In this document: positions 1-64,000 of the stretch, piece by piece
Numbering within the stretch: the stretch's first letter is position 1
How the letters are laid out: every line of letters begins with the position of its first letter
Assembly (NCBI RefSeq): GCF_000828675.1
Contig: NZ_AP014510.1
Span: 1-64,000, forward strand
Length of the DNA: 64,000 nucleotides
Reading direction: 5' to 3'
Source of the DNA: Thermotoga profunda AZM34c06
GTDB taxonomy: Bacteria > Thermotogota > Thermotogae > Thermotogales > DSM-5069
Made by a program: the position numbers and the translations under genes
Notes under the pieces: model-generated
What the model saw: only the letters and a program-made list of their open reading frames with translations
The model's database searches: none
What the model was told of the DNA's origin: nothing

Positions 1-1329
1 ATGAGAGAGAAAATAATCGAATCATTAAAATCCAAATTGAATCGAAGAGTGTGGGAAAGTTGGTTTGGAACATTCGATATTAAAGAAATAGATACAGATC
101 ATGTGGTCTTCCAAGTCGGGAATTTGTTCATCAGAGATTGGCTTGAAAAGAAATATGGCTCTCTGATATCAAAGACATTGCGTGAAGTGTTTGGAAAACA
201 TGTGAGTTTCCAGATAGATTACGCTCCAACTCAATCTCAGGAAGAATCCAAGCAAGATGAGCCTCTGGTGAAAAAAAGACCTTTGGTCCTCACACCTTTA
301 AATCCCATTCTAACTTTTGAAAACTTCGTCGTTGGACCAAATAATATGTTTGCTTACAGCACTTCACTCGAAGTAGCCAAAAACCCAGGAAAGTACAATC
401 CTTTGTTTTTGTATGGTGGAGTTGGTCTTGGAAAAACACATTTAGTACAGGCAATTGGCCATTATTTGTTCAAAAATGAACCCGACTTGAGAGTAATATA
501 TCTGACCAGTGAGAGATTCTTGAATGAACTCGTTGACTCAATCAAAAAGAACAAAGTACAGGAATTCAGAGAAAGATTCCGAAATAAAATCGATATTTTA
601 TTGCTCGATGATGTGCAGTTCTTGATCGGAAAATCCGGGATACAAACAGAACTATTCCATACTTTCAATGAGCTGTACAATTCAGGTAAACAAATCGTTG
701 TCTGTTCTGATCGCGATCCTCAGCAACTTGAAAAATTCCAAGACAGACTCATATCAAGATTTCAAATGGGTGTCGTTGCCAAGATAGAAAAACCAGATGA
801 AGAAACCTGCTTTAAAATAGCAAATAAAATGGTTCAACTTGAAGGAACTCAATTGAAAGAGGACGTCCTAAGATTAGTTGCAAACCATTTCTCAGACAAT
901 TTGAGAAGACTACGTGGAGCACTGATAAAGCTCATAATGTACCAACAGATTTCGAACGAAATAGTAGATGTCCAGAAGGCAACAGAATTGCTTTCTGTAG
1001 CATCTCTTCAAGCGAAAAAAACTCTTCCAGAGGAAAAACTCATCGATGCATTGTGTAAAATCTTTGGAGTGACCCAACAAGAAGTTCTTGGTAAAGGTAG
1101 AAAGCAAACCGTCACGAACGCAAGACAGATAGGGATGTTCATCGCAAAAAATCACTTTGGGCTTTCACTCAGACAAGTTGCAGAATTGTTCAATAGATCA
1201 CACCCAACCGTTTCACACACAATACAGAAAGTAGAAGAATTAGTTGTCAGCGGAAACATCGCTGTGAAAAACCAGATTGACCAAGTGATTAAATATTTAA
1301 CAGACAAAGTTTCAAATCAATCTGTTTAA
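1..1329 (+). CDS. dnaA: chromosomal replication initiator protein DnaA
   Basis: DnaA binds DnaA boxes at the origin and, in its ATP form, melts the DNA and loads the replicative helicase. The 442-residue length is normal. The N-terminal domain I is followed by a short linker and the AAA+ core, with Walker A GGVGLGKTH near residue 139 and the Walker B stretch LLLDDVQFL near 200. The C-terminal DNA-binding domain carries the family signature from NARQIGMFIA to RSHPTVSHTI near 372-405. The window begins exactly at its ATG, so any upstream promoter, autoregulatory box or origin lies outside. The next gene is not dnaN, recF or gyrB, so the classical dnaA-dnaN order is absent here. Confidence 0.98.
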   Translation: MREKIIESLKSKLNRRVWESWFGTFDIKEIDTDHVVFQVGNLFIRDWLEKKYGSLISKTLREVFGKHVSFQIDYAPTQSQEESKQDEPLVKKRPLVLTPLNPILTFENFVVGPNNMFAYSTSLEVAKNPGKYNPLFLYGGVGLGKTHLVQAIGHYLFKNEPDLRVIYLTSERFLNELVDSIKKNKVQEFRERFRNKIDILLLDDVQFLIGKSGIQTELFHTFNELYNSGKQIVVCSDRDPQQLEKFQDRLISRFQMGVVAKIEKPDEETCFKIANKMVQLEGTQLKEDVLRLVANHFSDNLRRLRGALIKLIMYQQISNEIVDVQKATELLSVASLQAKKTLPEEKLIDALCKIFGVTQQEVLGKGRKQTVTNARQIGMFIAKNHFGLSLRQVAELFNRSHPTVSHTIQKVEELVVSGNIAVKNQIDQVIKYLTDKVSNQSV

Positions 1330-1444
1330 ATCTAATTTCAACTCATTACCTTTATAACCCACTCACAACATATCAAGAAAAACCACTAAATGTTTTTTGT
1401 GGTATCATTTATTTGTATACCGATCAAAAACTGAGGTGAATCGT

Positions 1445-2758
1445 GTGAAATTAACCACCGATATACCACTTGAATCATTTGTGAAAATATTCAACCAAAT
1501 GAACCATCTGGAGTACAAAAACTTCATAAGACACTCCCTTCAGGTTGCAAAGCTAACGAGAAAACTGGTAGATACATTGAATCTTCCCATAGATCTCGAT
1601 TGTGCCTATCTTGCTGGGGTGTTACACGATGTGGGACTTGTTATAAAGGCATCAGTTGAAAATTACGAGCTCTTTGTAGATATGTTTAGGAAGGTACCAG
1701 ATCTTGAAAAAATAGTCTTAACCTTTGATAAAGCAGATCAACATCCACTTTTATCTTATAAAATTAGTTCTTTAATAAAACCTCTATGTCCATCATGCGC
1801 AAAAGGCATACTCTATCATCACACCCCATATCAAAAAATCCCCGAAGCAGATAGTCAGGCTATCTATCTTGCAAACTGTATCAAAACTGCAGATACCATA
1901 TCCCTGGTTTACATGAAGCACGAACAAGGAGAAATGACAGTCGATTTACTTGAAGAAATGATAGAATCTGTTCAAAAAAGTTTTGGTATATTAGAGGAAA
2001 TTAAGGTAACTTCATTAGAGATCTTGCAAGATTATAAATTAATATGCGAATTACTCGACGATGAAAACAGATTCAACTCTCAAAAATCATTAACCTTGGA
2101 GGAATTTGAACACGCTGCGCGCGTTTTGGCAACACTACTTGATTTGAGAAGTCCTTATACGAGAAATCACACCTTTGTTGTCGCAAAATTTGCCAAGGCG
2201 ATCGCTTTAGAAATGATGACAGAAGAAGATGCCAGATTGATGAGCGTAGCCGCACTCTTGCATGACTTGGGAAAGCTCAAAACACCTTTGAATATTTTAC
2301 ATAAAAAAGAAAGACTGGATGAAAGAGAATTCATCATAATGAAAAGACACGTCGTAGATACTTACAGAATTCTGGAAAATTCGGGGCTCACGAACATCGC
2401 AAAAATTTCTGCTTCTCACCACGAAAGATTAGATGGGACAGGTTATCCAACTGGGTTGAAGGAAAACCAGACTTCGATCTATCAGAAAATAATCCAAGTC
2501 TGTGATGTATTTTCTGCGTTAGTAGAACATAGGCCATACAGAGAGAGAATGGAAGTTAAAGATGCCCTTTCAGTTATCGAGAAAGATGTGATGAATAAAA
2601 AATTGGATAAAATAGTATATGACAAATTGAAAGAACTTGTTAAAAACGGACTTTCAACAGAAGATTTGATCTTTCGCAATGCACTTGAGGAATTGTTCGG
2701 TTTGAATTTCGATGAGATCAAACACACAATGAGTTTTTCTTCGACTGAGGAGGGATAA
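1445..2758 (+). CDS. tandem HD / HD-GYP domain protein, probable cyclic-di-GMP phosphodiesterase
   Basis: This soluble 437-residue protein has two HD-type metal phosphohydrolase modules. The N-terminal one contains LHDVGL near residue 61. The C-terminal one is a full HD-GYP domain with HDLGK near 272 and HHERLDGTGYP near 325, the signature of c-di-GMP phosphodiesterases. GTG at 1445 is chosen because GAGGTGA lies 5 to 11 bases upstream; an upstream in-frame TTG at 1397 has no ribosome site. The stop is 3 bp before the H-NOX chemoreceptor, so the two are probably co-transcribed. H-NOX proteins are often neighbours of c-di-GMP enzymes, so gas sensing and c-di-GMP turnover may be linked (inference). 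There are no membrane segments. Confidence 0.88.
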   Translation: MKLTTDIPLESFVKIFNQMNHLEYKNFIRHSLQVAKLTRKLVDTLNLPIDLDCAYLAGVLHDVGLVIKASVENYELFVDMFRKVPDLEKIVLTFDKADQHPLLSYKISSLIKPLCPSCAKGILYHHTPYQKIPEADSQAIYLANCIKTADTISLVYMKHEQGEMTVDLLEEMIESVQKSFGILEEIKVTSLEILQDYKLICELLDDENRFNSQKSLTLEEFEHAARVLATLLDLRSPYTRNHTFVVAKFAKAIALEMMTEEDARLMSVAALLHDLGKLKTPLNILHKKERLDEREFIIMKRHVVDTYRILENSGLTNIAKISASHHERLDGTGYPTGLKENQTSIYQKIIQVCDVFSALVEHRPYRERMEVKDALSVIEKDVMNKKLDKIVYDKLKELVKNGLSTEDLIFRNALEELFGLNFDEIKHTMSFSSTEEG

Positions 2759-2761
2759 TCT

Positions 2762-4582
2762 GTGAAGGGCTTTGTTGTAAATGCCTGGTTTCAGACCTGG
2801 AGTAAACTTTTTGGTTCTGACATCATAAGAAAACTGAGAGAAAAACACGGTCTTGATCCCGATAAAGTCTACAGTCCCATCGATGATCTGTCAGATAATA
2901 TCCCAATAGAAATCTCAAAAGACCTTGCCTCCATAAAGGGTTTGAATTATGATGATCTGTGGTACAAAACGGGAAGAGAAAATCTCAAAACTTTCTTTGA
3001 ACATTACCCAGAGTATTTCAAAAAGTCAGGTTTTCTCTCCTTCATGTCAGCAATGGATGCGGTGCACAGAGTTCTCACAAAAAGAATCAAAGGCGCTACA
3101 CCTCCAAGGGTTTTCTTCAAACTCAAAAGCAACACTAAAGCCGTTATCAGATATCAATCGCGTAGAAATTTCAAGAAATATTTCCTTGGTTTGATGGATT
3201 CGGCCTCAGAGTTTTTCAACGATCCCATAAAATACAAGATCGTTTCTGAAGGTACTACAGATGGGCAGAATTATTTTGAAATCGAAGTTGAAGCTACCAA
3301 GAGTTACGGAAACTTTGAAAAGATAAAGACCGTGATAGGTCTTGGAGTTGGATTTATCAAGTCATTAGTGCCAGTTTATGTTTTAATGTTACCAATCTAC
3401 ACATTCGCTATAACCTTGCTTTCTTTTATGTTCATTCCTTCAAATATTTATGTTAAGTCATTTATAAGTGCAATCGGTGTCTTTGTACTCTCTTTCATAG
3501 GTATGAATGGATTTAAAAAAGGTGTCAGAGCTGTAGACGACGCTATTCAGTCAGTTGCAAAGAAAGATCTCGATAATCCAACATCAATAGATGGAATAAA
3601 GGAATTCTCAGATCTTTCGCAATCACTTGCAAGAGCTGTTGATAATATTAAAGAAGTCTTTCTGGCAATATCTGGAGATGTTCAGGAGATAAATTCGTAT
3701 TCTGAAAAAGTCATAACCGCGGTCAATGCAATGAGAGAACAACTCGATACAATGGGTTCACTCTCGAATGAGATAGCCAACACCGCTGTTCAAATAAGTA
3801 ATGACACAGAGAGAATATCAAATGCCGTCAGTTCAAATGTTGAGACGATAACTTCGATTATCTCTGAACAGACTCAGATAATCAACTCTTTAAACGAAGC
3901 TGTTTCTTTGATAGTAAACTCCGCAAACAACGTGGAGCAATCTGCAGATGGTATCGTCAAGATGAGCGAGAGATTCTCAATGCTGGTAGAAGAAGGAAAA
4001 GAACTTCAAAATCAAGCAAGCCTTATCATGGAAGTAGCTTCTACTGTTTCAAGCATCGCAGAGCAAACAAATCTTTTGGCATTGAATGCGGCAATAGAAG
4101 CGGCACGAAGCGGAGAAGCAGGAAGAGGTTTTGCAGTTGTCGCAGACGAAATAAGAAAACTTGCCGAAGAGAGTAGAGCATCTGCTGCAAAGATCTCAGA
4201 ATTTCTTGGCTCGATCACTTCTGGTATCGAAAAACTCGGGAAAACTATACAATCTGAATTCAGTGAGATGAAAGAACAATCAAGAAGATTGCTCGAAAGT
4301 TCCGAAAGAAATAAAGAATCCAGTAATGTCATATCATCTATTTCACAAAAACTCAACACACTCATAGAAACCCTGAACGACCAGGCCGGTAAACTCAACA
4401 GCATCACCAACAGCATACAAAACTTGCTCGCAATATCTGAAGAGAGCTCTGCAACAGCAGAAGAAATAAGTTCTTCAATCCAAAACTTCTTTGCACAGTT
4501 GAAGGTCGTTCTGGATAGTGTTAATGAGACTGTGAAATTGCTGACTGTGATAAAAGAAAACTTTGAGGGCATGAAGTTGTGA
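2762..4582 (+). CDS. H-NOX-containing methyl-accepting chemotaxis protein (heme gas sensor)
   Basis: Residues 1-190 form an H-NOX heme domain: the proximal ligand fits His102 (MDAVHRVL) and the heme propionate motif YxSxR fits Tyr131-Ser133-Arg135. Trp9, Asn74 and Tyr140, the distal-pocket residues known to stabilise O2 in the Caldanaerobacter (Thermoanaerobacter) tengcongensis Tar4 H-NOX, fall at the same numbers, as does Pro115. Two membrane segments follow at about 200-255. A cytoplasmic MCP signalling domain has the conserved tip [20 protein letters not shown] near 433-452. The start is GTG, preceded by GAGGAGGG. The likely role is to pass O2 or NO sensing to the CheA/CheW array. The same domain order is known from Tar4. 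Heme supply is not visible in the window. Confidence 0.93.
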
Positions 4583-4630
4583 TTTGGTTCACCAAAAAAT
4601 CAAAATGAGGATTTTTATGGAGGGAAGGAT

Positions 4631-4951
4631 ATGAACCTTCTTGAAAACATACCTTATAGCGATGAGCAAATGGGTAGAAGAAAAATTGTAGATCAAAAAC
4701 ATCTTCTGATAATGCAAATCGCCCTAAAGCCAGGACAAAGCGTTCCCGAACACAAAGCCAATTCAAATGTTCATTTGCTTGTCTTAAAAGGGAGTATAAC
4801 TGTTACACTGAACAATATGACTGCAAAACTCAAAGAGGGCGATTTATTACCGATTGAATATCAAACACCAATGTCTATCAAAAACAATGGTGATGAAAAC
4901 GCGACATTCCTTGTGATAAAAACACCCAACCCAAGTGAAATGGAAAAATAA
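4631..4951 (+). CDS. small cupin-domain protein
   Basis: This is a single-domain cupin of 106 residues. Residues about 30-100 form the beta barrel, with PEHKANSNVHLLVLKGS as a degenerate cupin motif 1 and EGDLLPIEYQTPMSIKN as the second half. Only one or two of the usual metal-binding histidines remain, so metal binding and catalysis are uncertain; a sensor or binding role is equally possible. The ATG is preceded by GGAGGGAAGGAT. The gene lies 48 bp after the H-NOX chemoreceptor and may be the last gene of that operon. It is followed immediately by a strong terminator shared with the convergent ato operon. The substrate cannot be told from sequence. Confidence 0.8.
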   Translation: MNLLENIPYSDEQMGRRKIVDQKHLLIMQIALKPGQSVPEHKANSNVHLLVLKGSITVTLNNMTAKLKEGDLLPIEYQTPMSIKNNGDENATFLVIKTPNPSEMEK

Positions 4952-4973
4952 AAAGCGGGCTCTCGCCCGCTTT
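4952..4973. terminator. bidirectional intrinsic terminator between cupin gene and atoA
   Basis: AAAGCGGGC pairs with GCCCGCTTT around a TCTC loop. A-rich and T-rich flanks on both sides allow it to work for the plus-strand cupin gene and the minus-strand CoA-transferase operon. Confidence 0.9.
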
Positions 4974-4977
4974 AACT

Positions 4978-5652
4978 TTATAGAGTTATAGGCATCACTG
5001 GGACTTGATCGGGAACTATCAATTTTGCTTCAGTGAACTGAATAACTTCCTCAACGGTTGTTTGTGGAGCAACTTCCTTAAGTACAAGTCCTTTGTCTGT
5101 CACTTCGATGACCGCCATGTCTGTAACGATCAAATCAACACGTCTGACCGATGTCAAAGGCAACGTACATTTTTTGATGATCTTTGGTGCATTACCTTTT
5201 GCAACGTGTTGCATCGCGACTATGACTTTCTTTGCACCAGTGACAAGGTCCATTGCACCACCCATACCCGGCACCATCTTGCCAGGTATCATCCAGTTTG
5301 CAAGGTGACCTTCTTCGTCCACTTGCAAAGCACCGAGTACTGTTGCATCGACATGTCCACCTCTGATTAAACCAAAAGAGGTTGCTGAATCAAACGCACA
5401 AGCTCCAGGTAAGAATGTTATTGGCATCCCGCCAGCATTTGTCAAATTGGGATGTTCATATCCATTCATTGGAGCTGGACCCATACCTAAGATTCCATTC
5501 TCAGACTGCAAGAAAATCTCTACCTTAGGAGGTAAATAGTTTGCCACCAAGGTTGGAATGCCTATACCAAGATTCACAACATCTCCATCCTTCAATTCAA
5601 GTGCTACTCTTTTAGCAATTACAACTTTTGCAAGATTTTGATCCTGTATCAT
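4978..5652 (-). CDS. atoA: acetoacetate/butyrate CoA-transferase, beta subunit
   Basis: This is subunit B of a class I 3-oxoacid CoA-transferase, 224 residues. It carries the SENGILGMGP motif whose glutamate forms the CoA thioester, and the later GGAMDLVTGAKK stretch. With subunit A it moves CoA between acetyl- or butyryl-CoA and acetoacetate. The ATG start overlaps the stop of subunit A by 4 bp (ATGA), indicating translational coupling. It is the last gene of the four-gene operon with atoE, thiolase and subunit A. The exact acid preferred (acetoacetate, butyrate or 3-oxoacid with succinyl-CoA) cannot be read from sequence; the thiolase and AtoE neighbours favour acetoacetate/short-chain fatty acids. 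Confidence 0.93.
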   Translation of the reverse strand: MIQDQNLAKVVIAKRVALELKDGDVVNLGIGIPTLVANYLPPKVEIFLQSENGILGMGPAPMNGYEHPNLTNAGGMPITFLPGACAFDSATSFGLIRGGHVDATVLGALQVDEEGHLANWMIPGKMVPGMGGAMDLVTGAKKVIVAMQHVAKGNAPKIIKKCTLPLTSVRRVDLIVTDMAVIEVTDKGLVLKEVAPQTTVEEVIQFTEAKLIVPDQVPVMPITL

Positions 5653-6308
5653 TTGGCATTCCCCCTCACAATGTAATCTACGACTGCGTGCGGTGTATGG
5701 ATCTCATTTGGTGAAAGTCCTCCAACTGGAACGAGTTCTTCAACTTCAACTATCGTGATCTTTCCAGCAAATGCCATCAATGGGTTGAAGTTTCTCGATG
5801 TAAAATTGAAGAAAAGATTTCCATAAAAATCAGCTTTTTGAGCTTTTATCAGGGCAAAATCAGCTTTAAGAGCTGGCTCAATGAGATATTCTTTACCATC
5901 GATAACAACCTTTTGTTTACCATTTTCAACAACCGTACCGACACCAGTAGGTGTCAAGATACCTCCAAGGCCAAATCCACCGGCACGAACTCTTTCAGCC
6001 AATGTACCTTGTGGTACTAATTCTACTTCTATGGTTCCTTCAATCATCTGCTTTTGTGTTTCTGGATTAGTACCGATGTGCGAAACGATCACTTTTTTTG
6101 CCATTTTATTGACAATCATCTTTCCTATACCCTTATCTGGAAAAGCCGTATCATTAGCGATGATGGTGAAATTTCTTTTGCCACTTTTTATGAGAGCATC
6201 AACGAGTAATTCAGGTGTACCATCTCCAAGAAACCCACCGATCATCAGCGTGGCTCCGTCTGGTATCATCTCTATGGCTTGTTCAACAGTTATGACTTTG
6301 TTTTTCAT
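5649..6308 (-). CDS. atoD: acetoacetate/butyrate CoA-transferase, alpha subunit
   Basis: This is subunit A of the 3-oxoacid CoA-transferase, 219 residues, the usual length. The N-terminal GGFLGDGTPELLVDAL and the later GGFGLGGILTPTGVGT are the glycine-rich CoA-binding motifs of the family. The ATG at 6308 is chosen because AGGAGGTG stands 11 bases upstream; a longer reading from 6332 would overlap the thiolase and lacks a ribosome site. The gene lies 16 bp after the thiolase stop and overlaps the beta subunit by 4 bp. The two subunits act as a heterotetramer in the cytoplasm. Confidence 0.93.
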   Translation of the reverse strand: MKNKVITVEQAIEMIPDGATLMIGGFLGDGTPELLVDALIKSGKRNFTIIANDTAFPDKGIGKMIVNKMAKKVIVSHIGTNPETQKQMIEGTIEVELVPQGTLAERVRAGGFGLGGILTPTGVGTVVENGKQKVVIDGKEYLIEPALKADFALIKAQKADFYGNLFFNFTSRNFNPLMAFAGKITIVEVEELVPVGGLSPNEIHTPHAVVDYIVRGNAK

Positions 6309-6324
6309 GTCTTCAGAACACCTC

Positions 6325-7530
6325 CTATGCAATATTCCTGATGATTATCGCCGTTCCCATTCCTCCACCTATGCACAAACTCGCAAGTCCAAGTTCAACT
6401 CCTCTTTTCTTCATCTCATAGAGTAATGTCACGGTTATCCTATTTCCACTCGCACCAATTGGATGCCCGAGTGCTATAGCACCACCATTCACATTGACCC
6501 TTTCTTCAAGCCAATCATCTGTGACACCATGTTCTTTTTTCAAATCTCTCAGAACAGCTATGCTTTGTGCGGCAAAGGCTTCGTTGAGTTCTATGAGTTG
6601 AATATCGGTGAGTTTAAGATTTGCATATTTTAGAGCTTTTGAAATTGCTCCAACAGGGCCTATTCCCATTATGGATGGATCAACACCATGCTGTGCAAAA
6701 GCTACAATTTCAGCCAGAGGTTTCAAACCATACTTTTTCACAGCATCCTCACTGGCAAGTACTGTCGCAGAAGCCCCATCGTTTATTCCAGAAGCATTTC
6801 CTGCGGTTACTGTTCCATCTTTTTTGAATGCAGGTTTTAATTTTGCGAGCGCTTCAAGCGTTGTGTCAAATCTCGGATGTTCATCAGTATCAAAGACTTT
6901 ATCACCTTTTTTGTCTTTTATCACAAAGGGTACGATTTCATCTTTAAACCTTCCTGTTTCGATAGCTTTTTTTGCTTTCATCTGACTCTTGTAGGCAAAA
7001 AGATCCTGTTCTTCTCTCGATATGCCATATTTCTCTACAAGATTTTCTGCTGTAACACCCATGTGATACATGTTGAAAACATCTGTCAAACCATCAAAGA
7101 CCATATGATCTACTATCTCGCCATTTCCAAGTCTGTAACCGAACCTGGCCTTTGGTAATAAATACGGTGCTGTGTTCATGCTCTCCATACCACCAGCCAA
7201 GACAATCTCAGCCTGACCAGCCATGATATCCACTGCACCAATCATGATAGCTTTCATACCAGAGCCACAGAGCATATTCACCGTATACCCTGGTTTTTCT
7301 GCTGGAATTCCTGAATAAATACTCACCTGTCTTCCTGGTCCCATACCTTGTCCAGCCATGAGTATATTACCAATTATGGTTTCATATACCCATTCTGGTT
7401 TCACATTAGCCTGTTCCATGGCTGCTTTTGCTGCCGCAACTGCAAGTTGAACTGCTGGGATATCTTTCAAAGTTCCCTGAAAGGTTCCTATTGCAGTTCT
7501 TTTTGCTCCAACAATGTAAACTTTTCTCAA
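6325..7530 (-). CDS. atoB: acetyl-CoA C-acetyltransferase (thiolase)
   Basis: This 401-residue degradative or biosynthetic thiolase condenses two acetyl-CoA to acetoacetyl-CoA, or the reverse. The nucleophilic cysteine sits in NMLCGSGMKA near residue 88, the NEAFAAQ motif near 315, the catalytic histidine in ALGHPIGASG and the second cysteine in CIGGGMG at the C terminus. TTG at 7530 is chosen as start because AAGGAGG ends 8 bases before it; an in-frame GTG at 7539 lies inside the ribosome site. It stands between the transporter atoE and the CoA-transferase, so together they can import acetoacetate or butyrate and convert it to acetyl-CoA, or run the opposite way to make acetoacetate. Confidence 0.95.
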   Translation of the reverse strand: MRKVYIVGAKRTAIGTFQGTLKDIPAVQLAVAAAKAAMEQANVKPEWVYETIIGNILMAGQGMGPGRQVSIYSGIPAEKPGYTVNMLCGSGMKAIMIGAVDIMAGQAEIVLAGGMESMNTAPYLLPKARFGYRLGNGEIVDHMVFDGLTDVFNMYHMGVTAENLVEKYGISREEQDLFAYKSQMKAKKAIETGRFKDEIVPFVIKDKKGDKVFDTDEHPRFDTTLEALAKLKPAFKKDGTVTAGNASGINDGASATVLASEDAVKKYGLKPLAEIVAFAQHGVDPSIMGIGPVGAISKALKYANLKLTDIQLIELNEAFAAQSIAVLRDLKKEHGVTDDWLEERVNVNGGAIALGHPIGASGNRITVTLLYEMKKRGVELGLASLCIGGGMGTAIIIRNIA

Positions 7531-7559
7531 TTCACACACCTCCTTGCAAAATTATTGAT

Positions 7560-8891
7560 TTACAAGATCAAGAACAACAAACTCGTAACGATACCACTCC
7601 ACAAAAGTGCCATAACACAATATCCCATGATGTCTCTGATATCGAGTTTTGCAACCGAAAGTAATGGTAATGCCCAGAAAGGCTGAATCATGTTAGTCCA
7701 CGCATCACCCCAAGCAACGCCCATAATCACCTTTGGTACAGAAGCACCGATCTTTTGTGCCGCTTGTACCATAATGGGACCCTGCACAGACCACTGCCCA
7801 CCACCCGATGGAACAAACAAATTGATCAAACCTGCGCTCCAATAAGTGAACAAAGGCAATGTCTTTGCCGTTGAGAAAGAAGCAAACCAGTTAGCAATCG
7901 TGGCAGCAAGGCCAGAATTTATCATCATACCCATGATTCCAGCGTAAAATGGAAATTGTACTACAATTGCCCACACAGTTTTTCCAGCTTCTATCGCTGC
8001 GTTTATGAAATTCTTTGGGGTACCATGTAGCAAGATGCCGAGCATTAAGAATATGAAGTTGACTATGTTCAAGTCAAGCGAGCCTTTTTTGAAAATGAAA
8101 TAATAGAAAATGTATACCAACCCAATGATACCAATGATCATAGAGAGAATAGGACTGTATTCCATTTTTTCTGCAGGAGTCATCTCTGACCAGTTTTTCT
8201 TAACAGGCTTCTTTGCTTCTGCAAAAGCTTCTGGGTTGACCTCGATTATTTCTTCATCTTTCTTTGGGTGCATTCCAGCCATGATGAATGGTAATGTAAA
8301 GAGCAATATAATAACTGGTACATAACCAATTGGTGCGAAGATTGTCTGTGAAACGGGGACTAATCCAATAGTTTTCTCAAGAAAGTGTCCTTTTGTATTA
8401 ACAAGCAACGGTGCCGAAGCCGAAAGTCCGGCGTGCCATACCAAAAATCCCGAGTATGCCGATGCAACAAGAAGTGGATAATGTAGCTTTTTGCCTTTCA
8501 TATTTTTTGCAATTTCAATGGCTAACAATGAGGAGAAAATCAAACCAAAACCCCAATTCAAATAACTCGTGATGATCATTACAACACAAGCCAGTGCAAC
8601 AGCCTTAAAAGGTGTGTTTGCCGTCTTCGCAATTGATTTGAGAACAGCCGCCATTGGTTTGGTTGAAGCGAGTATGTGCCCCGTCATGAGTACTAAACAC
8701 ATCTGCATTGCAAAAGATAGTAAACTCCAAAAACCATCACCCATGTAACGAATCATTTCCATGGGACTTTTTTGTTGTACAATCATACCCAACACGAACG
8801 TGATCAAGGTTAACAAAAAAGCAAATATCAGCGCATCTGGTAAGTACCTCTTTGCAAACCTTGAAAAAGCAGCACCCAAAACCCTTAGCAT
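7560..8891 (-). CDS. atoE: short-chain fatty acid transporter, AtoE family
   Basis: This 443-residue, highly hydrophobic membrane protein has about a dozen transmembrane helices and the AtoE hallmark VPSGGGQWSVQGP near residue 355, with an AWGDAWTNMIQPFW stretch near 400. Members are thought to import short-chain fatty acids such as acetoacetate and butyrate. The ATG is preceded by GAGGAGGGTG. It is the first gene of the ato operon, so its promoter should lie in the long AT-rich gap at 8892-9381. A central charged cytoplasmic loop (about residues 210-245) separates two hydrophobic halves. Confidence 0.92.
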   Translation of the reverse strand: MLRVLGAAFSRFAKRYLPDALIFAFLLTLITFVLGMIVQQKSPMEMIRYMGDGFWSLLSFAMQMCLVLMTGHILASTKPMAAVLKSIAKTANTPFKAVALACVVMIITSYLNWGFGLIFSSLLAIEIAKNMKGKKLHYPLLVASAYSGFLVWHAGLSASAPLLVNTKGHFLEKTIGLVPVSQTIFAPIGYVPVIILLFTLPFIMAGMHPKKDEEIIEVNPEAFAEAKKPVKKNWSEMTPAEKMEYSPILSMIIGIIGLVYIFYYFIFKKGSLDLNIVNFIFLMLGILLHGTPKNFINAAIEAGKTVWAIVVQFPFYAGIMGMMINSGLAATIANWFASFSTAKTLPLFTYWSAGLINLFVPSGGGQWSVQGPIMVQAAQKIGASVPKVIMGVAWGDAWTNMIQPFWALPLLSVAKLDIRDIMGYCVMALLWSGIVTSLLFLIL

Positions 8892-9381
8892 GTTTTCACC
8901 CTCCTCGCATTGAGATATGGCTTTTATCTTAATCCATTTTATTTTATCGTTTTTATTTTATCGTAATTATTCCAATAAAAACAAATAAGCCTGTTTTCTT
9001 AGTCGATTAAAAGCTTCTAACAAAATCAGCGCCAATTTGTGAAATACTTCTCTATTTGCTTGAATTTCTCAATGGTAAAAAATGATATTTCAATTACCAA
9101 ATATTGTGGATAGAACAAATTTTTGAACTATGATAATATGCGTATATTACCAATTCACTGATGATGACTAAACAAAGACGCGGTTAGCTTAGCTAACATT
9201 TAGAAAAGGAACTATTTGGATATAAGAAAATCACGGTTGAATGATCTTTTAAATAATAGAGGAACTCACCTTTATTGCGTTTCCTGATAAAATTGAAGAT
9301 GAAAAAAGAAACCTGTGTTGTGATATGATACAGGTAGAAATTTTCAATTTTATTGGATAAGATCAAAGTGGAGGGATTGAG
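8892..9381. other. 490-bp AT-rich intergenic region between divergent atoE and a lipoprotein gene
   Basis: No coding region was found on either strand. Visible structure: a 13-base direct repeat TTTTATTTTATCG at 8937-8949 and 8951-8963, close to the atoE start; a 15-base palindrome GTTAGCTTAGCTAAC at 9183-9197; and an inverted repeat ACCTGT/ACAGGT at 9311-9316 and 9330-9335 around a TATGAT hexamer (9324-9329) that could be the -10 of the lipoprotein gene. No convincing -35 element was found for either gene. The region is much longer than most gaps here, which suggests regulation of the ato operon. Confidence 0.45.
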
Positions 9382-9894
9382 ATGAAAAAAATTGGTCTTT
9401 TTTTGGTGGTGCCTTTATTGTTCTTACTCTTTTCATGTGCTGAACAGCAGGCTCAACAAACAACAATAGAAGATCTTGCAGAAGGACTCACTGTCAAGTT
9501 GGAAACTCTGATAACAAGCCCAACGGCGGTTGATGACTATGTAAAGGTTTGGGCTTCTGGATCTGAAGCACAGGCAAAAAAATCGGAATTCACTGCTCAA
9601 CTTAGAAACACCATTTCTACCTTAGGTAATAAGATTGAATACCTGGGAATCCAACTCTACGAAACCAAAGCCTCAACACCTATTTATTCTTTTGATCTTG
9701 GTATGAAACCAGATGATGTAGACAAGGTCTATCTTTTACACCTGATGTTCAAAAACCAATCAAATCAACAACTGAGTCCCTACATAATCCCATTCATCAC
9801 ATTGAAGACCGAAGCAGACAAAGACAAGATCTTTCTTGCTGTGATTTTCGAGAGAAACGGCATTCAAATTTATCCTCAGCCAATTGCTCCATAG
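9382..9894 (+). CDS. putative lipoprotein of unknown function
   Basis: The first 18 residues form a lipoprotein signal peptide ending in the lipobox LLFSC with Cys19 as the lipidation site. The remaining 150 residues are soluble and mixed alpha/beta with no family recognised. The ATG is preceded by GGAGGG. The gene is monocistronic and ends 7 bp before the convergent transporter gene, with no terminator visible between them. Expected location is the outer face of the cytoplasmic membrane or the toga side. No function can be assigned. Confidence 0.75.
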   Translation: MKKIGLFLVVPLLFLLFSCAEQQAQQTTIEDLAEGLTVKLETLITSPTAVDDYVKVWASGSEAQAKKSEFTAQLRNTISTLGNKIEYLGIQLYETKASTPIYSFDLGMKPDDVDKVYLLHLMFKNQSNQQLSPYIIPFITLKTEADKDKIFLAVIFERNGIQIYPQPIAP

Positions 9895-9901
9895 TCCATC
9901 A

Positions 9902-10786
9902 TCATTTAAGAGTATTTTCGACAGATTTTACAGCCCTGTGTCCTCTGAGAGTTATCATAAAAAGTGATGATAAAATCAACATCATCCCGATTATTTGTTG
10001 AATTTCTATTATTTCTCTTCTAAAAATCACACCTGCAATCACAGAGACAACTGTTGTCAAATTTGAAAAAACAGTTGTCAAAGTAGGTGAAACTTTTTTC
10101 ACCATGTAATTCAATAAAAAGAATGCACCGGCAGAAGAGAGTACGCCAAGGTACAGAGCACTCGTAAAGACTTGGAAGTTGAAGACTATTTTGAATTGAT
10201 TCATGAAAAGATTAATCAAACCGAAGAACAAAAAACCACTGATCATCATAAAAAAGGTGATTTCCTGTGGCTTGAACTCCTTTGATAACTTTCTTGAGAG
10301 AATTGTGTACATACTACCAGAAAGAACTGCCAGAAGCATCAGAACTTTTCCAAAAAGATTTTCCACCGAGAGGTTAAAACCAACGATCAAAAGTACACCA
10401 AGAAATCCAATTGATATCAAAACATAGTGTAATGAGTCTGCCTTTTCCTTTAAAATAAACACCGATAACACGTTGACAACAATTGGTATTAGAGCAATGA
10501 TCATACCAGCTTCCGAAGAATTTATTTTATCAACACCATAGGTTTCGAAGATGAAATAAAGTATTGGTTGAAAAAGAACTAACTTCCAAAGCTTCCAGTA
10601 GGGTTTTCTTTCAATTTTGATTATTTTAAAACTCAGCAATAGCAAAAAGACCCCAGAAGCAACAAAAAAGCGATAAACCAGAAAATTCATCGGCGATACA
10701 AAATCAAGTGCATTTTTGGTAAAAAGAAAAGAAAAACCAAAGATCATCGAAATACCAATACCCGCAATGACAACGCTGAAACTCAT
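9902..10786 (-). CDS. EamA/DMT superfamily transporter
   Basis: This 294-residue protein has ten predicted transmembrane helices arranged as two EamA repeats of five. The first repeat contains YRFFVASGVFLLLL and the end of the half-repeat SSEAGMIIALIPIVV; the second contains SRKLSKEFKPQEITFF and ends at LRGHRAVKSVENTLK. Family members export amino acids, nucleotides or other metabolites; the substrate is unknown. The ATG is preceded by AAAGGATGAG. It is a single-gene unit convergent with the lipoprotein gene and divergent from the GntR/ABC module. Confidence 0.88.
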   Translation of the reverse strand: MSFSVVIAGIGISMIFGFSFLFTKNALDFVSPMNFLVYRFFVASGVFLLLLSFKIIKIERKPYWKLWKLVLFQPILYFIFETYGVDKINSSEAGMIIALIPIVVNVLSVFILKEKADSLHYVLISIGFLGVLLIVGFNLSVENLFGKVLMLLAVLSGSMYTILSRKLSKEFKPQEITFFMMISGFLFFGLINLFMNQFKIVFNFQVFTSALYLGVLSSAGAFFLLNYMVKKVSPTLTTVFSNLTTVVSVIAGVIFRREIIEIQQIIGMMLILSSLFMITLRGHRAVKSVENTLK

Positions 10787-10971
10787 ATACTCATCCTTTC
10801 TTTATCATCTCAAGGTATATCGATCAACAATTTTTTCTTCACAAAATCATTTGTTTGCGGTATATTTTCTATTCTAACCAACAATGAGTCATTTCAGATA
10901 TATTCGATCAACAATACATAAAGTGATCAAGCGAGTATTTACTTTAGTGTAATTATTTTTTAATTATCATA

Positions 10972-10993
10972 CTGTACTATTGTGGTAGTACAG
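10972..10993. promoter_or_regulatory. palindromic operator for the adjacent YtrA-type GntR regulator
   Basis: CTGTACTA and TAGTACAG form a perfect 8-bp inverted repeat around a 6-base spacer (10980-10985), ending 18 bases before the regulator's ATG. YtrA-subfamily regulators are known to bind TGTACTA-N6-TAGTACA-like sites and repress their own ABC operons, so this is very probably the autoregulatory operator. A TATCAT hexamer at 10965-10970 could be the -10 just upstream. Confidence 0.8.
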
Positions 10994-11010
10994 TAGACGG
11001 GGGTAAGCAC

Positions 11011-11391
11011 ATGTGGTTTTCAATAGATTTTGGTTCACATGTACCTGTATACAAACAAATCATGGAAAAGATAAAAGCAATGATCAAGTCAGGTGAATTG
11101 AAGAAAGACGAATTTGTTCCCTCAATAAGAAATCTTGCGGAAACCCTTCAGGTGAATATAAACACAGTCGCAAGGGCCTACAGAGAACTTACAAATGAGG
11201 GTGTATTAAAACCTGTTAGAGGTGAAGGCTATGTTGTAGGTGAACTAAATGAGCAGGACTTCTTGAAACAGCTCTTAGCCCAATTTGATCACAGCGTCTT
11301 GGAATGTAAAAAGGTCGGTATAGATCAACAATTATTGATAGAAAGGCTAAGAGAAGTCTATCGGAGGGATGATAATGGTACTAAAAGTTGA
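11011..11391 (+). CDS. GntR-family transcriptional regulator, YtrA subfamily
   Basis: This short 126-residue regulator has an N-terminal winged helix-turn-helix (residues 10-75, with VPSIRNLAETLQVNINTVARAYRELTNEGVL) and only a brief C-terminal helical tail for dimerisation, the hallmark of the YtrA subfamily. It is expected to repress the ABC exporter genes that follow and itself, through the palindrome at 10972-10993. The ATG is preceded by GGGGGTAAGC. Its stop overlaps the start of the ATPase gene by 17 bp. The inducing signal is unknown; relatives answer to cell-wall or membrane stress or antibiotics. Confidence 0.92.
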   Translation: MWFSIDFGSHVPVYKQIMEKIKAMIKSGELKKDEFVPSIRNLAETLQVNINTVARAYRELTNEGVLKPVRGEGYVVGELNEQDFLKQLLAQFDHSVLECKKVGIDQQLLIERLREVYRRDDNGTKS

Positions 11392-12157
11392 AGGTCTCTC
11401 AAAATCTTACAGGAATAAGAAAGCAGTCGACAATATCAGTTTTGAAATTGAACAGGGTTGTATCTTCGCTTTATTGGGGCCAAATGGTGCTGGAAAGACA
11501 ACTACCATAAAATGCATCCTTGGCTTGAGAAAACCAGATTCAGGCAAAATAATCCTTAACGGCTCCTTTGCATACCTACCAGAAACGAAAGAACTGTATA
11601 GGTACCTAACCGTTCAAAAAATGATCGAGATTTCATCCATGATCACAGATAATTTTGATAAACAAAGAGCATTTGATATATTACAGGATTTTCAGATATC
11701 TCTCAAAGAAAAAATAGCAAATCTGTCACATGGAATGCTTACACAAACCTATATGGCTATTGTGTTGTCTCAGAAGGCAGAGATCTATTTCATGGACGAA
11801 CCAACCTGGGGATTGGATCCCATCATGAGAAATAAGATCCTCGAGATGATCAGACAACTTTCTTACAACGGAAGTACTGTCTTTTACACAAGTCACATTC
11901 TCGCAGAAGTCGAAAAAATCGCAGATACAGTTGCAATAATGGTCAATGGAAAGATTGTTGAGATGGATCATCTTGATGATTTAAAGGAAAAATACGTTCT
12001 TTGCGTGGTCCCAAAAGGTGAAAAAGTCAATGGATTTCATTATAAAAGCACTGAAAATGAAGATATCTATGTTGTGAAAAGGGAATTTGCAAAGACATCA
12101 ACGGAACCAGCAACATTTGATGTGATCTTTGAAGCAATAGTAAAGGGGGTGAAGTAA
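11375..12157 (+). CDS. ABC transporter ATP-binding protein
   Basis: This 260-residue nucleotide-binding subunit belongs to an ABC-2 type exporter. Walker A is GPNGAGKTTT near residue 39, Walker B is IYFMDEPTWGLDP near 137, and the switch histidine is in TSHILAEVE. The signature motif is degenerate (NLSHGM in place of LSGGQ), as is common in YtrA-linked ATPases. The ATG at 11375 is chosen because GGAGGG ends 6 bases upstream; an in-frame ATG at 11369 touches the ribosome site. The stop overlaps the permease start (TAATG). The C-terminal 60 residues form a substrate- or partner-specific extension. Confidence 0.93.
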   Translation: MVLKVEGLSKSYRNKKAVDNISFEIEQGCIFALLGPNGAGKTTTIKCILGLRKPDSGKIILNGSFAYLPETKELYRYLTVQKMIEISSMITDNFDKQRAFDILQDFQISLKEKIANLSHGMLTQTYMAIVLSQKAEIYFMDEPTWGLDPIMRNKILEMIRQLSYNGSTVFYTSHILAEVEKIADTVAIMVNGKIVEMDHLDDLKEKYVLCVVPKGEKVNGFHYKSTENEDIYVVKREFAKTSTEPATFDVIFEAIVKGVK

Positions 12158-12921
12158 TGTTCAATAAAGAGTTTTATGATATGAAATTGAGAACTTTTGT
12201 AATTTTAATTATAGGTGTGGGATTATTTTTTGTTTTAGCTCCCTTTCAGGGTATAACCGTTGAAATATTAAAACAGTATTCTCAAATGGAGAACGTGCCC
12301 AAATTTCTTGAAAAATTGATGCCAAAAGAGTTCATAAACAATCTGAGCGATTGGAATTTTTATATCTACAGCCAATGGTTTGGAAAGAACTTAGGACAAA
12401 TGGTACCAATTTTAGCAATAATAATGGCTTTCCCACTTTTTGCAAGAGAAACCGAGAATGGAACGATAGAATTTCTCTTGGCAAGAAAGAACAGGAAGAA
12501 AATATTCTTTTCAAAGTCACTTTTAGGAATGCTAATAACTATTTTTCTCATGACCATTTTATCGCTTCTTCCCGCGATATATTCACCATTAGCAGGTGAG
12601 AAGCTAAATTACAAGTTTTTAATCGCCTTTCTAATCCATACATTGGTGGGTGCAACTTTCTGGTTTGCAATTACGATGTTTTTCTCAATTATCTCAAATG
12701 ATCAAGTGAAGCCAATTTTGATCTCTGTGGGACTCTTAGCAATAACCACGGCAATGGGTATCATAAAATTCACAAGGTTCTTGAACACTTATGCATATGT
12801 ACTTGGTAGCAAAATATTCCAGACAGGTCATTTAGACATAAAGTACACACTTGGGTTGATAGCAATATCTGTAATTGTCTTTTTCTTGAGTTATATCACA
12901 TTCTTGAGGAAAGAATACTGA
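12157..12921 (+). CDS. ABC-2 type transporter permease
   Basis: This 254-residue membrane protein has six hydrophobic segments: the first near residues 11-30, the others from about 85 to 250. The middle carries ARETENGTIEFLLARKNRKKIFFSK, the loop typical of ABC-2 permeases just before the second helix. Its start overlaps the stop of the ATPase by one base, so the pair is translated together. The YtrA-type regulator upstream suggests export of a toxic compound or a role in membrane stress, but the substrate is unknown. Confidence 0.88.
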   Translation: MFNKEFYDMKLRTFVILIIGVGLFFVLAPFQGITVEILKQYSQMENVPKFLEKLMPKEFINNLSDWNFYIYSQWFGKNLGQMVPILAIIMAFPLFARETENGTIEFLLARKNRKKIFFSKSLLGMLITIFLMTILSLLPAIYSPLAGEKLNYKFLIAFLIHTLVGATFWFAITMFFSIISNDQVKPILISVGLLAITTAMGIIKFTRFLNTYAYVLGSKIFQTGHLDIKYTLGLIAISVIVFFLSYITFLRKEY

Positions 12922-12935
12922 GAGAGGGTGAAGAT

Positions 12936-14255
12936 ATGAAAAAATCGTTTGTGATTCTTATGATGGTGAGTTCAACGTTGCTTTTTGCATCAAATTATGA
13001 ACAAACGGCTGTAGCCTTTATTCAGTATCTTTCAACTGGAGAGTTTGATAAAGCTCAACAAATGGTCTCACAAGTCATGTTGGATGCCTTGAAGCAGTCG
13101 AAGCTCACTCTTGAATCTTTCTGGAAAACCTTGAATTCACAAGTTGGAAATTTCAAACAGATTCTCAGAGTAAAAAGCACCACAGAACAAGGGTACAACG
13201 TGGTATTCGTTGGATGCGATTTTGAAAAAATGAAATTAGATGCCAAAATCGTCTTTGATCAACAAGAAAAGATCGCGGGATTACAGTTTCTACCATATAT
13301 CGAAGAAAGAACCTACACAATACCAAATTACGTCAAAGCAGAAAAATTCAAAGAGATTGACTGTGTGATAAAAAACAAACAATGGGAATTACCCGCAGTT
13401 TTAACACTACCCGAAGGTAACGGTCCCTTCGCTGCGGTAATTCTTGTCCACGGTTCTGGACCAAACGACAAAGACGAAACCATCGGGCCAAACAAACCAT
13501 TTAAGGACATCGCCTGGGGACTTGCAAGTAATGGTATCGCTGTATTAAGATACGATAAACGCACAAAAGTCTATCCAGAAGAATGCGTGAAAATGATCGA
13601 TACCTTCACAGTTAATGATGAAACTGTGGACGATGCACTGGCTGCGATAGATCTACTCAAAAATTTTGAAAAAATAGATAAAGATAAGATATTCATCCTT
13701 GGGCATAGTCTTGGAGCAACCATGGCACCAAGAATTGCAGCAAGATCAGAAAAATTAGCAGGTATTATCCTTTTAGCACCAACCGCGAGAGGTTTGTACA
13801 TTCTGAATGCCTTAGATCAACTCGAATATATCTTTTCCTTAGATGGAAAAATCGATGAAAGCGAATCAAAACAACTCTTGGATATGAGAGAGCAATTGGA
13901 ACGCATCCAGAAACGTCAACTAAAAGACAATGAAGTAGTTCTTGGTTCATCCAAAGCTTATTGGTATGATCTTTTAGATTATAATCCAGTGGAGTTGGCA
14001 AAATCATTAACCGTACCCATTCTGATAATGCAAGGCGCACGCGATTATCAAGTGACAATGAAAGATTTTGGAATATGGCATGAAGTTCTTAAAGGCAAGA
14101 GAAATGTTGCATTCAAGGTTTATGAAGATCTCAATCATCTATTTATCCCTGGTAAAGGACCATCCACACCAGCTGAATATCAACAACCTGGGAATGTCGA
14201 TTCTAAAATTATCGAAGATATTGTGCAATGGATCAAAAGCTTGCTTTCAAATTAA
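12936..14255 (+). CDS. secreted alpha/beta-hydrolase with N-terminal DUF3887-like domain
   Basis: A signal peptide covers residues 1-18. Residues about 20-125 resemble the small DUF3887 domain that often precedes hydrolases. The C-terminal alpha/beta-hydrolase fold has an oxyanion-hole motif HGSGPNDKD, the nucleophile elbow GHSLG near residue 255, an acidic residue in QGARDYQVT and the catalytic histidine in EDLNHLF, so the Ser-Asp-His triad is complete. Relatives include acyl-peptide-hydrolase-like and esterase enzymes. The ATG is preceded by GAGAGGGTG and lies 14 bp after the ABC permease, so it may belong to that operon. Ends at a strong bidirectional terminator. The substrate is unknown. 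Confidence 0.88.
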   Translation: MKKSFVILMMVSSTLLFASNYEQTAVAFIQYLSTGEFDKAQQMVSQVMLDALKQSKLTLESFWKTLNSQVGNFKQILRVKSTTEQGYNVVFVGCDFEKMKLDAKIVFDQQEKIAGLQFLPYIEERTYTIPNYVKAEKFKEIDCVIKNKQWELPAVLTLPEGNGPFAAVILVHGSGPNDKDETIGPNKPFKDIAWGLASNGIAVLRYDKRTKVYPEECVKMIDTFTVNDETVDDALAAIDLLKNFEKIDKDKIFILGHSLGATMAPRIAARSEKLAGIILLAPTARGLYILNALDQLEYIFSLDGKIDESESKQLLDMREQLERIQKRQLKDNEVVLGSSKAYWYDLLDYNPVELAKSLTVPILIMQGARDYQVTMKDFGIWHEVLKGKRNVAFKVYEDLNHLFIPGKGPSTPAEYQQPGNVDSKIIEDIVQWIKSLLSN

Positions 14256-14283
14256 ATACATAATTGTTCAAATTGGGCAACGC

Positions 14284-14311
14284 AAAAATGGGGGATAAAT
14301 CCCCCATTTTT
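14284..14311. terminator. bidirectional intrinsic terminator
   Basis: AAAAATGGGGG pairs with CCCCCATTTTT around a 6-base loop. It serves the hydrolase gene on the plus strand and the convergent isocitrate-lyase-family gene on the minus strand. Confidence 0.92.
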
Positions 14312-14315
14312 AAAT

Positions 14316-15203
14316 TCATTTTGAGTACTTCTTTTCTAACTCACGCCATTTTCCAAATCCAACAATTTCGTTGAACTCAGACCAACTAACACCAAGATCG
14401 ATAACTTTTTTGAAATTCCTCTCTTTTAATGCTTGCAAAGATTCCATCATGGCTTTAGTTGCTGGGTAGAGACAAACCATAGGTATTGAAATATACCTTA
14501 CACCAATTTTCACTAATTCATCAAAATCAAATAACGGTGTCTTACCACCTGGTATGATGTTAAAAGATATAGGTTTAGATACCTTGTGCACTAATTCTTT
14601 CACTTCCTCAAGAGATTGTGGTGCTTCGACGTATACATAATCCGCACCTGCTTGCGCATAGGCCATGGCTCTTTCGAGAGATCCCTCAAAACCTTCGATT
14701 GACCTCGCATCAGTTCTTGCACCGATTACAAGTTCTGGATTTTCTTCGTTCTTAGCATCAACCGCTGCTTTTATCTTGTTAACCATTTCATCTACCGAAA
14801 TGATGCTTTTACCTTCCATATGACCACATCTCTTTGGCCAGACTTGATCTTCGAGGCGAACTCCTGCTACGCCAATCTTTGCAAAGTTTTTAACCGTCCA
14901 ATACACATTCAACGCATTTCCATAACCTGTGTCTATATCTGCATCTACAGGAAGATCAGTTGCATTTACAATCGTTCTAACTCTCTCTAACATTTCAGCA
15001 TAACCAACTAATCCGATATCCGGTTGACCAATTAGTGAAGCCGAAATACCATACCCTGTTGTACCAACAACTTCAAATCCAGCCTTTTGTATTAACACCG
15101 CCGACAACGCGTCATAAGCGCAAACTCTTAGTGTGAGTTTCCCGTCGTTTTTGAGATATTCTCTGAGTTTCTTTGCCTTGATCATCGACCTTGTTTCGAC
15201 CAT
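14316..15203 (-). CDS. isocitrate lyase/PEP mutase superfamily enzyme (methylisocitrate lyase-like)
   Basis: This 295-residue TIM-barrel enzyme belongs to the ICL/PEPM superfamily. The metal-binding DADTGYG-like motif is DADIDTGYGN near residue 87, and the catalytic loop KRCGH, with the cysteine typical of lyases, lies near 124. Such enzymes cleave 2-methylisocitrate, 2,3-dimethylmalate or related acids, or decarboxylate oxaloacetate; which one applies is open. The ATG is preceded by AAGGAGGGG. It is transcribed divergently from a tripartite tricarboxylate transporter, so it probably acts on the imported acid or a product of it. No methylcitrate synthase is present in the window. Confidence 0.85.
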   Translation of the reverse strand: MVETRSMIKAKKLREYLKNDGKLTLRVCAYDALSAVLIQKAGFEVVGTTGYGISASLIGQPDIGLVGYAEMLERVRTIVNATDLPVDADIDTGYGNALNVYWTVKNFAKIGVAGVRLEDQVWPKRCGHMEGKSIISVDEMVNKIKAAVDAKNEENPELVIGARTDARSIEGFEGSLERAMAYAQAGADYVYVEAPQSLEEVKELVHKVSKPISFNIIPGGKTPLFDFDELVKIGVRYISIPMVCLYPATKAMMESLQALKERNFKKVIDLGVSWSEFNEIVGFGKWRELEKKYSK

Positions 15204-15240
15204 TTTTACACCCCTCCTTTAAAACCATATCTAAGGTGAC

Positions 15241-15270
15241 TTGACTCCTCAAACTTTTAACATATATAAT
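15241..15270 (+). promoter_or_regulatory. sigma-70-type promoter of the tctCBA operon
   Basis: TTGACT at 15241-15246 and TATAAT at 15265-15270 are separated by 18 bp. Transcription would start near 15277, just before the palindrome at 15281-15298. Confidence 0.8.
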
Positions 15271-15280
15271 ATATCATGTC

Positions 15281-15298
15281 ATATATGATATCATATAT
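15281..15298. promoter_or_regulatory. 18-bp perfect palindrome, probable operator for the tct-linked GntR regulator
   Basis: ATATATGATATCATATAT is self-complementary over all 18 bases and sits at the expected transcription start of tctC, between it and the divergent lyase gene. A further inverted repeat ATATCAT/ATGATAT (15271-15277 and 15285-15291) overlaps it. FCD-type GntR regulators, such as the one encoded at the end of this operon, bind short AT-rich palindromes in such places. Confidence 0.65.
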
Positions 15299-15348
15299 TT
15301 AAACAACTTGATAAATCTCTTTCAAATACTTCATAGGGAGGTGTTGGT

Positions 15349-16326
15349 ATGAAACTGAGGTTTTTGGGTATCTTTGTCCTGATACTCGTTCTTGCTACAC
15401 ACTTCTTTGCAGAAACTTACCCGTCAAAGCCATTGAACTTCATAGCACCGGCTGGTCCTGGCGGAGGGTGGGACACAACAATAAGAGTTGTTGCACAAGT
15501 CCTGAAAGAAACAAATCTTGTAACCCAACCAATAGTAGTCAACAACATGCCTGGTGGAGGCGGTGGAGTTGCACTCGCGCATATGCAAACAAAAAAGGGT
15601 GATCCATACAATATCATCGTTTTTTCACCACCGTTGTTGCTGATAAACCTCACCGGGCAGACACAGTATTCATATAAAAATTTGACACCCCTTGCGATGT
15701 TGATACATGACTATGGCGCATTCGCGGTCTCTAAGAAGTCAAAATATAACAGCATAGCTGAAGTCATGGAGGCTTTGAAAAAAGACCCAAAAAGTGTCAA
15801 AGTCGGTGGTATTTCTTCCTTTGGTTCTATGGATCATATTCAATTTTTGATCGCTGCAAAAGCCGCAGGAGTAGAAAATTTGAAAGATATCACATATGTT
15901 TCTTTCCAAGAAGGAGAACACATGGCAGCACTACTCGGTGGACACATCGATGTGTTATCAACGGGTCTTGCTGAAGTCACGACTGCACTTCAGACAGGAG
16001 CCGTTAAAGTTCTTGCCATCACTGCTCCTCAAAGAGTTGGAGGAATATTGGCAAATGCTCCAACATTGAGAGAAGAAGGAATAGATGCTGAATTCATCAA
16101 CTGGAGAGGTTTGTTTGGAGCACCAGAAATGCCAGAGTACGCAGTAAAATATTGGGTTGACACGCTCAACAAGATGGTTCAGACGCCTGAATGGGATAAG
16201 ATGGTAAATAAGTACAACTGGACTAAAGCGTTCATGCCAAGCGAGGAATTCGCTCAGTATTTAGCAAAGGTCAACGAGGACTACAAAATAGTACTAAAAG
16301 AAATTGGATTGTACAAGGGCGAATGA
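15349..16326 (+). CDS. tctC: tripartite tricarboxylate transporter substrate-binding protein, TctC family
   Basis: This 325-residue exported binding protein has a signal peptide (residues 1-22, ending near FFAET) and the Bug/TctC fold. The characteristic N-terminal YPSKPLNFIAPAGPGGGWDTTIR contains the loops that grip the carboxylate. It captures a di- or tricarboxylate outside the membrane and hands it to TctAB. The ATG is preceded by GGGAGGTG. It is the first gene of tctC-tctB-tctA-gntR. A hairpin separates it from tctB, which may let the binding protein be made in excess. Confidence 0.92.
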   Translation: MKLRFLGIFVLILVLATHFFAETYPSKPLNFIAPAGPGGGWDTTIRVVAQVLKETNLVTQPIVVNNMPGGGGGVALAHMQTKKGDPYNIIVFSPPLLLINLTGQTQYSYKNLTPLAMLIHDYGAFAVSKKSKYNSIAEVMEALKKDPKSVKVGGISSFGSMDHIQFLIAAKAAGVENLKDITYVSFQEGEHMAALLGGHIDVLSTGLAEVTTALQTGAVKVLAITAPQRVGGILANAPTLREEGIDAEFINWRGLFGAPEMPEYAVKYWVDTLNKMVQTPEWDKMVNKYNWTKAFMPSEEFAQYLAKVNEDYKIVLKEIGLYKGE

Positions 16327-16332
16327 ACTATG

Positions 16333-16354
16333 CCGTGGGACTTATGTCCCACGG
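16333..16354 (+). repeat. intra-operon hairpin between tctC and tctB
   Basis: CCGTGGGAC pairs perfectly with GTCCCACGG around TTAT. No T-tract follows, so it is not a full terminator. Hairpins here commonly stabilise the upstream binding-protein message or slow polymerase. Confidence 0.7.
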
Positions 16355-16372
16355 TCTTTGGAGGGAAAAGCA

Positions 16373-16819
16373 ATGAAGCAAAAAGACAAATGGCTTGGAA
16401 TTACGGTCTTAGTCTTTGGAATAATATATACTGTCGTAACACTAAACCTACCAAGAGCACCCGTCGGGAACCCCATGGGTCCAATATATTTTCCATTCGC
16501 GTTTGGCATATTAACAGCAATCATCGGTTTGATCATTTTTCTTCAAGCCATAAGAAAGACGTCAGAACAAGCAGAAATTGAATTAAAGAAAGGCAAATTG
16601 AACTACAAACAACTACTATTGGGCATTGGTATATCCCTGATCTATGCTCTTTTATTCAGTCGTTTAGGTTTTGTGCCATCTACACTCATTTTTCTGATAG
16701 TTTTCTTGTTCATACTCAATGGCGTAAAGAAATGGATTTTGAATTTGTCTATATCTGTACTCTATACCTTTGGAGTTTGGTATCTGTTCGAGAAGGTTTT
16801 TTTGATAAGCCTACCGTAG
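16373..16819 (+). CDS. tctB: tripartite tricarboxylate transporter small membrane subunit, TctB family
   Basis: This 148-residue protein has four transmembrane helices, the normal size and topology of the TctB subunit. ATG at 16373 is chosen because GGAGGGAAAAGC lies just upstream; a longer reading from 16304 would run back into tctC and through the hairpin. It pairs with TctA to form the membrane part of the transporter, driven by proton or sodium gradients rather than ATP. The sequence is weakly conserved in this family, so the call leans on size, helices and position. Confidence 0.88.
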   Translation: MKQKDKWLGITVLVFGIIYTVVTLNLPRAPVGNPMGPIYFPFAFGILTAIIGLIIFLQAIRKTSEQAEIELKKGKLNYKQLLLGIGISLIYALLFSRLGFVPSTLIFLIVFLFILNGVKKWILNLSISVLYTFGVWYLFEKVFLISLP

Positions 16820-16831
16820 GAGTGATGATCT

Positions 16832-18337
16832 ATGAACACTCTACAATATCTATTCTATGGCTTTCAAGTTGTGCTTACTCCTGTTAATTTGTTCTGGATA
16901 ACATTAGGAGGTTTCCTGGGCACAGTAATTGGGATGTTACCAGGACTCGGACCAGCTACAGGCATAGCCTTACTCTTGCCTCTGACCTTTGTCATGAAGC
17001 CTGAAACAGCCTTGATAACTATGTGCGCTATCTTTTACGGCGCCATGTTTGGTGGATCCCGCAGTTCTATTTTGTTGAACATACCAGGAGATGGTTCAGC
17101 AGTAGCCTCGTGTTTTGATGGATACCCAATGACCCTAAAGGGTGAGGCTGAGGCAGCTTTAGCCATCTCAGCTATTGCATCTTTCATAGGCGGCTTGATA
17201 TCATCAATTGCCTTCGTTGCACTCGCACTTCCGTTGGCAAAAATCGCATTACTTTTTGGACCACCCGAATATTTTGCATTAATGGTCCTTGCTTTAACTG
17301 CCACCGCATCGATGTCTGAGGGTAAACTTTTGAAAGGACTTCTTTCCATGCTGATTGGTTTGATGATATCTGTGGTAGGCTTGGATCCACAATCAGGTGT
17401 TTCAAGATTCACATTCGGTGTCATGGAATTACAGGGTGGTATAGATTTTGTTGTCGTTATTATAGGTATCTATGGTTTAGGAGAAGTATTCAAAAATTTA
17501 GAAAAAATAGGGATAAAAGATATGATACAACCTATAAAAAAGAAATTCGGAAAAATATGGATCACCAAAGATCAATGGAAGAGAAGTATTGTACCAATTT
17601 TAAGAGCAACACCAATAGGATTTTTCATTGGGATACTCCCTGGTGCTGGTGGAACTATTGCCGCCTTGATGTCTTACAACACTGAAAAAAAGTTTTCCAA
17701 GGAACCGGAAAAGTTCGGGAAAGGTGCAATAGAGGGTTTAGCAGCACCCGAGGCGGCAAACAATGCCTGTTCTATCGGTGCAATTCTTCCGACCTTCACA
17801 CTGGGTATACCGGGATCTGGCACAGCAGCCGTGATGCTTGGTGCATTAATGATTTATGGATTACAACCCGGACCATTACTCTTTGAACACTATCCCGAAA
17901 TCGGTTGGGGACTCGTGGCAAGCTTGTTTGTTGGGAATATTATATGTGCTATTATCAATTTGCCACTTGCTGGATTGTTGGTCAGAATCCTTGCTGTACC
18001 ACCAAAGATACTCTATCCGTTGATAACAGCTCTTTGTTTCATTGGTGTTTATGCAATCAATCTCAGCGTCGTTGATTTTTACTTGCTAATACTCTTTGGA
18101 ATTTTGGGTTATGCAATGAGAAAACTCGATATACCTACCGCTCCTTTGATTTTGGCAAGCGTTGTTGGTAGAAAATTCGAGCAATCTTTTAGGCAGTCTT
18201 TGATGCTTTCCAATGGAGACTTCTCTGTGTTTTTCAGCTCTGGTATCTCAATAACTTTACTTGTTTTAGCTGCTCTGTCATTGTTCTATCCTTTGATTTC
18301 AGCAGCTATAAAGAAAAGAAAGACAGCTGAGGTATAA
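16832..18337 (+). CDS. tctA: tripartite tricarboxylate transporter large membrane subunit, TctA family
   Basis: This 501-residue protein has about twelve transmembrane helices. It carries the family's repeated glycine-rich motifs: GTVIGMLPGLGPATGIALLLPLTF near residue 30 and GFFIGILPGAGGTIAALMSYNTEK near 265. EAANNACSIGAILPTFTLGIPGSG near 305 is also typical. It forms the transport path for the carboxylate captured by TctC. The ATG is preceded by TAGGAGTGATGATC and starts 12 bp after tctB. Whether citrate, a methylated dicarboxylate or another acid is carried cannot be told. Confidence 0.95.
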   Translation: MNTLQYLFYGFQVVLTPVNLFWITLGGFLGTVIGMLPGLGPATGIALLLPLTFVMKPETALITMCAIFYGAMFGGSRSSILLNIPGDGSAVASCFDGYPMTLKGEAEAALAISAIASFIGGLISSIAFVALALPLAKIALLFGPPEYFALMVLALTATASMSEGKLLKGLLSMLIGLMISVVGLDPQSGVSRFTFGVMELQGGIDFVVVIIGIYGLGEVFKNLEKIGIKDMIQPIKKKFGKIWITKDQWKRSIVPILRATPIGFFIGILPGAGGTIAALMSYNTEKKFSKEPEKFGKGAIEGLAAPEAANNACSIGAILPTFTLGIPGSGTAAVMLGALMIYGLQPGPLLFEHYPEIGWGLVASLFVGNIICAIINLPLAGLLVRILAVPPKILYPLITALCFIGVYAINLSVVDFYLLILFGILGYAMRKLDIPTAPLILASVVGRKFEQSFRQSLMLSNGDFSVFFSSGISITLLVLAALSLFYPLISAAIKKRKTAEV

Positions 18338-18356
18338 TCCTTAAAGGAGGTTCACG

Positions 18357-19010
18357 ATGCAAAACACAGTTCGAAGATCATTGAGGGAAGAAGTTCTTGA
18401 AACAGTTAAGGAATACATATTAAAAGGACATTATATGCCAGGGGAACGAATCGTAATAGATGCGGTAGCGAAACAACTTGGAGTCAGCATAACTCCAGTT
18501 AGAGAAGCGTTGCACCATTTGGCAGCACAAGGATTAGTCTCAGTCGAACCGCACAAAGGGTTTACAGTAAAAAAATGGAGCAAAAAAGAGATCGAGGACC
18601 TGCTTTTTTTAAGGATGTACCTTGAGAAACTCGCCATTCGATTGTTTATTGAAAGAAAGTCAGACAGTTCAGTTTTAGCACAGATTATCAACAAAATGAA
18701 AGAAGCAGTTGAAACAAATGATTTGCATGCCTTGACAAATCACAATTCTGAGTTTCATAAAGCTATCTTAAATGGTTCTGGCAATGAAGAACTGTGTAAA
18801 ATCATGAACTCATTGAGTGAAAAACTTTATAGAGTGAGAATTCTTTCGCTTTCTTACCCTGGAAGAATGAATAAATCTTATGAGGAACATCTGTCAATAT
18901 ACAAAACGATATGCGAACAAAACGTCGTGAAAGCAGAAAAAGTCATCGAAGATCATATCAACGGTGTAAAGGATGTATTATTGGCGAGAATGAATGAAGG
19001 TCTGATCTGA
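18357..19010 (+). CDS. GntR-family regulator with FCD domain
   Basis: This 217-residue regulator has an N-terminal winged helix-turn-helix (residues 8-75, with VAKQLGVSITPVREALHHLAAQGLV) and a C-terminal all-helical FCD ligand-binding domain with the metal-binding type residues in NHNSEFHKAI and HLSIYKTI. FCD regulators respond to carboxylic acids. The ATG is preceded by AAAGGAGG and lies 19 bp after tctA. It probably controls the tct operon and the divergent lyase through the palindrome at 15281-15298 (inference). Confidence 0.93.
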   Translation: MQNTVRRSLREEVLETVKEYILKGHYMPGERIVIDAVAKQLGVSITPVREALHHLAAQGLVSVEPHKGFTVKKWSKKEIEDLLFLRMYLEKLAIRLFIERKSDSSVLAQIINKMKEAVETNDLHALTNHNSEFHKAILNGSGNEELCKIMNSLSEKLYRVRILSLSYPGRMNKSYEEHLSIYKTICEQNVVKAEKVIEDHINGVKDVLLARMNEGLI

Positions 19011-19031
19011 GTATAAGCATTAAGATAATAA

Positions 19032-19060
19032 AGAATCTGGCATTAAGCCAGATTCTTTTT
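19032..19060 (+). terminator. intrinsic terminator of the tct operon
   Basis: AGAATCTGGC pairs with GCCAGATTCT around a 5-base loop and is followed by TTTT. Confidence 0.9.
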
Positions 19061-19129
19061 GCTATTTAAGCCACTGAAAAGAAAACATACCTTTCAAATC
19101 ATGTAGAATAAATCACGGAGGTGATTATA

Positions 19130-19450
19130 TTGATATTAACAACAACCGAAAAGATTGAAGGGTATGAAATTGTTGAAACATTAGGACTTGTCATGGGTAA
19201 TACAGTTCATTCAAAACACCTTGGTAAAGATATAGCCGCAGCTTTTAAGACACTTGCAGGTGGAGAAATCAAATCTTACACAGAACTTTTGACAGAAGCG
19301 AGAAATATTGCCATGCAAAGAATGATAGCCGAAGCGGAGAAGCTTGGAGCAGATGCCATCGTGAGTATTCGTTTTGGTAGTTCTTCAATCATGCAATCTG
19401 CTGCTGAAGTGCTTGCTTACGGAACAGCTGTGAAGATCAAGAAGATATAG
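19130..19450 (+). CDS. YbjQ/UPF0145 family protein
   Basis: This 106-residue protein matches the YbjQ (UPF0145, heavy-metal-binding-domain-like) family. The N-terminal TTEKIEGYEIVETLGLVMGNTV and the later LLTEARNIAMQRMIAEAEKLGADAIV are its signatures. The family forms homopentamers; no firm function is known. TTG at 19130 is chosen because GGAGGTG ends 6 bases upstream; a GTG at 19121 is part of the ribosome site. Its last 14 bases overlap the end of the convergent lysA gene, with no terminator between them. Confidence 0.9.
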   Translation: MILTTTEKIEGYEIVETLGLVMGNTVHSKHLGKDIAAAFKTLAGGEIKSYTELLTEARNIAMQRMIAEAEKLGADAIVSIRFGSSSIMQSAAEVLAYGTAVKIKKI

Positions 19451-20585
19451 ACAATTTTTCGCCGTCCCATATGATCTCTTTTGGTTTAGGTATTAGATTG
19501 TAATCAGATGCCATGGCATAACCATAAGCTCCAACATCGCATATGGCTACGAATTCACCTTCCTTTGGTTCTGCCATGGTATATGATTTTCTGAAAGTGT
19601 CGGCACTTTCACAAATTGGTCCAACGACATCTGCCTTGATTTTCTTTCTGTTCTTTACATCATACAATGGTATTATTCTATGCTTTGCTCCATAGAGTGC
19701 AGGTCTTATGAGATGGGTCATACCTGTATCAAGCATTATGAAAATCTTGCTGGAAGTTCTCTTTATATATTCAACCTTCGCTACTAAGTAAGCTGAAGGA
19801 GCGACGATCCATCGACCAAGTTCCAAGACAATCGTTGAGCCAAATTCTTTCAAAAGTGGGAAAATTTTCTTTTTGTATTCTTCTAAGTCAAGAACTTTGC
19901 CATTGCCATAATCTATACCCCAGCCGCCACCAAGATTCAACACACTCAACTCCAAATCCATCGATTTCGCAAAATATTTTATAGAGACAACCGCTTCTAA
20001 ATATGGCTCTACTTCGGTTATCTGCGAGCCTATATGGCAGTGAAGACCTATGAGATCAAGCATTTTGTTGGATTTTATTCGTTCGATCATCTTGGTTGCT
20101 GTATCAAAATCAACGCCGAATTTATTTTCCTTCAGACCCGTCGCGATATGACGATGCGTCTTTGCATCGACATCTGGATTAACTCTGATTGATACTCTCG
20201 TTGGTTTTGAGAGGATTTTTTCAAGTCTTAAGAGCTCTTCATAACTATCGAGATTTATGGAAAAGACACCATCATTTACATATTGTTGTAGCTCTTCTCT
20301 CTTTTTGCAATTACCATTGACGATTATTCTATCTGGTGTAAAACCAACCGATCGAACTTGTTTATATTCCCCAAAAGAGACAACATCAACCATGATGTTT
20401 TTCTTCTCAAGAACACTGAGAATATCCTTGTTGAAATTCGCCTTCACAGCATAGGCGAGACGAAAATCAAAATCTTTGAACATCTCTTTTAGAATAGAAA
20501 GTCTATGGTGAATAAAGGGAAGATCATAAACATAGATAGGAGTTCCGAAGGACTCTGCAGCCTTAACAAGTATCTGAGAATCCAC
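19437..20585 (-). CDS. lysA: diaminopimelate decarboxylase
   Basis: This PLP enzyme of fold type III performs the last step of lysine synthesis, converting meso-diaminopimelate to lysine. The 382-residue length is normal. The PLP lysine lies in FRLAYAVKANFNK near residue 51. The phosphate-binding glycine motif is LNLGGGWGIDYG, the HIGSQ motif is present, and the second active-site cysteine is in GPICESAD. GTG at 20585 is chosen because GAGAGGTG lies just upstream. It follows trpZ closely and is probably the last gene of the Trp-leader-controlled operon, an unusual partner for an aromatic amino acid transporter. The 3' end overlaps ybjQ by 14 bp. Confidence 0.95.
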   Translation of the reverse strand: MDSQILVKAAESFGTPIYVYDLPFIHHRLSILKEMFKDFDFRLAYAVKANFNKDILSVLEKKNIMVDVVSFGEYKQVRSVGFTPDRIIVNGNCKKREELQQYVNDGVFSINLDSYEELLRLEKILSKPTRVSIRVNPDVDAKTHRHIATGLKENKFGVDFDTATKMIERIKSNKMLDLIGLHCHIGSQITEVEPYLEAVVSIKYFAKSMDLELSVLNLGGGWGIDYGNGKVLDLEEYKKKIFPLLKEFGSTIVLELGRWIVAPSAYLVAKVEYIKRTSSKIFIMLDTGMTHLIRPALYGAKHRIIPLYDVKNRKKIKADVVGPICESADTFRKSYTMAEPKEGEFVAICDVGAYGYAMASDYNLIPKPKEIIWDGEKLSISS

Positions 20586-20619
20586 AAAATCACCTCTCAA
20601 CTGAGTAAGAATTAACACT

Positions 20620-21366
20620 CTATGTTGTTGTAAACACTGTAGATCTTATCATGGCTTTCAGTTGGGAGGCCATTATTTTTTGTTGCGATTTGTCTATTTT
20701 TGTGCAAATTTTTCCATCCTCCATCACTATAACACTGCTACCGAATTGCTCTGCAAGCATCATATCATGGGTGATCATGACGATCGTAGTGCCAAGATCT
20801 CTGTTTATCTTATCGGTCAACTCCATTATCTTTTCCGTGCTCTTTGGATCGAGCGCTGCCGTGTGCTCATCTAAAAGTAATAACTTGGGATTCGAAGAGA
20901 CAGCCATCACTATTGCAAGTGCTTGCTTTTGACCGCCGGACAACTTGGATGCCTTTCTCTTCAGAGTCTCTTCAAGACCCATTCCTGTGGATTTCAAAAG
21001 ATCTATACTTTTCGAGTGAATTCTGCCAAAGCCAAAACCTCTTATACCCTTTTTACTCGCGAGTATGAGATTTTCTTCTACCGTTAGATTTGGAAACACA
21101 CCTTGGTTTGGATCTTGGCAAACTATGCTTGTCTTTTTGAATATTTTCTCAGACACAACTGGCATTCCAAGGATCTTACAAGTGCCCTGAATTGGTTTCA
21201 CATCACCAACGAGTAACTTCAAAAGCGTAGACTTTCCCGCACCATTCGATCCAACAACGACCAGAAATTCCCCGTCATTTACCTTGAGAGAAACATTTTT
21301 CAAAGCGATTTTTTCATCGAGTGTTCCTTTATTGTAGATAACTGTCACATTCTCAATATCTATCAT
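20620..21366 (-). CDS. trpZ: ABC transporter ATP-binding protein, TrpZ-like
   Basis: This 248-residue ATPase has Walker A GSNGAGKSTLL near residue 39, signature KLSGGQKQAL near 142, Walker B LLLLDEHTAALDP near 162 and switch histidine MITHDM. The alanine-rich HTAALDP version is typical of ATPases that work with TrpX-type (PF04392) binding proteins. The ATG start overlaps the permease stop by 4 bp. With TrpX and TrpY it forms an importer, probably of tryptophan or another aromatic compound. It is regulated by the Trp leader upstream of trpX. Confidence 0.9.
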   Translation of the reverse strand: MIDIENVTVIYNKGTLDEKIALKNVSLKVNDGEFLVVVGSNGAGKSTLLKLLVGDVKPIQGTCKILGMPVVSEKIFKKTSIVCQDPNQGVFPNLTVEENLILASKKGIRGFGFGRIHSKSIDLLKSTGMGLEETLKRKASKLSGGQKQALAIVMAVSSNPKLLLLDEHTAALDPKSTEKIMELTDKINRDLGTTIVMITHDMMLAEQFGSSVIVMEDGKICTKIDKSQQKIMASQLKAMIRSTVFTTT

Positions 21367-22325
21367 ATGGTCACCTCGCTTTTCTTGAATCTTCTTACAG
21401 CAATCACAGCTACAACAAACAGTGCGGTGAGTAATTTCATGTCACTTGGTTTAAAACCGATGCGATATCCATACTTCATTGCAAATGTTAATAAGAATTG
21501 ATATAGCAATGCTCCAACAATTGGAAAAATAACACCATACATTGGTTCGTGCGAACCAAATACAATCTCTCCAAGAATCACAGCTGCGAGACAAACGACA
21601 ACCGTTCCTATACCCATATTCACATCTGCAAAACCACTATACATTGAAAATAAAGCGCCAGAGAACCCTGCAAAGATATTGCACATGATCAATCCAACAT
21701 AGGCAAATAAATCGGGATTGACACCTAAAACCTTCACAGCAAAGCGATTTCTACCATACCCTCGAAGCATCGTACCAAATTCAGTCCTGAGAAAGAGTGA
21801 AACTACGACAATCGACAAGAAAACGATCGCGCAGATGATAACAAGATCATGACCATCACCGAGATTGGTGAATGGAATCTTCACAGCCCTTAATCCACTG
21901 GCTTCAAAGCTTGCGCTTGGTGATCCACCAAGTATGTCATCTAAGGGTGTTTTTCCGACTATCTGCTCATAACTCATGATCTTTCCTGTATCGAACTTTG
22001 GTACAGGCAAATTTGGCGCATTCATAACTCTAATACTCAAAGAATAAAGACCCGTCATAACCATAATTGAAGCGAGTAAAGAATTGATTCTGAATCTTGT
22101 CGTTATAAATGCAACAACAGCGCCGGCAGCACCGGCGGCAAGTACAGCTATAAAGGTTGAAAAGACCCACCCATGACCGGAATGAAGGAGGACGACCGCG
22201 ACGGCTCCTCCAAGGACATAGGAGCCATCCGGCGTCAAATCAGGAAGATCAACGAGGCGGAATGATATATATACACCCATGGCGGCCAAAGATAGCAAAA
22301 GTCCCTGCTCAATTATCGGAATCAT
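21363..22325 (-). CDS. trpY: ABC transporter permease, TrpY-like
   Basis: This 320-residue membrane protein has eight to ten hydrophobic segments and belongs to the branched-chain/sugar-type permease family (BPD_transp_2). The N-terminal FRLVDLPDLTPDGSYVLGGA and the central GYGRNRFAVKVLGVNP loop are typical of permeases linked to TrpX proteins. It overlaps trpX and trpZ by 4 bp each, so the three are translationally coupled. It forms the channel for the compound delivered by TrpX. Confidence 0.9.
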   Translation of the reverse strand: MIPIIEQGLLLSLAAMGVYISFRLVDLPDLTPDGSYVLGGAVAVVLLHSGHGWVFSTFIAVLAAGAAGAVVAFITTRFRINSLLASIMVMTGLYSLSIRVMNAPNLPVPKFDTGKIMSYEQIVGKTPLDDILGGSPSASFEASGLRAVKIPFTNLGDGHDLVIICAIVFLSIVVVSLFLRTEFGTMLRGYGRNRFAVKVLGVNPDLFAYVGLIMCNIFAGFSGALFSMYSGFADVNMGIGTVVVCLAAVILGEIVFGSHEPMYGVIFPIVGALLYQFLLTFAMKYGYRIGFKPSDMKLLTALFVVAVIAVRRFKKSEVTI

Positions 22326-23293
22326 TTAGACACCTCTTTACCATCTTTGACTACGATATTGGCTCTCTCGAGAAGGTCAGATGGTATCTCAACATTGAGT
22401 TGTTTGGCAATATCGAGATTTATGTATAAAACAAGCGAATCCGGTCCGACTACATGAGATTCAAGATCACTTGCTTTCGCTCCTTTGAGCAAAGCAACCA
22501 GTAACTGGCCCGTTTCCACACCAACCTGGAAGTAATTAAAGCCAAAGCCAACCACGCCACCACCACGTGCTATGTCTATGTCAGCTGCGACTATTGGCTT
22601 TTTCAATCTCAAAGCCGCACTTCCAATAGCCTCAATCGAAGAAGCAGCGGTGTTGTCAGTTCCTATGTATAGAACATCTACATTGGGACCTATACTGTTG
22701 AGAGCTGTTATCATTTCACTTGGAGAAGTTCCTGGAATGTCAACCACAGTCATCTCAAGAGATGGTGCGGCAGATTTGGCGATATTAGTCAAAGTGACAG
22801 AATTGGCTTCACCAGGATTGTAGATTACACCGACTTTCTTAGCGTTTGGAAAGATTTTTTTAATCAACCTAAGTTGAGTTGCCACTGGGACCATATCTGA
22901 AACTCCAACAACATTTGAATCATTCTTTCCAAGCTGTTTGATCAAACCAGCGCCCACAGGATCGGTAACGGCAGAAAAAATCACAGGTCTATCGCTGATT
23001 GCCTGAACACAAGCTTGAGCCGATGGAGTCGCAATAGCTACCACAAAATCAACTTTTTCTGTCGCAAACTTTTTTGCAATTGTCACAGCATTTTGCATAC
23101 TTCCTTGTGCGTTTTGCCTATCAATAATGACATCTTGACCAACCTTGAATCCTGAATCCTCAAGGGCTTTGACGATTCCATCGAAAACTGCGTTTAATGC
23201 TGGATGATCCACAATTTGAGTTATGCCAACTCTAACAGCACCAAAACTAATAACAGAAAGAACCAAAACTACAGCGGCTATCAACCTTTTCAT
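22322..23293 (-). CDS. trpX: ABC transporter substrate-binding protein, TrpX family
   Basis: This 323-residue binding protein has a cleaved signal peptide (residues 1-18) and the ABC_sub_bind (PF04392) fold, with RVGITQIVDHPALNAVFDGI at the N terminus, FVVAIATPSAQACVQA near 85 and VGVIYNPGEANSVTL near 165. Family members linked to Trp-controlled genes are predicted to bind tryptophan or other aromatics. The leader peptide with two adjacent Trp codons just upstream supports that assignment here. The ATG is preceded by GGGGGTGTTGG. Confidence 0.9.
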   Translation of the reverse strand: MKRLIAAVVLVLSVISFGAVRVGITQIVDHPALNAVFDGIVKALEDSGFKVGQDVIIDRQNAQGSMQNAVTIAKKFATEKVDFVVAIATPSAQACVQAISDRPVIFSAVTDPVGAGLIKQLGKNDSNVVGVSDMVPVATQLRLIKKIFPNAKKVGVIYNPGEANSVTLTNIAKSAAPSLEMTVVDIPGTSPSEMITALNSIGPNVDVLYIGTDNTAASSIEAIGSAALRLKKPIVAADIDIARGGGVVGFGFNYFQVGVETGQLLVALLKGAKASDLESHVVGPDSLVLYINLDIAKQLNVEIPSDLLERANIVVKDGKEVSK

Positions 23294-23319
23294 ACCAACA
23301 CCCCCAAAAGTGAGTTTTT

Positions 23320-23352
23320 AAAAAAAGAGGGCATCCTTTTTGGATGCCCTCT
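23320..23352 (-). terminator. leader terminator of the trpXYZ-lysA attenuator
   Basis: Read on the minus strand, AGAGGGCATCC (23352-23342) pairs with GGATGCCCTCT (23336-23326) over 11 bp around a 5-base loop, followed by seven T. It lies between the leader peptide and trpX. Its 5' arm can instead pair with ATGCCCTCTTCC in the leader (23424-23413). Confidence 0.93.
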
Positions 23353-23382
23353 TCCTTTACCTTTTTTTGTAGATTCCCCTGT

Positions 23383-23493
23383 TTATGTACCAAGTGGTAT
23401 TAGGGGAATCTCGGAAGAGGGCATTCCCCTAAACCACCAATAAGCGTATGAAAATTGAGCCACCTTTTGATTTAGAAATATCTCACGCTTCAC
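23383..23493 (-). CDS. 36-residue leader peptide with tandem Trp codons (attenuator peptide)
   Basis: GTG at 23493 follows GGAGG by 7 bases and opens 36 codons ending in TAA at 23383. Codons 14-21 read F-S-Y-A-Y-W-W-F, with the two TGG codons at 23439-23434. Downstream, ATGCCCTCTTCC (23424-23413) can pair with GGAAGAGGGCAT at the foot of the terminator, forming an antiterminator. GATTCCCCT (23410-23402) can pair with AGGGGAATC (23380-23372) inside it. The alternative pairing AGGGGAAT/ATTCCCCT (23430-23423 with 23409-23402) would trap the antiterminator strand in a loop. This is the layout of classical trp-type attenuation, in which ribosome stalling at Trp codons favours read-through. Confidence 0.88.
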   Translation of the reverse strand: MKREIFLNQKVAQFSYAYWWFRGMPSSEIPLIPLGT

Positions 23494-23524
23494 ACGAAAT
23501 CCTCCAAGAATTTTTATTGACCAC

Positions 23525-23554
23525 ATTATACCAAAATATCTATTCTCATGTCAA
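23525..23554 (-). promoter_or_regulatory. consensus promoter of the trpXYZ-lysA operon
   Basis: On the minus strand TTGACA (23554-23549) and TATAAT (23530-23525) are separated by 18 bp, a full-consensus sigma-70-type promoter. The start would be near 23518, about 25 bases before the leader peptide. Confidence 0.93.
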
Positions 23555-23647
23555 GAGCCAAATAGATCACCACAAAAATCTGCGTTGAAAACACATCAAA
23601 AAATGCAAAAATATAACGTAGAAAAAACTGAAGGAGGTTCTCAAAAA

Positions 23648-24220
23648 ATGAGAAAGGTTGGAGATATCAAAATACTGTTTTCAGATGTGGATATGAGAAT
23701 AAAAAAGGGGAGAAAAATACTATTTTCTCGAGACAGTCGATGCCTACAAGACCTGATAGGATTAATCCAATTACAAAAACACAAAACACTCATCATGTGG
23801 TCATTGGATTGTGCAAAAACTATTTTGGAACAATTTGAAGCAAAATATCCCAATGAACAAAGACCGCGGATATGTTTGGAATTTTGTAGCAAGTGGGCTA
23901 TGGGTAAAATAAAAATGCCTGTAGCAAGACAGGTTATTTTAGCAGTACATGAACTCGCAAAAGAAATTGAGACTAAAGATAGAGAATACAGTTACTTGTG
24001 TCGCGCAATTGGTCATGCTGGAGCTACGGTACACACAAAAAAACATGCTTTGGGTTTGCCGATTTACGAACTGACTGCGCTTGTTTTGAAGTATGGAAAA
24101 GAAAACTTTTATGAACCGATTGTCCAGAGAATAGACAATTACTATCAACGTTTGCTGTATTGGCAAAAGAATATAGATAATTTTGATCTTGAGTGGGCAA
24201 ATTTTCTGTTGAGAGATTAG
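23648..24220 (+). CDS. Imm5-like putative immunity protein
   Basis: This 190-residue mostly helical protein has no signal peptide. It resembles the putative immunity proteins of the Imm5 family seen in Firmicutes. The conserved block is LCRAIGHAGATVHTKKHALG followed by LPIYELTALV (residues about 118-147), with an earlier LEFCSKWAMGKIKMPVARQ. ATG at 23648 is chosen because AAGGAGG stands 8 bases upstream. No toxin gene accompanies it, so it is an orphan, and a role outside toxin immunity is possible. Its TAG stop coincides with the first bases of the intergenic repeat at 24218-24423. Confidence 0.6.
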   Translation: MRKVGDIKILFSDVDMRIKKGRKILFSRDSRCLQDLIGLIQLQKHKTLIMWSLDCAKTILEQFEAKYPNEQRPRICLEFCSKWAMGKIKMPVARQVILAVHELAKEIETKDREYSYLCRAIGHAGATVHTKKHALGLPIYELTALVLKYGKENFYEPIVQRIDNYYQRLLYWQKNIDNFDLEWANFLLRD

Positions 24221-24423
24221 ACCTATCTCAATATACGATTAGGTATTTTCCCAGGATCCTGGTTGGCACCTTCCATTATATAGTATACGATGTTACATCC
24301 TTAACAATACAATCCCTTTGCCCTTGTATTGTGATTTTGATATAAAAACTCTATGTTCTTTCAGTATTCATCTTTATCTTGGAACTTTGTTTGGTTTAAC
24401 TTTTAATAGTTCTACAATAACCT
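24218..24423 (+). repeat. copy 1 of a diverged ~207-bp intergenic repeat
   Basis: This stretch aligns end to end with 63083-63290 in the same orientation. Shared blocks include TAGACCTAT, CAATATACGA, GGTATTTT, a 20-base identical run at 24272-24291 (63138-63157 in copy 2), TATTCATC and AACTTTGTT. A palindrome CCAGGATCCTGG (24251-24262) stands where copy 2 has a different palindrome, CCACCGGTGG. On the minus strand the identical run contains TATAAT. No ORF is shared. It lies between imm5 and the tRNA-Val promoter. Confidence 0.8.
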
Positions 24424-24490
24424 ATTCAACTGTATTTCGCACTTTTACAAAAACAAATAATGACAAATATGGATTTATTTGGAAAAACTC

Positions 24491-24519
24491 TTGAACTTAC
24501 GGAGTTGGTGTGGTAAAAT
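24491..24519 (+). promoter_or_regulatory. promoter of tRNA-Val
   Basis: TTGAAC (24491-24496) and TAAAAT (24514-24519) with a 17-bp spacer; transcription would begin about 24526, three bases before the mature tRNA. Confidence 0.82.
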
Positions 24520-24528
24520 TTTAAATGA

Positions 24529-24603
24529 GGGTGCGTAGCTCAGTGGAAGAGCGCTTCCTTGACGAGGAAGAGGCCGTAGGTTCAATCCCTGCCGCACCCA
24601 CCA
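24529..24603 (+). tRNA. tRNA-Val (anticodon GAC)
   Basis: The acceptor arms GGGTGCG and CGCACCC pair, with discriminator A and an encoded CCA (24601-24603). The D-arm is TAGCTCAGTGGAAGAGC, the anticodon stem CTTCC/GGAAG encloses TTGACGA with anticodon GAC, and the T-arm is GTAGGTTCAATCCCTGC. It decodes GUC and GUU valine codons. Confidence 0.97.
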
Positions 24604-24606
24604 GAA

Positions 24607-24635
24607 AAGGGGTCCTCGATGGACCCCTTATTTCA
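24607..24635 (+). terminator. terminator after tRNA-Val
   Basis: AAGGGGTCC pairs with GGACCCCTT around TCGAT, followed by ATTTCAT. The T-tract is short, so some read-through into suhB is possible; no separate suhB promoter was seen. Confidence 0.82.
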
Positions 24636-24651
24636 TAGGGAGGTCTAAATT

Positions 24652-25419
24652 ATGGATAGACTTGATTTTACTATAAAATTAGCTCGAAAGATAGGATTTT
24701 ATCTAATGCAATATTGGGGTCACGCGTTGAATGTAACTGAGAAAAGTTCATTTCAAGATCTGGTAACTGACTGCGATAAGCAAGCACAACAGATGATAGT
24801 TCGTGAAATCAGAGAGCATTTCCCAGATGAAGCGATTTTGGCAGAGGAGGGACTTTTTGAAAAGGGAGATAAAATTTGGATTATAGATCCAATAGATGGT
24901 ACCATGAATTATGTTCATGGATTGCCATCTTTTGCTGTAGGAATTGCCTATGCCGAAAGAAATGAAGTTATCATTGGTGTCGCACATGATCCACTCATGT
25001 CAGAGACATATTACGCAATTAAAGGACAAGGAGCCTACGTAAATGGTGAGAGAATACATGTCTCAAAAAACTCTTTGCTGAAAGATAGTATAGGAAACGT
25101 TGGATTTTATGTAGGTTTCACAGGACCTTTCATAAATGCCATTGAAAAGAAAGTAAGGCGTATGAGAATGACGGGTAGTGCTATACTGGCTGGAGCATAT
25201 GTAGCGTGTGGAAGGTTTGATTTCTTCGTCGCTAAAAGAGCTAACGCTTGGGATGTAGCTCCACTATTTGTGATCATTCCAGAATCCGGTGGAATGATAA
25301 CAGATCTATCGGGAAAAGAAGCAACTCTTGAAAGTGGGAACTATCTTTTCAGCAACGGCTTGCTTCACAACGAATTGATTGACATTCTCAAAAAAATCAA
25401 GGAAAATCGAGAAGTATGA
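24652..25419 (+). CDS. suhB: inositol-1-monophosphatase family protein
   Basis: This 255-residue Mg-dependent phosphatase of the IMPase superfamily has the three metal-site motifs: EEG near residue 66, DPIDGTMNYVHG near 83 and ANAWDVAP near 201. Thermotoga enzymes of this type hydrolyse inositol monophosphate and sometimes fructose-1,6-bisphosphate; hyperthermophiles use it to make the solute di-myo-inositol phosphate. The ATG is preceded by GGGAGG. Its stop overlaps tsaE by 4 bp, placing it in the suhB-tsaE-lon-engB operon. Confidence 0.92.
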   Translation: MDRLDFTIKLARKIGFYLMQYWGHALNVTEKSSFQDLVTDCDKQAQQMIVREIREHFPDEAILAEEGLFEKGDKIWIIDPIDGTMNYVHGLPSFAVGIAYAERNEVIIGVAHDPLMSETYYAIKGQGAYVNGERIHVSKNSLLKDSIGNVGFYVGFTGPFINAIEKKVRRMRMTGSAILAGAYVACGRFDFFVAKRANAWDVAPLFVIIPESGGMITDLSGKEATLESGNYLFSNGLLHNELIDILKKIKENREV

Positions 25420-25889
25420 GGTATGATTTTGGCTGCCTTGAAAGACTCCAAATGGCTGAATTGGCTTCAATAGTTGCAAAAGAATTAAAACCACCACAGA
25501 TAGTGCTATTCTACGGTAATCTCGGCTCTGGGAAGACTACTTTTGTGAGCGATATGGCGCAAGATTTAGGAATAGAAAAAGGGCAAGTTAGAAGCCCAAC
25601 TTTTTCGTTGATAAATGTTTATAAAGGGCATTCGATGGTGTACCATGTCGATCTTTATCGTTTAGAAGGCTTTGATAAAGAATTTGTAATGGATCTTGAA
25701 GAGATCGCTGAAGATCCCAACGCAATACTGATAGTAGAATGGGCTGACCGACTTGAAAATTTTTGGCCTAAAGATTGTTTGAAGATATTTTTTGATTTCT
25801 GCGAAAATGGTCGAATAATTCAAATAGAATCAGAAAGTGATTTGGTTCAAAAAATTGTTTCGAGGTGGTTGAATGGTAAAAAAATTTGA
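25416..25889 (+). CDS. tsaE: tRNA threonylcarbamoyladenosine biosynthesis ATPase TsaE
   Basis: This 157-residue P-loop ATPase supports TsaB-TsaD in making the t6A37 modification of ANN-decoding tRNAs. The Walker A motif is [10 protein letters not shown] near residue 35, and [12 protein letters not shown] and [10 protein letters not shown] are typical family stretches. The start overlaps the suhB stop (ATGA) and its 3' end overlaps the lon start by 17 bp. TsaB and TsaD are not in this window. Confidence 0.95.
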
Positions 25890-28218
25890 GAAACTGGAGA
25901 AACTCGCAAAGGAATCTCTTCAAACCCCTGAGCTTCCAAAACTCCTTCCTTTGATTCACCTGAGAAACGGCATGATCATCTTTCCTCAAACAGTTATACC
26001 AATTCACGTAGCCAGAGAAAAAACACTCATGGCTTTGGAACATTCCATAGACTCTTATCAACAATTTGTCTTTGTGACAAGTCAAAAAGATCCATCCGTT
26101 GAAGAACCAACCTTTGAACAATTGTATCAAATTGGGACGATCTCGAAAGTTCTTCAGGTGATCCAGCTCCCAGATGGCACTTTCAGAGTTTTACTTGAAG
26201 GAATTGAAAGGGCAAGAGCTTATGAAATAGTTCAACAAGAACCATTAATAGCAAGACTTGAGATTTTAAAGACTAACTACAAAAAAACCAAGAAAATAGA
26301 AGCACTGATGCGAAGCGTTAGAGAAAGTTTCTCAAAATACGCGCTCTATACCCAAAGATATTCTCAGGAGACATTATCTGCTGTCTCTGAAACAGTTGAA
26401 GCAAACAGATTTGCAGATTATATAGCTTCATTACTACCGATTTCATTGGAACAACGTCAAATGTTACTTGAAGAACTTCATCCTGGTAGGAGGCTTGAAT
26501 TACTCCTACAGATTTTGTTGCACGAAAATGAGATTCTCGAAATAGAAAGACAACTTGATACAAAAGTCAAAAAGAGAATAGAAGAAAGCCAAAAAGAATT
26601 TTTCTTAAGAGAAAAATTAAAGGCCATCACTGAAGAACTTGGAGAAAAAGATTCCGAAGCAGCTCAACTTCGAATAAATCTTGAAAGATCTCAGTTGCCA
26701 GATTTTGTAAGAAAGAAAGCTTTGTCAGAAATAGAGAGATTGGAAAAGATGTCTCCATACTCGGCTGAAGCTACTGTTATAAGGACATACGTCGATTGGT
26801 TGATCAATCTGCCATGGAATAACTCAACACAAGACAGAGAAGACATGAATCAAGCCAAGGAAATCCTTGAGAAGAGTCACTATGGACTTGAAGAAGCAAA
26901 GGAAAGAATCCTTGAATTTCTCGCCGTCAGAAAGAGAAGCAAATCGGTGAGAGCTCCCATATTGTGCTTTGTCGGACCACCTGGTGTCGGAAAGACATCG
27001 CTCGCAAGAGCCGTAGCGCAAGCACTGGATAGAAAATTTGCCCACATGTCCCTTGGCGGGCTCAGAGATGAAGCGGAAATTAAAGGTCACAGAAGAACCT
27101 ATATAGGCGCAATGCCAGGTAGAATCCTTCAGCTCATTAGAAACGTCCAGAGCAAGAACCCTGTGCTTTTACTGGATGAAATTGACAAATTAGCTGTGAG
27201 TTTTCAAGGAGATCCAGCTGCTGCTTTACTTGAAGTTCTTGATCCCGAACAGAATAAAGAATTTGTCGATCATTATCTGGAAGTACCGTTTGATCTATCT
27301 AACGTTTTATTCATAACCACTGCAAATGTTACACACACAATTCCACCGGCTTTACTCGATAGGATGGAAGTCATTTGGTTAGAAGGATACACAGATCACG
27401 AAAAACTCGCAATAGCAAAATCATACATCATACCCAAACTCATGTCGGAATTTGCACTCAACGAACAACTGCTGAAAATTTCCCAGAGTGCTGTGAAGAA
27501 AATCATTCATTCCTATACAAGAGAAGCAGGTGTAAGACAACTCACAAGATCTCTCCAAAGACTCATGAGAAAGGCTGTTCTCAAGATAGAAGAAGGCGAA
27601 AAATCCATATTAATAAATAGTAAAGACATAGAACAATACTTAGGGCAGGAGATCATCCAAAATGATGTAATACTCACAAAACCCGAAATCGGAGCAGTAC
27701 ATGGTCTTGCTTGGACTGAATACGGTGGAACTGTAATGATCGTGGAGACTTTGATAATGCCCGGTAAAGGAGAATTAATTCTCACAGGAAGGCTCGGAGA
27801 GGTTATGAAAGAATCAGCGAGAATTGCATTGAGCGTTGCAAGGTCATTTTGTGGCGAGAAATGTAAGAAACTATTTCAAGAGAGTGATATTCACATAAAT
27901 CTTCCTGAAGGGGCTGTCCCGAAAGATGGACCTTCTGCGGGTGTAACAATGACTGTCGCGATGATATCATCGGCTTTGAAAAAAAAGATCAGAAATGATA
28001 CAGCTATAACAGGAGAAATAACTCTCAGGGGTAAAATACTCGCCGTTGGTGGAATAAAAGAAAAAGTCCTTGCCGCACACAGGTATGGAATAAACAGGAT
28101 CTTATTGCCGAAATCCAACGAGAAAGATCTTTCGAAGATACCGCCTCAGATCAAAAACAAAATGGAGTTTATTCTTATTAATAGTATTGATGAGGTGGTA
28201 GAAAAAATATGTTTGTGA
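25873..28218 (+). CDS. lon: ATP-dependent protease Lon
   Basis: This full-length LonA of 781 residues has an N-terminal substrate domain (starting [19 protein letters not shown]), a coiled helical linker, an AAA+ domain with Walker [10 protein letters not shown] near 368 and Walker [11 protein letters not shown], and the C-terminal protease. The protease dyad fits Ser688 in [10 protein letters not shown] and Lys729 in [12 protein letters not shown]. It degrades damaged and regulatory proteins in the cytoplasm. The ATG follows GAGGTGGTTGA. It overlaps tsaE by 17 bp and engB by 10 bp. Confidence 0.97.
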
Positions 28219-28781
28219 AAACAGTTGAGTTTGTCATCAGTGCTTATCATGAAAAAGACTTTCCAAGACCCTTATATGGCGAAGTGTGTTTCGTGGGTCG
28301 ATCAAATGTAGGAAAATCAAGTTTGCTTAACGTATTATTTAATAAGAAACTGGCAAAGGTCAGTAAGAGACCTGGCAAGACCCGATCGATCAATTTTTAT
28401 GAAGTTAATAGAAAGCACTATTTTGTGGATTTGCCTGGTTATGGATACGCTAAAACATCGAAATCTGAAAGAATATATTGGAAACATTTAATTGAAACAT
28501 ATTTTGAAAAAAGAAAAAATCAAATTAGGTTAAGTGTGCTTTTGCTTGATAGTAGACTTTTTCCACAAGAAAATGATAAAATGTTCATTGAGTGGAGCCA
28601 GTATTTTGGAATACCTGTTCTTGTTGTTTTAAGCAAAGTAGATAAACTGAGTAAAGCAGATATCTTAAAAAAAGTAGAGGTGATCAAACAGCAGTTCAAT
28701 ACAGATGTAATTGCTTATTCTGCGATAACAAAGCAAGGTGTGGATGATATAATAGAGAAGATTAACAAGTGTTTAGCATAA
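28209..28781 (+). CDS. engB: ribosome biogenesis GTPase EngB (YsxC/YihA)
   Basis: This 190-residue GTPase acts in late assembly of the large ribosomal subunit. G1 is [12 protein letters not shown] near residue 30, G3 DLPGYGYAK near 75 and G4 LSKVDK near 141. The ATG overlaps the end of lon by 10 bp. A lon-engB pairing is common in bacteria. A structured spacer begins directly at its stop codon (28782). Confidence 0.96.
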
Positions 28782-28785
28782 CTCT

Positions 28786-28970
28786 GCCGGGGTGCAATCT
28801 CAATAGAGCGAAGCGGGGGAGCGAAGATTAAAAGCGGAGTCTCAATCTGAGACATAGGGGGGATTGTTGTGAAAAAACTGTGGAAAATATTGATTCTCAC
28901 TGGAAGCTTCCTCGCACTTTTGATTTCTGCAGTTGGAAATATCGAACTTTGGTAAACTCTGCACCCCGGC
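28786..28970 (+). repeat. 11-bp perfect inverted repeat enclosing a structured spacer and mini-ORF
   Basis: GCCGGGGTGCA (28786-28796) and TGCACCCCGGC (28960-28970) could close a 185-nt RNA domain. Inside are a hairpin GTCTCA-ATC-TGAGAC (28839-28853), the direct repeat GAGCGAAG near 28806-28826 and a 28-codon ORF. Both arms are preceded by AACTCTGC. The 3' arm stands about 9 bases before the ribosome site of the following HD-GYP gene, so folding could affect its translation. The G- and C-rich 5' part stands out against its AT-rich surroundings. No known RNA family was recognised. Confidence 0.7.
28869..28955 (+). CDS. 28-residue hydrophobic mini-ORF between engB and the HD-GYP gene
   Basis: GTG at 28869, preceded by AGGGGGG 6 to 7 bases upstream, opens 28 codons ending in TAA. 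The peptide starts KKLWK and continues with a hydrophobic helix to AVGNIELW, resembling a signal peptide or a single membrane segment. It is enclosed by the 11-bp inverted repeat at 28786-28970 and ends 36 bp before the HD-GYP start. It could be a small membrane protein or a leader whose translation opens the RNA structure. No homologue was recognised. Confidence 0.5.
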   Translation: MKKLWKILILTGSFLALLISAVGNIELW

Positions 28971-28991
28971 GTAAGAGCGGAGTGATATAGA

Positions 28992-30245
28992 TTGACAAGA
29001 GCATTCAGAATCTTTGCTATTTTTCTCTTTGTCATATTCATTCTGGCGATAATTGCAATCAGTATATCTTTATCTAATACCAATCCTCTGCTACTAAATC
29101 GTGAGTGTTTAATTTTCCTTGCTCTTGGGATTATTTTTGAGATGATAGGCTTTTCTGTCTCAAAGTTCTCCGGTCACAATATCAGAGTAACAAGTGGGTT
29201 AGTAATCAATATTCTTGCTGCCAGTATATTTTCAACCCTTGAAGCTGCTATAATTGCCTCCGCATCAGTTCTAATAGTAGGTTTATTTATAGTAAAAGGT
29301 AAGGATGTATTCAAATATATTTTCAACGTATCTCAAGTTGGTTTGAACACAATTTTCATATCATTTGTGTTTTCACTCCTAAAATCTTCTCAGATATCAA
29401 GAAACGTCTGGGTGGTTCTGGTTATATCCTTCACGTACATGATAATCAACGCCTTTTTCTTTTCGATTGGATTCAGCTTGGTTGTAAAGGCAACATTTAT
29501 AAACAGTTTCGCCCAAACCATGAAAACTCCTTTGTTGAATTCAATAACTGTTCTCCCTTTGGCTTCGGTTGCTTACGTACTTTATCACTTAATGGGCTTA
29601 ACAGCTGTTCCTTTAGTTTTAGTAATTCTACTTGCGCTCCAATTAGGCAATCTATTTCGTGGTGAATATCAACAATCTAAATTCGAAAACTTAAAACTTT
29701 TGGTGAAAAGCTTAGAACTAAAAGACTCGTACACGAGTGGTCATAGTGAAAGGGCAGCTCAGTTGTCTTACATGATAGCAAAGAGGTTAGGGCTTTCGGA
29801 AAAGCTTTGCAACAGAATCAAAACAGCGTGTTTGCTGCATGACGTCGGCAAGATAGGTGTGCCAGACTACATTCTGAACAAACCAGAAAAATTATCGGAA
29901 GAAGAGTTCAAAACGATAAAAAGCCACTCTGTCAAATCAGAAGAATTATTGAGGACCGTCAGCAGTTTCAAAAACAAAGAAGCCAAATGGGTCAGGCACC
30001 ATCACGAAAGATGGGATGGCTTTGGATACCCAGATGGACTAAAAGGTGAAGAGATTCCATTACCATCAAGAATAATAGCCGCAGCCGATATATATGAAGC
30101 ACTCACAAGCGCAAGACCATACCGTAAAGCATATGACAAACAGGAAGCAATAAATATGATAAAAGAAATGTCTGGTAGTGTTTTAGACCCCAAGATCGTC
30201 CAAATACTCGTCGAAATAGTTGTCAATGGTCATTTCGATGCCTGA
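28992..30245 (+). CDS. membrane-anchored HD-GYP domain protein, probable c-di-GMP phosphodiesterase
   Basis: Residues 1-220 hold about seven transmembrane helices of an unrecognised sensor type. Residues 230-400 are an HD-GYP domain with SYTSGHSERAA, LLHDVGKIGVP near 290 and HHERWDGFGYP near 335, all metal-site residues present. It should hydrolyse c-di-GMP in answer to a membrane or small-molecule signal. TTG at 28992 is taken as start, with GGAGTGA 7 bases upstream. The 3' end overlaps the convergent neighbour by 23 bp. Confidence 0.9.
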   Translation: MTRAFRIFAIFLFVIFILAIIAISISLSNTNPLLLNRECLIFLALGIIFEMIGFSVSKFSGHNIRVTSGLVINILAASIFSTLEAAIIASASVLIVGLFIVKGKDVFKYIFNVSQVGLNTIFISFVFSLLKSSQISRNVWVVLVISFTYMIINAFFFSIGFSLVVKATFINSFAQTMKTPLLNSITVLPLASVAYVLYHLMGLTAVPLVLVILLALQLGNLFRGEYQQSKFENLKLLVKSLELKDSYTSGHSERAAQLSYMIAKRLGLSEKLCNRIKTACLLHDVGKIGVPDYILNKPEKLSEEEFKTIKSHSVKSEELLRTVSSFKNKEAKWVRHHHERWDGFGYPDGLKGEEIPLPSRIIAAADIYEALTSARPYRKAYDKQEAINMIKEMSGSVLDPKIVQILVEIVVNGHFDA

Positions 30246-30756
30246 AAAGTGACAATATCAGCATAACTTCACCAACACCGATGCTCAATTCTCTTGCGAT
30301 GTCTTGTTCACTCTTTCCTTCTTGATACAATAATAGAATCTTTCTTTCAATGGAAGTACCATTTGTATCCGTTTTCACTTCTTCAATTTGCTTTTCTTTG
30401 TCATTATTTATCTGAATTTGTGTGGTTTCTGATTCTTCCACAGATATTGGCTCGGTTTTCGCAGGATAAGAAAATCTCTCTGCGACTTTTGTCTCTTGAC
30501 TACACAAAGAGGCATACAATGTGTTGGCTTCTTTGATCAACTTTTTGAGCTCTTCTATTTTTCTATCAAGCATTTGTAATCTAACAGATGAGATATGCCT
30601 GAACTGCCCCATGAGTTCAAGGATTCTTTCTTCGAATTTTTCATATTCTTCTTGCTTGGGAGCTCTTTGATTTGTATTAGAAAGAAAAAGCCCCCATGCA
30701 AAAGCTACTGTACCAAGAGTACTCAAAAAAACAACCCAGGAAAAAAAGTCAGTCAG
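30223..30756 (-). CDS. membrane-anchored coiled-coil protein with C-terminal helix-turn-helix
   Basis: This protein of about 177 residues has one N-terminal transmembrane helix (SWVVFLSTLGTVAFAWGLFL), a charged coiled-coil from about residue 35 to 85, a linker, and a C-terminal helix-turn-helix-like segment (LYQEGKSEQDIARELSIGVG). It resembles DUF6115-type proteins. The best ribosome site, GGAGGTG, is followed 6 bases later by CTG (30756). No ATG, GTG or TTG in frame is correctly spaced: a GTG lies inside the site and a TTG at 30798 has no site. A CTG start is therefore likely but unproven. Confidence 0.6.
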   Translation of the reverse strand: MTDFFSWVVFLSTLGTVAFAWGLFLSNTNQRAPKQEEYEKFEERILELMGQFRHISSVRLQMLDRKIEELKKLIKEANTLYASLCSQETKVAERFSYPAKTEPISVEESETTQIQINNDKEKQIEEVKTDTNGTSIERKILLLYQEGKSEQDIARELSIGVGEVMLILSLFRHRNDH

Positions 30757-30838
30757 TTCAAACACCTCCGATCTGTTGTTATTGTATATCACAATCAACT
30801 TTTATGCAAAGAAATCCCACTCAAAATTCGGATAAATT

Positions 30839-30847
30839 TGGTATAAT
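30839..30847 (+). promoter_or_regulatory. extended -10 promoter of the aldo/keto reductase gene
   Basis: TGGTATAAT matches TGN-TATAAT; no good -35 was found. The start would be near 30854, 22 bases before the ATG. Confidence 0.65.
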
Positions 30848-30875
30848 TAGCAAAACAAACAAAGGAGGTATGAAG

Positions 30876-31835
30876 ATGGAATACAGAAAGGTTGGAAAAT
30901 GGGGTTTGAGGATCAGTGAATTGTCTCTGGGGTCGTGGATTACCTTTGGCAATCAACTCGATTTTGACGCTGCGAAGGAATTAATCAAAAGAGCCGTACA
31001 AAATGGAATCAATTTCATTGATACGGCAGAGGCTTATGCAAATGGAATGGCTGAATCTATGCTTGGAGAGATCATAAAATCCTACAGAAGATCTGATTTA
31101 GTCATCTCAACCAAGATATTCTGGGGAGGAAATGGTCCTAACGAAAAAGGCCTTTCAAGAAAGCATTTACTCGAAGGCACATGGGCATCTTTGAAAAGAC
31201 TGCAACTCAATTACGTAGATCTTCTGTATTGTCACAGACCTGATCCAGAAGTACCAATGGAAGAAGTCGTCTGGACCATGGATCAGATCGTTCGAAATGG
31301 GTTAGCACTTTACTGGGGGACATCCGAATGGAGTGCGAAAGAATTAGAAAAAGCCCACCAGACGGCAAAGCAACTCAATTGCATACCTCCAGTGGTTGAG
31401 CAACCTCAATACAACATGTTGGTAAGAGAAAGAGTAGAGAAAGAATATGAACCGATATATGAAAAATACGGCATGGGTCTGACAACCTTCAGTCCACTCG
31501 CATCTGGATTGCTCAGTGGAAAATACTTGCAAGGAATACCACAAGACTCAAGACTTGCAAAATACGAATTCATCAGAAAGAGATTTGAAGAGACAGGATT
31601 AATGAGTGAAAAGACGTTTTCCAAAATCCTGAAATTGAAAAAGATCTCCGAGGAACTGAATTGCACTTTGTCCCAACTTGCAATAGCATGGATATTGAAA
31701 AATCCACGCGTATCGAGCGTCATCCTGGGTGTGTCGAAGATAGAACAGTTTGACGAAAACATAAAAGCCATCGAGGTCAAACAAAAACTTTCTGACGACG
31801 TTATGAATGAAATTCAGAAAATTCTAAACGATTGA
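30876..31835 (+). CDS. aldo/keto reductase (voltage-gated K+ channel beta-subunit type)
   Basis: This 319-residue NADPH-dependent oxidoreductase has the AKR catalytic tetrad: Asp in FIDTAEAYANG with Tyr, Lys in VISTKIFWGG and His in LLYCHRPD. NADP-binding residues are in SSVILGVSKIEQFDEN near the C terminus. The sequence is closest in style to AKR6 (KvBeta-like) enzymes. ATG at 30876 is chosen because AAAGGAGG ends 7 bases upstream; another ATG at 30870 abuts the site. The gene has its own promoter and terminator, so it stands alone. The physiological carbonyl substrate is unknown. Confidence 0.93.
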   Translation: MEYRKVGKWGLRISELSLGSWITFGNQLDFDAAKELIKRAVQNGINFIDTAEAYANGMAESMLGEIIKSYRRSDLVISTKIFWGGNGPNEKGLSRKHLLEGTWASLKRLQLNYVDLLYCHRPDPEVPMEEVVWTMDQIVRNGLALYWGTSEWSAKELEKAHQTAKQLNCIPPVVEQPQYNMLVRERVEKEYEPIYEKYGMGLTTFSPLASGLLSGKYLQGIPQDSRLAKYEFIRKRFEETGLMSEKTFSKILKLKKISEELNCTLSQLAIAWILKNPRVSSVILGVSKIEQFDENIKAIEVKQKLSDDVMNEIQKILND

Positions 31836-31837
31836 AC

Positions 31838-31859
31838 AAGGCAGGCTTTTGCCTGCCTT
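31838..31859. terminator. bidirectional terminator between aldo/keto reductase and hydF
   Basis: AAGGCAGGC pairs with GCCTGCCTT around TTTT, with A and T runs outside both arms. Confidence 0.9.
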
Positions 31860-33050
31860 TTACTGAATAAGAGGCTTGAGTACTCGATCCAAAACACCAT
31901 GCAGGTGTGATATCAACATTCCATAGTTTACAACTGGAATCTTCAACCTTTTTGCCAAGGTCATGCGACGCATAAATGCACTCCTGGTTAACACGCACCC
32001 ACCACAATGTATTATCAACTGACATTCTTGTAACTCTTCAAGATCTGGAAATTCCTTACCGGCAAAGAATTTATAGTTTAATCTCAACTTCATTTTCTGT
32101 TCTATCCATCTTGGTATTTTTACCCTTCCAATATCATCGCAAGTTGGTACATGAGAACAAGCTTCAACAACTGCAACTTGGTCGTTGTCTCTTAATAACT
32201 TGAGTTTTTCAATACCTTCCATAAAAAATTTTAGATCGCCTTTATTCGCCGCCTCGAGTATCGAAAAAGTCGTCAGGGGTATCTTCTCTGGTACGATCTT
32301 TTCTATTTTCATCACAACTTGTGAATCTGTGACAACTAAATCCACATTATTTGAAAGCTTTGTGAGAGTATCAGCAAGTTCAACATCTCTTGTCACAACA
32401 GCCGTTCCGCCAAAATCTATAATCTCTCTTATCGCTTCTACTTGTGGCATGATCAATCTACCTTTTGGTGCTGCTTTATCTATTGGAACAACAAGAATTG
32501 CCGTTTTTGTCCTTTTGAGTAGATGACCTACCAATGGCTTTTCTTCTTTTTCAGGAATTATCTGCGAGAGTTTTTCGAGTAATATGTGAATGTTTTTTCC
32601 TTCTTTTGCTGAAATCTCCACAATTGGAACGCCAAATGGCTCGTATAAATTCACAAGACCATCCAGATGAAGATCGGATTTATTTACAGCTATCACAAAG
32701 GGTATTTCAAGCTCTCTAAGGATATCCACTAACATCTGTTCATAATAAGACGGTCGGTCATCAGTAACAAGAATAGCGGCATCTGCTCTGTAGAGTGATC
32801 TTTTTGCCCTTTCAACACGTTTTTGACCGACGATTCCTTGATCATCTATACCGGGTGTGTCGATCAAAGTAACAGGACCTATAGGTTGTATTTCAAGGGT
32901 TTTGTAAACAGGGTCTGTTGTTGTACCGGGTATTTCACTTACAATCGCTATGTCCTGGCGGGCAATCGCATTTATCAAAGAAGATTTACCAACATTCCTA
33001 CGACCGGCTATTGCCACATATTTTCTAAACCCTGCATGTGATATATTCAT
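31860..33050 (-). CDS. hydF: [FeFe]-hydrogenase maturation GTPase HydF
   Basis: HydF is the scaffold on which the 2Fe subcluster of [FeFe]-hydrogenase is assembled before transfer to HydA. The 396-residue protein has an N-terminal GTPase domain with GRRNVGKSS near residue 20 and DTPGIDD, and a C-terminal [4Fe-4S] site with the motif CSH (near 300) and HCGGC (near 350). ATG at 33050 follows AGGAGGAGG. It overlaps hydE by 26 bp and is the last gene of the operon. Confidence 0.96.
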   Translation of the reverse strand: MNISHAGFRKYVAIAGRRNVGKSSLINAIARQDIAIVSEIPGTTTDPVYKTLEIQPIGPVTLIDTPGIDDQGIVGQKRVERAKRSLYRADAAILVTDDRPSYYEQMLVDILRELEIPFVIAVNKSDLHLDGLVNLYEPFGVPIVEISAKEGKNIHILLEKLSQIIPEKEEKPLVGHLLKRTKTAILVVPIDKAAPKGRLIMPQVEAIREIIDFGGTAVVTRDVELADTLTKLSNNVDLVVTDSQVVMKIEKIVPEKIPLTTFSILEAANKGDLKFFMEGIEKLKLLRDNDQVAVVEACSHVPTCDDIGRVKIPRWIEQKMKLRLNYKFFAGKEFPDLEELQECQLIIHCGGCVLTRSAFMRRMTLAKRLKIPVVNYGMLISHLHGVLDRVLKPLIQ

Positions 33051-34077
33051 TGAACCTCCTCCTATATCCAAAATCGTTGCTGACCGAGTAACCAGCAGAT
33101 ATCACAAGATTCTTTGTACATTCTGCACAGGCAATGTCATTTTCAAAGATACAAATCTTATTTGGATACAAAGTGTAAAGTGAACGATAAGGTAAAGGAG
33201 TGAAATTTGGCATGATGACATTGGCTCCACATTTGAGTGCCAATTGTCTTCCCAGAGGATGAATCGTACCAAGAGCCGTTGTCGCTGGTATATTCGTATC
33301 TGGTAAAAACAATCTCGTAAGGGCTATCATTTTCAATGTTTTATTCAAAGTTCCAGATTTTGCATTTTTCAATGGTGTCGAAGGATGCGGTATGAAAGGA
33401 CCTATTCCTACCATATCGGCATCGAGATCTCGTACAAATAGAATATCCTTTGCTAAAGAAAGATCATCTTGATCTGGAAGTCCAACCATCGATCCTGCAC
33501 CAACTTCGTAACCCAACTCCTTGAGCTTCTTTAAATGTTCTACTCTTGTTTTGAACGAATCATTTGGATGTAATTTCTCATACAATTTTTCATCTGCAGT
33601 TTCATGGCGCATGAGATATCTATCTGCTCCCATATCTTTCCAGAGTTTGTATTCATCAAAGTTCCTTTCACCAATGCTCAGAGTAATTGCAACATTGAAT
33701 TCTTTTATCTTTTTTACGAGTTGGGCTATCATGTCACTGTTGTAATATGTATCTTCACCAGATTGCAAAACGATTGTTTTTATTCCCATCTGTGATATCA
33801 ACCTTGCACGTTGAATGATCTGCTCTATTGACATCCTGTACCTTGTAATATCTTTGTTTTGCGCCCTGATACCACAATACAAACAGTTATTTTTGCAATA
33901 ATTCGAAAATTCAATGATTCCACGAATGTACACAGCCTTTCCAAGGTATTTTTGCCTGATCTCATCTGCTAAAGCAAAGAGTTTTTCATCAATCTCTTCT
34001 TTTGAAAGAATGAATGCAATTTCATCGATTTCAACCTTCTGTGGATGTTTCATTATTTTTTGCAGAATTTCGTACAC
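33025..34077 (-). CDS. hydE: [FeFe]-hydrogenase H-cluster radical SAM maturase HydE
   Basis: This 350-residue radical SAM enzyme helps build the dithiomethylamine-bridged diiron unit. The [4Fe-4S]/SAM motif is CKNNCLYCGI with Cys61, Cys65 and Cys68; the SAM-binding GGE-like stretch is VLQSGEDTYY. GTG at 34077 follows GAGGAGTGA by 6 bases. It overlaps the small upstream gene by 47 bp and hydF by 26 bp, implying tight coupling. Confidence 0.95.
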   Translation of the reverse strand: MYEILQKIMKHPQKVEIDEIAFILSKEEIDEKLFALADEIRQKYLGKAVYIRGIIEFSNYCKNNCLYCGIRAQNKDITRYRMSIEQIIQRARLISQMGIKTIVLQSGEDTYYNSDMIAQLVKKIKEFNVAITLSIGERNFDEYKLWKDMGADRYLMRHETADEKLYEKLHPNDSFKTRVEHLKKLKELGYEVGAGSMVGLPDQDDLSLAKDILFVRDLDADMVGIGPFIPHPSTPLKNAKSGTLNKTLKMIALTRLFLPDTNIPATTALGTIHPLGRQLALKCGANVIMPNFTPLPYRSLYTLYPNKICIFENDIACAECTKNLVISAGYSVSNDFGYRRRFNEYITCRV

Positions 34078-34306
34078 AATCTATCACTCCTCGAGCGATT
34101 TCAATCAATTCTGGGCAGACATTTTCAACCTGTGCAAAGATCACAAAATCTTCGTCTTCGAAAATTATCTTTGGCGATTCAAACCTTTCCACTCCAGCTT
34201 TCAATCCTTGGATGAATGAAACCCTTTTTCCAATCTTTTTACATACCCACACTTTACATTTGAAATCATCTGCCATCTTTTGAATCATTCTCTTACATTC
34301 TGACAT
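34031..34306 (-). CDS. small conserved-type protein between hydG and hydE
   Basis: This 91-residue protein overlaps hydG by 14 bp and hydE by 47 bp, so it is an integral part of the maturation operon. It is alpha/beta, with cysteines in the N-terminal part (CKRMI, FKCKVWVCKK) and one near the C terminus. Thermotoga maritima has a hypothetical gene (TM1268) at the same place, as I recall. No function is known. The start is uncertain; ATG at 34306 has only a weak GGAT site. Confidence 0.75.
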   Translation of the reverse strand: MSECKRMIQKMADDFKCKVWVCKKIGKRVSFIQGLKAGVERFESPKIIFEDEDFVIFAQVENVCPELIEIARGVIDCVRNSAKNNETSTEG

Positions 34307-35708
34307 CTCTGATCCCTGCTTCAATTTTCATGAGCAAATTTTTGATATTCTCTCTTCTTTGCTCTGGCATCTTTGAGAGCTCGTTTTCTATCAACATTTC
34401 ACCCGCCTTTTTTGTCTCGCAACTACCATAATCTACCAAGTATTCTTTCAGGGTTAATATGGCATTTGGTGTACAAAATTCTTTTACAAACCCTGGGATA
34501 GCAAATTCCATAAAATGCTGACCAGTTCTGCCAGCTCTATAACAAGCAGTACAAAAGGAAGGTATATAGCCATTTTCGATTAGCTCCTTTATGACATCAT
34601 CCAGAGTTCTGGTATCGCCCAAGACAAATTGGCTCTTTCTGACAACTTCTTGATCAATTTGTGAATATGAACCGACACCGATGCTTGAACCGGCATCTAT
34701 TTGAGAAACTCCAAGTTCAATTGCCTCGCGTCTGATCTGTGGTTTTTCCCTTGCCGTGAGAATCAAACCGGTATATGGAACGGATAACCTTATGATGGCT
34801 ATTAGTCTTTTAAAATCATAATCGCTCACAGGATGTGGTGGATTGTTTGCCAATGGCGTACCAAAAGCGGGTTCTATCCTTGGAAATGAGATGGTATGTG
34901 GCCCCACGCCGAATCTTTCTTCCAAGTGTTTAGTATGATATATCAACCCCATCACTTCAAACTTCCAGTTGTACAATCCAAACAACGCACCAATACCGAC
35001 ATCATCGATTCCTGCAATCATAGCTCTGTCCAATCCGAATAATCTGTAGACATAAGAAGATTTTGGACCATAGACATGTAATTTTTTATATGTCGGCAAG
35101 TGATAGGTCTCTTGAAAGATTTGAAAAGTACCAATGCCAACCTCTTTGATGATTTCATATCCCTTCACCGTCTGTGGTGCTGCATTCACATTGACTCTTC
35201 TTATCTCACCAGTCTTGTTCTTGAAGGCATATATTTTTTGTATTACATTTGCTATGAACTTGGGTGAGTACATCGGATGTTCTCCAAAAACGACTATGAG
35301 CCTTTTGTGACCTTTCGAAGTGAGTACGTACAATTCTTCACTCAATTCTTCTTCATTAAGGGTTTTTCGCACAATTTGCCTGTTTTGACTCCTAAAGCCA
35401 CAGTACAAACATCCATTTATACATTCATTTCCTATGTAAAGTGGCGCAAATAGAACTATCCTATTTCCATAGATTTTTTCTTTCAATTGTTTTGCAGCAT
35501 TGAATATCATCTGGACAAGTTCGGGATCGTCGGCGTTGAGCAAAAACGCAGTCTCTTGTGGGGTAAGTCTTTCTTTATTCAGAGATTTTTCAATGATCTG
35601 TTCTATCAATTTTCTGTCTGGGTTTTTAGTCGTTTCAAGTAATTCATTAATCTTTTCGTGTGGAATAAATGATTCTGTTTCTTTCAATTTGTTGGAGATT
35701 ATATACAT
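34293..35708 (-). CDS. hydG: [FeFe]-hydrogenase H-cluster radical SAM maturase HydG
   Basis: HydG cleaves tyrosine to supply the CO and cyanide ligands of the H-cluster. The 471-residue protein is normal in length. The radical SAM motif CINGCLYCGF gives Cys96, Cys100 and Cys103. The C-terminal auxiliary cluster motif is CTACYRAGRTG with a third cysteine in VKEFCTPN, as expected for the dangler-iron site. The ATG follows GAGGTGAG. No hydrogenase structural gene is in this window, so HydABC must lie elsewhere. Confidence 0.96.
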   Translation of the reverse strand: MYIISNKLKETESFIPHEKINELLETTKNPDRKLIEQIIEKSLNKERLTPQETAFLLNADDPELVQMIFNAAKQLKEKIYGNRIVLFAPLYIGNECINGCLYCGFRSQNRQIVRKTLNEEELSEELYVLTSKGHKRLIVVFGEHPMYSPKFIANVIQKIYAFKNKTGEIRRVNVNAAPQTVKGYEIIKEVGIGTFQIFQETYHLPTYKKLHVYGPKSSYVYRLFGLDRAMIAGIDDVGIGALFGLYNWKFEVMGLIYHTKHLEERFGVGPHTISFPRIEPAFGTPLANNPPHPVSDYDFKRLIAIIRLSVPYTGLILTAREKPQIRREAIELGVSQIDAGSSIGVGSYSQIDQEVVRKSQFVLGDTRTLDDVIKELIENGYIPSFCTACYRAGRTGQHFMEFAIPGFVKEFCTPNAILTLKEYLVDYGSCETKKAGEMLIENELSKMPEQRRENIKNLLMKIEAGIRDVRM

Positions 35709-35717
35709 TTTCTCACC

Positions 35718-35960
35718 TCACTTAACTGGAACTGTCTTCACCTTGACATCTTTGATCTGACCGAGTTTTCCCGATAGACTACCCATCGTATCGTTATCTG
35801 CCTTTACAACGAGTAAAATTATCGCCATGTTTTCATCTGGTACTGGATAGCCCACCCTCAGCCTTATCACATCTGCGAAATTATGCAGAAGCTCATTGAC
35901 CTGTTTGTAAGCATTTTGCCTGTTTTCAACAAGGATGTTCACCACGTAAAATCTCTCCAA
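35718..35960 (-). CDS. TM1266-type putative iron-only hydrogenase system regulator
   Basis: This 80-residue ACT/NikR-C-like protein matches the family of TM1266, annotated as a putative regulator of the iron-only hydrogenase system. It reads VVNILVENRQNAYKQVNELL then VIRLRVGYPVPDENMAIILLVVKAD. It lacks a DNA-binding domain, so any regulation would be through ligand or RNA/protein binding. TTG at 35960 is the start; the only ribosome site is AAGGGGG inside the 3' arm of the leader terminator hairpin. It is the first gene of the hyd maturation operon. Confidence 0.88.
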   Translation of the reverse strand: MERFYVVNILVENRQNAYKQVNELLHNFADVIRLRVGYPVPDENMAIILLVVKADNDTMGSLSGKLGQIKDVKVKTVPVK

Positions 35961-35995
35961 AATAAAACCCCCTTTCTCAAGACCGAGAAAGGGGG
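35959..35995 (-). terminator. terminator hairpin in the leader of the hyd maturation operon
   Basis: On the minus strand CCCCCTTTCTC (35995-35985) pairs with GAGAAAGGGGG (35978-35968) around GGTCTT, followed by TTTTATTTT. The 3' arm contains the ribosome site of the first gene, so the hairpin would block both transcription and translation. Upstream, CCGAGGAAGGGG (36025-36014) can pair with CCCCTTTCTCGG (35994-35983), competing with the hairpin. Confidence 0.88.
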
Positions 35996-36011
35996 CAAAT
36001 TAACGCCAAAT

Positions 36012-36046
36012 CACCCCTTCCTCGGTGTCAGATAATCTCCTTCACC
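36012..36046 (-). promoter_or_regulatory. antiterminator and alternative hairpins of the hyd operon leader
   Basis: CACC at 36027-36024 can pair with GGTG at 36015-36012, holding the antiterminator strand in an 8-base loop, or with GGTG at 36046-36043. These alternatives suggest a ligand- or protein-controlled switch. No known riboswitch consensus was recognised. Confidence 0.6.
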
Positions 36047-36062
36047 TCAGAAGTCCATGTTA

Positions 36063-36090
36063 ATTATATCACAAACACAGGATTTGTCGA
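36063..36090 (-). promoter_or_regulatory. promoter of the hyd maturation operon
   Basis: On the minus strand TCGACA (36090-36085) and TATAAT (36068-36063) are 16 bp apart. The -35 lies inside a 12-base palindrome TTTGTCGACAAA (36083-36094), which could also be an operator. Confidence 0.78.
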
Positions 36091-36109
36091 CAAAAAATTT
36101 ATACTCAAG

Positions 36110-36118
36110 TGGTACAAT
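36110..36118 (+). promoter_or_regulatory. extended -10 promoter candidate of pcm
   Basis: TGGTACAAT fits TGN-TATAAT with one change and ends 17 bases before the ATG; no good -35 at normal spacing was found. Confidence 0.45.
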
Positions 36119-36135
36119 ACATAAGAGGCATTTCG

Positions 36136-37137
36136 ATGCACGCAGATTCGTGGGGAATGAAACTTGCAAGGCAAATATCATTGACGGGTCAATACAGCAA
36201 AGAGATCTTAGAGGCTTTCACAAAAATCCCGAGAGAAATTTTCTGCGAATATGATTATCCCATGGAGGTACTTTATTCAGATGATGTAGTAATAACATCA
36301 AAAGATGGAGATGACCACAGTACTTCCAGCCAACCGTCGTTGATGGCACTTTTCATGAAAGCCATCGGCATTTCCAAAGGAATGAAGATTTTAGAAATAG
36401 GATCTGGGACAGGCTATAATGCATGCGTGATGTCACAGATAGTCGGTGAAAATGGATCAGTGGTTGGTGTCGAAGTGAACAAAAAATTCTTTGAACACGC
36501 AGTGAGGGCTTCTAAGAGTCTTGATATAGGAAATGTTTCTTTCATCAATCAAGACGGCGCATTGGGATGTGAAGAATTTGCTCCTTACGATGCCATTGTC
36601 GTAACCGTGGCAGTAGACAGGATTCCCCTACAGTGGTTCAAACAGTTGAAAATCAATGGTAAAATAATAGTACCTGTAGATGTCTTTCTCTCTCAGTCAC
36701 AGCCTGCCGTACTTTTTGAAAAATCACCAAATTCTATCATTGCCAGAGAAGTTGTCGAGACAAGATTTCTGAAGGCAAAAGGGTTGCTTGGAAATTTGAA
36801 CCAGGATAATCTTGCAAAATTGTCAAAAATACAGTCCAAGGAATTTTCAGGAGTAATCAAGGTTAAACATTATTTTGAGAGTGAAATGTTCAGATTACTA
36901 CATTTGACATGTTGGTCTTTATGTCAAAAAGATCGACAAATATATCATGTTGAAGAGACTGGATATGCAGTATGGCAAGGCAAATGGGAAATATTTGGAG
37001 TAGTTGAAAAACTCTCAAAAGTTTTGTATCAATGGGAGAGCTTTGGGTTTACAGATTCGAGGAATCTAAAGATCAATTACGACGAAAATATGAATTTCAT
37101 GTGCATGGAATACAAAGGGGGTATGGGATATGTATAG
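36136..37137 (+). CDS. pcm: protein-L-isoaspartate O-methyltransferase with C-terminal extension
   Basis: PCMT repairs proteins by methylating abnormal L-isoaspartyl residues with SAM. The SAM-binding motif I is KILEIGSGTGYNACVM near residue 83, and STSSQPSLMALFMKAI upstream is the family substrate loop. At 333 residues it is longer than the usual 210, with an extra C-terminal domain, as in the Thermotoga maritima enzyme. ATG at 36136 follows AGAGG. It overlaps the alpha-2-macroglobulin gene by 8 bp. Confidence 0.92.
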   Translation: MHADSWGMKLARQISLTGQYSKEILEAFTKIPREIFCEYDYPMEVLYSDDVVITSKDGDDHSTSSQPSLMALFMKAIGISKGMKILEIGSGTGYNACVMSQIVGENGSVVGVEVNKKFFEHAVRASKSLDIGNVSFINQDGALGCEEFAPYDAIVVTVAVDRIPLQWFKQLKINGKIIVPVDVFLSQSQPAVLFEKSPNSIIAREVVETRFLKAKGLLGNLNQDNLAKLSKIQSKEFSGVIKVKHYFESEMFRLLHLTCWSLCQKDRQIYHVEETGYAVWQGKWEIFGVVEKLSKVLYQWESFGFTDSRNLKINYDENMNFMCMEYKGGMGYV

Positions 37138-40100
37138 AAAAGTAGTTTTGGCTTTGGTACTCCTTGGAATTTCTATATTCGCAGGCTATGCATATTTCAC
37201 AAATGATACCGTGCTTGAAATGCCAAATGCGACTATCTTTTTCTTTGTATCGGACCTTGATAAAGTCTTTTTGAGTGTCTACCGATTGAACGTTGATCCA
37301 GTGGTATTATTCACAACTCCAAATTTGTCCTATGAAGAATTGAAAGAAAAATCAGGTAAAAGGATTCTGCAGAAATCTTTTCAATTGACAGAAAAACGGC
37401 AAGATTTTTCGGTGAGATTAAAAGATGTGGGGATTTACCTGGCGGTCCTCTCTGATCGAGACCAGGAGAAAATCTACGATTCACAAATTTTGGTTGTAAC
37501 AGACATAGGACTTTTTTACTTATCAGATGTGGAGCAAACGATCATCTGTACGGTGAAAACAAATTCAGAAATCATCTCAGATGTCGAACTTTTTCTTGTG
37601 AAGGATCAAAATGTAATACTGAAATCAAAGACAGACAAAGACGGGTTAGCTCGATTCAAAGAAGACTTCGACATGATTATTGCCAAAAAAGATAATTCTT
37701 ACACGGTGAGTTACGTTTATATACCATACAGAGGTTCGGGTATAGACAAAAAACTCTTTTTTATTACAGATAGACCTATCTATAAACCAAAAGATGTGGT
37801 GAATTTCAAGGGCCAGCTTCTAAAAAAAGATGCAGGCGTCTACACGGCTTTGGGCGCAACTAAGGTCCAGGTTGTTATATTAGATCCCAAAGAAAATGAA
37901 ATCTACAATAAATCACTGACAACAGATGAGTTAGGTGGTTTTTGGGACAGCTTAAAACTTGCCGAAACCGCGGCGATCGGGTTTTACGACATCGAAATAT
38001 CACACGATGATAGCACGTTTTTCGAAAGTTTCTTAGTTGAAGAATATAGAAAGCCTGAATATAAAGTTGAGATCCAAACGAGCAAAGAAGAATACATATC
38101 CACGGAAAACATTGAATTTCTGGTCAATGTGAAATATTTCAATGAATTACCAGTTGCCGCTGCAAATGTTGCTTTCTATGTCTATGCATATTCTGATTTA
38201 GATGGAGAGGTCTTTCTTGCTTATCGTGGCTATGAGTTAACCGATGAAAATGGTCAATTGCGCATATCTTTGAAACCCGAAGAAGGCTTTCAAGGAAAGT
38301 ATTCAATTAAGACGATAGTAACCGACGAAAGCCAAAGACAAATTGAACAGGAAAAAACGGTCTACGTTCATGCAGACAACGTGAAAATACTTCTGGATGA
38401 AGACAGTATTTCCACAAGACCGGGTGAAAAACTTTCAATCAAAGCAAAAATAACGGATCTCGCTGGCAATCCATTAGACGGTGAAATGACCGTCCAGATC
38501 GATGGACAAACTTCTAAAGTCATGGTAATCAACGGAGAAGCTTCGATAGAATTCCTACCCCAGAAGATAGGCAGATACAAAATTGAATTGAGTTTTCAAA
38601 GGGCAAAGAAATATGCGTACGTGTATTCATATTTCTGGTCGCAGGACTATGCTATCTCAGAATTTGCACTGATAACCGATAAAGAAATCTATAAAATCAA
38701 TGAACAAGTCTTAACACAAATCTTTTCACCAGAGAAAACAACTGGAATAATTGCGTTAGTTGGCGATCGAATATACGCTACACAATTTGTAAAAATTCAA
38801 GGATATGCATCAATCAACCTACCTATACCAAAAGAAACGTCCGAAAGATATTTTTTTGTAGTTTTTCTTGCTTATTCGTCAGATGGTAAAAGAATATCAG
38901 AGACGAAAAAGATTGAAATAGAACGTCAATTCAATATAAAAAATCTCCAAATTCATTTTGACAAAGATATCTATCAACCAAAGGAAGAAGCAAAATTGGT
39001 TATCACATCGGATGAAGATTTTTCATTCTCCTTGGCACTCGTAGACGAAGCGATTTACTCAATGCTTGGAGCAGAACCAATTTCAATCGAGGATGTAATA
39101 TACCCTTACAATGAATATCCCCATGTCTATTGGGAATTCTCAAATTTCTGGACATATCTGACAAGCGGTTTTGTTAGATCACAAATGGCAAATCTCCCCC
39201 AGGAAAAGACTTTTGAAGACTTCAAGAAGAATGCGGTGGAATCCAGGATAAATGTCAGAGAATATTTTCCAGATACCGCTCTCTGGATTCCAAATCTCAG
39301 AACCGATAATGGAAAAGCAACGGTTATCTTCAAGGTGCCGGACAGCCTGACAACTTTCATAGCCACAGCCTATGGGTTCTCCCAGAAAAATATGGCACAA
39401 GCAGATGGCAAATTCATCGTCACAAAAGATTTTTATGTACGCCCAATTTTACCGACATTTTTCAGAGAAGGAGACATTGTTCAAATATCTGCTACCGTAT
39501 TCAATCAGACTTCCGAGACTTTAAAAACAAATCTATGGTTGGAACTACCAAATTCAGTTGAGTTGATCTCAACACAACCACGGCAAATAGACTCATTTAA
39601 CCCTGTACCGTTGCAACAAGATACAGATAATTTCTATGTACAACCCAAGAGCACAGGATCATCCTACTGGACAGTTAGAGCACTTAAAGAATCTGATCCG
39701 TCTACTATAACGACCTTTGCATCAGCCAATTTTGGTTTGACAGACGCGGTAGCACTCAACGTGCCCGTGAAACCATTCGCCTTTGAGAGAGAGTTCTACA
39801 TACTCGAATTTATGAATGGTTTGAAAACTATAAATCTACCAGACGGTGAATACAAACAAGCGAAATTGACGGTTTATTCAAGTATTGTACCGCTTTTAGA
39901 AGGCTCTATAAAAAAACTGATAAGATATCCATACGGTTGCACAGAACAAACAATGAGTAGTTTCCTGCCAGCAATTGTCGCTGTTCGAATGGATTTAAGA
40001 ATAGACAACCTTGAAGACATAGTTGAAAAAGGTCTGATGAGACTCTATAAGTACCAACATTTCGATGGAGGGTGGGGTTGGTGGCAGAACGATGAGAGCA

Positions 40101-41800
40101 ATGATTTCATGACGTGTTATGTTATGGAAGGACTTTATCACGCCAGAAAGGCTGGATTTGATATCGCTGATTCTGTAATAGAAAAAGGTTTAGACTATTT
40201 GAAAGAACATCCATCGGCATATGGATCATATATCCTTGATCTGTATGGAATCGAGCACAAAATTTATCAAGCAAAGAAAGATATAGACTGGATATATCTA
40301 TCTCTATCATCAAAAGAAGCCTTCGAAAAGGCCTTGGAACTTTTGAAACAGGACGAAAGATTTGCATTCATACCTACTCAAGATGACTTTTTTACCTCCG
40401 ATGTACAACTAACTTCTATAGTACTCAGGGCACTCAGCAAGTGGAAGGGAAATGAAGAGCTCCAGAAAAAAATAATCAATTATCTGATGAGCAAAAAAGA
40501 TGGTTATTTCTGGTACTCAACAAAAGATACCTCTTTTGCTGTACTTGCATTACTTGAGTCACTGCCACAGATCAGTGAGCCACGTATCATAGTTAAAAAC
40601 GATGGAAAGATAACCGAGCTGGTTGGTCAAGGTCAAATCGATATCACTAAAGGTGCCTTGACAGTTGAAGGAAATGGACTTGCAGAAATCCATGTTATTT
40701 ATTATGAAAGACCTACTTCCGCGGTGAATGAAGGATTGGGTATACAGAGAAAGTTTTTCAAACGATACGAAATACCTGTGATTGATCAAAAAGCAGTTAT
40801 CGACGCATTCATACCGATATCACAATACTATGTTCCTATCTCAGTGAAATTACTGGATGAATTTAAAAGTGATGAACTCTGCATATTACCTTATGAATCC
40901 GGTGAATACTCATACAGGAATACAAAATTGAAGATAGAAGATTTCAAACTCACCATGAATTACATCGTATATAAATTCAAATACATTCGAACACTGGATG
41001 GTTTAATACTCATCGTGTTGGAAGACAATTCTGCCATGATTTACGATACATCATCTAAGACAGCAAAGATCTATTTTGATATCTTGGATGCAGCATTAAC
41101 TAAGAGTGGATTGGTATATCTGAAAGATAAAAAATTGTGGATAAATGACAAACCTGTGGTTGATATTCCAGAAGATGTTATCACATTGAGTTGCACTGGA
41201 TCTGAAATACTCCTGAGGGCTTTGGACAAAACATATTGGTTTACCGAAAACCATTTTGTTGAATTGCCATTCATAGCCGAACACATCTTAGATTGGGATG
41301 GGAAAAGAGCCGTTTTCAAGGGAGGATTTCGTTTCTCTGGTAATGACGAAACAATCACAAATCAGTTATGTGAAGTCGTTTTTAAAGAAGAAACTTGGCC
41401 AATCTCGATAAGTTCAGGAGACATAGTCAAAACTATCATAACACTTGAATCTGGAAAAGGCAATTATGTCGTTGTCGAGGATTACTTCCCATCTTGTGCG
41501 CAAGTTCTGGATAGATACAGAGAAAAGGTTTTACAAGATTATTCAAAATTCGATTACATGTGGTACAGATCTTGGGATAGATGGTACACAGCAAGCGAAG
41601 TTCACGAAGATAGAATTGTTTTCTTCATATCTACATATTATCCTGAGAGAATGGGTTATGTTTGGAGGGTAACGGCAAATGGAAAGTACCAAGTCCTTCC
41701 AGCCAGGGCTTATTCGATGTATTATAAAGGTCTTTATGGTCAGTCAGATCCTGATGTGCTCGATATCGGTGTATGGTTTGAAGTTGAGAAATCTAAATGA
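37130..41800 (+). CDS. bacterial alpha-2-macroglobulin family protein (thioester type)
   Basis: This 1556-residue exported protein has a signal or anchor helix (residues 5-22), MG-type beta domains (for example FFITDRPIYKPKDVVNFKGQL near 205), the A2M core LWIPNLRTDNGKATVIFKVPDS near 720, and the thioester motif GCTEQTMSSF with Cys937 and Gln940. The helical thioester domain GGWGWWQNDESNDFMTCYVME follows. Such proteins trap proteases in the periplasm by a conformational change. A C-terminal region beyond 1250 looks like beta-propeller-type repeats. It is expected in the space under the toga. No pbpC partner is near. Confidence 0.93.
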   Translation: MYRKVVLALVLLGISIFAGYAYFTNDTVLEMPNATIFFFVSDLDKVFLSVYRLNVDPVVLFTTPNLSYEELKEKSGKRILQKSFQLTEKRQDFSVRLKDVGIYLAVLSDRDQEKIYDSQILVVTDIGLFYLSDVEQTIICTVKTNSEIISDVELFLVKDQNVILKSKTDKDGLARFKEDFDMIIAKKDNSYTVSYVYIPYRGSGIDKKLFFITDRPIYKPKDVVNFKGQLLKKDAGVYTALGATKVQVVILDPKENEIYNKSLTTDELGGFWDSLKLAETAAIGFYDIEISHDDSTFFESFLVEEYRKPEYKVEIQTSKEEYISTENIEFLVNVKYFNELPVAAANVAFYVYAYSDLDGEVFLAYRGYELTDENGQLRISLKPEEGFQGKYSIKTIVTDESQRQIEQEKTVYVHADNVKILLDEDSISTRPGEKLSIKAKITDLAGNPLDGEMTVQIDGQTSKVMVINGEASIEFLPQKIGRYKIELSFQRAKKYAYVYSYFWSQDYAISEFALITDKEIYKINEQVLTQIFSPEKTTGIIALVGDRIYATQFVKIQGYASINLPIPKETSERYFFVVFLAYSSDGKRISETKKIEIERQFNIKNLQIHFDKDIYQPKEEAKLVITSDEDFSFSLALVDEAIYSMLGAEPISIEDVIYPYNEYPHVYWEFSNFWTYLTSGFVRSQMANLPQEKTFEDFKKNAVESRINVREYFPDTALWIPNLRTDNGKATVIFKVPDSLTTFIATAYGFSQKNMAQADGKFIVTKDFYVRPILPTFFREGDIVQISATVFNQTSETLKTNLWLELPNSVELISTQPRQIDSFNPVPLQQDTDNFYVQPKSTGSSYWTVRALKESDPSTITTFASANFGLTDAVALNVPVKPFAFEREFYILEFMNGLKTINLPDGEYKQAKLTVYSSIVPLLEGSIKKLIRYPYGCTEQTMSSFLPAIVAVRMDLRIDNLEDIVEKGLMRLYKYQHFDGGWGWWQNDESNDFMTCYVMEGLYHARKAGFDIADSVIEKGLDYLKEHPSAYGSYILDLYGIEHKIYQAKKDIDWIYLSLSSKEAFEKALELLKQDERFAFIPTQDDFFTSDVQLTSIVLRALSKWKGNEELQKKIINYLMSKKDGYFWYSTKDTSFAVLALLESLPQISEPRIIVKNDGKITELVGQGQIDITKGALTVEGNGLAEIHVIYYERPTSAVNEGLGIQRKFFKRYEIPVIDQKAVIDAFIPISQYYVPISVKLLDEFKSDELCILPYESGEYSYRNTKLKIEDFKLTMNYIVYKFKYIRTLDGLILIVLEDNSAMIYDTSSKTAKIYFDILDAALTKSGLVYLKDKKLWINDKPVVDIPEDVITLSCTGSEILLRALDKTYWFTENHFVELPFIAEHILDWDGKRAVFKGGFRFSGNDETITNQLCEVVFKEETWPISISSGDIVKTIITLESGKGNYVVVEDYFPSCAQVLDRYREKVLQDYSKFDYMWYRSWDRWYTASEVHEDRIVFFISTYYPERMGYVWRVTANGKYQVLPARAYSMYYKGLYGQSDPDVLDIGVWFEVEKSK

Positions 41801-42281
41801 TCTTCTAAATGTGTATGGCTTATCTTTAAATCGCATATATAAAATAGCTAAAACTTTGCAGATCGACGTCAAGATCGACGCAATAATAATTGAATGCGAC
41901 AATATATATGAATTTCACCAAATAACTGGCAAACCATATCATATTGGGGCTATATACATTAATGGTGTGATCATAAGCCAGCCTTTCAACATTCTAAGGC
42001 AAAAAGGTATACTTGAGAGCACGATAGAACATGAATTACTTCACCACTTGATAGAAAAAAATTATTCCATGCCAAAATGGCTTGAAGAAGGATTGATATT
42101 GTACCTTACAGGTTCTAAACTCGAAGACTTAAAAGGAGAGCACAAAGATGCTTTGAAGAGATTTATGCAGGAGGTTAGTTATGAAGATATACCAAGTTAT
42201 GTGGCTCGCTATCACAACGATAATCGCTCTAATTTTGATCCTGGATTTCAGTTTCCAAGTGGAACTCCAAGTGAACCTTAA
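41784..42281 (+). CDS. putative gluzincin-type zinc metalloprotease
   Basis: The zinc site is HELLH (residues 83-87 from the chosen start), followed by PKWLEEGLILYLTG, in which the glutamate fits the third ligand of MA-clan gluzincins. About 165 residues with no signal peptide from TTG 41784; longer in-frame readings run into the alpha-2-macroglobulin gene. The start overlaps that gene by 17 bp and has a poor ribosome site. The 3' end overlaps the DUF1175 gene by 101 bp, which is unusual. Substrate unknown. Confidence 0.65.
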   Translation: MRNLNDLLNVYGLSLNRIYKIAKTLQIDVKIDAIIIECDNIYEFHQITGKPYHIGAIYINGVIISQPFNILRQKGILESTIEHELLHHLIEKNYSMPKWLEEGLILYLTGSKLEDLKGEHKDALKRFMQEVSYEDIPSYVARYHNDNRSNFDPGFQFPSGTPSEP

Positions 42282-43140
42282 ACCCATAAGAGATATTCAA
42301 AATCTTTTTCTTGAAGGAAAAATAATCGGAGCAAAGATTTATTCAAACAGAACCTATCAGGTGATGGAAAATGGTTTGTACTTACCACGTGTAAAACCAG
42401 GGGAGAGAATAGAACTTTACTTTGAAAGCAAAGGTCTTTTGAAAAGAACGAAGTCGATTAGGTTTTTTGTCGAACCAGATACCGAAGATCGTGACGAAGA
42501 TGGGTACCCAGATTTTTTGATGCTTGACTCAAAAGATTCAGAAAGATTCAGAAACTGGTTTATCTGGATAGCGATAGACACATTCAAGAATAACACCCCT
42601 TTGTGGAATAAAGATGAAAGAGATTGTGCCGGATTGGTCAGATATTGCGCACGAGAAGCCCTTAGAAAACACGACAGTTTATGGTTTGAAAGATCAAAGT
42701 ACACTGGACCAGTTTTCGAAGACGTTGAGAAATACAATTATCCCAACATACCCGTTATTGGTATGAAATTGTTCAGAATAAAGAAAGGTAAATTTCAAGA
42801 CAGTTTTGACTTCAGTACCTTTGCCGTTGCAAGAATTCTGTATGAAAACAGTATGAAATTCGTGACAAAGGAAGTCACTTTTGCAAAACCCGGAGACATC
42901 ATGGTCTTTTTTCATCCAGAAGATTTTGAATTTCCATATCATTTAATGATCTATGTTGGTAACCTTGGTATATCAGATCACCAAGGTTGGGTTTTGTATC
43001 ATACAGGACCAATCGGTGCGGGAACTGGTGAACTCAGGTTTGTTAGATACACCGAACTCACCAAACTCGATCCATCCTGGGCTGTTAGTGATAAAAACAA
43101 ATACTTCTTGGGATTCTTCAGATTCAAATTCCTACCATGA
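42181..43140 (+). CDS. DUF1175 (YfaT-like) family protein
   Basis: This 319-residue protein has an N-terminal transmembrane or signal helix (residues 6-27) and a C-terminal domain with RDCAGLVRYCAREAL near 147 and PYHLMIYVGN near 255. Its Cys and His residues suggest an NlpC/P60-like hydrolase. In E. coli yfaT (DUF1175) sits beside the alpha-2-macroglobulin homologue yfaS, so the pairing with A2M here fits a known association. ATG follows AGGAGG by 6 bases, the best ribosome site of this operon. Function unproven. Confidence 0.82.
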   Translation: MKIYQVMWLAITTIIALILILDFSFQVELQVNLKPIRDIQNLFLEGKIIGAKIYSNRTYQVMENGLYLPRVKPGERIELYFESKGLLKRTKSIRFFVEPDTEDRDEDGYPDFLMLDSKDSERFRNWFIWIAIDTFKNNTPLWNKDERDCAGLVRYCAREALRKHDSLWFERSKYTGPVFEDVEKYNYPNIPVIGMKLFRIKKGKFQDSFDFSTFAVARILYENSMKFVTKEVTFAKPGDIMVFFHPEDFEFPYHLMIYVGNLGISDHQGWVLYHTGPIGAGTGELRFVRYTELTKLDPSWAVSDKNKYFLGFFRFKFLP

Positions 43141-43224
43141 TAAATCCAAATCACTGCTCGATGCGCAAATAAGAACACCTATTTATAGTATAATTTTCCT
43201 GAAACTTTCTAAGGGGTGATGGCT

Positions 43225-45855
43225 TTGAAAGACTTCTACAGGATGAAAACCGAGGATGTTTGCAAAGACATGCAAGTCGATCCTGGAAATGGCCTTACCA
43301 ACCAAGAAGCAAAGAAAAGACTTGAAAAGTATGGACCAAATGAAATAGCTCAAAAGAAAAGAAGAACCATCTGGCAGATGTTTTTTTCTCAATTCACAGA
43401 TTTTCTGATCATCATACTTCTTGTAGCCGCCGTGGTTTCCATAATCGTTGGAGAAGGTATCGATGCTGTTTTGATTATTATCATAGTCCTTCTCAATGCT
43501 ACATTGAGTACAATTCAAGAATCTAAGGCAGAAAAATCTCTGCAATTGCTCAAAAAAATGGCTGCACCAATGGCAAAGGTGATCAGAGACGGTGTGGTAC
43601 AAACCATCTCATCAAGAGAGATAGTACCCGGCGATGTAGTCTTACTCGAAACAGGCAACTATGTACCAGCCGACGGGAGATTGATTGAAGCTGTAAATCT
43701 TTCTGTGAGTGAAGCCGCTCTAACCGGAGAATCTCAACCAGTGGATAAAACAACAGATGTGATCGACAAAGATAAATTACCCATTGGTGACAGACTCAAC
43801 ATGGTTTATTCAGGAACGATAGTTGCAAAAGGTAGAGGCAAGGCCATCGTGACATCCACGGGTAATGAAACTGAGCTCGGAAAAATTGCGAAGATGCTAT
43901 CTGAAATGGAAGAAGAAGAAACACCCCTGCAAAAAAACTTAGAGAAACTGGGAAAACAGATAGGTGTGATAATCTTAGCCATATGTGCAATTGTCTTTAT
44001 CGTAGGTATATTTGAAGGAAATCCATTACTTGAAATGTTTCTCACTTCTGTGAGTCTTGCAGTTGCAGCGGTACCTGAAGGTTTGCCAGCCGTTGTGACG
44101 ATCGTTTTGGCACTTGGCATGTACAACATGGTGAAAAGAAATGCTGTAATAAGAAGACTTCAAGCCGTTGAAGCATTGGGTTCAGTCAATGTAATCTGTT
44201 CTGATAAGACAGGTACTCTGACAAAAAACGAAATGACCGTTGTTAAGTATTACCTACATCCATCTATATTTTTCGAACACGAACAAGCAAAACAAAACAA
44301 ATCAAAATCTCTGCAATTACTTTTAACTGGTGCAACACTGTGCAATGATAGTTTCATCACGATGAAAGATGGAAACCGTATAACTTCAGGTGATCCAACG
44401 GAAATCGCTTTGGCAGTTGCGGCATTTGATCTTGGAATAGAAAAAGCAACCCTTGAAGAAAAAATGCCACGTATCCACGAGATACCCTTTGATTCCGACA
44501 GAAAGATGATGACAACGATTCACAAAGATCAAGATAAGACATTATCTTTCACAAAAGGTGCACCAGATGTGGTAATAAGAAATTGCGATAGATACATGAC
44601 AGAAGATGGACAAATCAAAAAACTCACCGATCACGATAAAGAACTGATTCTTCAACACAACACACAGATGGCACAGGAAGGTCTCAGAGTTTTAGCGGTT
44701 GCGTTTAAAGAATTGCAGAACAATGACTTTTCAAACCTTGAAAACGACATGATCTTCCTTGGATTGATGGGTATGATCGACCCACCAAGACCAGAGGTAA
44801 AACAAGCCCTCGAGAAATGTCAAACGGCTGGAATTAGAGTCATCATGATCACAGGAGATCACAAAGTAACTGCTCAAACGATCGCAAAAGAACTGAATAT
44901 CCTTGACAGCAACGACATGGTTCTAACAGGTAGTGATTTGATCGAAATGGATGTCGATCAGCTTGTTCAAGTAGTTGAAAAAGTAAAAGTTTATGCAAGG
45001 GTTTCTCCAAATGACAAATTGAAAATAGTCGAGGCTCTGAAAAAAATAGGAAGAGTAGTTGCAATGACCGGAGATGGTGTCAACGACGCACCTGCATTGA
45101 AAAAATCCGACATAGGTGTTGCAATGGGTATAACTGGTACAGATGTCTCAAAGGATGCATCGGACATGGTTTTAACAGATGACAATTTTGCAAGCATCGT
45201 AGCAGCAGTAGAAGAAGGAAGAAAAATCTTTGACAACATCAGAAAAGTCGTATACTACTTACTCTCGTGTAATATCAGTGAGGTTGCAACTATATTCATT
45301 TCAATATTATTGAGATTACCATTGCCTTTGATACCCGTTCAAATACTGTGGATGAATCTGGTCACAGATGGACTTCCGGCTTTGGCACTGGGTGTCGAAC
45401 CTGCGGAACCAGATATAATGAGAAGACCCCCAAGGGATCCAAAAGAAGGTATCATGAGTAAAGACGTGTTGACAAGTATCTTTATCGGAGGAATACTCCT
45501 ATCGATTCTGACGCTCTTTGTCTACGGCTGGGCTTTGATGGAACATGATCAAATTGAATTGCTCAGAACGATGGTCTTCTTCACACTTTGTACAGGACAA
45601 TTAATGCACGCTTTTAATTCAAAATCACTGAGATTTTCATTGTTCAAAGTAGGTATCAAAAACAATCCAAAACTCATAATGGCAAATCTCGCATCATTTG
45701 GTTTGTTACTTGCGGTTATATATGTCCCAGGGCTTCAGAATGTTTTTGGCACAACAAATCTCACAGGAAAACAATTGATAGTATCCATTTTTGCTGCCTC
45801 GATGACTATACCCCTGTACGAGCTTGTGAAAGTCATAAGATATAGAAAAAAATAA
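43225..45855 (+). CDS. P-type Ca2+-transporting ATPase (PMCA/SERCA-like, P2 type)
   Basis: This 876-residue cation pump has the N-terminal cation ATPase domain, the TGES motif (LTGESQPVDK near 172), the metal-site motif PEGLPAVV near 285, the phosphorylated aspartate in CSDKTGTLTKNE near 329 and GDGVNDAPALKK near 615. NxxxD-type motifs in helix 6 (WMNLVTDGLPAL) support calcium as substrate. TTG at 43225 follows AAGGGG by 8 bases; an ATG at 43219 is too close. A TATAAT at 43189-43194 may be its -10. It ends at a strong terminator. Confidence 0.93.
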   Translation: MKDFYRMKTEDVCKDMQVDPGNGLTNQEAKKRLEKYGPNEIAQKKRRTIWQMFFSQFTDFLIIILLVAAVVSIIVGEGIDAVLIIIIVLLNATLSTIQESKAEKSLQLLKKMAAPMAKVIRDGVVQTISSREIVPGDVVLLETGNYVPADGRLIEAVNLSVSEAALTGESQPVDKTTDVIDKDKLPIGDRLNMVYSGTIVAKGRGKAIVTSTGNETELGKIAKMLSEMEEEETPLQKNLEKLGKQIGVIILAICAIVFIVGIFEGNPLLEMFLTSVSLAVAAVPEGLPAVVTIVLALGMYNMVKRNAVIRRLQAVEALGSVNVICSDKTGTLTKNEMTVVKYYLHPSIFFEHEQAKQNKSKSLQLLLTGATLCNDSFITMKDGNRITSGDPTEIALAVAAFDLGIEKATLEEKMPRIHEIPFDSDRKMMTTIHKDQDKTLSFTKGAPDVVIRNCDRYMTEDGQIKKLTDHDKELILQHNTQMAQEGLRVLAVAFKELQNNDFSNLENDMIFLGLMGMIDPPRPEVKQALEKCQTAGIRVIMITGDHKVTAQTIAKELNILDSNDMVLTGSDLIEMDVDQLVQVVEKVKVYARVSPNDKLKIVEALKKIGRVVAMTGDGVNDAPALKKSDIGVAMGITGTDVSKDASDMVLTDDNFASIVAAVEEGRKIFDNIRKVVYYLLSCNISEVATIFISILLRLPLPLIPVQILWMNLVTDGLPALALGVEPAEPDIMRRPPRDPKEGIMSKDVLTSIFIGGILLSILTLFVYGWALMEHDQIELLRTMVFFTLCTGQLMHAFNSKSLRFSLFKVGIKNNPKLIMANLASFGLLLAVIYVPGLQNVFGTTNLTGKQLIVSIFAASMTIPLYELVKVIRYRKK

Positions 45856-45871
45856 TCATCACAAAAAGAAC

Positions 45872-45895
45872 AACCCCCTCCACTTGGAGGGGGTT
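45872..45895. terminator. bidirectional terminator
   Basis: AACCCCCTCC pairs with GGAGGGGGTT around ACTT. It separates the P-type ATPase gene from the convergent YgiQ gene. Confidence 0.9.
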
Positions 45896-45931
45896 TATAT
45901 TTTCTAGATCTTAGCGCAAATAATTTCAACA

Positions 45932-47626
45932 TCACCTCGCCGAATTAAGACTCATAAGATTTGCCTTTGCGGCATTTCTCAGCTTCAAAGATCTCTCCAC
46001 AAAGACTTTTTCTTTTGTGAATGGATCGATCTCTGAATAATACATCGCTGTGCTGACCGTACCTGGTGAGGGTGTAAAGATCTGAATTTGTTGTGGGTGA
46101 TAATTCAACTTTTCTTCTATGAATTTTCTCAAATGTTCGTTTTCTCTTTTTCCTTCTCCGGGATGTGCAACTATGAAATAACCTACTACGTATCTTTGCT
46201 TACCAGAATTCTTAGCGTATTTTTCAAACTTTTCTTTGAATTCCAAGAAAAGTTCTACAGATGGTTTTCTCATCAACGCTAAAACTTTTGGATGAGAATG
46301 TTCAGGGGCAAGTTTGAGTTGTCCTGGGGTGAAATCGATGAGTTTTTTTATGAACAAGTCACCATGAGGATCATTCAAAACCAAATCGTGTCGTATACCA
46401 GATGAAACAAATACGTGTTTTATACCATTAATAGTTCTCACCTTGTCCAAAAGTTCTAAATATCTTTCGTGATTGGTCTTTGCATTCACACAGCTCTTTG
46501 GATGCAAACAAAATTTTTCACACTGACCTTTTGTTTCTCTGACAAAACAACTTGAACCATACATATTTGCCGTAGGTCCACCTACATCTGTTATGATGCC
46601 ATGAAAATCTGGATGTTTAGTCAAAATTCTAACTTCTTCAAGGATCGAATCAACACTTCTTGAAACAACGTGTGTGGTCTGATGTTGTGTTAATGCGCAA
46701 AATGAACACGAGCCAAAACAACCTCTCACACATGTTATTGAGAATTGAATCATATCCAGAGCGGGAACATATCCTATTTTTTCATAGAAAGGATGGGTTT
46801 TTCTTTCAAATGGAAGTAGATAAAGATTGTCAATTTCTTCTTGTTCAAGTGGTAATTGCGGAGGATTTTGGATGATATATCTACTATCTTGTCTTTGACA
46901 CAGCACAATATTTTTGAAAGGATCTGTTAAGATAGTCTGCAGTCTTGTAGATTCTGCGTATTTTGTTTTATCAAGACATATCTCATCAAAACTCGGAAGT
47001 TCATGACAATCGATGGGCTTTTTCGAGCTCCACCAAACTACTCCACGAATGGTTTTACATTTCTCTATATCACGCGTTCTGCTGAGTATTTGAGCAATCT
47101 CAAGAACGGTTTTCTCTCCCATACCATACACGAGAAGATCTGCCTTGGCATCAACCAAGATAGATTTTCTAATTCTGTCAGACCACCAATCGTAATGTAC
47201 AAAGCGCCTTAGACTTGACTCAAGCCCACCAATCACAATTGGAACATCTGGGAAAAATCTTCGCACGAGATTTGAATAAACAATCACAGCACGATCGGGT
47301 CTTTTACCGGCGATACCACCAGATGAATACTCATCTATTTTTCTCTTTTTCATCGAAGCCGTGTAATTCGACACCATTGAATCAACGTTTCCAGCACTTA
47401 TACCAAAAAACAATTTTGGTCTACCAAGGCGCGTGATATCCTTTTCGCTCTTCCAATCTGGTTGTGCTATGATTCCAACTTTAAATCCTTTTGAGACAAG
47501 ATAATGTCCTATCAGCGCAACGCCAAAAGATGGGTGATCTACATATGCATCACCCGTAACAAGTATTACGTCGAGTTCTTTCCAGCCGAGTTTCTTCACT
47601 TCCTCAATAGTTGTTGGTAAAAACAT
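45932..47626 (-). CDS. YgiQ family radical SAM protein (UPF0313)
   Basis: This 564-residue protein has an N-terminal cobalamin-binding-like region (ILVTGDAYVDHPSFGVALIG) and a radical SAM core with CVRGCFGSCSFCAL near residue 297 giving CxxxCxxC. The YgiQ hallmarks DVGGPTANMYG and CLHPKSCVN are present. The family is widespread in anaerobes but the reaction is unknown. The ATG has the site GGAAGTGG. A candidate promoter lies upstream on the minus strand: TTGCCG and TAACAT 17 bp apart, near 47676-47704. Confidence 0.9.
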   Translation of the reverse strand: MFLPTTIEEVKKLGWKELDVILVTGDAYVDHPSFGVALIGHYLVSKGFKVGIIAQPDWKSEKDITRLGRPKLFFGISAGNVDSMVSNYTASMKKRKIDEYSSGGIAGKRPDRAVIVYSNLVRRFFPDVPIVIGGLESSLRRFVHYDWWSDRIRKSILVDAKADLLVYGMGEKTVLEIAQILSRTRDIEKCKTIRGVVWWSSKKPIDCHELPSFDEICLDKTKYAESTRLQTILTDPFKNIVLCQRQDSRYIIQNPPQLPLEQEEIDNLYLLPFERKTHPFYEKIGYVPALDMIQFSITCVRGCFGSCSFCALTQHQTTHVVSRSVDSILEEVRILTKHPDFHGIITDVGGPTANMYGSSCFVRETKGQCEKFCLHPKSCVNAKTNHERYLELLDKVRTINGIKHVFVSSGIRHDLVLNDPHGDLFIKKLIDFTPGQLKLAPEHSHPKVLALMRKPSVELFLEFKEKFEKYAKNSGKQRYVVGYFIVAHPGEGKRENEHLRKFIEEKLNYHPQQIQIFTPSPGTVSTAMYYSEIDPFTKEKVFVERSLKLRNAAKANLMSLNSAR

Positions 47627-47730
47627 AAAACCACTTCCAGGAAGAGTTTAGCAGAATCTGATCGACACGTTCACATGTTAATGACAATCGTGCTAATCGG
47701 CAAGATAAAGACAAGACCTTGAGAAAAGCA

Positions 47731-47757
47731 AGAGTGGAGATCACTCTCCACTCTTTT
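47731..47757. terminator. intrinsic terminator hairpin
   Basis: AGAGTGGAGA pairs with TCTCCACTCT around TCAC. It lies downstream of the minus-strand exported-protein gene; the tract on that strand is TTGCTTTTCTC. Confidence 0.75.
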
Positions 47758-47777
47758 CTATAAATTTTCTATAAAGT

Positions 47778-49538
47778 CTATGGAAGTTCAAAGACCACGG
47801 TCAATACACCGTCTTTGTGGAAAAGATCCTTTAGATTCAATTCTTCAATCAGCGATTCATTGATTTCTTCATCTGTTGTTATACTAAGTTTTACTGTTAT
47901 AGTTTTGCCTGAAGGTTCTTGTTCATACTCAAGTATATCAAGCACTTCTTCTGGATAATCGACGTACCAGAAAAGAAGTTCGCTTAAGTCTTCTGGAGCT
48001 ACTTCATTATCTTCATAATATTGCCTTATGGCCTCCACAAAGTCAGTTATCAAATCTTCCGCAGATGGCAGTTGATATTTATCATAAGTTTTAGTCACAT
48101 ATATAAATCTGTTCTCCTTATCGATTTGAACATCATTAACCTCAACACTCAAGCTGTTCATTACATCATCTTCTGTCATTGTATCCACCAGATCAGTTTT
48201 AACACCAATCTTTACCAACCACCTACCATCTTCCTCTTTTCTCTCATAAACCACTCTGTCTGATAATTCTTCATAAATATCTTGTTCAAGTTCATCGATA
48301 TCTTCTGGCGGATCTGAGTACATGTAATAACACCTAAAGTCAATAGAGTCAATTATATCGTTCAACAAATTCAACTCTTCTGGTTTTGGTAAGAATTCAG
48401 ATAAGATTTCACTCAAAACAGTAGAGATTAGATCCTTTGATAATCTTGCCTCCGACACTACTGAGCAATCTTCTCTATGCAATGATAGATCAGCAAAGAT
48501 GCTATCTTGTTTGAAAACAATTCTACCAAGTACTCCACCTTCGACAGGAATGAGATCTTTTTCATCAACATTTTTCGACAAAACCTCAGCTATACCACCT
48601 TTTGTTGGAAGCACTGCGACAAATTCATCTGAACTCAGGTAGATAAAATCTTCCGTTCTTCTGGCAAATGCTCCAAGTGTGTCAAAGTAATCAATCAGAT
48701 CTTCTAATGATTCTTCTTTGAAATCGAAAAACAGAGCGAATTTAGATGTGTCTTCTGAAAAACTCAAAGAAATGCCAGTTGATTTAGTGAATATGAATTC
48801 AAATTTTTCTAAATCTATTCCAACTTCTTCCATAACTTCAGTAGGGATCTGATTCAAAATCGAAGTTGGCACTACCAAGGAAAATTGTGCATCTTTGAGC
48901 GTTTTCAATCCCTTTGGTAAAACCTGAGATTGCGCGCGCTTAACCTCCCATTCAGTTCTGTGGGATTTGTTGGATTTTATAAAGATCCTTGCAGTGTCTG
49001 AATCAAAAGAAACGCTTATCTCATCTTCAACTGGCACGCCTTCATTGAAACCAAATAGATGTAAGACAATACCAACGATGGGAATTGTTTGCATCTTTAC
49101 ATAAATTGCGGCATCTTCATTCAACTTTATCTTTGGTATCTGGTCATTGATCATAGCTTTTACATCTTCAACCATCATTGCCGATGCGAAATAGTACAAA
49201 TCGTTCACTTGGATGACTTCGCGATTTACCAAAAATTCCGAGAAATTTTTCTTGAACCAATCAGGATCGTTGGTAACGATAGAAACATCCAACAGATTTT
49301 GAGCATTAGAGAATTCTTCGGTTTCGATCAATCCCACTAAACCTGAAAGATCCAGCGTCATTTTACCAAAGAAGCACACAAAGCCATCTGTGTGATCACT
49401 CAACTTGTTATTTGGTGGTAAAAAGGAGTTGAGTGTTTCAAAATCTTTCAGAAATAGCACATAATCTGCTGTGATAGGAACATAAGCAAAAGCATGAATG
49501 CAAACAACAACAGCAATTAACAACAATACCTTTTTCAT
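47778..49538 (-). CDS. exported acidic protein of unknown function
   Basis: This 586-residue protein has a clear signal peptide (residues 1-17, cleaved near AFA-YV) and a strongly acidic mature part without further membrane helices. The sequence alternates beta-rich stretches and runs of D/E, with no recognised motif. The C-terminal half contains three similar-looking segments (near 420-470, 480-530 and 535-580) that pair amphipathic helix with beta, so internal duplication is possible. The ATG follows GGGAGGGA. A TATAAT (49574-49569) may be its -10. The location is probably periplasmic. Confidence 0.75.
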   Translation of the reverse strand: MKKVLLLIAVVVCIHAFAYVPITADYVLFLKDFETLNSFLPPNNKLSDHTDGFVCFFGKMTLDLSGLVGLIETEEFSNAQNLLDVSIVTNDPDWFKKNFSEFLVNREVIQVNDLYYFASAMMVEDVKAMINDQIPKIKLNEDAAIYVKMQTIPIVGIVLHLFGFNEGVPVEDEISVSFDSDTARIFIKSNKSHRTEWEVKRAQSQVLPKGLKTLKDAQFSLVVPTSILNQIPTEVMEEVGIDLEKFEFIFTKSTGISLSFSEDTSKFALFFDFKEESLEDLIDYFDTLGAFARRTEDFIYLSSDEFVAVLPTKGGIAEVLSKNVDEKDLIPVEGGVLGRIVFKQDSIFADLSLHREDCSVVSEARLSKDLISTVLSEILSEFLPKPEELNLLNDIIDSIDFRCYYMYSDPPEDIDELEQDIYEELSDRVVYERKEEDGRWLVKIGVKTDLVDTMTEDDVMNSLSVEVNDVQIDKENRFIYVTKTYDKYQLPSAEDLITDFVEAIRQYYEDNEVAPEDLSELLFWYVDYPEEVLDILEYEQEPSGKTITVKLSITTDEEINESLIEELNLKDLFHKDGVLTVVFELP

Positions 49539-49604
49539 TCACTATCCCTCCCCTTGGTTTTTAACTTGATTATACGATATATCATTCGATATCTTCACAT
49601 GAAG

Positions 49605-51113
49605 TCATCCCAAAAATACCTCGCGCTCTATCTGTTCTTCGAGCTTTTTAAGCATAAGAGTCGCAGCGAGAATACCTTTGAATACTCCATCTTGCCTAAT
49701 TGCAAAAACCAACCTTAATGTCATTTTACCGGAAACACGGGACTGTAAGGGATCTGATATCGTCCACTCGACAGTATTGTTTTGCTTGAGGTATCTAAAA
49801 TAATCTCTATCTGCTATATTTCCTTTCGCTCCTGTAGTAGTTATGAAATTGCCATTTGCATCAGCCATGAACAATAGTTCATAAATATCTCCACGCGTTT
49901 TTAGAAACTCTTTTGCATGCGGCTCAAAGGTTTTCCAATCCAAATTCTGGCACTCAGGTAATTGAAGTAACCTACCCAGATCTCTTATTTGCTCAGAGAG
50001 CCACTTTCTTGCTCCGGTAAGACTTTTTAACTTCAAAGATTTTAAAGAAAGTACCTGCCCATTCTTTGAAAGTTCTTGAGATAGATCACTTAAAAACCGG
50101 ACGGTTTTATCGGTTTCGTCGACAAAATTCAAAATCTCCGCTGCGGCGTTTGTATTGTTGTTGACAGCCGACTCTATCTCCTTAGTAGATCTTATCTGTG
50201 ATTGTATAGAATCAGAGATTTCATTCACTATTTTCTCAAATTGACTAACACTGTCTTTGAGTTTGATCAAATCTGTAGCGAATTCTTCGTTGACCTTTAT
50301 AGTTTTCCCCACCAATTCAGCTACTGTATTGCTCTTGTCTAAGGATTCTTTAATAGCTAATTCAATACTTCCAACCTGTTGTGCTATCTCTTCTGCAGAT
50401 TCTCGAGACTGCTGGGCGAGCTTTCTCACTTCCTCTGCAACAACTGCAAATCCCCGTCCATGTTCTCCAGCTCTTGCGGCTTCTATTGCCGCGTTCAGTG
50501 CCAAAAGATTCGTTTGCTCCGAGATCTGTTCAATTGTTTCTATCATATGTCTTATACCTTCAGAAACCTGACCAAGTCTATCCATTGTTTCAACCAAGTC
50601 CTTGATTTTGCTTTTCGCATTCACATTCTCGGTTACAAGGTCGTTGATTTTCAATTTTAGATCTGCCATATTCTTACCAAATTCTTCGAACTCTTCATAC
50701 ATTTTTTGCGCATTCTGTCCAATCATCTGAGCATCATTAGATATCTCAGCTGCTCCGGATGAAGTTTCTTCAAGAGCTGCGGTTAAAGATTGAACCAATT
50801 CTGAGATCTTCTTGGATCTTTTTGTCAGAAGATCAGAACTTTCGTTCATTTGTTTTGATATATCGACAAGATTCTCAGCATCCTGTTTTAATGAATTTGA
50901 AGATATGAAAAGCTCACGAAATAAATCTCTATTCTCTTTTTCATCAATTTTTTCTTGTTTGATCTGCACAATTTTTCTGATCCTGATATTTTGAATTATA
51001 AAAACGGCGATCATAAAGCATAAAGAACACAAGACCACATATTCCCAAAAGAAAACTCTGAATAATAGAAAAATCAAACCAACAATGCCAATGCACAATG
51101 AGAATATGCTCAC
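49605..51113 (-). CDS. methyl-accepting chemotaxis protein with C-terminal Cache domain
   Basis: Two transmembrane helices lie at residues 3-42, and there is almost no extracellular loop between them. The cytoplasmic MCP domain has its tip [20 protein letters not shown] near 196-215. After it, residues about 370-500 form a Cache (PDC)-type sensor fold with [25 protein letters not shown] and [23 protein letters not shown]. Cache domains normally sit outside the cell at the N terminus; here the sensor is C-terminal and predicted cytoplasmic. The start is GTG 51113 or TTG 51116, both close to AAGGAGG. Confidence 0.9.
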
Positions 51114-51171
51114 CAAATCTCCCTCCTTGAGATCGATTAAGTGTATAGAACATAAAATTTTGGCTTATCAT

Positions 51172-53367
51172 TCACATGCCAATCAAAATTACTGTGCTTC
51201 TTGGCTGAGCTGTATATGTGTATCCAACGGGTTCCGGGTCATCGAGAAAATCTTCAGGGCAATCCTTCGATGTGTCAACAACTCTGTACCAGTTTTTGCC
51301 ATGGATGTAAGGCAATACAAATTTCAAAGGTTCACGCCATTGATTTAGAATAACGTATATATCGGTGTCCTGCTCAACTGAACTTGGTTCCCCACTTATC
51401 ATGAAAGCTATCGAGTGAGAATGATAAGAAAAATCCGGCTCAAAGGGTCTTACACCATGCCAAGTCAAGTCTGGGAAACCCGTTTGTGTCGGTAATCCTG
51501 TAAAAAAGTGCGGTTTTCTCAAGACTGGATGTGATTTTCGAAAATCAATCATCTTCTTGAAAAACCTAAAAATGTCCTTGTGCTTTTCTTTTAAAGTCCA
51601 ATCAAGCCACGTAGTTTCATCGTCATGACAGTAAGCGTTGTTATTTCCTTTCTGCGTTCTGTACATTTCATCACCCATCAAGATCATTGGAGTACCATGA
51701 GATACCATCAGGATGGCTATGAAGTTTTTTACTTGTTGTTTTCTCAAACTAATTATCTTGGGATCATCTGTTTCACCTTCCACGCCATAATTGTTGCTGA
51801 AATTTTCATCACTGCCATCTCTGTTACCTTCACCATTTGCCTCATTGTGTTTGTACTTATAACTGACAAGATCTCTCAATGTAAAACCATCGTGACATGT
51901 AACGAAATTGATACTCGCGTGGGGAGATCTTGAACCATACAAATCTTGACTTCCAGCTATTCTCATGGCAAGATCTTGTACTGTACCTTCGTCCCCTCGT
52001 ACAAATTTTCTCACCGTGTCCCTATATCTTCCATTCCATTCTGCCCAACCTTGAGGGAATTGCCCCAAAAAATATCCGCCTGCAGCATCCCATCCTTCAG
52101 CAATGAGCTTTAGATCATGTAATATGGCATCTTCTGAAATATCTTTTAGTAATGAAAAATCACCAATCCACCTGCCATCTGGTGTCCTTCCAAGAATAGA
52201 AGCAAGGTCAAAGCGGAAACCATCCACGTGCATCTCCGTCGCCCAATATCTGAGACTGTCTATAATCATTTCCTTTACAACTGGGTGATTGCAGTTGAGT
52301 GTATTTCCACAGCCAGAATAGTTCAAATAGAAGCGTTTGTTGCTCGGATTGAGCATGTAATAGATTTCGTTGTCTATACCTCTGAAAGAAAGAGTGGGAC
52401 CAAGTTCATTACTTTCGCCGGTATGATTGTAAACAACATCGAGAATTACTTCAAAACCATTCTTGTGCATTTGCTTGACAAAATCCTTGAAGAGAAAAAC
52501 TTGTTCACCAAGTTTCATGCCTACTGAATAGTTACCTGTTACAGCGAAAAAACCCAATGGATTATAACCCCACATATCCATAAGCCTCTTGCCAGTCAAT
52601 GGATTTATATTGGTATTGGCATTAGCACAAAATTCAAAGACAGGCATCAATTCAATTGTAGTTACTCCAAGTTCCTTTAAATGATCGAGTTTCTCAAGTA
52701 TTCCCAAAAAAGTACCACGAAACCTCACATTAGATGTGGGACTCATGGTGAAGAACCTTACATGCATTTCATAGATGATCGTATCTTTCCATGGGATCAT
52801 TGGTTTTCTATCTCCGGTCCAATCGTATTTAGAGTCATCGATGACTATGGATTTTGTCGGGCTCTGTGCAGAATCAATTGTTGAGAATGAAAGATCTTTC
52901 ATAGGAGAATCTCTATCATATCCATATACACTGTCCTCATCCCATTCATACGATCCAGATATCGCCTTTGCATATGGGTCAGTCAAAAGTTTATAAACAT
53001 TGAATCTTTTCCCGTTATTGGGGTCATATTCTCCATCTATTCTCCAACCATAATATTGACCATGGCCAACTCCATAGACATATATGTGCCAGATATCACC
53101 TGTTCTATTGTAAATTGGATCGAGTACGAATCTGTGAGAGGGTTTTTCATCATAATAATTCTGGTACAGTTCAAGGATCACGCGACGCCCATTCCTTGAA
53201 AAAATACCAAAATTTACACCAGTATCATCTGGCGTTGCACCAAGCCTTGGGTAACCTCTTTTTGTCTTCAACTCAACATTTGAATCTGGGTTGTTATATT
53301 CGACAGGATAATCTGGCAATTTACCACCTGGTAATAGTATACTTGCTTGAACCAATTTTAGAACCAT
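51172..53367 (-). CDS. glgX: glycogen debranching enzyme, GlgX/isoamylase type
   Basis: This 731-residue GH13 enzyme hydrolyses alpha-1,6 branches in glycogen or maltodextrin. The N-terminal CBM48 domain (residues 35-140) is followed by the TIM barrel with DVVYNHTGE near 330, the nucleophile aspartate in VDGFRFDLAS near 395, the acid/base glutamate in LIAEGWDAAG near 430 and the transition-state aspartate in FVTCHDGF near 500. There is no signal peptide, so it is cytoplasmic. The ATG has only a weak site. It lies next to a LacI-type regulator remnant. Confidence 0.95.
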   Translation of the reverse strand: MVLKLVQASILLPGGKLPDYPVEYNNPDSNVELKTKRGYPRLGATPDDTGVNFGIFSRNGRRVILELYQNYYDEKPSHRFVLDPIYNRTGDIWHIYVYGVGHGQYYGWRIDGEYDPNNGKRFNVYKLLTDPYAKAISGSYEWDEDSVYGYDRDSPMKDLSFSTIDSAQSPTKSIVIDDSKYDWTGDRKPMIPWKDTIIYEMHVRFFTMSPTSNVRFRGTFLGILEKLDHLKELGVTTIELMPVFEFCANANTNINPLTGKRLMDMWGYNPLGFFAVTGNYSVGMKLGEQVFLFKDFVKQMHKNGFEVILDVVYNHTGESNELGPTLSFRGIDNEIYYMLNPSNKRFYLNYSGCGNTLNCNHPVVKEMIIDSLRYWATEMHVDGFRFDLASILGRTPDGRWIGDFSLLKDISEDAILHDLKLIAEGWDAAGGYFLGQFPQGWAEWNGRYRDTVRKFVRGDEGTVQDLAMRIAGSQDLYGSRSPHASINFVTCHDGFTLRDLVSYKYKHNEANGEGNRDGSDENFSNNYGVEGETDDPKIISLRKQQVKNFIAILMVSHGTPMILMGDEMYRTQKGNNNAYCHDDETTWLDWTLKEKHKDIFRFFKKMIDFRKSHPVLRKPHFFTGLPTQTGFPDLTWHGVRPFEPDFSYHSHSIAFMISGEPSSVEQDTDIYVILNQWREPLKFVLPYIHGKNWYRVVDTSKDCPEDFLDDPEPVGYTYTAQPRSTVILIGM

Positions 53368-53444
53368 TATCTCATTATCAATTCACCCCACAAATACACT
53401 GTTTTTCTAAGGTTTTCTTTTTCATTTATCATGGCGTTTTTTAA

Positions 53445-53858
53445 TCATTTGACGAAAAAATTGGTTATATTGCAACAAAATATCTGATTCAGATGGGACA
53501 CAAAGGAATTCTCATGTTCAATTCATTGCCAGAAAAATTCACCTCCCAATTTCGCCAGAAAGGTTACTCTTCTGCAATGAAGGAAGCTGGACTATCAGAA
53601 CAAATCATAAATTCTTCGGAGGGTTTTGAAAATTCGTACAGAAGATTCAAGGATTTTTTGCAAACAAGTTTATCAAAGAATATCACAGCCGTTCTTTGTT
53701 ACAACGATATATTTGCCTACGCAGTTATAAATGCCGCAAGAGAAATGAAAATGGAGATTCCAAAGCAGTTGAGTATTGTGGGGGTAGACGATTTGGTATT
53801 TTCCAGTATTATTGATCCACCCTTGACCACTGTACATATAAACAGAAAAGAACATTGA
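53445..53858 (+). pseudogene. remnant of a LacI-family transcriptional regulator
   Basis: The reading frame from 53445 encodes only the central part of a LacI/PurR ligand-binding domain: FDEKIGYIATKYLIQMGHKGI, then AVLCYNDIFAYAVINAAREM and IPKQLSIVGVDDLVFSSIIDPPLTTVHI. The N-terminal helix-turn-helix and first half (about 150 residues) are missing, with a TAA in frame just upstream. The C-terminal 50 residues are missing too, ending at NRKEH. There is no ribosome site. It is a decayed gene, perhaps once the regulator of glgX or another sugar gene. Confidence 0.85.
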
Positions 53859-53873
53859 CAAATAAACCTGTTT

Positions 53874-55424
53874 TTAAGTTTTATGTGCTGTTTGTTCAGA
53901 AACAAAGAATAAAATCAACACAATCCACATCAAGATTGAATTGAGTGCTTGTGCTTCACCTACATGACGCGTACTGAAGAGTTTATAGGTTGCGACAGAC
54001 AAAGTAGCTAACTGACCATCTGAAAGAATTATAGTGGCTGTGATTTCTCCGAGTGCTATTGCCATGCAAAAAGCAAAAGCTCCCAGCAATTCCTTTTTGA
54101 AAATCGGCAGTGTTATCTTGAAAAATCTCTCCAAAGAACCACAACCATCGATTTTACTTGCCTCTTCGATCTCCTTTGGAAGACTTCTCCAAACATTTTG
54201 AAGAGAACTGTGAACTAAAGGTAGAGATATCAATGCGTAAATACCACCCAACTTGAGTACCTGGGGTACACCGCCAAGAAGGATCATACCAAAAGCCATT
54301 GTCGCTGGAGAGATTGCTATTGGTAAATACACTAATGCAGATAAAGATGTCTTAAACCTGACAGAAGCATAGGAGCTGATCAACCCAATAGCACAAACGC
54401 ATATCCCAACTACCGAACTCAACAATAAACTGTAAATAACCACAGACCACGTATTTGTTCCTATTATCCATTCAACACTTTGACTGAACAACCTTCTGAA
54501 ATTTTCAAACGTGAAGCCACTTCCATATCTTATAAACCCACCAAAACAAGCCATAATCAACGGTAAAAAAACGAATAATCCAACAAATACAACATAAAGA
54601 TAAGACCATTTTGGTCTTTTCTCCTTGAGCGTTTCACCAAAAAATTCCTCAGTTCTATTGGATAATATCAAAAAAACAAGACTCGCCAATGCCACAAAAA
54701 TCATTTGAAACAATGTCAAAAACAGCGCACTTTCAAAATCCAAAAGAACTCTCAAATACATATAGATGCTCACTTCTATAGTTGAGTATTTGATCCCACC
54801 TAAGATCATAACAACGGCAAAACTGGTAAAACAGTATAGATAAGAAAGTGCAAAAGCAGAACCAATAGCGGGTGTCATTAAGGGTAATTCAACATGCCAA
54901 AATCTTTTGAACTTCGAGGCTCCTTCAAGATTAGCCATTTCAAGAAGACTTTTATCTATTCTCTCAAAAGCGTCACCAACGATCCTTATGAACAGAGGAA
55001 AGTTATAAAACACATGGCCAATTAATACCGCGGTGAATGTATATAGTATCCTGATCCTTAGATTGAAAAAAGACAACACCCAATTCACTATTCCATTGTT
55101 ACCAAAAGTGAGTAAAAAACCTATTGCCATCGATATCCCAGGAAGTACAAAAGGCACCATGCTCGCAGACTTTAAAAGACTCTTCACAGTTTTTGGAAGT
55201 CTTGTTCTTGCGATCAAATAAGCGCCTGGTACTCCAAGAAGCATTGTCAGAAAAGCCGATATTAATGCTTGAAAGATAGTGAATTTTATAACCGTGGTGT
55301 TTTTTAAAAGTATTTGGTGAAGATCTCCGTTTGGAAATCTCAGAAACAATAAAACAAGTGGATAAATCAAAAAGGTGCCGATAAAGACTATCGGCACCAA
55401 GCCCAAGATTATCTTTCTTTTCAT
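53874..55424 (-). CDS. thiP: thiamine-type ABC transporter permease ThiP
   Basis: This 516-residue permease has about twelve transmembrane helices in two homologous halves, each ending in an EAA loop (EMANLEGASKFKRFWHVELPL near 160; EEASKIDGCGSLERFFKITLPI near 435). It is the fused-duplicated form typical of ThiP. It overlaps the binding-protein gene by 4 bp and is controlled by the TPP riboswitch upstream. The ATPase ThiQ, which normally follows, is absent; downstream is only the LacI remnant on the other strand. Confidence 0.9.
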   Translation of the reverse strand: MKRKIILGLVPIVFIGTFLIYPLVLLFLRFPNGDLHQILLKNTTVIKFTIFQALISAFLTMLLGVPGAYLIARTRLPKTVKSLLKSASMVPFVLPGISMAIGFLLTFGNNGIVNWVLSFFNLRIRILYTFTAVLIGHVFYNFPLFIRIVGDAFERIDKSLLEMANLEGASKFKRFWHVELPLMTPAIGSAFALSYLYCFTSFAVVMILGGIKYSTIEVSIYMYLRVLLDFESALFLTLFQMIFVALASLVFLILSNRTEEFFGETLKEKRPKWSYLYVVFVGLFVFLPLIMACFGGFIRYGSGFTFENFRRLFSQSVEWIIGTNTWSVVIYSLLLSSVVGICVCAIGLISSYASVRFKTSLSALVYLPIAISPATMAFGMILLGGVPQVLKLGGIYALISLPLVHSSLQNVWRSLPKEIEEASKIDGCGSLERFFKITLPIFKKELLGAFAFCMAIALGEITATIILSDGQLATLSVATYKLFSTRHVGEAQALNSILMWIVLILFFVSEQTAHKT

Positions 55425-56407
55425 CTACCTATCATTACTCCTGCCCATTTTTCAAGCCACTCTTTACCTTTTTGGTCAAATGTGCCATAGTCAAATGACA
55501 GCACTTTATCTATCTTAGGCGCATATTTGTAAGCTTGTGGAAGTTCTATTTCTATAACTGGGTACATCCATTGGTTTAATGGTATCTGCGACTGAAATTC
55601 TTCGCTCAAAATAAATTCAATGAACTTCTTCGCAAGATCGAGATTTTTCGTACCTTTCACTATGGCTGCGTACTCTATCTGCACAAAGGCACCTTCTTCC
55701 ATGATTACCGGCAGGTACTTAAGACTTCCATATTCATGGTAACTATAAGCACCATCTGTTGCATAGCTCACCATGATATCTGCCTCTCCCGTTTCGAGCA
55801 TACTGAATGCTTCATCCCATCCCGGCGTTATGGTCAAAATATTGTTCTTTAAATTCTTCCAGTAATCCAAAAATCCGTCCTCACCGAAAACCGCCACCGT
55901 CCATAACATAAAAGAAAGTCCCGTACTCGATGTACGAGGATCCTGAACAACCAGTTTCTTTCTAAATCTCTCATCAAGAAGTTCTTTAAAAGATCTCGGT
56001 GGGTTCTCTATATCTTCGGTGTTGTAAACCAAGGCAATCGCACCATAATCAAATGGTGTACCGTAACCCTGTGTGTCCAAAAGTTCTTTGTTCTTCACTT
56101 TTGATATGTTCTGTGGAACAAACTGTGTCAAAAGTCCCTCAGAGATCGCACGTCTTAATAAAGGTTGATCCAATCCAATCACAACATCGGCCTTTGGCTG
56201 ATCTTTCTCAAGAATCAACCTTGCGAGTACATTCCCAGCATCTCCAAAAGATAGTACCTTCACTTTGACATTGCTTTGTCTTTCAAAAATTGGCAAGACT
56301 TTCTGCGCAATTCCCGATGCGAAACTGCTATAGGTATACACAACTAATTCCTGAGAGAGTATTGACACCGCGAAAATTAATGATACAATAAATAACAACT
56401 TTCTCAT
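55421..56407 (-). CDS. thiB: thiamine-type ABC transporter substrate-binding protein ThiB/TbpA
   Basis: This 328-residue binding protein has a signal peptide (residues 1-19) and a type II periplasmic fold, with LVVYTYSSFASGIAQKVLPIFE at the N terminus and DVVIGLDQPLLRRA near 75. It resembles iron/thiamine binding proteins; the TPP riboswitch directly upstream identifies the ligand as thiamine or a phosphate or precursor of it. ATG at 56407 follows GGGGAGGTGG by 5 to 6 bases. Confidence 0.92.
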   Translation of the reverse strand: MRKLLFIVSLIFAVSILSQELVVYTYSSFASGIAQKVLPIFERQSNVKVKVLSFGDAGNVLARLILEKDQPKADVVIGLDQPLLRRAISEGLLTQFVPQNISKVKNKELLDTQGYGTPFDYGAIALVYNTEDIENPPRSFKELLDERFRKKLVVQDPRTSSTGLSFMLWTVAVFGEDGFLDYWKNLKNNILTITPGWDEAFSMLETGEADIMVSYATDGAYSYHEYGSLKYLPVIMEEGAFVQIEYAAIVKGTKNLDLAKKFIEFILSEEFQSQIPLNQWMYPVIEIELPQAYKYAPKIDKVLSFDYGTFDQKGKEWLEKWAGVMIGR

Positions 56408-56426
56408 ATACACCACCTCCCCTAAG

Positions 56427-56450
56427 TTAAAACCCCGCCACCGGCGGGGT
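56427..56450 (-). terminator. attenuator terminator of the TPP riboswitch
   Basis: On the minus strand ACCCCGCC pairs with GGCGGGGT around GGT, followed by TTTAAC. It lies 14 bp downstream of the aptamer and just before the ribosome site of thiB. Confidence 0.85.
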
Positions 56451-56464
56451 AATTTGATTTTTCA

Positions 56465-56555
56465 CTTGCTCCCTACGCCGGCATTACCCGGATCAGGTTC
56501 AAGGGTCGAGGACTTCCGTCCTCCTCTCAGCCTCGGATTAGAAGCTCCCCTGCAG
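56465..56555 (-). promoter_or_regulatory. TPP riboswitch (THI element)
   Basis: Read on the minus strand, the aptamer has GCAGGGGAGCTTC, the CTGAGAGG core, a variable stem GGACGGAAGTCC, and the conserved ACCCTTGAACCTGATCCGGG with TAATGCCGGCGTAGGGAGC. This is the full THI-box consensus. High TPP should favour the following terminator and shut off thiBP. Confidence 0.97.
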
Positions 56556-56577
56556 ATATATTCACTTGGCCATTTTT

Positions 56578-56586
56578 ATTGTATCA
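56578..56586 (-). promoter_or_regulatory. extended -10 promoter of the thiBP operon
   Basis: TGATACAAT on the minus strand fits TGN-TATAAT with one change; no clear -35 was found. The aptamer begins about 20 bases downstream. Confidence 0.55.
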
Positions 56587-56668
56587 TAAGAAAATGATCT
56601 GTGTGAATTACATGATGATTGTTTTTATGTTGTAAAATTGTCTTGTACCACGAGAGGAGTGGAAAATT

Positions 56669-57715
56669 GTGAAACTCGGTGACAAGATTCCAAAGGATGT
56701 TTTTAACGAGCTTGGAATCAATGCTTTCTCAGATCTCCCCTTCATTCAGCAGTTAAACCAAAAACTGAACGAAAACGTTGAAATCATAGCAAAAGTTTCC
56801 AGCAAAAAACTTCAGGAAGCTAAGGATCAGAAAAAATTTCTGTTGGTAACTTTAACTGATAAAACCGGAAGTGTTAGAGCTGTCGATTGGTACAATGCCG
56901 ATAAAAACTTCACCAAGATTAATGAAGGCGATGTTATTTTGGCAAAAGGAAGGGTTGTTTATTTTGAAGATCATGTTCAAATCAATTTGGATAAAGAACC
57001 AGACTCTGTAAGATGTCTGGCCGATTCGGAATACGACTTTCAGAGATTTGTTGATGTAACAGCTCAAGACATCGATAAGATGTACGAAAAGTTGACGATA
57101 TTCATTAAAGAAATACGAGATGATGATTTGAGAAAACTGTTGCAGAGTTTTTTCACAGAAGATGATCAGTTCATCAAAGATTTCATTCAGGTTCCTGCCG
57201 GAGTGAATGTCCACCATGCTTACCTTGGCGGACTACTCGAACACACCGTAGATGTGGCAAATTTGTGCAAGAAAGTTTCAACTGTGTACGAACAGTTTCT
57301 CAACAAAGACATTCTAATCACCGGCGCTATTCTGCACGATATCGGAAAAGTGAGAGAATACAGGGTAACTCAGAAGGGATTCGAGGTGACCGATGAAGGA
57401 GAGTTGATCGGCCATATAGTACTTGGCGCTCAAATGTTCAAAGAACGTGCAATCAAGATGTCGCTAAATAAGAACAAGTTGATGCAAATTGAGCACATAA
57501 TTCTTTCTCATCATGGAGAACTTGAATGGGGATCACCGGTTGTTCCAAAGACAGCGGAAGCCTTTGTAATCCATATGCTTGAAAACATGGATGCAAAACT
57601 CGCACGCTTTAGAGCAATAGGTGAAAAAGAAAAGAAGAATGGCACTGAAAAACTCTGGAGTGAGTACGACAAACATCTTCAGAGACGTCTCTGGCTTGGG
57701 GGGATTGAGCAGTGA
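56669..57715 (+). CDS. yhaM: 3'-to-5' exoribonuclease YhaM-family (OB fold plus HD domain)
   Basis: The 348-residue protein has an N-terminal OB-fold nucleic-acid-binding domain (residues 30-120, FLLVTLTDKTGSVRAVDWY) and a C-terminal HD hydrolase domain with VHHAYLGGLLEHTVDVANLC near 185 and ILHDIGKVREY near 225. This is the YhaM/CBF1 architecture; relatives trim RNA ends and single-stranded DNA. GTG at 56669 follows GAGGAGTGG. The stop overlaps the phosphohexomutase start (GTGA). Confidence 0.92.
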   Translation: MKLGDKIPKDVFNELGINAFSDLPFIQQLNQKLNENVEIIAKVSSKKLQEAKDQKKFLLVTLTDKTGSVRAVDWYNADKNFTKINEGDVILAKGRVVYFEDHVQINLDKEPDSVRCLADSEYDFQRFVDVTAQDIDKMYEKLTIFIKEIRDDDLRKLLQSFFTEDDQFIKDFIQVPAGVNVHHAYLGGLLEHTVDVANLCKKVSTVYEQFLNKDILITGAILHDIGKVREYRVTQKGFEVTDEGELIGHIVLGAQMFKERAIKMSLNKNKLMQIEHIILSHHGELEWGSPVVPKTAEAFVIHMLENMDAKLARFRAIGEKEKKNGTEKLWSEYDKHLQRRLWLGGIEQ

Positions 57716-59121
57716 AGATAAAATTTGGTACGTCCGGCTGGAGAGCTATCATAAGCGATCAATTCACGTTTAGCAATGTAAAAATAGTGAGTCAAGCAAT
57801 TGCTGAATATATCAAAAAAGTTGGTGGAAAAGCTCTGATCGTGGCACGCGATACCCGCTTCATGACAGAGCACTACGCTCAATTGGTAGCTCAGGTTTTA
57901 ACAGCGAATGGTATAAAGGTCTTGATGCCAGAGAATCCCACTCCTACACCTGTGGTCTCATTTGCAATAAGACAATACAAACTCGCCGGTGGTATAAATA
58001 TCACTGCATCGCACAATCCACCTGAATATTGTGGTATAAAATTCAATCCAGCCGATGGATCACCCGCATCACCGGAAGTAACAAAAGAAATAGAAACTTT
58101 AATCGAAAAAATAGAGGAAAAAAAGATACCCATGATCAGTCTTCGCGAGGCGAGCGCTAAAGAACTCTTCGAAGTCTTTGAACCAAGAACTGATTATATG
58201 AAGGCAATCGCACAAAAGGTAGATTTGGAAAGAATTAAGTCTGCTGGTTTGAAAGTCATCGCAGATTTACTCTATGGGACTTCGATAGGTTACTTAGACG
58301 AACTGTGCAAATCCGTTTGTGGTGAATTTGACGTCGTCCACAATTATAGGAACCCATATTTTGGGGGAGATAGACCAGAACCAGATGAAGATAGACTCAG
58401 AGACCTTGCAGAGAAAGTGAAAAATCGTGGTTGGGACATCGTTGTGGCAACCGATGGTGATGCAGATAGATTTGGAATCGTCGATGATAACGGTGAGTAC
58501 GTAAAGCCAAATGAAGTGATCGCCCTTCTCGCACACCATTTGTATACACATAGAAACTTCAATGGACCTGTAGCAAGAACGATTGCCACATCCCATGCAA
58601 TCGATTCTGTAGCACAGATCTTCAAGCAAAAAGTTTTGGAAACGCCTGTTGGATTCAAATTTCTTGCAAATGTGCTTCTCTCGGAGAATGTAGTTATCGC
58701 GGGAGAAGAAAGCGGTGGTCTTACCATACAAGGCCACACACCGGAGAAAGACGGAATATTGGCATGCATGCTCGTACTCGAGATGATTGCATACGAAAGA
58801 AAAAGTCTTTCACAGATAAGGAAAGATTTTCGTAAGAATTACGGTGAATTTTTCAACACAAGAATAGATCTTGAGTTATCCGATGAACAAGAAAAACAAG
58901 AACTTTTGACAAAATTTAGGAATATAAAAGATTATCTGTTAGGCATAAAAATAGTCGATCAAGATTCGATCGACGGCTTGAGGTATTTCTTTGATAAACC
59001 TGGTGCATGGATACTTGCAAGAGCCTCAGGAACCGAACCGGTTGTGAGAATATACTTTGAAGCGAAGGATCCTCAAACGTTCCAGTCGATGCTTTTGGCT
59101 GTACGCAAAATGAGTAGATAG
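57712..59121 (+). CDS. phosphoglucomutase/phosphomannomutase family protein
   Basis: This 469-residue alpha-D-phosphohexomutase interconverts hexose 1- and 6-phosphates. The phosphoserine is Ser100 in TASHNPPEYCG, the metal loop is DGDADRFG near 250, the sugar-specificity loop GEESGG near 330 and the phosphate-binding loop RASGTEPVVRIY near 435. The GEESGG loop fits glucose phosphate use, but specificity is not certain. GTG at 57712 overlaps the yhaM stop by 4 bp. Confidence 0.93.
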   Translation: MKIKFGTSGWRAIISDQFTFSNVKIVSQAIAEYIKKVGGKALIVARDTRFMTEHYAQLVAQVLTANGIKVLMPENPTPTPVVSFAIRQYKLAGGINITASHNPPEYCGIKFNPADGSPASPEVTKEIETLIEKIEEKKIPMISLREASAKELFEVFEPRTDYMKAIAQKVDLERIKSAGLKVIADLLYGTSIGYLDELCKSVCGEFDVVHNYRNPYFGGDRPEPDEDRLRDLAEKVKNRGWDIVVATDGDADRFGIVDDNGEYVKPNEVIALLAHHLYTHRNFNGPVARTIATSHAIDSVAQIFKQKVLETPVGFKFLANVLLSENVVIAGEESGGLTIQGHTPEKDGILACMLVLEMIAYERKSLSQIRKDFRKNYGEFFNTRIDLELSDEQEKQELLTKFRNIKDYLLGIKIVDQDSIDGLRYFFDKPGAWILARASGTEPVVRIYFEAKDPQTFQSMLLAVRKMSR

Positions 59122-59132
59122 GAAGGGAAAAG

Positions 59133-61289
59133 ATGAAAAAGATCATAATTGTCGAATCACCTGCGAAAGCAAAGACGATAAAGCAAATTCTCAAAGGTGA
59201 ATACGATGTAATTTCCTCAAAGGGGCATGTGCGTGATCTGCCTGAAAAAGAATTTGGTGTAGATATAAAAAACGATTTTGAACCGGAGTTCAAGATCATC
59301 GATGGAAAAGAGAAGGTTGTACAGGAACTTTCCACAAAAACAAAGGGTAAGGAAGTTTTTCTGGCATCGGATATGGATAGAGAAGGCGAAGCGATAGCAT
59401 GGCATCTTGCGGACATCCTTGGAATTTTAGACAAGAAAAACAGAATTGTTTTCAGCGAAATCACACCGCAAGCTATACAAAAAGCAGTCAAATCACCAAG
59501 GTATATAGACATGAGAAAGGTCCAGGCTCAATTGGCAAGGCGCATACTCGATCGTATAGTTGGATACAAAATAAGTCCATTGCTTTGGAAAATGCTCAAG
59601 GCAAATCTGAGCGCTGGTAGAGTGCAATCAGCAGCATTGAAAATTATCTGTGAAAGAGAGATTCAAAGACACAGATTCATCCCAAAAAAATTCTGGAAAG
59701 TCCAGGGTTATGTTGGTTCGCTGAAGTTCTATTTGACACACATAGATCAAAAGAGAGTACAGATGCAGGACGTCACCAAAGAAATAGCCCAGGATATAGA
59801 AAAAAATGTGAAGAAATTAAAGGTAAAGCAAGTTAAAAAAAGAGAGGTACGCAAAAAGCCACCACTACCTTTCATAACCAGTACACTTCAGCAAGAGGCA
59901 GCAAATAAATTGGGATTTTCTGTGAACAAGACTATGCAAATCGCACAACAACTCTACGAAGGAATCGATACACCGAGCGGACACAAGGCTTTCATAACAT
60001 ACATGAGAACAGATTCCACTCGAATCTCAGATTATGCCAAACAAATGGCAAGAGAATACATATTGAGCAATTACGGTGATAAATACCTTGGAACACAAAG
60101 TTCACCACAAAAAAAAGGACAAAATATTCAAGATGCACATGAAGCAATTAGACCTGTTGAGATCAGTCTCACTCCAGATGAAGCCGAAAAAGAATTGTCA
60201 AAGGATCACGCCAAACTCTATAAACTCATATGGGAAAGATTTGTTGCATCGCAGATGAGTGAAGCAATTTACGAAGAAACAACGATAATATTTGAATGTG
60301 AAAAATACATGTTTGAAGCGAAAATAGAACACAGAATCTTCGATGGCTTTGAGATCTTATTTAAAAAAGAAAAAGAACAACAGTTTGAAACTTTACCTTC
60401 AGAAGTTACAGTCACCAAATGGCAAATAGAGGAAGACGAGACAAAACCTCCATCCAGATACTCCGAAGCCACAATGGTCCGAGCACTTGAGGCAAGAGGC
60501 ATAGGTAGACCAAGTACATACGCCACTATAATCTCAACTCTCATCGAAAGAAAATACGTCATCAAAAGATCTCAAGAACTTGTTCCAACGGTCATGGGCT
60601 TTGTGGTAAATCATTACATGGAAAAGAGATTTCCACAGATAATCGATCTGGAATTTACAGCACGTATGGAGGAAGCTTTAGACCAAGTAGAACAAGGACA
60701 AAAAGATTACAGAAAACTGCTCAAGGAATTCTATGAACAATTTTCAAAATATTTAGATGATGCTCAAAAACAATGGCTTTCGATAGATATCCCAACGAAT
60801 TTGAAATGTGATTGTGCCGAAGAATATCGTCTAAAAGTTGGAAGGTATGGATTATATCTATCCTGTCCAAAGTGCTCTAAAACCAACTCTGTGGTCCTTG
60901 ATTCACCAGCAGTTTTGGATGATAAAATGTATTTTCAAATCGAAAAACAAGATTCACCACAAATGACATGTCCTTCATGCGGTGGAGAGCTACAGCAAAT
61001 GGACGGTAAATTTGGAAGATATCTAAAGTGCAAAAATTGTGGCAGAAATTACACTGGTTTTGCAAGGGGCAAATGCCCCAAGTGTTCCTCAGCAGTTGAA
61101 AAAAAGATCTCCAAGAACAAAAAGGTGTTTTTCAAGTGTACAAACCAAAACTGTGACTTCATAAGTTGGCTTGAGCCATCTGACGAAAAATGTCCTGAAT
61201 GCTCTCAAAATCTCTACTATAAAAAGACCAGATCAAAAGAAGTTCTCTACTGTCAGAATTGTAAGAAATCTTTCAGCATTAAAAAATAA
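59133..61289 (+). CDS. topA: DNA topoisomerase I
   Basis: This type IA topoisomerase relaxes negative supercoils. The 718-residue protein has a TOPRIM domain (IIVESPAKAKTIKQIL, SDMDREGEAIAWH near 90-105), the catalytic tyrosine Tyr290 in TYMRTDSTR, and a C-terminal tail of four CxxC zinc ribbons (first near 555, last at SECSQ-like CPECSQNLYY near 690). The ATG follows GGAAGGGAAAAG. It begins 11 bp after the mutase gene and ends at a strong terminator. Confidence 0.97.
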   Translation: MKKIIIVESPAKAKTIKQILKGEYDVISSKGHVRDLPEKEFGVDIKNDFEPEFKIIDGKEKVVQELSTKTKGKEVFLASDMDREGEAIAWHLADILGILDKKNRIVFSEITPQAIQKAVKSPRYIDMRKVQAQLARRILDRIVGYKISPLLWKMLKANLSAGRVQSAALKIICEREIQRHRFIPKKFWKVQGYVGSLKFYLTHIDQKRVQMQDVTKEIAQDIEKNVKKLKVKQVKKREVRKKPPLPFITSTLQQEAANKLGFSVNKTMQIAQQLYEGIDTPSGHKAFITYMRTDSTRISDYAKQMAREYILSNYGDKYLGTQSSPQKKGQNIQDAHEAIRPVEISLTPDEAEKELSKDHAKLYKLIWERFVASQMSEAIYEETTIIFECEKYMFEAKIEHRIFDGFEILFKKEKEQQFETLPSEVTVTKWQIEEDETKPPSRYSEATMVRALEARGIGRPSTYATIISTLIERKYVIKRSQELVPTVMGFVVNHYMEKRFPQIIDLEFTARMEEALDQVEQGQKDYRKLLKEFYEQFSKYLDDAQKQWLSIDIPTNLKCDCAEEYRLKVGRYGLYLSCPKCSKTNSVVLDSPAVLDDKMYFQIEKQDSPQMTCPSCGGELQQMDGKFGRYLKCKNCGRNYTGFARGKCPKCSSAVEKKISKNKKVFFKCTNQNCDFISWLEPSDEKCPECSQNLYYKKTRSKEVLYCQNCKKSFSIKK

Positions 61290-61292
61290 AAT

Positions 61293-61314
61293 AAGGTGGG
61301 CGATTGCCCACCTT
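61293..61314. terminator. bidirectional terminator between topA and nhaC
   Basis: AAGGTGGGC pairs with GCCCACCTT around GATT with A-rich and T-rich flanks. Confidence 0.9.
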
Positions 61315-62859
61315 TTATGCATATTTTTTCAAAGACAATTTGTTCAACAATTTAGCCACGAAAATCAAAGAGACTATACCAATCGTCAGCAATATAAAAG
61401 GAGAAATTTTAAAGATACCATACAGTAAGTACATGATCAGGGCTACAAACGCGCAAGCAAGTGCATATGGTATCTGTGTATTCACATGATCAATATGATC
61501 ACTCCCCGAGAAAATAGAAGCAAGAACAGTTGTATCTGAAATAGGTGAACAATGATCTCCAAAGATCGCACCGGCAAAAACTGTACCAGCCATTACTGTA
61601 ACTGAAAGCCATGCGTCATTGGTGATTTTGTAAGCAATTGGTATAGCGATTGGGGTGAGTATGGCCATAGTTCCCCAAGAGGTTCCCGTGGCAAAAGAGA
61701 TCAGCATACCAACGATAAAAATGATGGCCGGGACAAGGGCAAAAGAAACACTCTTTCCCACTACTGAAACTACGTATCCTGCAAGGTTCATATCTTTTGT
61801 CACAGTTCCTATCGACCAAGCAAGTACCAAAATGGCACATGCGAGCAACATCAACTTGAATCCTTCTAAGATTGTTTTCATGGTTTCTGCAACGGTCATC
61901 AATCTAAAACCCAAGGCAATGGTTATACCAGTGAGCGTCATCGCAAAAGCACCCCAGAGTAAAGCAGTCGCGGCATCTGCATTACCAAGTTTCTCGATGA
62001 GAGTTTCTCCCCCAACTTTTGCACCGGTATAATAAAAGCCTATTATCGTTACAACTATCAATGCCAAGATTGGCAGTACGAAAGTAAGTATCATTGGTCT
62101 TTTCTCTATCGGTTTTCCGAGCTCAAAGTCGACATTCAACATTGGTGAAGCACCATCTCTTGATGTCTTACCTTCTCTTTGGGCTCTTACCTCAGCTTTC
62201 AACATGCTTCCAAAATCCCAATTTGTGATCGCAATGATTCCGACAAAGATTACAGTGAAAATACAATAAAAATTAAAAGGAATACTCCCCAAAAACGCCG
62301 TTAAAGGTGAGATATTTGTTATACCCGCACCGTCCATACCATTTTGGATCATAGCCAATTGGTATGCTATCCAGTCAGAGATAAAAAAAGTCGCCACAGG
62401 TGCAGAAGTAGAATCAAGGATATAAGAGAGTTTCTCTTTGGAAATCTTGTGTTGTTCAAAAATGTCTCTCGTCACATTTCCAACTATCGCCGCATTGATA
62501 TAATCGTTGAAAAAGACAATGACACCCAAAAGCCACGCCCAGACACTCGCAGATCTTTTCGTCTTTATCTTTGTTCTTGCCCAGTCTGCAAGTGCTTTAC
62601 TTCCACCAAGCCGCCATATAAAAGCTATACCAGCACCCATGAACAAATTAAACAGAAGTAACTTTGCATCCCATTCATCTGCTATTGATTCTATGATCTT
62701 TTCGAGTGAATAACCAATCCCTGTGATCGGATTAAAACCGTTGAGCAATAATCCTCCAGTGAAGATACCCAGAAAAAGAGATAGCAAAACATTTTTGGTG
62801 ACAAAACACAGAACGATTGCAACAAGTGGTGGTAATATTGACCATACAGTACCTTCCAC
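61315..62859 (-). CDS. nhaC: Na+/H+ antiporter NhaC family protein
   Basis: This 514-residue protein has about twelve transmembrane helices and the NhaC-family stretches FFNDYINAAIVGNVTRD near 115, ATFFISDWIAYQLAM near 150, ATGTSWGTMAILTPIAIP near 395 and GAIFGDHCSPISDTTVLAS near 435. It exchanges Na+ for H+ or, in some members, malate/lactate or amines. GTG at 62859 follows GGGAGGTG by 6 bases. The leader has a terminator hairpin directly after the promoter. Confidence 0.92.
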   Translation of the reverse strand: MEGTVWSILPPLVAIVLCFVTKNVLLSLFLGIFTGGLLLNGFNPITGIGYSLEKIIESIADEWDAKLLLFNLFMGAGIAFIWRLGGSKALADWARTKIKTKRSASVWAWLLGVIVFFNDYINAAIVGNVTRDIFEQHKISKEKLSYILDSTSAPVATFFISDWIAYQLAMIQNGMDGAGITNISPLTAFLGSIPFNFYCIFTVIFVGIIAITNWDFGSMLKAEVRAQREGKTSRDGASPMLNVDFELGKPIEKRPMILTFVLPILALIVVTIIGFYYTGAKVGGETLIEKLGNADAATALLWGAFAMTLTGITIALGFRLMTVAETMKTILEGFKLMLLACAILVLAWSIGTVTKDMNLAGYVVSVVGKSVSFALVPAIIFIVGMLISFATGTSWGTMAILTPIAIPIAYKITNDAWLSVTVMAGTVFAGAIFGDHCSPISDTTVLASIFSGSDHIDHVNTQIPYALACAFVALIMYLLYGIFKISPFILLTIGIVSLIFVAKLLNKLSLKKYA

Positions 62860-62904
62860 CCAGTACACCTCCCAAGTTAGTTTGTGCTACTACATATAAT
62901 AAAC

Positions 62905-62931
62905 AAAAAAGCAGGGTTTTTAACCCTGCTT
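62905..62931 (-). terminator. promoter-proximal terminator hairpin in the nhaC leader
   Basis: On the minus strand AAGCAGGG (62931-62924) pairs with CCCTGCTT (62916-62909) around TTAAAAA, followed by TTTTT. The stem begins about 6 bases after the -10, so it is almost at the RNA 5' end. Confidence 0.85.
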
Positions 62932-62936
62932 CTTAT

Positions 62937-62964
62937 ATTATACCACAAAAACAAAATTTGTCAA
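62937..62964 (-). promoter_or_regulatory. consensus promoter of nhaC
   Basis: On the minus strand TTGACA (62964-62959) and TATAAT (62942-62937) are separated by 16 bp. Confidence 0.93.
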
Positions 62965-63082
62965 GAGTAATTTTTAGAACATCCAACTTCGATATAAGTA
63001 TACCACGTCTTTATCAAATGATCAACCTATTCTAAAATAAAAAAGTGTCCAAGATAAATCTTCACCATTAAACCCAAGAGAG

Positions 63083-63290
63083 TAGACCTATGGCAATATA
63101 CGAAGGGGGTATTTTATCCACCGGTGGATCAGCGCTGTCCATTATATAGTATACGATTTTTTGTTTGTAACAATTTCTTGTTTTTGCCTTTCTGATGATA
63201 CTTTGGTATAGAAAACTCATTTTGTTTCACTATTCATCGCTGTAACAGAACTTTGTTGAGACTAACTTTTGAGAGTGATTTTATAAGCCT
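63083..63290 (+). repeat. copy 2 of a diverged ~207-bp intergenic repeat
   Basis: This copy aligns with 24218-24423 in the same orientation, with an identical 20-base run at 63138-63157. It carries the palindrome CCACCGGTGG (63119-63128) where copy 1 has CCAGGATCCTGG. It lies in the 524-bp gap between divergent nhaC and the pullulanase gene, outside the nhaC promoter. No coding capacity is shared by the two copies. The rest of the gap (63291-63370) holds only a possible TAAAAT -10 at 63345-63350. Confidence 0.8.
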
Positions 63291-63383
63291 TTAGTCATAC
63301 ATTTTCAATGCGGATACTCTGGTTTTTAGAACAGATCTATCGTGTAAAATCATTTTGGAAGCAAATGACCAAGGAGGTGAAAA

Positions 63384-64000
63384 ATCATCGAAGCAACTTC
63401 ACCATTTGCACGTTTAAAAGATTTCAAAGTGATCGAATTTTTCACAGGTAAATCGATCGATATAAAGTCTGATAAGATAGAAATCTTTGTAGATGAAAAG
63501 CCAATCAAAATAGATATTAAACCTATTGATGATAATCTCTTTTATATCTTTATAGACCAATCTTTGAAAGAAGAAGATCTATCAAAGGATATTTTTCTTC
63601 ATATCAACAATGATCAAAAAATCAGGGTATACAGTATAGAAGTACTCGATAATTTGTATTATGATGGGCCTCTGGGCTCTTTTTTCTCACCTCAACACAC
63701 AGAGTTTTATGTCTGGTCACCGGTGAGTAAATGGGTAGAATTACTTCTTTATCCTTCAATTGAAGAACAACCAGAGAAAATTGTTCGAATGCAAAGATTG
63801 AAAAATGGTGTTTGGTACACAAAAGTTATTGGAAATCTGGAAGGCTGGTTTTATAGGTACAGATTTTTCAGCTACGGAAAAATTAGAGAATCAGTCGATC
63901 TTTATTCAAAAGCTGTCTCCTTGCAAAGTACTCATGGTGTCGTTGTAGATCTTGAAAAAACAAATCCATCGAAATGGAAAGAAGATCACCATGTTTCTCT
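63384..64000 (+). CDS. pulA: pullulanase type I (GH13), 5' part, runs off the window
   Basis: The frame from 63384 matches the middle of Thermotoga pullulanase: SLKEEDLSKDIFLHIN, then VLDNLYYDGPLGSFFSPQHT, the CBM48-type EFYVWSPVSKWVELLLYPS and YSKAVS. The catalytic barrel lies beyond the window. Compared with the T. maritima enzyme as I recall it, the signal peptide and CBM41 domain are missing, so this form should be cytoplasmic. AAGGAGGTGA at 63371-63380 is a perfect ribosome site, but the only codons at the right distance are ATC (63384 or 63387); a TGA precedes in frame and the first GTG (63429) has no site. An ATC start is proposed. Confidence 0.85.
   Translation, partial: MIEATSPFARLKDFKVIEFFTGKSIDIKSDKIEIFVDEKPIKIDIKPIDDNLFYIFIDQSLKEEDLSKDIFLHINNDQKIRVYSIEVLDNLYYDGPLGSFFSPQHTEFYVWSPVSKWVELLLYPSIEEQPEKIVRMQRLKNGVWYTKVIGNLEGWFYRYRFFSYGKIRESVDLYSKAVSLQSTHGVVVDLEKTNPSKWKEDHHVS

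Follow-up and report, generated by a model that had tools for sequence, protein, structure and literature searches.

The DNA analysed here (the window) is a stretch of 64,000 nucleotides from Thermotoga profunda AZM34c06. Its minus strand carries an operon for the substrate-binding protein, permease and ATPase of an ABC importer, ending in lysA and preceded by a leader region with its own promoter, a short open reading frame and a series of sequences (S1 to S6) that can pair in alternative ways (Table 1). The leader peptide, in the copy carried by the window, is VKREIFLNQKVAQFSYAYWWFRGMPSSEIPLIPLGT. All pairings and coordinates were re-derived base by base from the window sequence. The consensus promoter, the 36-codon leader with its Y-A-Y-W-W motif, the antiterminator, the nested stem and the competing pairing described in a first-pass annotation were all recovered, as was the terminator, the stem of which proved to have 12 Watson-Crick pairs rather than the 11 originally counted.

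Table 1. Features of the leader and operon, with positions in the window; pairing partners are listed after the elements they involve.
Feature	Position	Strand	Remarks
Sigma-70 promoter TTGACA-18-TATAAT	23525..23554	-	12/12 consensus match, from sequence; -35 box TTGACA 23554-23549, TATAAT 23530-23525, spacer 18 nt
Shine-Dalgarno GGAGG of leader ORF	23501..23505	-	From sequence
Leader peptide ORF	23383..23493	-	GTG 23493 to TAA 23383, 36 codons
Regulatory codon run F-S-Y-A-Y-W-W-F	23431..23454	-	Immediately 5' of the point from which the antiterminator strand becomes occluded
S1, protector strand	23423..23438	-	Both TGG codons lie within it; its core, 23430-23423, is the partner of S3
S2, antiterminator 5' strand	23413..23424	-	12/12 pairs with S5, and covariation
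S3	23393..23410	-	Partner of S1 (terminator state) or S4 (antiterminator state)
S4, partner of S3 in nested stem	23372..23380	-	9/9 pairs; a ribosome at the stop codon would lie over it
S5, terminator 5' arm and antiterminator 3' strand	23344..23355	-	
Intrinsic terminator hairpin (S5:S6) and T tract	23320..23353	-	S6 is the 3' arm; 12 Watson-Crick pairs, 23353-23342 with 23336-23325; T's to 23320
Antiterminator S2:S5		-	23424-23413 with 23355-23344, 12/12 pairs
Nested stem S3:S4		-	23410-23402 with 23380-23372, 9/9 pairs
Competitor S1:S3, core		-	23430-23423 with 23409-23402, 8/8 pairs
Competitor S1:S3, predicted fold		-	Lengthened to 23438-23423 with 23409-23393, spanning both Trp codons
trpX-like ABC substrate-binding protein (PF04392)	22322..23293	-	ATG at 23293
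ABC permease (PF02653), trpY-like	21363..22325	-	
ABC ATPase (PF00005), trpZ-like	20620..21366	-	
lysA, diaminopimelate decarboxylase	19437..20618	-	Closes the operon; scores above the TIGR01048 cut-off

Two arrangements of these elements are distinguished below. In the terminator state S1:S3 is closed with S2 inside it, and S5:S6 is formed; in the antiterminator state S2:S5 is formed around S3:S4. A scan with a terminator consensus showed only the plus-strand face of the terminator palindrome, probably because pairing of the minus-strand stem continues into the T tract. A screen of the 64-kb window on both strands, which asked for a short ORF with a Shine-Dalgarno sequence and an aromatic run, together with a terminator that has an antiterminator upstream of it, returned only this one leader. 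Each of the 47 importer gene copies described below shows the same arrangement, and it exceeds what is expected by chance. Adjoining the leader promoter is a divergent plus-strand gene (23585-24220), the product of which is a putative immunity protein resembling Imm-5 (PF21805, E 1.7e-39). The window also contains a TPP riboswitch on the minus strand (RF00059, 75.5 bits, 56453-56561).

The window binding protein matches PF04392 above the gathering score and is homologous to solved aromatic amino acid binders. Among the solved members of this family, 3LKV binds Phe, 6HNI binds Tyr and 3LFT binds Trp, and two pocket residues have been proposed as determinants of specificity (PMC6816091). The first-pass annotation referred to the gene as trpX, a reading that needs revision. 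The protein scores 248.7 bits against the curated TrpX model NF041285, below the cut-off of 390, and its two pocket positions are occupied by Asp and Tyr, as in the Tyr-type, in place of the Ala and Gln of the Trp-type (as in SP1069). From these residues the pocket looks Tyr-type, not Trp-type. The Trp-type Gln is absent from every Thermotogota copy, including those with WWW leaders. On the most economical reading the family would comprise aromatic amino acid importers, with the ligand of the window copy predicted only. In all eight Pseudothermotoga-like operons examined lysA follows the importer genes, and it does so in none of the other operons examined; this lysine/diaminopimelate gene, although tied to an aromatic switch, is only a local passenger.

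We compared the leaders of this importer gene across the phylum, where 47 copies are found in 40 of 103 Thermotogota genomes. As the genomes are related, the counts that follow are not independent. All 47 copies have a leader ORF with an aromatic run, as well as a terminator whose 5' arm is complementary to a strand lying upstream, and each ORF is preceded by a Shine-Dalgarno-like motif of at least four bases. The start codon is ATG in 38 leaders, GTG in 8 and TTG in 1. Position analyses were made on 46 leaders, one copy (C10 of genome G087) being left out because the automatic scan had chosen a second, downstream hairpin; an in-frame TAA suspected in the copies of that genome was merely their normal stop codon. 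Reading frame and aromatic run are conserved in orthologous leaders. Within the run, Trp codons occur in 40 of the 46 leaders, Tyr codons in 42 and Phe codons in 40, and six leaders have no Trp codon at all. Among orthologues, then, the aromatic codons and both alternative stems are kept; the WW pair itself, on which the first-pass annotation had centred, is not universal.

The sequences of S1 to S6 vary between clades, which made tests of pairing possible. In 24 non-redundant leaders the S1:S3 duplex had an energy of -14.2 kcal/mol when strands from the same leader were matched and -9.1 kcal/mol when mismatched, a difference reached in none of 5000 permutations. For S2:S5 the best duplex was taken from anywhere upstream, which avoids selection bias, and the matched value was -19.4 compared with -13.5 for mismatched strands (permutation minimum -16.2). 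In a 14-sequence alignment of one family, the covariation score was 0.280 for S1:S3 plus the terminator (0.170 in shuffles, 0 of 500 as high) and 0.235 for S2:S5 (0.176 in shuffles, 2 of 500), and both scores also exceeded those of slid registers. Within the window's own family the leaders are too conserved, and the variation was insufficient for a covariation test. Across clades, these comparisons indicate that a mutually exclusive antiterminator and intrinsic terminator have been conserved through covariation. A constitutive terminator/antiterminator element without any regulation is an alternative to the predicted regulatory response. Such an element is hard to reconcile with compensatory changes conserved across several families of the phylum and with codons matched to the genes downstream, and we give this explanation almost no credence.

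To relate pairing to translation, we used a partition-function model in which, for each codon k placed in the ribosomal A site, the RNA is occluded as far as 12 nt downstream (an assumed footprint); the modelled pairings are an equilibrium calculation. The antiterminator was available in the model when the A site lay in or before the aromatic run and was lost just past the end of the run. This agrees with the earlier proposal that a stalled ribosome leaves the antiterminator free, which in the occlusion model holds until about the last aromatic codon. Relative to the last aromatic codon, the boundary lay between -1 and +2 in 43 of the 46 leaders analysed. A mean of 4.30 aromatics was counted in the six codons preceding it, compared with 1.26 in shuffled peptides, and none of 2000 shuffles gave a value above 1.81. 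Without a ribosome, S1:S3 formed in 43 of the 46 leaders. Before S5 is made, the expected number of S1:S3 pairs had a median of 10 in ribosome-free RNA; the median was 0 when the ribosome occupied the last aromatic codon and 6 when it had reached the stop codon (12 of the 46 leaders were not evaluable in the stop state). In the window copy S1:S3 formed weakly, with 3.4 expected pairs without a ribosome and 0.6 with a ribosome at the stop codon. This partial formation is the weakest point of the model at this locus, and kinetics must therefore contribute more there.

From the computed parts, their conservation and covariation, the position of the codons and the match between codon identity and gene function, we infer a stalling ribosome, a kinetic decision, a response to each amino acid and the choice of amino acids that the importer carries, and the locus is very probably a ribosome-mediated transcription attenuator, with the availability of charged tRNA for aromatic amino acids as its signal. 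With ample Trp, Tyr and Phe, the ribosome would pass the aromatic run, reach the stop codon and cover S4. S1:S3 would close behind it, hiding S2, so that S5 would pair with S6 and transcription would stop. If one of the aromatic amino acids ran short, the ribosome would stall in the run with S1 covered and S2 free; S3:S4 and S2:S5 would then pair, no terminator would form and the importer would be made. If the leader is not translated, S1:S3 would form and termination is expected. The first-pass proposal of a complete ribosome-stalling attenuator in the Thermotogota, placed over an ABC importer and lysA, is thus supported.

Covariance models built from the importer leaders were run over the 103 Thermotogota genomes, and further upstream regions of trpE were inspected. 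The models also matched other operons. All 13 leaders found before trpE-type genes had Trp-only runs (NWWWHL and NWWWLW, for example), and in several of them the modelled probability of the antiterminator peaked on the Trp codons. In contrast, the 13 leaders of DAHP-synthase/aro type had Tyr-rich or mixed runs such as YYWYF, YYYWF, FFYAYWF and YYYYY, and none was Trp-only; for one of these, in G044, the contig breaks off and the assignment follows the similarity of the leader. The difference (13/13 against 0/13) gives a Fisher p of 2e-7, with shared ancestry as a caveat. Several genomes contain all three leader types (importer, DAHP synthase/aro and trpE), with codons that differ as expected. 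Two of the trpE leaders, in G046 and G084, were weaker cases, in which the Shine-Dalgarno sequence was poorly supported or missing or the modelled pairing was weak. The search detected no such leader at trpE of the Thermotoga-type genomes examined, or at several other trpE or aro genes, and a Phe-only leader before pheA, which would complete the set, was found in none of the loci scanned. Outside the phylum, a search of 81 loci with model R1 gave convincing leaders only in the four Thermotogota loci included; the best score elsewhere, 27.5 bits, came with matches on both strands, a palindrome pattern seen at other hairpins too. Three further observations were made among these loci. A WWW leader with the same terminator/antiterminator form (L178, G047 contig 43, leader ORF 205-313) precedes a gene that would not be expected under a Trp-only switch, its product being a 4Fe-4S protein that has a TIGR04076 domain. 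A possible aromatic leader, GCFWFYY (L234, G049 contig 4, ORF 91-181), lies in the region before an aro gene in a different Thermotogota family. At four trpE leaders (L179, L195, L196 and L213) tandem hairpins with T tracts precede the gene.

Codon identity also differs between copies of the importer binding protein. The leaders of extra copies in G057, G045, G095 and G087 are of Phe-only, Tyr-only, WWW or mixed type. G057 and G045 each have three binding-protein genes with an attenuator of their own (Phe, mixed and Tyr), and permease and ATPase genes follow only the gene with the mixed leader; the Phe-only and Tyr-only attenuated genes at these loci (L141 and L142) have no permease or ATPase of their own. 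The acidic pocket residue, Asp, is present in all 42 copies whose leaders have Tyr codons and also in 2 of the 5 copies with non-Tyr leaders; Phe takes its place in the Phe-only-leader copies of G057 and G045 and in the WWW copy of G095. The two-residue rule separates the Phe-only copies and one WWW copy from those with Tyr-containing leaders, and so offers only partial support for a match between pocket and leader codons.

These comparisons bear on two other readings of the leader. The first is a classical attenuator specific for tryptophan, as the first-pass annotation had it, in which control depends solely on the two TGG codons, placed where stalling works best, and the Tyr and Phe codons are bystanders. 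In the window copy the occlusion model does place WW where the control region is effective, and there is a precedent in the aroR leader of Corynebacterium glutamicum, which has Phe-Tyr-Phe and yet responds only to Phe limitation (PMC11802643). Against this, orthologous importer leaders have Phe-only, Tyr-only or Tyr/Phe-only runs, Trp-only leaders sit before trpE, the pocket is Tyr-type, and the host has no common aromatic pathway. As a general rule the Trp-only reading was rejected once the leaders had been aligned, and for the window locus we regard it as rather unlikely. The second is arrest of the ribosome by a nascent leader peptide that binds an aromatic ligand, as in TnaC, with no part for codon starvation. 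In its favour, the stretch AYAYWWFRG is strongly conserved at the nucleotide level in the window's own family. However, leader peptides diverge widely between clades, only the aromatic content and its position being kept, the overlapping S1 and S2 pairings explain much of the nucleotide constraint, and the association of Trp-only runs with trpE is what starvation sensing predicts. Peptide-mediated arrest therefore seems very unlikely.

The physiology of the host fits a starvation sensor with several inputs. The genome from which the window comes (99.99% complete) has no chorismate-binding enzyme (TrpE), chorismate synthase or prephenate dehydratase, all of which were found in the control genome of T. 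maritima. A host lacking these genes should depend on uptake of Trp, Tyr and Phe, and such dependence fits one switch sensing all three. The first-pass remark that the attenuator controls a transporter rather than synthesis genes is correct for this genome, which lacks them, and does not extend to its relatives, whose trp and aro operons share the switch.

A further explanation would have a metabolite riboswitch or a protein-binding RNA (TRAP-like or T-box-like) control the terminator, with the ORF incidental. The terminator/antiterminator architecture is common to riboswitches, and trpX of Streptococcus suis is under T-box control (PMC9382623). On the other hand, the T-box (RF00230) was detected in none of the 103 Thermotogota genomes. 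No Rfam family matched the leader at the cut-off, the best being Phe_leader with 20.9 bits against a threshold of 55, and Trp_leader (RF00513) gave no match at the gathering score or among the matches listed up to E 10. The conserved letters outside the pairings are chiefly the aromatic codons, and a Shine-Dalgarno motif and start codon accompany 47 of 47 ORFs. We consider an RNA of this kind extremely improbable, and return to the ribosome-mediated attenuator.

Taken over the phylum, we think it reasonably probable that in several Thermotogota lineages a codon-programmed attenuation regulon, comprising importer, DAHP synthase/aro and trp genes, replaces T-boxes, and that leader codons and importer substrate co-evolve copy by copy, the leader peptide serving as a label of transporter specificity. 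If so, the best-known form of bacterial RNA regulation would also govern a regulon in this deep-branching and mostly thermophilic phylum, in which no T-box was found. The paralogous binding proteins in one cluster, with their own leaders of Phe, Tyr or mixed codons, would be a natural codon-swap experiment, and the ligand of an uncharacterised importer could be predicted from its leader, which would give Phe for the copies with FAFAF and Tyr for those with YAYY. We found no description of this regulon in the literature searched, and earlier prediction of some sites is possible: Vitreschak et al. (2004) reportedly mention Thermotogales, and priority for some sites may lie there. What appears to be new is the multivalent Phe/Tyr/Trp leader of an importer, the nested architecture and the gene-matched swapping of codons between paralogues across the phylum.

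Ribosome-mediated attenuation itself is classical. The enteric trp, pheA and his attenuators (TrpL, PheL and HisL) likewise have a leader ORF with regulatory codons, a decision set by ribosome position, and mutually exclusive protector, antiterminator and terminator pairings. The Thermotogota leader differs from them in its phylum, in having codons for three amino acids and in its importer target. It also differs in structure, as the antiterminator strand lies inside the protector hairpin and the antiterminator encloses the nested stem S3:S4. Multivalent leaders are known from the ilvGMEDA and thr attenuators of E. coli, in which one leader senses several amino acids; the Thermotogota leader is likewise multivalent, but for aromatic amino acids and with a transporter as target. 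The nearest likeness to the set of attenuators is in C. glutamicum, where a mixed aromatic leader over DAHP synthase (aroR-aroF, Phe-Tyr-Phe) and a trpL leader with Trp codons over the trp operon are already known as a pair in one genome (Neshat et al. 2014, as reviewed in PMC11802643). The Thermotogota also attenuate importers and individual binding-protein copies, and their mixed leaders include Trp codons. Finally, the homologous streptococcal importer, trpXYZ, is controlled by a tryptophan T-box (PMC9382623), in which tRNA charging is likewise converted into a decision at a terminator; the Thermotogota would reach that decision with a ribosome on a leader ORF instead of by direct binding of tRNA.

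Follow-up and report, generated by a model that had tools for sequence, protein, structure and literature searches.

Genes and leader of the hyd operon

The window analysed here, a stretch of 64,000 nucleotides from Thermotoga profunda AZM34c06, carries on its minus strand an operon in the order TM1266-hydG-ORF-hydE-hydF (Table 1). The 97-aa ORF between hydG and hydE (34031-34324) had no match in Pfam or NCBIfam. Small ORFs of about 84-95 aa similar to it occupy the same position in six loci of distant Thermotogota, and it is possibly an unrecognised hydrogenase-maturation protein. Elsewhere in the window, an ordinary TPP riboswitch (RF00059, 75.5 bits) was detected at 56453-56561 on the minus strand.

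The leader of the operon extends over about 96 nt from the predicted transcription start near 36056 to the TTG start codon at 35960, in agreement with the length of about 95 nt given in an earlier note on this DNA. The promoter named in that note, TCGACA-16-TATAAT, was found at 36090-36063, and TGnTATAAT is present in close relatives too. The proposed terminator with its U-tract was also present, with 13 pairs (35996-35967) where 11 bp had been claimed. Since the TTG of the first gene stands directly after the U-tract, its Shine-Dalgarno sequence is the terminator 3' arm (GAGAAAGGGGG-TTTTATT-TTG), as had been suggested; relatives keep this arrangement together with a MERFY-type N-terminus. Folding of the whole leader gave a z of -3.7 against shuffles, and a z of -1.6 when the terminator was removed. 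Since the z value came mostly from the terminator, comparative evidence was needed.

Table 1. Features of the hyd operon and its leader in the window.
Feature	Position	Strand	Remarks
Sigma-70-type promoter TCGACA-16 nt-TATAAT	36063..36090	-	TG extension, 11/12; predicted transcription start ~36056
TM1266/hyd leader element, pseudo-two-fold symmetric hairpin	36017..36053	-	CUUCU-GA-GGUG-AA-GGA-(GAUUA)-UCU-GA-CACC-GA-GGAAG; model R1 57.3 bits, E 1.3e-13
P1, 5' strand CUUCU	36049..36053	-	pairs with GGAAG 36021-36017; innermost U-G pair conserved
Tandem mismatch 1, GA	36047..36048	-	opposite GA 36023-36022; half-site 1 CUGA/RAGG
P2, 5' strand GGUG	36043..36046	-	pairs with CACC 36027-36024; centre freely covarying across phyla
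Tandem mismatch 2, AA (RA)	36041..36042	-	opposite GA 36029-36028; half-site 2 CUGA/RAGG
P3, GGA/UCU, with apical loop	36030..36040	-	36040-36038 with 36032-36030; variable loop GAUUA 36037-36033
Switching strand CCGAGGAAGGGG	36014..36025	-	element 3' side or antiterminator 5' side
Intrinsic terminator, 13 pairs, then U-tract	35967..35996	-	3' arm contains first-gene Shine-Dalgarno
Antiterminator partner CCCCUUUCUCGG	35983..35994	-	overlaps terminator 5' arm
TM1266-family gene, 80 aa, TTG start	35718..35960	-	proposed RNA-binding regulator (no binding data)
hydG, tyrosine-cleaving radical SAM maturase	34293..35708	-	TIGR03955 527 bits
97-aa ORF between hydG and hydE	34031..34324	-	no family
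hydE	33025..34077	-	TIGR03956 390 bits
hydF	31860..33071	-	TIGR03918 503 bits

A conserved hairpin in the leader

The leader motif CUGAGRUGRAGG-N-YCUGACAYCRAGG was shared by 51 Thermotogota loci of the TM1266 gene. The element is a hairpin of about 40 letters, in the order P1, tandem GA, P2, tandem GA, P3 and loop. In an alignment of the 44 distinct leaders among these 51 loci, both sides had changed with the pairing kept in 8 of the 14 pairs, and 93.5% of the cells were paired. The covariation was 0.350, compared with 0.199 for shuffled alignments (0/500) and at most 0.240 when slid, and RNAalifold recovered the same structure unprompted. A cross-phylum alignment of 53 sequences, whose rows from outside the Thermotogota were picked by a score rewarding centre pairing, showed double changes in 9 of 13 pairs and a covariation of 0.563 versus 0.174. 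The score of the window element in Table 1 should be read in light of the presence of the window sequence among the seed rows of model R1.

The wider sample consisted of 80 TM1266 loci from Clostridia, KSB1, Omnitrophota, Spirochaetales, Riflebacteria and others. A half-site pattern blind to pairing gave 42 matches within 450 nt upstream of TM1266 (40/80 loci, 35.7 kb) and a single match in 1.45 Mb elsewhere, which was a second copy between TM1266 and hydG (L145/L227). The centres of the matches were complementary at 3.26 of 4 positions, against 1.78 when shuffled (0/5000).

The covariation in relatives and the Rfam search that the earlier note had named as checks both came out in favour of its reading of the leader as an attenuator of no known class. 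In neither the window leader nor the leaders of relatives (15 loci) did any Rfam 15 family reach its gathering score, and the matches elsewhere in the scanned loci were to tRNA, TPP and c-di-GMP-II only. Under permissive settings, the leader gave only sub-threshold matches to PyrR, the PyrG leader, the L10 leader and the FdoG thermometer. The PyrR binding site (RF00515) was rejected at 23.9 bits (E 0.36; gathering threshold 54 bits), as was the L10 leader at 20.6 bits (threshold 44). The element resembles kink-turns in having tandem G-A pairs beside a C-stem, but all aligned elements lack the 3-nt bulge and have symmetric 2x2 loops in one continuous helix, and the kink-turn was rejected. By computation on the sequences, the putative sensor hairpin (36053-36017) is a member of an RNA family that Rfam 15 does not contain. 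The open-access literature searched on TM1266, a hydG riboswitch and hyd attenuation gave no earlier description either, so that neither Rfam 15 nor the searchable literature includes the family.

Among the GGTG/CACC alternatives thought to hide the switching strand, only the pairing of 36046-36043 with 36027-36024 (P2) proved to be conserved. As a second possible partner of CACC, the downstream GGTG (36015-36012) was rejected, since it is not conserved in relatives. The earlier note had not recognised P1, P3, the two internal loops with tandem GA or how widely the element is conserved.

Two-fold symmetry of the core

Read as two strands, the core of the element is CUGA-NNNN-RAGG twice. Each half-site has a C-G pair, a U·G pair and then a tandem G·A / A·R mismatch, and the dyad passes through the 4-bp centre. 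The two strands are nearly identical (CUGAGAUCAAGG/CUGAGAUCGAGG) in a Kosmotoga-like leader. Of the 80 distinct cores compared, none departs from C1, U2 or G12 in either half-site, while the centre shows 55 different sequence pairs and is fully complementary in 59 of the 80. In these counts, several letters were fixed by the search patterns, and elements found with model R2 are biased towards pairing; the search with the half-site pattern blind to pairing is free of that bias. The half-sites also change together: position 4 from A to C in Desulfotomaculia-type leaders (Fisher 8e-6) and position 11 from G to A in another group of Clostridia (Fisher 4e-5), both without correction for phylogeny.

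Two expression platforms

In Thermotogales, Petrotogales-like genomes and many Clostridia, the element is followed by an antiterminator and a terminator. The 12-bp pairing between 36025-36014 and 35994-35983, claimed for the window in the earlier note, has its counterpart in all of the terminator-type Thermotogota leaders examined (46/46), where about 11-14 bp join the element 3' strand to the terminator 5' arm. The mean pairing energy of leaders with their own antiterminator partner was -23.2 kcal/mol, versus -18.0 kcal/mol with foreign partners (0/5000 permutations). For a transcript ending at 35983, the antiterminator was preferred to the bare element at 37 C (-25.9 versus -16.2), and the same preference was found at 65 and 75 C; the lead at this decision point was about 5-10 kcal/mol from 37 to 75 C. 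When the terminator 3' arm was complete, the combination of element and terminator was best (-38.7). Since the antiterminator beats the bare element, an added stabiliser would be needed for termination.

Mesoaciditoga-like and Thermoanaerobacter genomes have no terminator; in these, the Shine-Dalgarno sequence is formed by the 3' strand of the element itself (CAUCGAGGAGG or GGGCAAGGGAGGAG). Both platforms and the mutually exclusive pairings were established computationally. With termination in one platform and Shine-Dalgarno burial in the other, the formed element should mean OFF in both, and we infer from this that its output is repression. A transcription attenuator is expected to have a mutually exclusive, conserved antiterminator and terminator that share one strand, and this criterion is fulfilled. 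The anatomy therefore supports well, in the absence of termination or probing data, that the leader is a terminator/antiterminator switch, with an attenuator or Shine-Dalgarno mechanism.

Expression data are available for T. neapolitana under CO2, where TM1266, HydG and HydE were up 5.98-, 6.39- and 7.52-fold but HydF only 1.28-fold (PMC7039931). The T. neapolitana operon is regulated as a unit, although the role of the switch in the CO2 response is not known. The small change of hydF means that the regulon is not uniformly driven in this species.

Distribution and regulon

Besides the Thermotogota, the element was found before hyd genes in Clostridia, Thermoanaerobacteria, KSB1, Omnitrophota and Riflebacteria. 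Its targets are TM1266, hydG, hydE, hydF(-aspA), aspA and hydrogenase subunits. Matches of model R2 lay before hydG in Thermoanaerobacter-type genomes, before hydF in several Clostridia, and in one locus each before aspA and a NuoE-like hydrogenase subunit. Extra copies in the Thermotogota precede hydF-aspA, hydF-aspA-sdaAB, hydG operons, hydE-TM1266-hydG and a NuoG-like hydrogenase subunit, and the T. profunda genome itself has one copy (R1 search). Weak R2 matches in five Clostridia loci had no recognisable hyd gene downstream and were taken as chance. Since AspA and SdaA can supply nitrogen for the dithiomethylamine ligand (PMC11736057), the list of targets describes one pathway.

Several arrangements of the element were noted in addition. 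In two loci, it heads hydF-aspA-sdaAB-like clusters with an L-serine dehydratase beta-type protein in third place, which puts two ammonia-lyases under one switch. Two Firmicutes genomes carry tandem elements before TM1266, as in cooperative or two-input riboswitch arrangements. In four Clostridia loci, the gene after the element and TM1266 is not hydG; it encodes, as judged by eye, an ECF-transporter S-component-like membrane protein, perhaps a clue to a substrate or cofactor sensed. Four further loci show the element, a tiny ORF, a terminator-like hairpin and then hydG or another gene. It is possible that these represent a third platform, with termination governed by element-controlled translation of the short frame, or what is left of a lost TM1266 gene.

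Co-occurrence of TM1266 and the element

TM1266 was the only gene whose co-occurrence with the element was examined. In the Thermotogota, model R1 at E < 1e-4 detected the element in 62 genomes, all of which have TM1266 (62/62), and inspection added two genomes with the element at hydG. Among the 70 Thermotogota genomes bearing hydG, the element was present in 64 of the 65 with TM1266 and in none of the five without it (Fisher 5e-7). These five belong to one genus, and its sixth hydG-bearing member has both TM1266 and the element. Shared operons account for the co-occurrence in part. In Thermoanaerobacter wiegelii, however, the element is found on hydG, at 0.71 Mb, about 0.8 Mb from TM1266 at 1.54 Mb, and the link is therefore not just one of operon neighbourhood.

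In 291 Clostridia, an R2 match was found in 17 of the 126 hydG-bearing genomes with TM1266 and in 1 of the 58 without it (p 0.014). The trend, though in the same direction as in the Thermotogota, is weak, and the 17 include doubtful cases. A re-examination of 20 further TM1266 leaders without an R2 match revealed no element at TM1266 itself in 15 of them. Elements were present in 5 of the 6 leaders from the Thermoanaerobacter class, which indicates that R2 misses real elements, and in none of the 14 from the Clostridia class. The element without a detected TM1266 was seen clearly in one genome of the Clostridia (G357) and possibly in two others (G296 and G157, the latter of the Thermoanaerobacter class); these assemblies may be incomplete. 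For a protein-controlled attenuator, the regulator gene should co-occur with the element. This criterion was met in the hydG-bearing Thermotogota, with G357, G296 and G157 as exceptions outside that phylum, and because of this co-occurrence we favour a protein-controlled attenuator with TM1266 as the binder. The suggestion in the earlier note that the TM1266-like protein could be the sensor gains support from the same observation, while direct binding is inferred.

The TM1266 protein

The first gene was recognised in the earlier note as TM1266-type without a DNA-binding domain, and both points hold. The protein scored 101 bits with TIGR03959 (cut-off 60.8) and 99.2 with PF21699 (cut-off 27). 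Its predicted structure (pLDDT 95.7) superposed on PDB 2nzc at 0.8 A, with 69% identity in the structural alignment. It also matched the C-terminal ferredoxin-like fold of NikR (Z 12-12.8; rmsd 1.5 over 77 residues at Z 12.8) and an ACT domain (Z 12.1). The whole 80 aa correspond to the C-domain fold, so that the ribbon-helix-helix DNA-binding domain of NikR is absent. Among 24 homologues, no His or Cys residue was invariant or near-invariant, and NikR-like nickel sensing was excluded for want of these ligands; R35, K65 and K75 are nearly invariant. Thermosipho-like genomes (four loci) have a second, divergent TM1266-like paralogue of about 35% identity and RTVMAI... type, with no element upstream.

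To our knowledge, NikR-C and ACT folds are not established RNA binders. In NikR, the fold forms a tetramer (title of PDB 2y3y). By inference, an RNA with two-fold symmetry would be a suitable partner for a multimer that has two-fold axes. TM1266 could, on the other hand, be a metabolite-binding partner and not an RNA binder.

Proposed mechanism and alternative interpretations

The best explanation, which we consider probable in the absence of binding data, is that a TM1266 dimer, bound to the symmetric hairpin, switches off the hyd regulon. The leader would then be a cis-acting OFF switch of the hyd regulon, with the symmetric double tandem-GA hairpin as its sensor. TM1266, probably a homodimer or tetramer, would bind the two equivalent CUGA/RAGG half-sites and hold the hairpin together, and the protein would probably be modulated by an unknown signal of hydrogenase maturation. 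With TM1266 bound, 36025-36014 would be locked in the hairpin, 35996-35984 would fold into the terminator, and transcription would stop; the Shine-Dalgarno sequence in the terminator 3' arm would be hidden as well. Without TM1266, 36025-36014 would invade 35994-35983 to form the antiterminator, polymerase would read through, and the Shine-Dalgarno sequence of the former terminator arm would be free. In other lineages, it is the hairpin itself that buries the Shine-Dalgarno sequence of TM1266, hydF or hydG, and the same logic would apply. While the element, its structure and its distribution were obtained computationally, the role of TM1266 as the ligand, the stabilisation of the hairpin by its binding and repression as the output are inferred.

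The main rival, a possible but unlikely interpretation, is a metabolite riboswitch of a new class, with TM1266 merely another controlled gene. The ligand would perhaps be an H-cluster precursor, a product derived from cysteine, tyrosine or SAM, iron or ammonium. The platforms are classical riboswitch ones, the core is highly conserved, and the regulon is biosynthetic and includes the ammonia-lyases that feed the dithiomethylamine ligand (PMC11736057). The conserved part, however, is a plain helix with two tandem mismatches, without a junction, pseudoknot or conserved loop, and the apical loop and the centre are free to vary. In addition, the element and TM1266 are jointly absent from one genus that retains hydG, and the half-sites change in concert, as for a symmetric protein.

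It is also conceivable, though we think it quite improbable, that another RNA-binding protein, such as a moonlighting maturase (HydF or HydE, for instance) or a general protein, recognises the element and TM1266 only modulates it. Feedback by any of the maturases would be plausible, as all of them belong to the regulon, but HydG persists in genomes that lack both TM1266 and the element. Leader-peptide attenuation, in which translation of a spacer peptide (MALICPLSRS here) melts the terminator, is very hard to maintain. In the window, a TTG after a purine-rich stretch does open a 10-codon frame ending in the terminator loop, but such a frame occurs in only 10 of the 46 terminator-type leaders, and the spacer varies in length between 14 and 87 nt without a conserved start or peptide. 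Although terminators of this strength are common, a chance structure or a bare constitutive terminator is refuted by the covariation, the distribution and the statistics and need hardly be considered.

Relation to known systems and significance

The switch with TM1266 as the binder would resemble the PyrR-binding attenuators (RF00515), TRAP, HutP and the L10 leader, in which a small operon-encoded or dedicated protein acts on a conserved hairpin serving as an anti-antiterminator, with a terminator before the first gene and Shine-Dalgarno variants. It differs from them in the lack of any sequence or structure match, in its element, a double tandem-GA helix with two-fold symmetry, and in the NikR-C/ACT-like protein that is the likely partner. 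Small riboswitches with exchangeable platforms likewise combine one domain with a terminator or a Shine-Dalgarno sequence and control biosynthetic regulons, whereas the element has no pocket-like architecture and no Rfam match, and is phyletically coupled to a protein. TM1266 shares its fold with the C-terminal domain of NikR, a symmetric tetramer, and with ACT domains, but differs from NikR in lacking the ribbon-helix-helix domain and conserved His/Cys metal ligands.

Assembly of the H-cluster is costly, involves toxic CO and cyanide as well as radical SAM chemistry, and must match need. The regulation of the hyd maturation genes has so far been poorly described. TM1266 is listed as a "putative regulator" in curated databases and has had a crystal structure since 2006, with no assigned mechanism. 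The present analysis provides a concrete proposed RNA target for TM1266, a cross-phylum regulon and covariance models with which to find the element. It also ties ammonia-lyase genes, implicated in the dithiomethylamine ligand (PMC11736057), to the same switch. We lean, if only slightly, towards the broader proposal that TM1266 represents the first example of a new kind of regulator that binds RNA, in which a stand-alone multimer of the NikR-C/ACT fold recognises a two-fold symmetric RNA helix via two tandem-GA half-sites. Such a regulator would sense the assembly state of the H-cluster and control the [FeFe]-hydrogenase maturation regulon (hydE, hydF, hydG, aspA and hydrogenase subunits) by termination or Shine-Dalgarno burial across several phyla. 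If TM1266 does bind the hairpin, this would be a new mode of RNA recognition, by a fold with no established role in RNA binding.
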